From: Actinomycetes bacterium
Lineage (GTDB): Bacteria; Actinomycetota; Acidimicrobiia; Acidimicrobiales; RAAP-2
DNA length: 33,283 bases
NCBI GenBank assembly: GCA_021794995.1
Contig: JAJYPY010000013.1
Location: 1 to 33,283 of the forward strand
Direction of reading: 5' to 3'
Position 1 is the stretch's first letter. Each line of letters starts with the position of its first letter. The notes beneath the pieces are model-generated. The model searched no databases. It was not told where the DNA came from and was given only the letters and a program-made list of their open reading frames with translations. The translations under genes and the position numbers were made by a program. Below, piece by piece: positions 1-33,283 of this stretch.

Positions 1-2
1 CC

Positions 3-209
3 GCAGGTGCCGCGGCCGCAGGTGCCGCGGCCGTTCCCGCGCCCCGTCCCGATCACCGCCCCCTCCTCGCACACGACCCCGCACAGGTCATCGAGGCGCT
101 CGAGCGGACCCGGCGGCCCATCTACGAAGAGGTTGCCGACCTCGTCGTCGACGTGGACGGGGTGGACCCGTGCGCCGTCGTGGACCACATCGAGTCCGCC
201 CTCAGATGA
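3..209 (+). CDS. aroK: Shikimate kinase, C-terminal part (5' end off window)
   Basis: Open frame 3 translates to ...VIEALERTRRPIYEEVADLVVDVDGVDPCAVVDHIESALR*, a typical shikimate kinase C-terminus; its TGA (207-209) overlaps the aroB ATG (206-208). Confidence 0.8.
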   Translation, partial: AGAAAAGAAAVPAPRPDHRPLLAHDPAQVIEALERTRRPIYEEVADLVVDVDGVDPCAVVDHIESALR

Positions 210-1264
210 TCACGGTGCCGGTCGCGCTCGGGGAGCGCAGCTACGACGTGACCGTGGGAGATGGTGCCTCGTCCCAGCTCGCGGCGCTCGTCGCGACCCG
301 CGTGCGCGGCGCACGCCGGGCCGTGGTCGTCACCGACGAGACGGTGGCCGCCGCGCCGTGGTTTGCAGGGATCGACCCGGGACTCCCCTTCGAGGTCCAT
401 GCGGTGCGGGCCGGGGAGCGCGCAAAGACCGTGGACACGGTCGAGGCCCTTTGCCGGGAGCTCGCACGCGCAGGGCTCGCACGCACCGACGTGATCGTTG
501 CCGTCGGTGGTGGCGTCGTCACGGATCTCGCGGGGTTCGTCGCCTCGATCTACCACCGCGGCACCGCGTACTGCTCGGTCGCCACGACGCTTCTGTGCCA
601 GGTCGACGCCGCGATCGGCGGGAAGACGGGAGTGAACCTGCCCGAAGGCAAGAACCTGCTCGGCGCGTTCTGGCAGCCGGCGGGCGTCCTGTGCGACACC
701 GCGCTGCTCGCGACGCTGCCCGCTCGGGAGTGGGCGTCAGGACGCGGCGAGATGGCGAAGTACGCGTTCTTGGGCGAGCCGGGGATCGGGGAGCTCGCAC
801 TCGACGCGCAGGTCGCGCGTTGCGTCGAGCTCAAGGCGGCGACGGTTGGTGCCGACGAACGTGAGAGCGGCCGGCGCGTCCTGTTGAACTACGGCCACAC
901 GCTCGCACATGCGCTCGAGGCGGCGTCGCTCGCGGCCGGGGGGGACCTGCGCCACGGTGAGGCGGTCGGCGTCGGGCTCGTGTACGCCGCGCTCCTCGCC
1001 CGGCGTCTCGGGAGGATCGGTGACGACGAGGTGGCGCGCCACCGTGAAGTGGTGGAACGCTTCGGCCTGTCGGCCCGCCTTCCCGCGGGGCTCGACGGCA
1101 TCGACCGCAAGGAGCTGCTGGCCTACATGGCTCGGGACAAGAAGGCCGCCCAAGATCTTGCGTTCGTCCTGGACGGCCCGCACGGCCTGGAGCTGGTGCA
1201 CGGTGTCGACGCTGCGGACGTCCTCGGGGCGCTCGACGAGCTGGGAGACGTCACGTGCACCTGA
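206..1264 (+). CDS. aroB: 3-dehydroquinate synthase
   Basis: MITVPVALGERSYDVTVGDG...VGGGVVTDLAGFVASIYHRGTAYCSVATTLLCQVDAAIGGKTGVN...NYGHTLAHALE; ATGA junction with aroK. Confidence 0.95.
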   Translation: MITVPVALGERSYDVTVGDGASSQLAALVATRVRGARRAVVVTDETVAAAPWFAGIDPGLPFEVHAVRAGERAKTVDTVEALCRELARAGLARTDVIVAVGGGVVTDLAGFVASIYHRGTAYCSVATTLLCQVDAAIGGKTGVNLPEGKNLLGAFWQPAGVLCDTALLATLPAREWASGRGEMAKYAFLGEPGIGELALDAQVARCVELKAATVGADERESGRRVLLNYGHTLAHALEAASLAAGGDLRHGEAVGVGLVYAALLARRLGRIGDDEVARHREVVERFGLSARLPAGLDGIDRKELLAYMARDKKAAQDLAFVLDGPHGLELVHGVDAADVLGALDELGDVTCT

Positions 1265-1731
1265 CCCTGTTGTCGGGGCCGAACCTCGACCTGCTCGGTG
1301 AGCGTGAGCCCGCCGTCTACGGGCCCGAGCGGCTCGAAGACCACGTCCGCCGCGCCGCGGCGACCGCCGAGGCGCTCGGATGGACGTTGGACCACGTCCA
1401 GACCAACCACGAGGGCGCGCTGATCGACGCGGTACACGCCGCACGGGGGAACGCGGACGCCATCGTGGTGAACGCAGGTGCGCTGACGCACACCAGCTGG
1501 TCGCTCCACGACGCGCTCCGGGCGTTTGGCGGCGTCGTGGTCGAGCTGCACCTTTCGAACCCCGCAGCGAGGGAGCCCTTCCGTCATACCTCGGTGATCG
1601 CTCCGGTCGCCAGCGGGCTGGTCGCAGGGATGGGGGGCCTCGGCTACGAGGTGGCCGTCCACGCGGCGGTACGGCTCGCGGAGTCGCGCGCACGCGAGGA
1701 TGAACACGACGACGAGGAGGAACGACGATGA
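1255..1731 (+). CDS. aroQ: Type II 3-dehydroquinate dehydratase
   Basis: MHLTLLSGPNLDLLGEREPAVYG...NHEGALIDAVH...VVNAGALTHTS; GTG start. Confidence 0.94.
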   Translation: MHLTLLSGPNLDLLGEREPAVYGPERLEDHVRRAAATAEALGWTLDHVQTNHEGALIDAVHAARGNADAIVVNAGALTHTSWSLHDALRAFGGVVVELHLSNPAAREPFRHTSVIAPVASGLVAGMGGLGYEVAVHAAVRLAESRAREDEHDDEEERR

Positions 1732-2861
1732 GAGCGTTGGACGTCGCACCCCGGCTGGACCGCCTTCGGGCGCGTCTCGACGACGCCGGCGTGGCAGCCC
1801 TGATCGTGACGAACCTGGCGAACGTGCGCTACCTGACCGGGTTCACCGGCTCAGCGGCCGTGCTCGCCGTGACGTCGGGCGGGTCTGGCGGGTCTGGTGG
1901 GTCGGGCGGGTCGGGCGGCCCGGGGCGGGCGCTGCTCACGACCGACGGCCGGTACCGCACGCAGTCGGCCGAGCAGATCGCCTCGGCGCGGGCCCCGGTC
2001 GAGATCAGCATCGGAACCACGCAGGCGCAACGTGACGCGGTCAGGTCCCTGCTCGCAGGCGTCGGACCGATCGGGCTCGAGGCGGACCATGTGAGCTGGA
2101 GCGACAGCCGGCAGTGGGGCGAGCTGCTCGGCGACGTGGTGCCCACGAGCGGCCACGTCGAGGCGTTGCGCGAGGTGAAGGACGAGGGTGAGATCGATCG
2201 CATGGCCAAGGCCGCGGCGATCGCGGACGCAGCGCTCCAAGAGGTGCTGCCGATGCTGGCCGAGCGCGTCAGCGAGGAGGAGTTCGCGCTGGCGCTCGAT
2301 ACCGCGATGCGACGCAACGGCGCGGAGAGCACCGCATTCGAGACCATCATCGCGGCCGGGCCGAATTCCGCCAAACCGCACCACCGCCCGACGCCGCGGA
2401 TCATCGCCGCGGGCGATCCGGTCGTCGTGGACTTCGGCGCCGCCTTCGAGGGGTACCGCTCGGACATGACCCGGACGTTCTTCGTGGGCGGTGAGCCCGA
2501 GGGGGAGTTGGCGCGGGTGTTCGCGGTGGTGCGTGACTCCCAGGCACGGGGTGTCGCCGCGGTGGCGCCCGGGATCGGGTGCAAGGAGGTCGACTCGGTC
2601 TGTCGGGCCGTCATCGCCGAGGCCGGGTGGGCCGATCGCTTCGAGCACGGCACCGGCCACGGGGTGGGCCTGGACATCCACGAGGCACCGACGGTGAGCC
2701 AGTTGGGCACTGCTACCCTGGCGCCCGGCATGATCGTCACGGTCGAGCCGGGCGTGTACCTCCCGGGCACGGGCGGGGTGAGGATCGAGGACACGCTCGT
2801 GGTGACCGAGGACGGCAGCCGCCCGCTCACGAACTTCGAAAAGACCGTCGCCGTCGTCTGA
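1728..2861 (+). CDS. pepP: Xaa-Pro aminopeptidase / M24 metallopeptidase
   Basis: N-terminal creatinase-like domain plus M24 metal-ligand motifs VVDFGAAFEGYRSDMTRTF, EHGTGHGVGLDIHE, VTVEPGVYLPGTGGVRIEDT; ATGA overlap with aroQ. Symbol pepP vs pepQ not resolved. Confidence 0.9.
   Translation: MRALDVAPRLDRLRARLDDAGVAALIVTNLANVRYLTGFTGSAAVLAVTSGGSGGSGGSGGSGGPGRALLTTDGRYRTQSAEQIASARAPVEISIGTTQAQRDAVRSLLAGVGPIGLEADHVSWSDSRQWGELLGDVVPTSGHVEALREVKDEGEIDRMAKAAAIADAALQEVLPMLAERVSEEEFALALDTAMRRNGAESTAFETIIAAGPNSAKPHHRPTPRIIAAGDPVVVDFGAAFEGYRSDMTRTFFVGGEPEGELARVFAVVRDSQARGVAAVAPGIGCKEVDSVCRAVIAEAGWADRFEHGTGHGVGLDIHEAPTVSQLGTATLAPGMIVTVEPGVYLPGTGGVRIEDTLVVTEDGSRPLTNFEKTVAVV
1875..1919 (+). repeat. In-frame 9-bp tandem repeat (TCN GGN GGN)x5 encoding (SGG)5
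   Basis: tcgggcggg tctggcggg tctggtggg tcgggcggg tcgggcggc, in the pepP frame. Confidence 0.9.
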
Positions 2862-2872
2862 GAACGCCGGGC

Positions 2873-2945
2873 CGGCGGGTCGGCGGGTCGTCGGGTCGTC
2901 GACCCGGCGGGTCGACGGGTCGGCGGGTCGGCGGGTCGGCGGGTC
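2873..2945 (+). repeat. Degenerate CGGCGGGT tandem repeat between pepP and efp
   Basis: ccggcgggtcggcgggtcgtcgggtcgtcgacccggcgggtcgacgggtcggcgggtcggcgggtcggcgggtc. Confidence 0.85.
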
Positions 2946-2946
2946 C

Positions 2947-2988
2947 ATCCAGTTCGTCCAATCCAGTTCGTCCAATCCAGTTCGTCCA
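2947..2988 (+). repeat. Three perfect 14-bp tandem copies of ATCCAGTTCGTCCA
   Basis: Copies at 2947-2960, 2961-2974, 2975-2988. Confidence 0.95.
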
Positions 2989-3009
2989 GCACAGCAAGGC
3001 AGGGAACCG

Positions 3010-3570
3010 ATGTCCGTCTCCACCAACGACCTGAAGAACGGCATGACGCTCGACCTGGCCGAGGGCCTGTTCACGGTGGTCGAATTCCAGCACGTCAAGC
3101 CCGGGAAGGGGGGCGCGTTCGTCCGGACCAAGCTGAAGAACGTACGGACGGGCTCGGTGGTGGACCGGACGTACAGGGCCGACGAAAAGCTCGAGCAGGC
3201 GATCATCGAAAAGCGCGAGATGCAGTTCCTCTACCGGGACGGGGACGACTACGTCTTCATGGACACCACGAGCTACGAGCAGCTCCAGATGCCGCGCACG
3301 GCGCTCGGCGACGCCGCCCACTACCTGAAGGAGAGCGACGGGGTCTACCTGCAGATGTACGGCAGCGATGTCGTCGGCGTCGACCTCCCCGCCGCCGTCG
3401 AGCTCACGGTCACCGAGACCGAGCCCGGCGTCCAGGGTGACCGCGTCTCGGGCGCGCGCAAGCCCGCCACGCTCGAGACGGGTCTCGTCGTCCAGGTGCC
3501 CCTGTTCGTGAATCCAGGCGAGTCGATCCGCGTGGACACCCGTACGGGCGAGTACCTCACCCGGGCCTGA
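3010..3570 (+). CDS. efp: Elongation factor P
   Basis: MSVSTNDLKNGMTLDLAEGLFTVVEFQHVKPGKGGAFVRTKLKNVRTGSVVDRTYRADEKLEQA. Confidence 0.96.
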   Translation: MSVSTNDLKNGMTLDLAEGLFTVVEFQHVKPGKGGAFVRTKLKNVRTGSVVDRTYRADEKLEQAIIEKREMQFLYRDGDDYVFMDTTSYEQLQMPRTALGDAAHYLKESDGVYLQMYGSDVVGVDLPAAVELTVTETEPGVQGDRVSGARKPATLETGLVVQVPLFVNPGESIRVDTRTGEYLTRA

Positions 3571-3579
3571 CGCCGGCGC

Positions 3580-3981
3580 ATGGGTGACGAGCCGACTCGC
3601 CACCAGTCCCGCGAGCGGGCGCTCGGCCTGCTCTACGAAGCCGAGCTGAAGGGCGCCTCCCTCGAATCGGTGGTCGCGGCGCTTCCGGTCCAGCCCGACG
3701 CGTTCACCCACGGCCTTCTCACGGCGGTGGCGAGCCACCGCACGCGCGTCGACGAGCTCGTCGCGCAGTCCTCGGTCGGCTGGCCGCTCGACCGGATGGC
3801 GGTGGTCGACCGTCTGGTGCTGCGGATGGCCGTCGCCGAGCTGCTCGAGCCCGAGCCTGGGGGACCCCCCACCGCGGTCGTCATCGACGAGGCGGTGGAG
3901 CTGGCGAAGACCTACTCGACCGAGGAGTCGGGTGCGTTCGTGAACGGGATCTTGAGCACGATCGCGGCGCGCGTGCGATGA
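3580..3981 (+). CDS. nusB: Transcription antitermination factor NusB
   Basis: [17 protein letters not shown]...[22 protein letters not shown]...[27 protein letters not shown]. Confidence 0.95.
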
Positions 3982-3989
3982 GCGTGCGG

Positions 3990-3995
3990 TAAGGT
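3990..3995 (+). promoter_or_regulatory. Candidate -10 element (TAAGGT) for the pyr operon
   Basis: TANNNT match; predicted TSS about 4002, coinciding with the 5' base of the PyrR hairpin; no convincing -35. Confidence 0.4.
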
Positions 3996-4000
3996 CGGCA

Positions 4001-4041
4001 CCTGACCGTGAAGCGGGTCCCGTGAGGCCCGTACGGACAGG
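4001..4041 (+). promoter_or_regulatory. PyrR-binding RNA hairpin (pyr operon leader) overlapping the pyrR Shine-Dalgarno
   Basis: Loop GGUCCCGUGAGGCC (4016-4029) matches PyrR loop consensus ARUCCNGNGAGGYU at 12/14. Stems: 4001-4004/4038-4041, 4006-4009/4033-4036, purine bulge GAAG 4010-4013, 4014-4017/4028-4031, bulged U4018, CC 4019-4020/GG 4026-4027. Confidence 0.85.
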
Positions 4042-4048
4042 AGGAGCG

Positions 4049-4606
4049 GTGGCAGAACGCGAGCGCAGCCATACCCGCGGCGGCACGTTCGTTCCCCGTT
4101 CCCAGGTCCTCTCCGCCGCCGACGTCCAGCGCGCACTCGTGCGCATGGCGCACGAGGTCGCCGAACGCAACGGCGGGCTCGACCAGGTCGTCCTCGTCGG
4201 CCTCCAAACCGGCGGGGTCCCGCTCGCGCGCCGCATGGCGGAGGCACTGCGCGACGCCGAAGGGACCGAGGTGCCCGTCGGCAGCCTCGACGTGGCCTTC
4301 TACCGCGACGACATCGGGCTGCGCCCCGTGCTGCCAGAGGCGGCCACCGACATCCCCTGCGACCTCACGGGTCGCGTCGTCGTGGTGGTCGACGACGTCC
4401 TGTTCACCGGGCGCACCGTCCGGGCTGCGCTCCACGCGCTGTCCGACTTCGGACGCGCCCGCGCCATCCAGCTCGCGGTCATGGTCGACCGCGGCCATCG
4501 CGAGCTGCCGATCCGCCCTGACTACGTGGGGAAGAACCTCCCGACGCGGCGCGACGAGATGGTCGACGTGAGCGACGACGGCGTGGTGATCGGGAGCCTC
4601 GGGTGA
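4049..4606 (+). CDS. pyrR: Bifunctional pyr operon regulator / uracil phosphoribosyltransferase PyrR
   Basis: [26 protein letters not shown]...[17 protein letters not shown]...[22 protein letters not shown] (PRTase motif); GTG start after AGGAGG (4039-4044). Confidence 0.93.
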
Positions 4607-5517
4607 CACACCTGCTCTCGATCGCCGACCTCGACCGCGAGGGGATCGAGGAGATCCTGCGGGTCGCCGACGCCTTCGCCGAGGTCGAGAAGCGCCCGAT
4701 CCCCAAGGTCCCGACGCTGCGCGGCCGGGCCGTGGCGACGCTCTTCTTCGAGGAGTCGACGCGGACGCGCCTCTCCTTCGAAACCGCGGCGAAGCGCCTG
4801 TCCGCGGACGTCCTGTCCTTCTCCGCCGCGTCCTCGTCGGTGAAGAAGGGAGAGTCCATCCGAGACACCGTCGAGACCATCGAGGCGATGGGGATGGACG
4901 CGCTCGTCGTGCGCCACTCGTCTGCCGGGGTGCCCGTGCAGGTCAGCCGTTGGGTGAAGCGGTGCAAGGTGATCAACGGCGGCGACGGCTGGCACGAGCA
5001 TCCGACCCAGGCGCTCCTCGACTGCTTCACCGTTCGCCAACTGCGCGGCGGCATCGACGGGCTCCGAGTGCTCATCGTGGGGGACATCCGCCACAGCCGG
5101 GTCGCCCGCTCCCAGGTGCTCGCCTACACCACGCTCGGTGCCTCGGTCACCCTCGCGGCGCCCGGGAGCCTGTTGCCTCCGTCGCTCGAGGGCTGGCCGG
5201 TCGAGGTGGCAGAGGACCTCGACGACGCGCTCGGCAATGCCGACGTGGTCTCACTGCTCCGCCTCCAGGCCGAGCGCGGGAGCGGCGCGTTCGTCCCGAC
5301 CCTGCGGGAGTACACGGCAGGTTGGGGCCTCACGGCACGACGTGCGGCGCTGCTCGGCGGTGATGCCATCGTGACGCACCCGGGGCCGATGATCCGCGGC
5401 GTCGAGATCGCCGGCGACGTGGCCGACCTTCCCCAAGCGGTCGTCACGCGCCAGGTGACCAACGGCGTTGCCGTCCGCATGGCGGTCCTCTTCCTGCTGC
5501 TCGGCGGTGTCCTGTGA
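4603..5517 (+). CDS. pyrB: Aspartate carbamoyltransferase catalytic subunit
   Basis: [22 protein letters not shown]...[10 protein letters not shown]...[24 protein letters not shown] overlap with pyrR. Confidence 0.96.
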
Positions 5518-5521
5518 GGCC
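5509..5521 (+). promoter_or_regulatory. Candidate second PyrR-binding motif at the pyrB/pyrC junction
   Basis: GUCCUGUGAGGCC matches RUCCNGNGAGGY; flanking GGUG (5506-5509)/CACC (5521-5524) can pair; contains the pyrC GTG start. Confidence 0.4.
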
Positions 5522-6806
5522 ACCTGGGGCGCTCGTGATCCGAGGCGGCGAGGTGCTCGACGCCCGCGGTCGCCGCCGCGCCGACGTGGTGGTCGCCGAC
5601 GGGGTCATTCGAGCCGTCGGCCCCGATGTGCTGGGGGATGCGCCGGCCCGCGCCAGGGTCCTCGAGGCTTCCGGGTGCGTCGTGGCGCCCGGGCTGGTGG
5701 ACCTTCACGCGCATCTCCGCCAGCCCGGTGCCGAGGAGGCCGAGACGGTGGAGACCGGCGGGCGCGCGGCCGCCCTCGGCGGGTATACGGCGGTCGTGGC
5801 CATGCCCAACACCGACCCGCCGGTGGACTCCGCAGCGGTGGCCCGGGAGGTCCTCGCGCTCGGCGGGCGTGCTTTGGTCGAGGTCTGCGTCGCAGGAGCG
5901 ATCACGATCGGACGGGCCGGGAAGAGGCTCGCACCCATGGGAGAGCTCGCCGCGCTCGGCGTGCGGCTGTTCACCGACGACGGAGCGGGGGTCCAGGACG
6001 GGGCGCTCATGCGTCGTGCGCTCGACTATGCGAAGGGGCTTGGGGTCACCCTCGCACAACACTGCGAGGACGACCACCTCGCCGGCGCGGGGGCCATGCA
6101 CGAGGGCGCATGGTCGAGCCGCCTCGGGCTGCCGGGAATCCCGAGTGCCGCCGAGGAGTCGATGGTTGCCCGGGACATCGCGCTCGCCCGTCTCACCGGC
6201 GCACGCGTGCACTTCCTTCACCTGTCGACTGCGGGCTCGGTCGAGCTTGTGCGGCGGGCGAAGGCCGAGGGTCTGCCCGTGACCGCCGAAGCAGCGCCGC
6301 ACCACCTCGTCTTGACGGACGCGTCGTGCGCGAGCTACGACGCGTGCTACAAGGTGAATCCGCCACTGCGCACCGAGACGGACGTCACGGCGGTGCGTGT
6401 CGGGGTGCTCGACGGGACGATCGACGCGATCGCGACCGACCATGCGCCGCACCTGCCCGAAGCAAAGGACGTGCCCTTCGACGACGCGCCTTCGGGCATG
6501 CTGGGGCTCGAGACCGCCCTGGCGGTGGCATTGTCGGTCATGGACATCGCGCAGGCGCTCGCGTCCCTGTCGTGGAAACCGGCCACGATCGCGGGACTCA
6601 GCCCTCGCCACGGTGGACCGGTCGAGCCCGGTGCAGCGGCGAACCTGTGCGTGATCGATCCGGCGCTGTCGTGGACCGTCGATCCGGTCCGGCTCGCCAG
6701 CCGCAGCCGGAACACGCCGTTCGGGGGGTGGACCTTCATGGGACGCAATCGCCACACCGTGTCGGCGGGAGAGGCGGTCGTCGTCGACGGGGAGGCGCAG
6801 CGATGA
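5514..6806 (+). CDS. pyrC: Dihydroorotase
   Basis: [21 protein letters not shown]...[10 protein letters not shown]...[31 protein letters not shown] overlap with pyrB. Confidence 0.95.
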
Positions 6807-7891
6807 GGGGGACGGGGGCGGAGGCCTGGGCGGAGGACAGGGCTGCGGCGCTCCTCGTGCTGGCCGACGGAGAGGTGTTCGAAGGTGAGGCCGCCGGTGA
6901 TCCCCGGGCAGTCGCCACCGGAGAGCTGGTCTTCAACACTGCGCTCTCGGGCTACCAAGAGGTGATCACGGACCCGTCCTACGCGGGCCAGGTCGTGGCG
7001 TTCACCTATCCGCACATCGGCAACTACGGCGTGAATGACGACGACGACGAATCTGGCCGCGCCCACTGCAGGGGCGTCGTCGTGCGCGACCTCACGCCTG
7101 AGCCGTCGAATTGGCGCGCGTCCGGTCGTCTTGACCGGTGGCTCGCCGCACGGGGTCTCCCCGCGATCACCGGTGTCGACACCCGACGGCTGACGCGTCA
7201 CCTGCGGGACAAGGGCGCGATGCCGTGCGCCTTCGGCACGGCGGGTGAGTCCGTGCTGCGCGAGGCGGCTGCCCAGGCGCTGCCCACGGACGGCCGGGAC
7301 CTCGTCTCGGAGGTCACCACCCCCGTGCCCTACGTGCGCGGCGCCGGGCCGCGCCGGGTCGTGGCGTACGACTTCGGCGTCAAAGAGACGATGCTGCGCC
7401 ACCTCGGACGGCTGGCGACGGTGACGGTGGTGCCTGCCTCCACTCCCGCGTCCGACGTGCTCTCGCTCGAGCCGGACGGGGTCTTTCTCTCCAACGGTCC
7501 AGGGGACCCTGCGGCGCTCGGCGGCCCGACCACCGCGATCGCAGCCCTGCTCGGCAAGGTCCCGATCTTCGGCATCTGCCTCGGCCACCAGCTTTTGTGC
7601 GCGGCGCTCGGCGGCGCGACCTACAAGCTGCCGTTCGGCCACCACGGCACGAACCACCCGGTCCAGCGGCTCTCGGACGGCACGGTCGAGATCACCAGCC
7701 AGAACCACAACTACGCGGTCTCCGGGGTGCCCGACGCCCACGTGACGCACGTCAACCTGAACGACGGAGTGGTCGAAGGCATCCGCTGCGCGTCGGCGGA
7801 TGCGTTCTCCGTCCAGTACCACCCCGAGGCGGGTCCGGGCCCGCACGACGCCGCCTACCTGTTCGCAGCGTTCGACGAGATGCTCGGGTAG
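6803..7891 (+). CDS. carA: Carbamoyl-phosphate synthase small subunit
   Basis: [39 protein letters not shown]...[11 protein letters not shown]-type GATase motif ([17 protein letters not shown]), NHNYAV; ATGA overlap with pyrC. Confidence 0.96.
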
Positions 7892-7898
7892 TGCCGTA

Positions 7899-10800
7899 GT
7901 GCCGCGTCGCGACGACATTCAGTCGATCCTCGTGATCGGCTCCGGGCCCATCGTCATCGGGCAGGCCTGCGAGTTCGACTACTCGGGGACCCAGGCGTGC
8001 CGCGTGCTCGCGGCCGAGGGCTATCGGGTGGTGCTCGCCAATTCGAACCCTGCCACCATCATGACGGATCCTCAGACGGCTGATCGGACGTACGTCGAGC
8101 CGCTGGAACCCGAGGTCCTCGAGGCGATCGTGCGCAAGGAGCGCCCCGACGCGCTCCTCCCGACGCTCGGCGGCCAGACCGCGCTGAACCTCACGATGGC
8201 CTTGCTCGACCGCGGGGCGCTCGACGGAGTGGAGGTCATCGGCGCGCGTCCGGACGCCATCCGCACGGCCGAGGACCGAGACCTCTTCCGCAAGGCGATG
8301 ACCGAGATCGGGCTCGCGGTGCCACAGAGCGGGTTCGCGCACTCGCTCGACGAGGCGATCGCCATCGCCGACGACATCGGCTACCCGGTGATGGTGCGCC
8401 CGAGCTTCATCCTGGGCGGCAAGGGGACCGGCATCGCGCCGGGACGCGACGAGCTCGTCCGGCTGGCCGCGGAGGGGCTCGACGCGAGCCCGATCTCCGA
8501 GATCCTCGTCGAACGCTCGGTCGCCGGCTGGAAGGAGTTCGAGCTCGAGGTCATGCGGGACCGGGCGGACAACTGCGTCGTCGTCTGCTCCATCGAGAAC
8601 CTTGACCCCATGGGCGTCCACACGGGCGACTCCATCACCGTCGCGCCTGCGCAGACCCTGACCGATGTCGAGTACCAGGCAATGCGTGACGACGCCTTCG
8701 CCTGCCTGCGCCGCGTGGGGGTGGAGACGGGCGGCTCGAACGTCCAGTTCGCCGTCGACCCGAGAACCGGCAGGCGCCTGATCATCGAGATGAACCCGCG
8801 GGTCTCACGCTCCTCTGCGCTGGCGTCGAAGGCGACGGGATTCCCCATCGCCAAGATCGCCGCGCGCCTCGCCGTCGGCTACACCCTCGACGAGATCCGC
8901 AACGACATCACGCTCGCCACGCCGGCGAGCTTCGAGCCGACGATCGACTACGTGGTGACCAAGATCCCGCGTTGGGCCTTCGAGAAGCTGCCCGGGGCCG
9001 AGGCGCGCCTCGGCACGCGGATGCAGTCCGTCGGCGAGGTGATGGCGATCGGTCGGACGTTCTGCGAGTCGCTCCAGAAGGCCGTGCGCTCGCTCGAGCA
9101 GGGGCGTTCCGGGCTCAACGCGGATGGTGCGGAAGCCGCCCTCGACGCGGTGCCGCTCGACGAGCTGCTCGACCGCGTCGGCGTCGCGACCCCCGAACGC
9201 ATCTTCGAACTGGAGGCCGCGCTCCGTCGCGGTGCGGACCTCGAGGAGGTCGCCTCGAGGAGCGGGGTCGACCCATGGTTCCTCGGCCAGATCGCGCGCC
9301 TGGGTGATGCACGGCGAGCGCTTCCCGCCGATATGGCGTCCATGGACCGCACGTCGTGGCGTCGCATGAAGCGGCTCGGGTTCTCCGACGCGCAGCTCGC
9401 TTACCTCTTCGCGGCCTCCGAGTCCGAGGTGCGTGCGGCTCGGCTCGGTGCCGGTGTCGTCGCGACCTTCAAGACCGTCGACACGTGCGGCGCCGAGTTC
9501 GAAGCATTCACGCCGTACCACTACGCCACGTACGAGGACGAGGACGAGGTGCGCCCCTCGACCCGGGCGCGTGTGGTCATCTTGGGCTCGGGTCCCAATC
9601 GCATCGGGCAGGGCATCGAATTCGACTACTGCTGTGTCCACGCGTCCCTGGCCCTGCGAGACGCCGGGTACGAGACCGTGATGGTGAACTGCAACCCCGA
9701 GACCGTGTCGACCGACTACGACACCTCCGACCGCCTCTACTTCGAACCCCTCACCGCGGAGGACGTGGCGAACGTGATCGACGCCGAGCTGGGCGCCGGA
9801 GGCCAGCTGGCGGGGGTCATCGTGTCGCTCGGGGGTCAGACCCCGCTCAAGCTCGCCCACGCGCTCGAGCCCGGCCTCGTGCTCGGGACGAGCCCAGCGT
9901 CGATCGACCTCGCCGAGGACCGCGAGCAGTGGAACGCGCTGTGCGCCGAGCTGGGGATGCTCCAGCCGCCAGGGGGCACGGCGCTGACCGTGGAGGAGGC
10001 CGTCGCGACGGCGCGTCGTGTCGGGTACCCCGTGCTCGTCCGCCCGAGCTACGTGCTGGGCGGGCGCGCGATGGAGATCGTCTACGACGACGCCGAGCTC
10101 CGTCGTGTGATGGGGGGGCTCCGGCTCGAGCGCGAAGGCGGCGTGACGGCGGAGCGCGCGGTACTCGTCGATCGCTTCTTGGAGGATGCCATCGAGGTCG
10201 ACGTCGACGCGATACGGGACAGGTCGGGCGAGGTCCTCGTGTGCGGGGTCATGGAGCACGTCGAGCAGGCGGGCGTCCACTCCGGAGACTCCGCGTGCGC
10301 GCTACCCCCGCAGTCGCTCTCCGGCGACGTCCTCGAGACGCTCGACCGCTCCACCCGGGAGCTGGCCGAGGCGCTGTCGGTCGTCGGGCTCTTGAACGTG
10401 CAGTTCGCGGTGAAAGACGGCGCCGTCTACGTGCTCGAGGCGAACCCGCGCGCCAGCCGCACGGTGCCGTTCGTCGCGAAGGCGACGGGGGTGCCCGTGG
10501 CGATGCTCGCCGCCAGGGTGATGGTGGGCGCGACGCTCGGGGAGCTGCGGGCACAAGGGATGCTGGCCAGCTCGGGCAGCATCCCGAGCCTGGGTCACGT
10601 GAGCGTCAAGGAGGCGGTGCTGCCCTTCGACCGCTTCCCCGGCGTCGACACGGTCCTCGGTCCCGAGATGCGTTCGACGGGCGAGGTGATGGGGGTGGAC
10701 ACCACCTTCGGGCTCGCCTTCGCCAAGAGCCAGGCCGCTGCGGGTACCCAGCTTCCGGCGGCTGGAACGGTGTTCCTCTCGTTGGCGGACAGAGACAAGC

Positions 10801-11180
10801 CGGGGGGTCTCGAGATCGCGCGCGGGCTCGTCGGCCTGGGATTCTCCCTCGCCGCGACGCTCGGCACCGCCGGGTATCTCCGCCACCACGGCGTCGAGGT
10901 CGACACCCTCGTGGCGAAGGTCGGCGAGGAAGGGATGGCCGCGGACGCGGTCCAGCTGATCGCGGGAGGCAAGGTGCAGATGGTCGTGAACACGCCCCGA
11001 GGGCGCGGGTCGCGTCACGACGGCGTGCACATCCGTGCCGCAGCGCTCGCCCACCACGTCCCGTGCATCACGACCCTCTCCGCGGCACAGGCCGCGGTCG
11101 CCGGCATCGCAGACCGCGCGGTCCATCCCCTCGTCGTTCGGAGCCTCCAGGAACTGCACGCCGGTGCAGGCGATCCCTGA
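7899..11180 (+). CDS. carB: Carbamoyl-phosphate synthase large subunit
   Basis: [37 protein letters not shown]...[21 protein letters not shown]; two ATP-grasp halves; GTG start at 7899. Confidence 0.96.
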
Positions 11181-12174
11181 GGACCCCCGGCACCCGGCCC
11201 GGGACCGCGCCCGGGACCGCGCCCGGGACCGCGCCCGGGACCGGGACCGCACCCGGGACCGCACCCGCGCCCGCGACCTCGCTCCCCTCGCCACGTCGGT
11301 CGGCACGGTGCGACTTGCCTCGGCGGTGATGACCGCGTCGGGCACGGCCGGCCACGGTGCCGAGCTCGGCGCCTACGGCGCGCTCGGCGAGCTCGGCGCG
11401 GTCGTCGTGAAGTCGCTCGCGGCTCACCCGTGGCCGGGGAACGCCGGTCCGCGCGTGCGCGCCGCGCCAGGTGGATCGATGCTCAACCGTGTCGGGCTGC
11501 AGGGTCCGGGCGTCGGACACTGGCTCGACCACGACTTGCCTGCGCTGCTCGCCCAGGGCGCGACCGTCGTGGCGAGCATCTGGGGTCGTACCCCAGAGGA
11601 GTTCGGAGCGGCGGCCGGCGCCCTCGCCGGCGTCGCGGGTGTCGTCGCTCTCGAGGTGAACGTGAGCTGCCCGAACCTGGCCGGGCACATGTTCGCGCAC
11701 TCGCCGTCTGCGACGGCGGACGCAGTGGCGGCCGCGGCGGCGGCAGGCGTGCCCCGATGGGCCAAGCTCAGCCCGAACGTCGCAGACATCTGTGAGATCG
11801 CAGGCGCCGCACTCGGCGCGGGGGCGGTCGGGCTCACGCTCGTGAACACGCTGCTGGGCATGGCGATCGACGTCACAGGACACCGCAAGCCCCTCGCTGG
11901 CGGACTCTCGGGTCCTGCGTTGCACCCGGTCGCGGTGCGCGCGGTGCACGACTGCCGCCGGGCGTTTCCGGAGGCGGGCATCGTGGGAGTCGGCGGGGTG
12001 AGCTCGGGCGTCGACGCGGTGGAGCTGCTCATGGCGGGTGCCGACGCCGTCCAAGTCGGGACGGCGACCTTTGCGGATCCTCGGTCGCCGTGGAAGGTCC
12101 AAGACGAGCTGTCCCGATGGTGCCGCCGCCGCGGTACGACCGTGCAGGAGGTGATCGGTGCTGCCCTTCGGTGA
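11164..12174 (+). CDS. pyrD: Class 1 dihydroorotate dehydrogenase with Arg/Asp-repeat N-terminus
   Basis: [21 protein letters not shown]...[13 protein letters not shown] (Cys-type)...[11 protein letters not shown]...[30 protein letters not shown] 11164 is the best in-frame start upstream of the core. Confidence 0.88.
11198..11278 (+). repeat. 12-bp tandem repeat CCCGGGACCGCG (3 perfect plus degenerate copies) encoding (ARDR)n
   Basis: Perfect units at 11198-11209, 11210-11221, 11222-11233, then degenerate to 11278. Confidence 0.92.
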
Positions 12175-13012
12175 GCGCGTCCGCCGAGCGATCGCGTCGA
12201 CCGGCCCGTTGTGCGTGGGCATCGATCCGGCTGCGTCGCTGCTCGACGCGTGGGGTCTCTCTGACGACGCCGCGGGCCTCCGTGCGTTCGGCCTCGGCTG
12301 CGTCGAGGCGGTGTCGGGCGTGGTCCCGGTGGTCAAGCCCCAAGTGGCGTTCTTCGAGCGGCACGGCGCAGCGGGGATGGCCGCGTACGAAGAGGTTGTC
12401 GCAGCGGCGCAGGCGGCCGGGCTCCTCGTGATCGCCGACGCGAAGCGCGGCGACATCGGCTCGACGACCGAGGCCTACGCCGACGCGTGGTTCCGCGGTC
12501 CGTTCGCTGCAGACGCACTGACCGCGACGCCCTATGTGGGCCTCGACGCGCTGTGGCCGATGGCGGACGCCGCGCGCGCCACCGGGCGCGGCCTCGTCGT
12601 CGTCGTCTCGAGCTCGAACCCCGAGGGCCGCACGCTGCAGCACGCCGTCACCGAGGATGGCCGGAGCGTGGAGCGGTCGCTCCTCGACGAGATCGCACGG
12701 TGGAACCGCGAGGAGCTGGCGGACGAGGCTCGGCGCGCGGACACCGCGCCGTTGGGGTCCGCGGGCGCAGTGGTCGGTGCCGTGCGCGGCGGTGCGCCGG
12801 TGGAGGGTCTCGAGGACCTCGGAGGCATCGTCCTCGCGCCCGGGCTGGGCGCCCAAGGCGCACGCGTCGAGGACGTCGCCCGCCGATTCGCGGGCTGCCC
12901 GACGGGATCGGTCCTCCCGGCGGTGTCACGCGGCGTGCAGGCAGACGGTGAGCGGGGGATGCGAAACGCGGCCCGGCGGCTCCTCGACGCCCTGGCTGGT
13001 GCCCTGAGCTGA
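12158..13012 (+). CDS. pyrF: Orotidine-5'-phosphate decarboxylase (long actinobacterial type)
   Basis: LCVGIDPAASLLDAWGL...VVKPQVAFFERHGAAGMAAYEEV...LLVIADAKRGDIGSTTEAYADAW. Confidence 0.94.
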   Translation: MLPFGERVRRAIASTGPLCVGIDPAASLLDAWGLSDDAAGLRAFGLGCVEAVSGVVPVVKPQVAFFERHGAAGMAAYEEVVAAAQAAGLLVIADAKRGDIGSTTEAYADAWFRGPFAADALTATPYVGLDALWPMADAARATGRGLVVVVSSSNPEGRTLQHAVTEDGRSVERSLLDEIARWNREELADEARRADTAPLGSAGAVVGAVRGGAPVEGLEDLGGIVLAPGLGAQGARVEDVARRFAGCPTGSVLPAVSRGVQADGERGMRNAARRLLDALAGALS

Positions 13013-13022
13013 GCCGGGAGGC

Positions 13023-13028
13023 TACAGT
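13023..13028 (+). promoter_or_regulatory. Candidate -10 (TACAGT) giving a leaderless mihF mRNA
   Basis: TACAGT followed by 7 nt and then ATG at 13036. Confidence 0.5.
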
Positions 13029-13035
13029 CGGGCTC

Positions 13036-13356
13036 ATGCCGCAACCTCCCGCACTCACCACCGAGCAGCGTCAAGCTGCGCTTGAGAAGGCCGCCAAGGT
13101 GCGACGGGAGCGGGCGGAGGTGAAGGAGAGGCTCAAGATGGGCTCCCTCACCCTCGCCGAGCTCCTCCGCCAGGCAGAGTCCGACGAGACCGTCGGCAAG
13201 ATGAAGGTGGTCTCCGTGCTCGAATCCCTTCCCGGTCTGGGCAAGGTGAAGGCACGCCGACTCATGGCATCGGTCGGCATCGCCGAGAGCCGCCGCCTGC
13301 AAGGGCTCGGAGCCAAGCAGCGAGCCGATCTTCTCGAGCAGACCGCCTCGCGCTGA
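13036..13356 (+). CDS. mihF: Actinobacterial integration host factor (mIHF)
   Basis: KAAKVRRERAEVKERLKMGSLTLAELLRQAESDETVGKMKVVSVLESLPGLGKVKARRLMASVGIAESRRLQGLG; next to gmk. Confidence 0.95.
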   Translation: MPQPPALTTEQRQAALEKAAKVRRERAEVKERLKMGSLTLAELLRQAESDETVGKMKVVSVLESLPGLGKVKARRLMASVGIAESRRLQGLGAKQRADLLEQTASR

Positions 13357-13907
13357 ACATCTTCGTGCTCATCGGCCCGGGGGGGGCCGGCAAGGGGACC
13401 GTCGCCGCCGCGTTGACCGCACGCGTCCCCGATCTGTGGCTCAGCCGTTCGTGGACGACGCGCCCGCGACGTCCCGGCGAGGACCCGAACGCCTACGTGT
13501 GGGTGACGCCTGAAGAGTTCCGCCGGCGCGTCGCAGAAGGGGGGTTCTTCGAGTGGGCCGAGTACCTGGGCAACCTCTACGGGACCCCGGTGCCCGATCC
13601 GCCACCGGGCAGCGACGTGCTGCTCGAAATCGATCTCCAAGGGGCCGAGCAGGTCGTGGCGAAGCGCCCCGACGCGGTCGTCATCTTGCTCTTGCCGCCG
13701 TCCTTCGACGTCCAGCGGGCCCGCCTCGTGTCTCGCGGCGACCCGGACGAGCACGTCCGGCGCCGCCTCGAAAAGGGGCGGGAGGAGGTGGTGCACGGAC
13801 ACGAGCTCGCTCGCTACGAGGTGGTCAACGCCGACCTCGAACAGGCCGTGGAGGAGCTTGCCGGTATAGTGTGCGCGACCCGCCGAAAGGATGTCGATGC
13901 CCCGTAA
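13353..13907 (+). CDS. gmk: Guanylate kinase (proposed CTG start at 13353; alternative GTG at 13365)
   Basis: LNIFVLIGPGGAGKGTVAAAL...LSRSWTTRPRRPGEDPNAYVWVTPEEFRRRVAEGGFFEWAEYLGNLYGTP; CTG start restores the beta-1 strand before the P-loop. Confidence 0.9.
   Translation: MNIFVLIGPGGAGKGTVAAALTARVPDLWLSRSWTTRPRRPGEDPNAYVWVTPEEFRRRVAEGGFFEWAEYLGNLYGTPVPDPPPGSDVLLEIDLQGAEQVVAKRPDAVVILLLPPSFDVQRARLVSRGDPDEHVRRRLEKGREEVVHGHELARYEVVNADLEQAVEELAGIVCATRRKDVDAP
13865..13870 (+). promoter_or_regulatory. Candidate -10 (TATAGT) for rpoZ
   Basis: TATAGT inside the gmk 3' end, about 26 nt upstream of the rpoZ start region. Confidence 0.45.
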
Positions 13908-14277
13908 CACCCTGATGGATCCCCCGATCGAGTCGTTATTGGACAAGGTGGACTCGAAGTTCACCCTCGTCGCACTCGGCTCACTGCGGGCGCGCCAGAT
14001 CAACGCGTACTACAACAGCCTGGGCGAGGGCCTGGGGCGGATCGTCCCGCCGCAGGTGACCTCGGTGTCGGGCAAGCCCTTGTCGATCGCGTTCGAGGAG
14101 ATTGCGGCGAACAAGATCGTCTACGAGCGCGCATCCGAGGAGGAGACCGGCGGCGACGGCCATGTCGAGACCGCCGCTGAGGAGCGCGCCGTTGTCGAGC
14201 CGGTGGAGGCGGCCCTCACCGGCGGCGCATTCGGCGAGGATCCTGCGCTGCTCGACGAGGGGCCGTCCGCCGGCTAG
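13897..14277 (+). CDS. rpoZ: RNA polymerase omega subunit
   Basis: IESLLDKVDSKFTLVALGSLRARQINAYYNSLGEGLG...KPLSIAFEEIAANKIVYE; ATG 13897 after AAAGGA (alternative ATG 13891). Confidence 0.92.
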   Translation: MPRNTLMDPPIESLLDKVDSKFTLVALGSLRARQINAYYNSLGEGLGRIVPPQVTSVSGKPLSIAFEEIAANKIVYERASEEETGGDGHVETAAEERAVVEPVEAALTGGAFGEDPALLDEGPSAG

Positions 14278-14299
14278 ATCCGGTCGGCACCTCCTCGCT

Positions 14300-15478
14300 G
14301 TGCGCATCGTCCTCGGGGTCTCCGGCGGCATCGCCGCCTACAAGGCGGTCGAGGTGTGCAGGCGACTCGTGGACTCCACGCATCACGTGACGCCGGTCTT
14401 GACGGAGGCGGCGCTGCGGTTCGTCGGTGCCGCGACGTTCTCCGCACTTGGCTCCGAGCCCGTGCCCGAGGGACTGTGGAGCGGTGGCATCCCGCACACG
14501 CGCCTCGGCCAGGAGGCGGATCTCGTGCTGGTGGCGCCCGCCACCGCGGATCTGCTCGCGCGCTATGCCGTCGGGATCGCCGACGATCTGCTGACCGCCA
14601 CGCTGCTCGCGACCCGCGCGCCCGTGGTCGTCTGCCCCGCAATGCACACCGAGATGTGGGAGCACCCCGCGGTCGCAGAGAACCTCGCGACCCTCAGACG
14701 CCGCGGGGTCCGCGTGGTCGAGCCCGCATCGGGACGTCTCGCGGGTGGCGACGTGGGCGTCGGGAGGATGGCCGAGCCCGAGACCATCGTCGCCGTGGCG
14801 CTGGCCGCGTGCGGCCCGCAGGACCTGCGCGGCCGCCACGTGGTGGTGAGCGCAGGAGGCACCCGGGAGGCGATCGACCCGGTCCGCGTGATCACCAACC
14901 GGTCGTCGGGCAAGCAGGGCCACGCCCTGGCCGCCGCTGCAGCGTCCCGAGGCGCGCGGGTGACGCTCGTCACGTCGTCGTCGCTCCCCGCGCCTGCTGG
15001 TGTGGAGACGGTCGAGGTCGAGTCGGCGTCCGACATGCAGGCAGCGCTCCAGGCGGTGGCATCCGACGCCGACGTCGTGGTGATGGCAGCAGCCGTTGCT
15101 GACTTCCGACCCAAGGTCGTCGCCGACCACAAGGGCCACGGGGTGCCAGATCTCGAGCTCGAACCGACGCCAGACATCCTCGCCGGGCTGGTGGCACACA
15201 GGCGCCCCGGGCAGGTGCTCGTCGGCTTCGCCGCAGAGACCGACGACGCCGTCGGACGCGCCCGACGCAAGTTGGAGCAAAAGGGGGTAGACCTCCTGGT
15301 GGTCAACGACGTGTCGGCACCCGGCGCCGGGTTCGACCATGACACCAACGAGGTCACGATCCTCGAGTCCGGGGGCGGCGCCACTGCGCTGCCGCTTCGA
15401 TCCAAACGAGAGGTAGCCGACGCCGTCTTGGACAAGGTGGTCGCACGGTTGCGGGGAAGCACGGGAGACAGCGCATGA
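14300..15478 (+). CDS. coaBC: Bifunctional phosphopantothenoylcysteine decarboxylase / phosphopantothenate-cysteine ligase
   Basis: [23 protein letters not shown]...[20 protein letters not shown]...[33 protein letters not shown] start. Confidence 0.94.
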
Positions 15479-16665
15479 GAACCACCTTCACCTCAGAGTC
15501 GGTGACCGAGGGCCACCCCGACAAGATGGCCGACCAGATCTCCGATGCGGTGCTCGACGCGCTGCTCGAGCGGGATCCGCTCAGCCGGGTGGCGTGCGAG
15601 ACGCTGCTCACCACCGGCCTCGTCGTCGTGGCCGGTGAGATCAGCACGGAGACCTATGTCGACATCCCCACCTTGGTGCGCGACGTCGTGTGCGACATCG
15701 GCTACGACAACGATGCGTACGGTTTCAACGGTCGGACGTGCGGGGTGATGGTCGCCCTCGACGGCCAGTCTCCGGACATCGCCCGCGGCGTGGACGCGGC
15801 GTTCGAGCTGCGCAGCGGATCGGGGGGCGAGGATCTGCTGAACGCCCAGGGCGCAGGCGACCAGGGGATGATGTTCGGCTACGCGTGCGACGAAACCCCC
15901 GACCTGATGCCAATGCCGATCTGGCTCGCGCACCGGCTCTCCCAGCGTCTGTCCCAGGTCCGTCGTGTCGGCGTACTGCCGTACCTACGCCCCGACGGGA
16001 AGACCCAAGTGAGCATCACCTACGACAACGGGCGGCCCGTCGCCGTCGAGACCGTCTTGATCTCCACCCAGCACCAGCCGGGTATCGATCTCGACACCCT
16101 TCTTTTGCCGGACCTGGACGAGCACGTCGTGCACCCGCTGCTCCCGAAGGACCTCGACACCGACAAGATGCGGCTCCTCGCCAACCCGACGGGGCTGTTC
16201 GAGCTCGGCGGTCCGCATGCCGACACCGGGCTCACGGGACGCAAGATCATCGTGGACACCTACGGAGGGATGGCGCGCCACGGCGGGGGAGCGTTCTCCG
16301 GAAAGGATCCCTCCAAGGTGGACCGCTCAGCGGCGTACGCCGCGCGCTGGGTCGCAAAGCACGTGGTCTCGGCGGGAGCGGCACGGCGCTGCGAGCTCCA
16401 GGTCGCCTACGCCATCGGCGTCGCGCACCCGGTGTCGCTCGCAGTGGAGACGTTCGGCACCGAGACCGTGGATCCCGCACGGATCGTGGCCACCGTGCGT
16501 GAGCTGTTCGACCTGCGACCCGCAGCCATCATCCGCGACCTCGATCTGCGACGCCCGATCTACCGTCGGACCGCCGCCTACGGGCACTTCGGCCGCAGCG
16601 ACAAGGAGTTCACCTGGGAGCAGACGCCGAAGGCGGACGAGCTGCGTCGGGCGCTGGACCTCTGA
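15475..16665 (+). CDS. metK: S-adenosylmethionine synthase
   Basis: [29 protein letters not shown]...[21 protein letters not shown]...[20 protein letters not shown] overlap with coaBC. Confidence 0.97.
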
Positions 16666-18395
16666 TCGTCAGCGTCGTCCCCGACGTGCCGGCGGTCAGC
16701 CGCCGCCAATTCGACTACACGGTGCCAGAGCGCTGGCAGCGCGACATGCGTGAGGGCAGCCGCGTGCGGGTGCCGTTCCACGGACGGCGGGTGGGCGCGT
16801 GGGTCGTCGAGGTGGGTGTGACGCCCCCACCGGGCGTCTTACTTCGGGCGGTCACGGGGGTATCGGGCCATGGGCCCCCGCCGAGCGTGCTGGCGCTCGC
16901 GCAGTGGGGCGCGTGGCGCTGGGCGATGCCCGTCGCGGCGTTGCTTCGGATCGCGTCCCCCGAGCGCAACGTGTGGTCGCTGCCGGTCCCACCTGCGAGC
17001 GCGCGCCGATCGCCGGGTTCACACGCGCGGGCCGTGCCGCGTGCACGCGCCGCCGGCTCCTCGCGGAGGGACGGCGTGACCCTTCGGCGTGTGGCTCCCG
17101 CGCACGACGTGCTCCCGTGGGTGCTGGAGGCGATCGATGGCTCGTGCGGACCGGTGCTCGTGCTCGCGCCGAGCACCGGATGGGCCGGCCGCCTCTCGGA
17201 GAGGCTCAGAGCGCGCGGCGTAGACGTGGCGTCCAGCTGGGCGGAAGCGGCGGCCGGGTGGCCGGTCGTCGTCGGGTCGCGCGCCGCGGCGTGGGCTCCG
17301 GTCCCGGTGCTCGGCGCCGCGGTGGTGCTCGACGCGCACGATTATCACGACCGCTACGACGCCGCCGACGTCGTGGTCGAGCGTGCCGCTCGCGACGGCG
17401 CGCCGTGCCTGCTGATCTCACCGTGCCCGACGGTCGTGCAGCGGGAGCGCTACGGGCCCGCCGTCGTGCCGGAACGCTCGGTCGAACGCTCGGGTTGGCC
17501 CGCGGTCACGCTCGTCGACCGCCGGAGCGCCGACCCACGCACCGGCATGCTCTCCGACGAGCTCGTCCAGCTGGCCCGCAGGGTTCTGCCGGGACGGCTC
17601 GTCTGCGTGCTGCACCGCACCGGCAGGGCCAGGCTCCTCGCGTGCGTCGCATGCGGCGCGCTCGCCCGGTGCGCGGCGTGCGGCCGGCCGGTCGTGTCGA
17701 CACGCGACCTGCTGCACTGCAGGACCTGTGGCGCGGATCGGCCAATGGTGTGCGGCGACTGCGGGTCCGTCCGACTGAAGGTCCTCCGTCAAGGCGTGTC
17801 CCGGGTGCGCGAGGAGCTGGCCGCACTCCTCGGGACGCCGGTTGGCGAGGTGGCGGGGACTCCCGCGGACGCGCCGGTGCCAGCGACATCGGTGCTCGTG
17901 GGGACCGAAGCCGTGTTGCATCGGGTGCGGCACGCCGCCGCAGTCGCGTTCTTGGACTTCGACCAGCATCTTCTCGCGCCGCGGTTCTGTGCGGGCGAGG
18001 AGTCGCTCGTGCTGCTCGCCCGCGCAGCCAGGCTCGTCGGAGGGAGGGGATCGCCCCACGCCCAAGAGCGCGCACGAGGGTCCGGCGGGGAAGGCACCGT
18101 GCTCGTCCAGACCAGGGTTCCGGACCATGACGTGCTGCGTGCGGCGGTTGCGGGCGATCCGGACCTCTTCACAGAGCGCGAGCTGCGACGCGAGCTGCGC
18201 TTGCCGCCGTTCAGCGCGCTTGCGGCCGTGCGCAGCGGCGCGGTGCCGGTGCTCGCTCCCGAGGCGGAGGCGGGCGTAGAGGTGTCGCCGCTCGCACCTG
18301 GGCGATGGCTCCTCCGTGCACCCGACCACCGCACGCTCTGCGACGCCGTCGCGACGCTGCATGGCGGGGTCAACGTCGACCCGGTCGACGTCTGA
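16662..18395 (+). CDS. priA: PriA-like replication restart protein, apparently lacking helicase motifs (proposed CTG start 16662; alternative GTG 16686)
   Basis: [26 protein letters not shown]-terminus, Zn-binding Cys cluster [41 protein letters not shown]; no Walker A or DEEH motif. Confidence 0.85.
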
Positions 18396-18400
18396 GCCGG

Positions 18401-18460
18401 GCCGATCACAGGGGAGCCGAACACAGAGGAGCCGATCACAGAGGAGCCGATCACAGGGGA
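18401..18460 (+). repeat. Four 15-bp tandem copies of GCCGATCACAGRGGA upstream of def
   Basis: 18401-18415, 18416-18430, 18431-18445, 18446-18460, with one A/T and G/A variants. Confidence 0.95.
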
Positions 18461-18466
18461 GCCGTC

Positions 18467-18472
18467 TAGACT
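18467..18472 (+). promoter_or_regulatory. Candidate -10 (TAGACT) giving a leaderless def mRNA
   Basis: TAGACT followed by 8 nt and then GTG at 18481; no SD adjacent to the start. Confidence 0.45.
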
Positions 18473-18480
18473 CCGGGCCG

Positions 18481-18966
18481 GTGCTCACCATCCGCCAGTA
18501 CGGCGACCCGGTGCTGAAGCAGCCCACCAAAGAGGTGGAGGAGATCGACGGCCGCGTCGCGAAGCTCGTCGGCGACATGGTCGAGACGATGTACGAGGCG
18601 CCGGGAGTGGGGCTCGCCGCCAATCAGGTCGGTGTGCAGCGGCGCCTGTTCGTCTACGACATCGGCGACGGCCCACACGTCATCATCAACCCTCGCATCA
18701 CCGAAGCGTCAGGGGAGTGGTCCTTCGAGGAGGGTTGCCTCTCGGTACCGGGGCTCAGCTGGACGATCGTCCGGCCGAGCCACGTGCACCTCGTCGGGCT
18801 CGACCTCGACGGCAACGAGCTGTCGATCGACGCCGAGGAGTACCAGGCGCGGGTGTTCCAGCACGAGGTCGACCATCTGGACGGCACGTTGCTGATCGAG
18901 AGGCTCGACGAGGACCAGCGCCGAGAAGCCCGGAAGATCTTGCGGGCCCGCGCCCTCGCAGGCTGA
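18481..18966 (+). CDS. def: Peptide deformylase
   Basis: GVGLAANQVGVQRRLFVYD...EEGCLSVPGLSW...HEVDHLDGTLLIERL. Confidence 0.96.
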   Translation: MLTIRQYGDPVLKQPTKEVEEIDGRVAKLVGDMVETMYEAPGVGLAANQVGVQRRLFVYDIGDGPHVIINPRITEASGEWSFEEGCLSVPGLSWTIVRPSHVHLVGLDLDGNELSIDAEEYQARVFQHEVDHLDGTLLIERLDEDQRREARKILRARALAG

Positions 18967-18996
18967 CTCACCGGGCCCGCGCCCTCGCAGGCTGAC
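18943..18996 (+). repeat. 25-bp perfect direct repeat CGGGCCCGCGCCCTCGCAGGCTGAC spanning and following the def stop
   Basis: Copies at 18943-18967 and 18972-18996, 29-bp period. Confidence 0.95.
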
Positions 18997-19025
18997 GGCA
19001 GTGTCGCCCCCCGTGGGCCGGGCCT

Positions 19026-20354
19026 CTACCGCCGTCGCCGGGGAGCTGCCCTGAGGGGGTCGGGGTCGCGGCGCCCGGGGAACCGGGGGGTCGGCGGCGG
19101 GTCGTCGCGCCCGCGGACGCGTCGTCGCAGCGGGCGGGCGTGGGACTCTGCGAGCTCGTCGAAGGTCTTGGGGGCGAGCCACTCCCATCGCCCCGGTCCC
19201 CCACGCAGCTGCCAGCCCTGCTCGGTCTTGAGGCGGTGGTGGGCGGGGCACAGCCGGCACAGGTTGGAGAGCTCGGTCGGGCCGTTCCAGGTGAAGTCGA
19301 GGTTCCAGTGGTCGATCTGGAGACGCTCGGTGGCGCCGCACCCGGGCACCACGCACGAGCGGTCCCGCACCAACAGGGCGTGCTGGACCTTCGTGGGCAC
19401 CGCCCGGGTCGTCGAGGTGACCGTGGCGATGTCGGCGCCGTCGGTGACGACCAGGGTCCACAGCGCCTCGCCCAACAGCGCGCGGGCGCGCAGGACCGAG
19501 ACCGGGCCCACGCCTGGGATCTCGCAGATCTCCCCGTCGGCCAGCTCGCCGCGCCGGAGGGCTCCTGCGTCCACGCACACCACCACCTCGGGGCGCCCCA
19601 CCCCCGCCCGCCTCGTCGTGGCGGCCACGAGCCCCACCAGGGCGTCGGCACGCAGCTGCTCGTGGGTCGCCCCGACCCCAAGACGCCTGGCCTCGTGGGC
19701 GAGGCGCAGCTGCTCGCGGTCCAAGGCCAAGAGCAGCGCGGCGGCGTCTTGGGCCCCCAAGAACGCATCCACGCGGACCCCGCCGCCGCTCACCCAGGTC
19801 CGGCAGTAGCGCCGGGCGTGGACCTGGCGCTCGCTGCGCACGGTCTCCTCGTCACGTTGGTGCCGCTGCAAGGTGCGCGCCACCTCCTGACGCAGCTCGC
19901 TCACCGAGGACGTCTTTGCGCCCTCGGCCAAGCGCCGGGCCGCCTCGGGGTCCACCCCGGCCACCGGGGCGATGAGGGCGGCCTGGTCCAAGGAGACGTC
20001 CCCGTTCGACAGCGCCGCCTCGAGGGGCGCACACCCCGCCACCTTGTCGGCGACCCCGAGCGCCGCGCGCGCCTTTGCGACGGTCGTCCCGCTGAGCGAG
20101 GACAGCAGCGCCGCCGCGCTCGTCTCCCCGGCGCACGTGCGGGCCCCGTCGTCGCCCGCCGCACGCGCACAACGCAGCGCCGCCGCCTGAGCCACCCTGG
20201 CGACCTCGGAGAAGAGCCCCGCCAGCGTCACGGTCTCGGGGACCCCGAGCCCCGCCACGCCGTGCGCCGCGGCCCGCACGAGGGCGGCCGCCTGACGCAC
20301 CTGGGCCACGGACCGCGCCGCCCCTCCCTCGGCCACGGCGCCTGATGTCTCCAT
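19026..20354 (-). CDS. DUF222 / HNH endonuclease domain protein (13E12-type family)
   Basis: Ala-rich DUF222-like N-terminus (SLDQAALIAPVAGVDPEAARRLAEGA) and C-terminal HNH: CVVPGCGATERLQIDHWNLDFTWNGPTELSNLCRLCPAHHRLK. Confidence 0.9.
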   Translation of the reverse strand: METSGAVAEGGAARSVAQVRQAAALVRAAAHGVAGLGVPETVTLAGLFSEVARVAQAAALRCARAAGDDGARTCAGETSAAALLSSLSGTTVAKARAALGVADKVAGCAPLEAALSNGDVSLDQAALIAPVAGVDPEAARRLAEGAKTSSVSELRQEVARTLQRHQRDEETVRSERQVHARRYCRTWVSGGGVRVDAFLGAQDAAALLLALDREQLRLAHEARRLGVGATHEQLRADALVGLVAATTRRAGVGRPEVVVCVDAGALRRGELADGEICEIPGVGPVSVLRARALLGEALWTLVVTDGADIATVTSTTRAVPTKVQHALLVRDRSCVVPGCGATERLQIDHWNLDFTWNGPTELSNLCRLCPAHHRLKTEQGWQLRGGPGRWEWLAPKTFDELAESHARPLRRRVRGRDDPPPTPRFPGRRDPDPLRAAPRRRR

Positions 20355-20397
20355 GACGACAGCGTGCCAGGGGGGTGTGACGCGCGATCCTCTAGGG

Positions 20398-21333
20398 GTG
20401 CAGTCACCGCCGCGCCGGCTCGCCTACCTGGGTACCCCCGAGGCCGCGGTGCGGCCGCTGCGGGCCCTCGTCGAAGCGGGCCACAACGTGCGCGTGGTGG
20501 TCACGCGGCCGGACCGCCGGCGTGGTCGAGGCGCCGCGACGTCGCCGAGCCCGGTCAAGGCGGAGGCCGAACGTCTCGGCATCCGGGTCGTCCACGACCT
20601 CGACGCGCTCCTCGAACGCGGCGCCACCGCCGGCACCGGCGACGGCCCGGCGGTGGACCTCGGCGTGGTCGTGGCCTACGGACGCATCATTCCCGAGCGG
20701 GTCCTTGCACGCGTCCCCATGGTGAACCTCCACTTCTCCCTGCTGCCGCGCTGGCGCGGCGCGGCGCCGGTCGAACGGGCCATCCTGGCGGGCGACGAGG
20801 CGACCGGGGTGTGCGTCATGGCGCTCGAGCCCGAGCTCGACACCGGGCCCGTGTACGCCAGGGCGGTGGTCCCGATCCTTCCCGGCGAGCACCTCGGCCC
20901 CCTGCGCGAGCGGCTGGTCGAGGTCGGAAGCCGGCTCCTGGTCGACACGCTGGCCGGTCCGCTCCGCAGCCCCGAGCCGCAGCAGGGTGAGCCGACGTAC
21001 GCCGAGAAGGTCGGCGCCGCCGAGCTCCGGTTGCGATGGAACCACCCGTCGGCGGAGCTCGCGCGCCTGGTGCGTCTCGACCGTGCGTGGACGACGTGGC
21101 GCGGACGGCGGATGAGGATCTTGGAAGCCGAGGAGGTCCCAGCTCCCGTCGGCGCGGCGGCCCCACCTCCGGGCACCCTCGTGGGTGACGTGGTCGTGAC
21201 GGGCGACGGCGGCTTGCGGCTCGTGCGCGTCCAACCCGAAGGCCGTCCCGCGATGGGAGCGGACGAGTGGCGGCGCGGCGCCCGGCCCGCCGACGGTGAG
21301 CGGTTCGACGGTGAGCGGGCCGGTAGCTCGTAG
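20398..21333 (+). CDS. fmt: Methionyl-tRNA formyltransferase
   Basis: RLAYLGTPEAAVRPLRAL...VVTRPDRRRGRG...VNLHFSLLPRWRGAAPVERAILAGDEATGVCVM; GTG start. Confidence 0.93.
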   Translation: MQSPPRRLAYLGTPEAAVRPLRALVEAGHNVRVVVTRPDRRRGRGAATSPSPVKAEAERLGIRVVHDLDALLERGATAGTGDGPAVDLGVVVAYGRIIPERVLARVPMVNLHFSLLPRWRGAAPVERAILAGDEATGVCVMALEPELDTGPVYARAVVPILPGEHLGPLRERLVEVGSRLLVDTLAGPLRSPEPQQGEPTYAEKVGAAELRLRWNHPSAELARLVRLDRAWTTWRGRRMRILEAEEVPAPVGAAAPPPGTLVGDVVVTGDGGLRLVRVQPEGRPAMGADEWRRGARPADGERFDGERAGSS

Positions 21334-21336
21334 TCT
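21331..21336 (+). promoter_or_regulatory. Candidate -10 (TAGTCT) giving a leaderless rpe mRNA
   Basis: TAGTCT followed by 7 nt and then GTG at 21344. Confidence 0.5.
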
Positions 21337-21343
21337 CGTCGGC

Positions 21344-22033
21344 GTGGCACGAGACCCTGGGGAGCCGGGCACCTTGAAGGTGGCCCCGTCGCTCCTCTCC
21401 GCCGACTTCGGTGGCCTGGCAGCGGCGGTGGGCGAGGTGGCGAGCGTCGCGGACTGGCTCCACGTCGACGTGATGGACGGCCACTTCGTGCCGAACCTGA
21501 CGATCGGACCGCCCGTCGTGGCGTCGCTCCGCAGGCACTCCGGCTTATACTTCGACTGCCACCTGATGATGACCGAGCCAGGGAGGTACCTCGAGGCCTT
21601 TCGCGACGCGGGCGCCGACGGGTGCACCGTGCACGTCGAGATCGGTGGGACGGACGAGCTGATCGAGGCCATGCGCGCGCTCGGCCTGCGAGCCGGCCTC
21701 GCGGCCAACCCGGACACGCCGTTCGAGGCCATCGAGCCCTACCTCGACCGGGTGGACGTCGTCCTGTGCATGACCGTGTTCCCCGGGTTCGGCGGCCAGG
21801 CGTTCATGGCGGAGGTGCTGCCCAAGGTCGCCCGCGTGCGCCGCGCGCTGGATGCGGGCGGGCTCGCCGCCGACCTCGAGGTCGACGGCGGGATCGACCC
21901 GCACACCGCGTCCGAGGCGGCGGCGGCCGGCGCGAACGTGCTGGTGGCGGGGTCGGCGATCTTCGGCTCGCGGCGCCCGTGGGAGGCGACCGAGGCGATC
22001 CGTGCCGCCGCGCGGGCGGCGCTGCCCGCGTAG
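21344..22033 (+). CDS. rpe: Ribulose-phosphate 3-epimerase
   Basis: VAPSLLSADFGGL...LHVDVMDGHFVPNLTIGPPVV...CHLMMTEP...MTVFPGFGGQAFM...EVDGGIDPHTA. Confidence 0.95.
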   Translation: MARDPGEPGTLKVAPSLLSADFGGLAAAVGEVASVADWLHVDVMDGHFVPNLTIGPPVVASLRRHSGLYFDCHLMMTEPGRYLEAFRDAGADGCTVHVEIGGTDELIEAMRALGLRAGLAANPDTPFEAIEPYLDRVDVVLCMTVFPGFGGQAFMAEVLPKVARVRRALDAGGLAADLEVDGGIDPHTASEAAAAGANVLVAGSAIFGSRRPWEATEAIRAAARAALPA

Positions 22034-22041
22034 CGACCCGG

Positions 22042-22047
22042 TAGTAT
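22042..22047 (+). promoter_or_regulatory. Candidate -10 (TAGTAT) for the rib genes
   Basis: TAGTAT about 36 nt upstream of the ribD GTG; AAGGAGG SD at 22071-22077. Confidence 0.5.
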
Positions 22048-22082
22048 CGGTGACCCACGCTGCCCTCTCGAAGGAGGAGCCG

Positions 22083-23104
22083 GTGCAGCCGACGATCGCC
22101 TGCACGGCGGAGGACGAGCGCTACATGGCCAGGGCGATCGCCGCGGCGCAATCGGCGCGCCCCCTCGCCTCTCCCAACCCGTGGGTGGGCGCGGTCCTCG
22201 TCACCGGCGCCTCGACCTACCAGGCGGCCACGGCGCCTCCGGGCGGGCCGCATGCCGAGGTGACGGCCTTGCGCCTCGCAGCCACAGCCTGCGACGTGAC
22301 CGTCGGCTCCACGCTGTACACCACGCTCGAGCCCTGCGCGCATTTCGGCCGGACGCCCCCGTGCGTCGACACGATCATCGCTGCGGGCGTCGGGCGGGTG
22401 GTCGTCGGCGTGATCGACCCGGACCCGCTCGTCTCGGGACGCGGCGTCGAACGTCTGCGCGATGCCGGCGTCGACGTCACTGTGGGGGCGTGCGCGTCGG
22501 TGGTCGAAGAGCAGCTCGGTCCGTACCTGAAGCACCGCCGGACCGGCCGTCCCTGGGTGGTACTGAAGCTGGCGGCGACCTTGGACGGCCGCGCGGCCGC
22601 GCCCGACGGATCCAGCCGCTGGATCACCGGGGAGGCGGCACGGGCCGACGTCCACGCGTTGCGCGCGGCGTCCGATGCGGTGCTCGTCGGCGCGGGGACG
22701 GTGCGGGCCGACGATCCCGAGCTGACCGTGCGTGCCGTGGCGGCGCAGCGCCAGCCGCTGCGCGTGGTCCTCGGACATGCCCCGGCCGGCGCCAGGGTCC
22801 AGCCGGCCGTCGAGCTCTCGGGCGATCTCGGCGAGGTGCTCGACGGGCTGGGCGGGCTCGGCGTGGTTCAGCTCCTCGTGGAAGGCGGGCCGAGCGTCGC
22901 GCATGACATGCACGCGGCGGGGCTCGTCGATCGTTATGTGCTCTATCTCGCGCCGGCGCTCTTCGGGGGAGACGACGCCCGCCCGCTGTTCGCCGGCCCT
23001 GGCGCACCGGAGATCGGCGAGCTGTGGCGCGGACGCGTCGTGTCGGTGGATCGGCTGGATGACGACCTCCGCGTCGAGCTGGCTCCCGCAGGCGAGGCCT
23101 CATA

Positions 23105-23105
<1 letters not shown>
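22083..23105 (+). CDS. ribD: Bifunctional diaminohydroxyphosphoribosylaminopyrimidine deaminase / reductase
   Basis: NPWVGAVLV...[12 protein letters not shown]...[22 protein letters not shown]; reductase [25 protein letters not shown]. Confidence 0.95.
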
Positions 23106-24324
<1,219 letters not shown>

Positions 24325-24325
<1 letters not shown>

Positions 24326-24843
24326 TGCAAGGCGGGAGCGAAGGGCTGCCCGGCGGCGCCCTCGACCAGCTCACCGGGAGGGTCGGCAGGGTCCTCGCGC
24401 CGGACGTGACGGGAGGGGGCCTGCGCGTGGCGCTGTGCTGTGCCCGCTTCAACGGCGCGGTGACGTGGAGGCTCCTGCTCGGGGCGCTCGACGCGCTCGA
24501 CGAGTGCGGCGTCGACCGGAACGACGTCACGGTGGCCTGGGCGCCGGGCGCGTTCGAGCTGCCGCTCCTCGCGCAGGCGGCAGCGGCCGCGGGCGCCGAC
24601 GCCGTGGTGTGCCTCGGGGCTGTGGTGCGTGGAGAGACCGGGCACTACGACTTCGTGGCGGGACAGTGCGCCGAGGGCATCCTGCGCGTCCAGCTCGACG
24701 CCCGGGTGCCCGTCGCCTTCGGGGTGCTCACCACCGACACGCTCGAGCAGGCACTCGCACGCTCCGAGCCAGGGACGGAGAACAAGGGACGCGAGGCCGC
24801 GCTGGGTGCGGTCGAGATGGCGCGGCTGCTCGCGGCGATCTGA
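24325..24843 (+). CDS. ribH: 6,7-dimethyl-8-ribityllumazine synthase
   Basis: RVALCCARFNGAVTWRLL...VTVAWAPGAFELPLLAQ...VCLGAVVRGETGHYDFVAGQCAEGI...NKGREAA; TGATG overlap. Confidence 0.95.
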
Positions 24844-24868
24844 GCGGTCCGGACTGGAGACGGCAGAC

Positions 24869-25753
24869 GTGCTACGCATCGTCCTTCCCAAGGGATCCCT
24901 CGAGAGGGCCACCCTGGACCTCTTCGACGCCGCAGACCTTTCCGTCTTGCGGTCCTCCGACGTCGACTACCGGGCGTCCATCTCCGATCCACGTGTCGAC
25001 GACGTCCGGATCCTGCGTCCCCAGGAGATCCCCGTGTATGTCGCCGAAGGTCTCTTCGACCTCGGCATCACCGGACGCGACTGGATCGAAGAGCGCGGGG
25101 CGGACGTGGTGTCGCTCGGGGAGCTCGCGTACTCCAAGGTCACGTCCAACCCGGTGCGGGTGGTGCTCGCGGTCGCGGCCGGCTCGCCGTGGACTGACCT
25201 CGCCGACCTCGCGGGCGCCGGTCGCCGGCTCCGGGTGAGCACGGAGTACCCCCAGCTCACCCGCCGCGCTCTCGAGGCCCACGGCATCGACGCCGACATC
25301 TCGCTGTCCTACGGCGCGACCGAGGCCAAGGTTCCCGACATCGCGGACTGCGTCGTCGAGATCACCGAGACCGGGCGCGCGCTGCGTGCGGCGGGCCTGC
25401 GGGTGATCGAGACGCTGCTCGAGTCGCGCACCGAGCTCATCGCCAACCGCGCGGCGGCCGGCGACCCGGCGAAGCGTCACGCGATGGAGCAGCTCCACAC
25501 GCTCCTCGCCGGTGCCCTGGAGGCGCGGGAGAAGGTGCTCGTGAAGCTGAACGTCCCCGAGGAGCGACTGGACGCGGTGCTGAAGGTGCTGCCGTCGATG
25601 CGGGCGCCCACCGTCTCGGAGCTGTCGGGCAGGCGCGGCTACGCGGTGGAGACGGTGACCGCGAAGTCCGACATCAATACGCTCATTCCCGCGTTGAAGG
25701 ACGAAGGAGCGACCGACATCCTGGAGCTCCCGCTCTCCAAGATCGTCCATTGA
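24869..25753 (+). CDS. hisG: ATP phosphoribosyltransferase (long form)
   Basis: VLRIVLPKGSLERATLDLFDAADL...YVAEGLFDLGITGRDWIEE...DIADCVVEITETGRALRAAGLRVIE. Confidence 0.94.
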   Translation: MLRIVLPKGSLERATLDLFDAADLSVLRSSDVDYRASISDPRVDDVRILRPQEIPVYVAEGLFDLGITGRDWIEERGADVVSLGELAYSKVTSNPVRVVLAVAAGSPWTDLADLAGAGRRLRVSTEYPQLTRRALEAHGIDADISLSYGATEAKVPDIADCVVEITETGRALRAAGLRVIETLLESRTELIANRAAAGDPAKRHAMEQLHTLLAGALEAREKVLVKLNVPEERLDAVLKVLPSMRAPTVSELSGRRGYAVETVTAKSDINTLIPALKDEGATDILELPLSKIVH

Positions 25754-25986
25754 CGGCGCCCGCCGGCGCGCGAGCGCCGTTCCGGCTCGGGAGGGTCTCG
25801 GCCTTCGACGAGCCGCGGGGCCTCGGGTCGGTCACGGACCGGGCCGGCGCCGAGTATCCGTTCCACTGCACGGCGATCGCCGATGGATCGAGGACCATCG
25901 AGGTCGGCACCGAGGTGGCGTTCCGGGTGGCCCCGGGGCACCTCGGACGCATGGAGGCGGCCTGCATCGCACCGCTGCCGCGCTGA
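25750..25986 (+). CDS. Divergent cold-shock-domain-like small protein (TTG start in a TTGA overlap)
   Basis: GRVSAFDEPRGLGSVTDRAGAEYPFHCTAIADGSRTIEVGTEVAFRVAPGHLGRMEAACI follows the CSD pattern with degenerate RNP motifs. Confidence 0.65.
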   Translation: MTAPAGARAPFRLGRVSAFDEPRGLGSVTDRAGAEYPFHCTAIADGSRTIEVGTEVAFRVAPGHLGRMEAACIAPLPR

Positions 25987-26051
25987 GCGCGTGCGCGGAC
26001 TCCACGACGCCCGGCGCGTGCCAGGTGCACCCGCTGCGGGGCTCCACCCGA

Positions 26052-26057
26052 TACACT
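26052..26057 (+). promoter_or_regulatory. Candidate -10 (TACACT) upstream of the MFS gene
   Basis: TANNNT match immediately upstream of a palindrome. Confidence 0.35.
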
Positions 26058-26062
26058 CGACG

Positions 26063-26078
26063 TTCACGTCAACGTAAA
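26063..26078 (+). promoter_or_regulatory. Palindromic operator candidate TTCACGTCAACGTAAA
   Basis: Near-perfect 16-bp inverted repeat (one mismatch) at the predicted TSS; AT-rich island in GC-rich DNA. Confidence 0.5.
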
Positions 26079-26236
26079 TGTTCGTGGGTGGCGCGCACGG
26101 CACGCACGGCGTGCGCGGCGTACGCGGCATGGGAGGCGGCACCGGTCACGTCCCGGTTGCGGCCTCCCGACACGTTGCGCCCGCCCGTCTCGCCCCGCTG
26201 CCCGCCCGCCCGTCTCCCCCCGCTGCCAAGGAACCC

Positions 26237-28003
26237 ATGTCCGACCGATACAAGTGGCTCGCCCTTTCCAACACGACCCTCGGCATGCTCATGGCCGCCG
26301 TCAATGGGTCGATCACGCTCATCGCCCTTCCGGACATCTTCAAGGGCATCCACCTGAACCCCCTGCTTCCGTCCAGCACCGGCTATCTCCTGTGGATGCT
26401 CATGGGCTTCATGGTGGTGACGGCCGTCCTGGTCGTCACCTTGGGCCGCATCGGCGACATGGTCGGGCGCGTCCGGATGTACAACCTCGGCTTCGCCGTA
26501 TTCACCGCCTTCTCGGTGCTGCTGGCGGTGACGTGGCTCACCGGCGCGGGAGGCGCCCTGTACCTCATCGGCATGCGGGTCGGCCAGGGCGTCGGAGCTG
26601 CCTGTCTCATGGCGAACTCGGGGGCGATCCTCACGGACGCCTTCCCTGAGGACGAGCGGGGCATGGCGATCGGCATCAACGCGATCGCCTTGGTCGTAGG
26701 CTCCTTCGTCGGGCTGATCCTCGGGGGGATCCTGGCCCCCGTCGAGTGGCGCCTCGTGTTCCTCGTCTCGGTGCCCTTCGGCCTGTTCGGGACGGTGTGG
26801 GCCTATGTCAAGCTGCGCGACCAGGGGGTGCGGACCCCCGCACCCATCGACTGGTGGGGCAACGCCACGTTCGCCGTGGGGCTCGTGGCACTTCTCGCGG
26901 GCATCACGTACGGGATCATGCCGTACGGCGGCGACGCGATGGGCTGGACGAACCCCAAGGTGCTGGCCGCGCTGTGCGGCGGTGCCGCGCTACTGGGCGT
27001 CTTCGGGGTCATCGAGACGCGGGTGGAGAACCCGATGTTCGACCTCAAGCTCTTCGGCATCCGCGCGTTCACCGGGGGGAACTTCGCAGGCTTCCTCGGG
27101 GCCCTCGGCCGGGGCGGCCTCATGTTCATGCTCATCTTGTGGCTCCAGGGCATCTGGCTCCCTCTGCACGGGTACTCGTTCGCACGGACCCCGCTGTGGG
27201 CGGGCATCTACATGCTGCCCCTCACGGCGGGCATGCTGCTCGCCGCTCCGGTGTCCGGGCGGCTCTCCGATCGCTTCGGGGCGCGTCCGTTCGCAACCGC
27301 CGGCATGCTGGCGACCGGTGCAGGCTTCGTGCTCCTCACGATCCTCCCGGTCGACTTCTCCTACACCTGGTTCGCGCTCGTCCTGTTGCTCATGGGTGTC
27401 TCGATCGGCGTCTTTGCGGCCCCCAACCGTGCGGGGATCATGAACAGCCTTCCGCCGAGCCGCCGAGGCGCAGGCGCCGGCATCGCGAACACCTTCCAGA
27501 ACTCCGCCCAGGTCCTCTCCATCGGGGTGTTCTTCTCGCTCATCATCGCGGGGCTCTCGTCGTCGTTGCCGGGCCGGATGTTCCACGGGCTGGTCGCCAA
27601 GGGTGTGCCCGCGCGCACGGCATCGACCGTCGCGCATCTCCCGGCGGTCGCCAGCCTGTTCGCCGCCTTCCTCGGGTACAACCCGGTCCGGAACCTGCTC
27701 GGGCCGTCGCTGTCGGGCTTGCCGGCATCGACGGTCCGCGACCTGACGGGGCACAGCTTCTTCCCGAGCCTGATCAGCGCGTCGTTCCAGAGCGGGATCC
27801 ACGAGGCCTTCTCCTTCGCCGCCGGCATGTGCGTGCTGGCCGCGGCAGCGTCGTGGCTCCGCGGTGCCAAGTACGTGCACGCAGTGTCCGGGGAGGAGCG
27901 CCAGACTTTCGTCGCGCTCGCGGGCACAGGCGGTGACGACGAGCGGCGGGGCGCGCGTCGTCGCGAACCCGCGGCCGGGGTGGGTGTAGCCGGTAGGGAG
28001 TGA
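26237..28003 (+). CDS. MFS transporter, DHA2/EmrB-QacA-like
   Basis: About 14 hydrophobic segments; LMAAVNGSITLIALPDIF, LGRIGDMVGRVRMYNLGF, RVGQGVGAACLMANSGAIL motifs; AAGGAA SD before ATG 26237. Confidence 0.9.
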   Translation: MSDRYKWLALSNTTLGMLMAAVNGSITLIALPDIFKGIHLNPLLPSSTGYLLWMLMGFMVVTAVLVVTLGRIGDMVGRVRMYNLGFAVFTAFSVLLAVTWLTGAGGALYLIGMRVGQGVGAACLMANSGAILTDAFPEDERGMAIGINAIALVVGSFVGLILGGILAPVEWRLVFLVSVPFGLFGTVWAYVKLRDQGVRTPAPIDWWGNATFAVGLVALLAGITYGIMPYGGDAMGWTNPKVLAALCGGAALLGVFGVIETRVENPMFDLKLFGIRAFTGGNFAGFLGALGRGGLMFMLILWLQGIWLPLHGYSFARTPLWAGIYMLPLTAGMLLAAPVSGRLSDRFGARPFATAGMLATGAGFVLLTILPVDFSYTWFALVLLLMGVSIGVFAAPNRAGIMNSLPPSRRGAGAGIANTFQNSAQVLSIGVFFSLIIAGLSSSLPGRMFHGLVAKGVPARTASTVAHLPAVASLFAAFLGYNPVRNLLGPSLSGLPASTVRDLTGHSFFPSLISASFQSGIHEAFSFAAGMCVLAAAASWLRGAKYVHAVSGEERQTFVALAGTGGDDERRGARRREPAAGVGVAGRE

Positions 28004-28048
28004 TCGAGGCGGCGGCCCCCGGACGGCGGTGCGCGAGACTCACCGCTT

Positions 28049-30394
28049 GTGAGCAGCTCCGGGAGCGTTCGAGTGACGCCGACCGCCACCCACTGGGGAA
28101 ACTACGACGTCGAGACGCGCGACGGCAGGGTCGTCGCCCTCCGTCCCACCCTCACAGATCCCGACCCGTCTCCCATCGGCTCCGGCATCGCGGCGGCACT
28201 GGACGACGCCGTGCGCCTTCGTCGCCCGATGGTGCGAACGAGCTGGCTCGAGCGCGGCCCTGCACCGGCCGAGGGCCGCCGCGGCCGGGAGGGGTTCGTC
28301 GAGGTCGGGTGGGACGAGCTGTTCGATCTCGTCGCGGGAGAGCTCGAACGGGTGACGTCCCGCTACGGGCACGAGGCGGTCTACGGCGGCTCGTACGGCT
28401 GGGGAAGTGCGGGCCGCTTCCACCACCCGCAGAGCCAGGTGCACCGCTTCCTCGCCATGCACGGCGGCTACACCGGCTCGGTCAACACGTACAGCTATGC
28501 GGCGCTCGAGGTCCTGCTGCCGCACGTCATCGGCGGTCATCCCACGAGCATCTTCGAGCGGATGCCCCTGTGGGACGAGGTCGCCGCGCACGGCGAGCTC
28601 GTGGTCGCCTTCGGCGGTCTTGGGCTCAAGAACACCCAGGTCAACCACGGCGGGGTGGGAAGCCACGGCGTACGGCGAGCCCAGCAGGACGCGGCCGAGG
28701 CCGGCGTGCGCGTCGTCAACGTCAGCCCGATCCGCGACGACGCCGCGGACTTCCTGCGAGCACGCTGGATCGCTCCACGTCCCAACACCGACACGGCGCT
28801 CATGCTCGGGATGGCGCACACGCTCGTTGAGGAGGGCCTGCACGACGAAGACTTCCTCGTACGTTGCTGCCACGGCTGGGGAGAGCTGCGCCGCTACCTC
28901 ACGGGAGGTGCCGACGGCACCGTCCGGGATGCCCGCTGGGCCGAGGCGATCTGCGGCGTCGACGCCGGCACGATCGAGGAGCTGGCCCGCCTCGTCGCCG
29001 GGCACCGCACCGTCATCGCCGTCAGCTGGTCGTTGCAGCGGGCCCACCACGGCGAGCAGGCCTATTGGGCGGCTGTGGCGCTTGCCGCCATGTCGGGCTC
29101 GATGGGAAAGCCCGGCGGGGGCTTCGCCGCGGGGTACGGCACCGAGGACGCCATCGGGCGACGCCGCCACCGCTGGCCCATCGCGGGACTGCCCCAGCCG
29201 GTGCACGGGGCCGGTCCCCCCATCCCCTCCATCCCAGTCGCCCGGGTCGCCGACATGCTCCTCAACCCCGGTGCCGAGATCGACTACGACGGAAGGCGGA
29301 TCCGTTACCCGGACATCAAGCTCGTCTACTGGTGCGGTGGCAACCCCTTCCACCACCACCAGGACTTGCACCGCCTCTTCCGGGCCTGGCAGCGACCAGA
29401 GACGGTCGTCGTCCACGACTCGTGGTGGACGCCGATCGCGCGCGCCGCCGACATCGTCGTCCCGGTGGCGACGCCCCTCGAACGCGACGACTTCGCCGCC
29501 TCACCGGTCGACAACTGGATCTCGGCCATGCACAAGGCCTGCGAGCCGCCGCCGGGCGTGCGCACCGATTACGAGGTGTTCTCCGAGATCGCCGGACGAC
29601 TCGGGTTCGGCGAGGAGTTCGCGGAGGGCCGGAGCGCGTTGGAGTGGGTCCGCCACCTTTACGACGTCACCCGTGAGCGGCTCGCCCGCGACGGCGTCTC
29701 CGTGCCGGACTTCACGCGCTTGTGGGACGAGGCCCGGGTCGAGCTGCAGAGCCCGCCGACCGAGCCCGAGGGGAGCTTCGCCGCCCTCCGGGCCGACCCC
29801 GAGTCCTTCGCCCTCGACACGCCGAGTGGTCGGATCGAGCTCTTCTCAGAGGTGATCGCCGGCTTCGGCTACGACGACTGCCCGGGCCATCCCTCCTGGC
29901 TGGAGCCGGCCGAATGGCTCGGGTCACCGCTCGCCGCACGCTTCCCGCTGCACCTCGTGACCAACCAGCCGAGCACCCGCCTCCACAGCCAGTACGACAA
30001 CGGCGAGACGAGCAAGGCTTCGAAGGTCGCAGGACGCGAGCCCCTCAGGATGCATCCCGCTGACGCCGCCGCCCGTGGCATCGCCGACGGGGATGTTGTC
30101 CGCGTGCGCAATGCGCGGGGCGCCTGCCTGGCCGGTGTCGTCCTGAGCGACGCCATCCGAGAGGGAGTGGTGCAGATCGCCACCGGCGCCTGGTTCGATC
30201 CCGTCTCGCCGGGCGATCCCGGGTCCCTCGAACGTCACGGCAACCCGAACGTCCTCACGCTCGACACCGGTACCTCCCGCCTCGCCCAGGGCCCGTCGGC
30301 GCTCACCGCGCTCGTCGAGGTCGAGCGGACGGATGCCGCCGACCAGCCCCCGGTGGAGGTCTTCACCCCGCCGCCCGTCGAGCGACCCACCTGA
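28049..30394 (+). CDS. Molybdopterin-dependent oxidoreductase, BisC/TorA/DMSO reductase-like
   Basis: YGGSYGWGSAGRFHHPQSQVHRFLAMHGGYTGSVNTYSYAALEVLLPHVIG...LVTNQPSTRLHSQYDNGETSKASKVAGREPLRMHPADAAARGIADGDVVRV; no signal peptide or N-terminal Fe-S motif. Confidence 0.9.
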   Translation: MSSSGSVRVTPTATHWGNYDVETRDGRVVALRPTLTDPDPSPIGSGIAAALDDAVRLRRPMVRTSWLERGPAPAEGRRGREGFVEVGWDELFDLVAGELERVTSRYGHEAVYGGSYGWGSAGRFHHPQSQVHRFLAMHGGYTGSVNTYSYAALEVLLPHVIGGHPTSIFERMPLWDEVAAHGELVVAFGGLGLKNTQVNHGGVGSHGVRRAQQDAAEAGVRVVNVSPIRDDAADFLRARWIAPRPNTDTALMLGMAHTLVEEGLHDEDFLVRCCHGWGELRRYLTGGADGTVRDARWAEAICGVDAGTIEELARLVAGHRTVIAVSWSLQRAHHGEQAYWAAVALAAMSGSMGKPGGGFAAGYGTEDAIGRRRHRWPIAGLPQPVHGAGPPIPSIPVARVADMLLNPGAEIDYDGRRIRYPDIKLVYWCGGNPFHHHQDLHRLFRAWQRPETVVVHDSWWTPIARAADIVVPVATPLERDDFAASPVDNWISAMHKACEPPPGVRTDYEVFSEIAGRLGFGEEFAEGRSALEWVRHLYDVTRERLARDGVSVPDFTRLWDEARVELQSPPTEPEGSFAALRADPESFALDTPSGRIELFSEVIAGFGYDDCPGHPSWLEPAEWLGSPLAARFPLHLVTNQPSTRLHSQYDNGETSKASKVAGREPLRMHPADAAARGIADGDVVRVRNARGACLAGVVLSDAIREGVVQIATGAWFDPVSPGDPGSLERHGNPNVLTLDTGTSRLAQGPSALTALVEVERTDAADQPPVEVFTPPPVERPT

Positions 30395-30424
30395 ACCGAC
30401 CCGTCGTCCGAGCCCCGCCGACGG

Positions 30425-30940
30425 TCACCCGCCGCGCGGCGGTTCTCCGCTCCCGTCGTCCGCGGTGCCGCCAGGCGCCCCCGGCGCCCCCGGCGCCCCC
30501 GACGCCCCCGGCGCCTGGCCGATCGTCGCGGAGATCTGGACGAACGCGAGGCGGATCTGCGCCAGGGCGTCGCGCAGGGACGGATGCGCCTCTCCGAGAC
30601 GCTCTCCGAGACCGTCGACGACGTAGCCGAGCGCGTCGATCGCGAGCCGGGCCTGCTCCAGGCGCGGCGGAGCGTCGGACAGATAGACCGCCGCGAGCTC
30701 GAAGAGGCCGTAGCAGTGGTTGGCCACGACCACGTCGGCCGGCGCTCCCGCGAGCTGACGGCGCAACGCCTCGACGTCGCTCGCGTCCGGTGGCTCCCCC
30801 GAGCCCCCCGTCCCGGCGTCGGCCGGACCCCCCGTCCCGGTGTCGCCCGGATCGCCCGGCGCCCCCGGACCCCCCGGTGGCGCCTGCGTATGGGGCTCTT
30901 CACGGATCGAATGCTCACCCGAAGGAGTCCAGAGGCTCAT
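30425..30940 (-). CDS. DUF1844-like protein with Gly/Pro-rich collagen-like tails
   Basis: Core VVVANHCYGLFELAAVYLSDAPPRLEQARLAIDALGYVVDGLGERLGEAHPSLRDALAQIRLAFVQI; located beside infC. Confidence 0.65.
   Translation of the reverse strand: MSLWTPSGEHSIREEPHTQAPPGGPGAPGDPGDTGTGGPADAGTGGSGEPPDASDVEALRRQLAGAPADVVVANHCYGLFELAAVYLSDAPPRLEQARLAIDALGYVVDGLGERLGEAHPSLRDALAQIRLAFVQISATIGQAPGASGAPGAPGAPGGTADDGSGEPPRGG
30473..30517 (+). repeat. 9-bp GGCGCCCCC tandem repeat encoding (GAPGAP)-like tail on the minus strand
   Basis: aggcgcccccggcgcccccggcgcccccgacgcccccggcgcc. Confidence 0.85.
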
Positions 30941-30945
30941 GCTGG

Positions 30946-30952
30946 TAGATTA
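30946..30952. promoter_or_regulatory. Bidirectional -10 element TAGATTA (plus TAGATT / minus TAATCT)
   Basis: Plus-strand TAGATT 30946-30951 and minus-strand TAATCT 30952-30947 overlap; minus element lies 6 nt from the ATG at 30940. Confidence 0.5.
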
Positions 30953-30991
30953 TGCAGCCGAGGAAGCGGGGCTCTCGGCTGACGGGCCTCC

Positions 30992-31017
30992 ACCCGGCCA
31001 CCCGTGGTGCGCCGGGT
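30992..31017 (+). promoter_or_regulatory. Strong hairpin in the infC 5' leader
   Basis: ACCCGGCCACC-CGT-GGTG(C)GCCGGGT: 11-bp stem with one bulged C; no following T-tract. Confidence 0.6.
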
Positions 31018-31105
31018 CGATGTGGCATTGCCCGGTCGGGCGTGGCTCCGCTTGCACGAGATGGTCGCGGAAGGACCGCCGGCCCGAGAGAGAGGACGAT
31101 GCCGA

Positions 31106-31681
31106 ATAGTCACCGCCACCGCACCTGAGCACCGGATCAACGACCGCATTCGGGCACGCGAGGTCCGCCTCGTCGACCCGGAGGGGCAGCAGCTCGGGAT
31201 CAAGCCCCTGCCCGAGGCGCTCACCATCGCCCGGGGCCTCGACATGGACCTCGTCGAGGTGGCCCCCATGGCGAATCCCCCGGTCTGCCGGATCATGGAC
31301 TACGGAAAGTTCAAATTCGACGAGGCGCAGCGTGCCAAGGAGAGCCGTCGCAAGGCCGTCCACGTCGGGCTGAAGGAAATGAAGTACCGGCCGAAGATCG
31401 GCCCAGGCGACTTCGACACCAAGACCCGGCAGGTGGCGCGCTTCTTGGACGAGGGCCACAAGGTCAAGATCACGATCATGTTCCGGGGGCGCGAGGTGTT
31501 CCACCCCGAGCTCGGCAAGAAGATCCTCGATCGCATCGCCGAGCAGATGGACGGGTCGGCGAAGGTGGAGGCGGAACCGCGGCTCGACGGCCGGAACATG
31601 GTGATGGTGCTGGCGCCGGACAAGCGGGCGAAGCAGTCGGCGGCGGCGCGACAGCGCAACGAGGAGCACCAGGAGGAGTAG
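31106..31681 (+). CDS. infC: Translation initiation factor IF-3 (proposed AUA start; ORF-track GTG at 31004 considered unlikely)
   Basis: RINDRIRAREVRLVDPEGQQLGIKPLPEAL...DLDLVEVAP-like MDLVEVAPMANPPVCRIMDYGKFKFDEAQ...GPGDFDTKTRQVARFLDEGHKVKITIMFRGRE; GAGAGAGAGGA SD at 31086-31096. Confidence 0.9.
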   Translation: MVTATAPEHRINDRIRAREVRLVDPEGQQLGIKPLPEALTIARGLDMDLVEVAPMANPPVCRIMDYGKFKFDEAQRAKESRRKAVHVGLKEMKYRPKIGPGDFDTKTRQVARFLDEGHKVKITIMFRGREVFHPELGKKILDRIAEQMDGSAKVEAEPRLDGRNMVMVLAPDKRAKQSAAARQRNEEHQEE

Positions 31682-31685
31682 GGAC

Positions 31686-31880
31686 ATGCCCAAGATGAAG
31701 ACCGACAGGGGGGCGGCCAAGCGCGTCAAGATCACGGGCAGCGGGCGCCTGCGGCGGCGCCAGCAGAATCGGTCGCACCTCCTCGAGAAGAAGACGAGCA
31801 CGAGGACCCGTCGGCTCTCGCGTGAGACCGACTTCTCCCCCGGAGACGAGCGGCGCGTGAAGCGCATGCTCGGCCTCTGA
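31686..31880 (+). CDS. rpmI: 50S ribosomal protein L35
   Basis: MPKMKTDRGAAKRVKITGSGRLRRRQQNRSHLLEKKTSTRTRRL. Confidence 0.96.
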   Translation: MPKMKTDRGAAKRVKITGSGRLRRRQQNRSHLLEKKTSTRTRRLSRETDFSPGDERRVKRMLGL

Positions 31881-31949
31881 GCCCCATCACCTGAGCGCGA
31901 CAAGCGCGACACGCACGACGAGCACGACGAGATCTGAGAGGAGCGAGCG

Positions 31950-32312
31950 ATGGCACGAGTGAAGCGCGCGGTCCACGGCCGCAAGCACCACCGCGCGGTG
32001 CTCGAGCAGGCGAAGGGCTACTACGGGAACAAGAGCCGGACCTATCGCGCCGCGAACGAGCAGCTGATGCACTCCATGCAGTACGCGTACCGCGATCGCA
32101 GGGCGCGCAAGGGGGACTTCCGCAAGCTCTGGATCCAGCGGATCAACGCGGCGGCCCGCCTGCACGGCATGAGCTACAGCCGGTTCATCGCCGGCCTGCA
32201 CGAGGCGGGAGTCGACGTGGACCGCAAGGTCCTCGCCGATCTGGCCGTGACCGACGACGCCGCCTTCGGCGCGCTCGTCGCCGTGGCGGACGCCGCATTG
32301 GCAGCGTCCTGA
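31950..32312 (+). CDS. rplT: 50S ribosomal protein L20
   Basis: [70 protein letters not shown]. Confidence 0.97.
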
Positions 32313-33103
32313 CGCTCGCGTACTCGCACCAGCGGGTACGGCGTATCCGGCGCCTGCTCCAGCGGCGGCCTGCACGCCATGCGGAGCGGGCCTTCGTGGT
32401 CGAGGGCATCGAGGTCATCCGCACGGCCCTCATGGCCGGCGCCGTCCCCGAGTCCCTGTACCTCGCTGCGGAAGGCGCAGGCGACCCCGGCCTCTCCGAG
32501 CTCGCAGCACGCGCGGCCGCACGTGGTGCCCGCGTGCTCGAGTTGGCGCCAGGCGTGATGGCGCGTGTCGCCGACACGGTGACGCCGCAGCCCGTGCTCG
32601 CCGTGTTCCCGATGGTCGACGTGCCCGAGGTGCCGGAGGGGGCGCGCCTGGTCGTCGTGATGGTGGACGTGCGCGATCCTGGCAACGCCGGCACGGTGCT
32701 GCGGACCGCCGACGCGGCGGGGGTCGACGCCGTCGTGTGCTGTGGCGGCACCGTCGACCCCTACAACCCCAAGACCGTGCGCGCGTCGGCCGGATCGCTC
32801 TTCCACGTCCCGCTCGTCGTGGGTGACGACCCGGTGCGCGTGCTCGACGAGCTGGCGGCTTTCGGATTGCGCCGGCTCGGTGCGGTGGTGCGCGGCGGGG
32901 AGGACTACGCGACCGTCGAGTGGACGGCGCGGATCGCGCTCGTGCTCGGCAACGAGGCGTCGGGGCTGCCCGACTCGATCCCGCTGGACGGGACGGTCGC
33001 CATCCCGATGGCCGGACGTGCGGAGTCGCTCAACGTCGGCATGGCGTGCGCGGTGCTGTGCTTCGAAGCGCTGCGCCAGCGCCGATCTACGATGCCCCGA
33101 TGA
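32309..33103 (+). CDS. TrmH/SpoU-family RNA 2'-O-methyltransferase (proposed CTG start 32309; alternative GTG 32396)
   Basis: [101 protein letters not shown] (SpoU motifs). Confidence 0.88.
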
Positions 33104-33283
33104 ATTTCGACCAGCTCGAGCGCGACGGCGTCGACGCGCTCTCGGCCGCGTCGACCACCGACGCGCTGGGCGAAGCGGTCACGGCCGTGCTCGGCAAGCG
33201 CAGCGCGCTCGCCCGGGCGCACCGGGACCTCGGGGGTCTGGATCCCGACGCGCGCCGGGAGGCGGGGAGGGCGCTGCACGACG
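33100..33283 (+). CDS. pheS: Phenylalanine-tRNA ligase alpha subunit, N-terminal part (runs off window)
   Basis: [65 protein letters not shown] overlap with the trmH-like gene; expected infC-rpmI-rplT-trmH-pheS order. Confidence 0.82.
   Translation, partial: MNFDQLERDGVDALSAASTTDALGEAVTAVLGKRSALARAHRDLGGLDPDARREAGRALHD

Follow-up and report, generated by a model that had tools for sequence, protein, structure and literature searches.

Comparative evidence for conserved CUG start codons at stop-codon overlaps of gmk and a few further genes in Acidimicrobiales

The window, meaning here the whole analyzed DNA stretch of 33,283 nucleotides (contig 10 of a 2.64-Mb assembly), carries on its forward strand the gene mihF (13036..13356), which encodes the actinobacterial integration host factor with a PF22525 S13-like H2TH domain, followed by the guanylate kinase gene gmk (13353..13907, 184 amino acids). 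The start of mihF is an ATG found in 12 of 12 genomes, and the protein ends with TASR before the TGA stop at 13354-13356. The gmk frame read from 13353 begins CTG AAC ATC TTC GTG CTC ATC GGC CCG GGG and its product LNIFVLIGPGG, with the CTG overlapping the mihF stop in the four bases CTGA (13353-13356). The predicted product matches PF00625 from residue 3 with 75.7 bits. The nearest upstream stop in the gmk frame lies 97 codons before the P-loop, about 90 codons ahead of the CTG are open, and within this open frame the only ATG, GTG or TTG before the P-loop is the GTG at 13365-13367, three codons before the P-loop and nine bases past the mihF stop, which would leave only VLIGPGG. Guanylate kinases in the PDB align with the product from residue 2 (N-I-F-V versus N-L-F-M), therefore a start at the CTG would restore the entire first strand (beta-1). 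Because the window genome has its own GTG 13365, this genome alone leaves the gmk start undecided.

All stop/start overlaps of the NTGA type named in the initial annotation are present in the sequence and comprise all four first bases: ATGA at 206, 1728, 6803, 15475 and 33100, GTGA at 4603 and 5514, TTGA at 25750, and CTGA at 1261, 13353, 16662 and 32309. The additional claim that gmk is not the only gene with a CTGA start was sustained for two of the remaining sites. First, priA (16662..18395, forward strand) starts with a CTG overlapping the TGA of metK, and its PF17764 PriA 3'BD domain begins at residue 5. Second, the gene for a trmH/SpoU-family rRNA methyltransferase (32309..33103, forward strand; PF22435/PF00588) starts with a CTG overlapping the TGA of rplT. 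The same claim is doubtful for the aroB/aroQ junction (1261..1264, forward strand), where the CTG probably does not start aroQ because the preferred GTG 1255 is present in four of five genomes. A CTGA at 13009, between pyrF and mihF, was also considered as mihF start and rejected in favor of the conserved ATG 13036.

Start codons were compared between the window species and 12 congeners for gmk (13 species), and the order-wide gmk set comprised 120 additional genomes of the Acidimicrobiales, an order that has been little studied, in which codons were numbered backward from the P-loop. The named close relatives are metagenome-assembled genomes labeled Acidimicrobiales, Acidimicrobiaceae or Actinomycetes, and all genomes compared are kin, hence the counts given here are not independent. 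The gene infC for IF3 (31106..31681, forward strand), known for its noncanonical start, served as positive control. Its start, ATA 31106 behind the Shine-Dalgarno (SD) sequence AGAGGA in the window, was recovered in all relatives read, in the form of ATA or ATC, which indicates that the approach detects what it should. Among the relatives ATA is commoner than ATC, a strong SD stands in front, and many have an in-frame stop a few codons upstream of infC and no NTG.

Within the genus, the gmk CTG column overlaps the mihF stop in all 13 species, and the codon at 13365 is GTC or GTT in each of the 12 congeners. In these congeners the next canonical codon downstream is 24-50 codons away and beyond the P-loop, while upstream such a codon is at least 116 codons away or absent, so that CTG is the only plausible NTG start and no ATG, GTG or TTG can serve; GTG 13365 remains in the window genome. 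Therefore, the congeners' Gmk either starts noncanonically or has no catalytic P-loop. Together with the PDB alignment, these findings bear out the initial annotation in placing the gmk start at CTG 13353 instead of GTG 13365.

Across the order, an NTG occurs at gmk codon -6 in 77 of the 120 genomes, compared to one genome at -7 and eight at -5. The NTG types at -6 are CTG (51), GTG (13), TTG (9) and ATG (4), and in 23 of the 51 CTG genomes the 40 codons preceding the P-loop contain no ATG, GTG or TTG as far as the frame is open. Both CTG and canonical codons occur at this position in six families, and G034 and G015, which are congeners of each other, have CTG and ATG, respectively, at the start column. 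The mihF stop is found at -25 nt in 18 genomes, most of which belong to other genera of the family, and 14 of the 18 have an NTG at gmk codon -11 (10 CTG, 3 TTG, 1 GTG; nominal p 5e-11, with kinship ignored), so the start position moves and CTG is still its commonest form. There mihF ends in rare T-ending codons (ACT, AGT, CTT) followed by G and coding for differing amino acids; the share of T among wobble bases is 10.7%. In about one quarter of the order genomes, CTG and canonical codons are both missing at gmk -6 and close to it, and some of these have only ATC or CTC there. Among the best-matching genomes outside the order, a canonical codon precedes the P-loop by 5 to 13 codons in nearly all; one (L266) has only CTG. 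In a few genomes of the order, the gmk matches (G410:C9, L245; G112:C59, L173; G063:C142, L180) were reported with one in-frame stop inside the matched stretch.

The occurrence of C in the overlap is by itself no evidence of selection, because C is general at the mihF end: it precedes the stop in 28 versus 2 genomes with G where the stop overlaps codon -6, but also in 53 of 59 genomes where it does not. The same overlap also inflates the excess of CTG over CTC at gmk -6 (p about 2e-7), which amounts to 23 versus 11 without those genomes. A single CTGA is thus not beyond chance, since C is the usual base before TGA here, as it also is in the control frame of the gene-pair survey described below (35 of 62 pairs). 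As judged from the genome comparison, conservation nevertheless places the gmk CTG beyond chance, given its presence in all 13 species of the genus, the lack of a canonical alternative in 12 of them and the order-wide NTG peak.

The further CTG genes show similar patterns. The priA CTG is present in 12 of 12 congeners. In four of them (L083, L086, L088, L089) the metK stop is elsewhere and the CTG is kept without overlap, and in L275, L279 and L281 priA has no usable ATG, GTG or TTG. At the priA start column, GTG is found in the nearest sister genus (G019, L280), and in other genera a GTG follows one codon later; hence, as at gmk -6, the column interchanges with a canonical start. For trmH, CTG occupies the same column in seven genomes and lies two codons upstream in five, while L093, L109 and L110 are without usable ATG, GTG or TTG. 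In G003 (L100) the rplT stop is apparently upstream, the CTG stays and no canonical codon is near. In other genera and families, CTG is found at most trmH junctions shown, usually without nearby ATG, GTG or TTG. A scan of the other contigs of the window genome for CTGA without nearby canonical start turned up a HIT-family hydrolase (G000 C9) as the only additional case. Its CTG was found in 10 of 10 genus species with a readable start, an out-of-sample prediction, and L351 and L356 have no usable ATG, GTG or TTG, while other genera have ATG or GTG, often two codons downstream. The HIT gene (L350, in congeners L351-L359) sits behind a gene for a small DNA-binding protein. The CTG codons at 13353, 16662 and 32309 and that of the HIT gene all overlap the upstream stop as CTGA, and these four genes represent about 3% of the 118 genes called in 139 kb of this genome.

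The window's CTG genes lack an SD sequence as judged from duplex energies, which average -2.0 for gmk, -2.1 for priA and -2.2 for trmH, in comparison to -9.2 for mihF, -8.2 for rplT, -6.7 for metK and -6.5 for infC; even random 17-mers gave a stronger background of -3.4. Only one normal initiator tRNA with a CAT anticodon was found, hence a special initiator with a CAG anticodon reading CUG was rejected; a search for an initiator-type anticodon stem with CAG gave only GGGCTCATAACCC, in 11 of 13 genomes. Wobble positions near the 3' end of the upstream gene were considered as carriers of a reinitiation signal, but their raised conservation is weak and rplT does not share it.

The comparison identifies the CTG columns as probable starts for which the congeners offer neither a canonical alternative nor an SD. 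Regarding their function, a weak reinitiation start is most likely. With a probability of about 0.82, we assume that gmk is translated from CUG 13353 by reinitiation after mihF and that the CUG is a gene-specific, inherited and weak coupled start. A ribosome ending mihF at UGA would use the ordinary initiator tRNA (fMet-tRNA) to start again on the CUG that overlaps this stop, and the CUG would have been kept gene by gene, order-wide in gmk and trmH and genus-wide in priA and the HIT hydrolase. The proteins mIHF, L20 and MetK are typically abundant, and Gmk, the SpoU methylase and PriA are typically scarce. A weak coupled start might pass a small share of the ribosomes from the abundant upstream gene (mihF, rplT, metK) to the scarce enzyme, and would thereby step the dosage down. 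A low output is expected because the CAU anticodon pairs weakly with CUG in E. coli and CTG is hardly functional in mycobacteria, where a selection experiment found CTG as leadered start in 0.03% (PMC4633059). The same figure can also be held against a weak start, as CTG is scarcely a start there at all. We infer reinitiation, fMet at the CUG, weak output and sensitivity to IF3. A wider proposal, for which we see somewhat less than even odds, is that CUG (AUC in some gmk) regularly serves the Acidimicrobiales, under selection, as a start where genes of an operon are coupled, either as a dosage valve or as an IF3-responsive set that includes the essential gmk, and that it has lasted in a large part of the order with a shifting start position.

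Among the other explanations, the one that survives best is that CUG (and AUC or AUA) starts have been kept as a set controlled by IF3, like infC, and not for stoichiometry. It is unlikely, but deserves to be taken seriously, because infC of the same genomes starts with ATA or ATC and because IF3 represses noncanonical starts, as demonstrated for the GTC of Streptomyces sigR (PMC5472188). It also agrees with a few gmk genes whose open frame is devoid of NTG and whose start column holds ATC (L206 of G156, L175 of G123); these two and L165 (G187), likewise without NTG near the start and with ATC at the start column, suggest an AUC start. However, infC has an SD and the CTG genes do not. Control by IF3 and a weak coupled start may also be compatible.

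The initial annotation had proposed that the position of the stop overlap, and not the identity of the start codon, defines reinitiation in this lineage, i.e. that any NTG overlapping a stop is a start. The four NTGA types in the window and the placement of all four CTG genes of this genome at CTGA overlaps are consistent with such a rule, but we consider it improbable. In-frame NTGA was counted against a control frame in 315 close same-strand gene pairs from sampled stretches, with TGATG taken out, giving 38 versus 5 for A, 46 versus 16 for G, 5 versus 6 for T and 53 versus 35 for C. The enrichment is significant for ATGA alone; GTGA may be enriched as well, and TTGA and CTGA are not in general. 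The general excess of CTGA that the rule predicts was thus not found in this sample, where 28 versus 35 remain without gmk, priA and trmH; the gene-specific CTG starts are untouched by this result. Moreover, start identity is kept per gene within the genus (ATG in mihF, rpoZ and rplT, GTG in coaBC, CTG in gmk and priA), and the priA CTG without overlap in four congeners also contradicts the rule. From these alignments and counts, a stop overlap is not sufficient to turn an NTG of any kind into a start; CUG appears to be used by a small set of genes.

A start of gmk at GTG 13365, with Gmk beginning VLIGPGG, is still less probable. It has in its favor that this GTG is the sole canonical codon before the P-loop in the window and that several other genera of the family carry GTG there, for which a short Gmk may be possible. 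Against it stand its absence from all 12 congeners, the removal of half of beta-1, with which the PDB structures align from residue 2 of the CTG product, and the lack of an apparent SD upstream. A mihF-gmk fusion by frameshifting or stop readthrough would make a gmk start codon unnecessary, and in its favor many genomes have no stop in the gmk frame along much or all of mihF. It can practically be dismissed, because the mihF stop lies in differing frames and at differing distances from the P-loop in the order (-17, -20, -25, -31 and -62 nt), no slippery site is apparent, and such a fusion would give no reason to expect the NTG peak at codon -6.

Near-cognate starts and the coupling of genes by overlaps are both already known. 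The closest parallel is infC, for which PMC5472188 names ATT in E. coli and ATC in Streptomyces and describes autoregulation by IF3. As with the CTG genes, one gene has kept a noncanonical start throughout a wide clade, and gene finders miss it; infC differs by its strong SD and self-regulation, while the CTG genes of the window have no SD and lie behind overlapping stops. According to the same paper, the GTC of Streptomyces sigR is another conserved near-cognate start in actinobacteria, which lowers the output relative to the partner gene, but it concerns one gene in one genus with a strong SD and was proven by mutation, whereas here CUG is found in four genes from comparative evidence alone. 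Termination-reinitiation at ATGA and TGATG (PMC6728339, PMC10666635) shares the 4-nt stop/start overlap of co-directed genes, but the former paper describes ATGA and TGATG overlaps and makes no mention of CTGA or CUG. In E. coli initiation complexes, the CAU anticodon of fMet-tRNA pairs with CUG in the P site, more weakly than with AUG, GUG or UUG (PMC11497404); these were in vitro complexes with a variant initiator tRNA and not natural genes. The work on reinitiation at noncanonical codons in PMC4648390 is eukaryotic.

A limited search of the open-access literature found no account of CUG starts that particular genes keep throughout a genus or, like gmk and trmH, through much of an order; this is no proof of absence. 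CUG starts are regarded as almost unused in bacteria, with 2 of 61,358 ancestral AUG starts switched to CUG (PMC5622118), but such counts derive from annotated starts or from other clades, and CTG is not among the starts that common gene callers assign. Many N-termini of gmk, trmH, priA and HIT genes in Acidimicrobiales are probably misannotated. An essential gene with a putative CUG start conserved over much of an order indicates that comparative start calling can find such genes, which provide a natural system for asking whether reinitiation relaxes start-codon choice.

Two minor observations concern further sites of the window. Immediately ahead of the conserved mihF ATG, the pyrF/mihF gap (13010-13036) contains GGGAGG and TACAGT, which might represent a promoter or the SD of mihF. 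In several congeners, the gene fmt (20353-21333 in the window) is without a canonical start close to the N-terminus, and a CTGA lies upstream in G001, G012, G005 and G009; it is possibly a fifth CTG gene, with a poorly conserved N-terminus.
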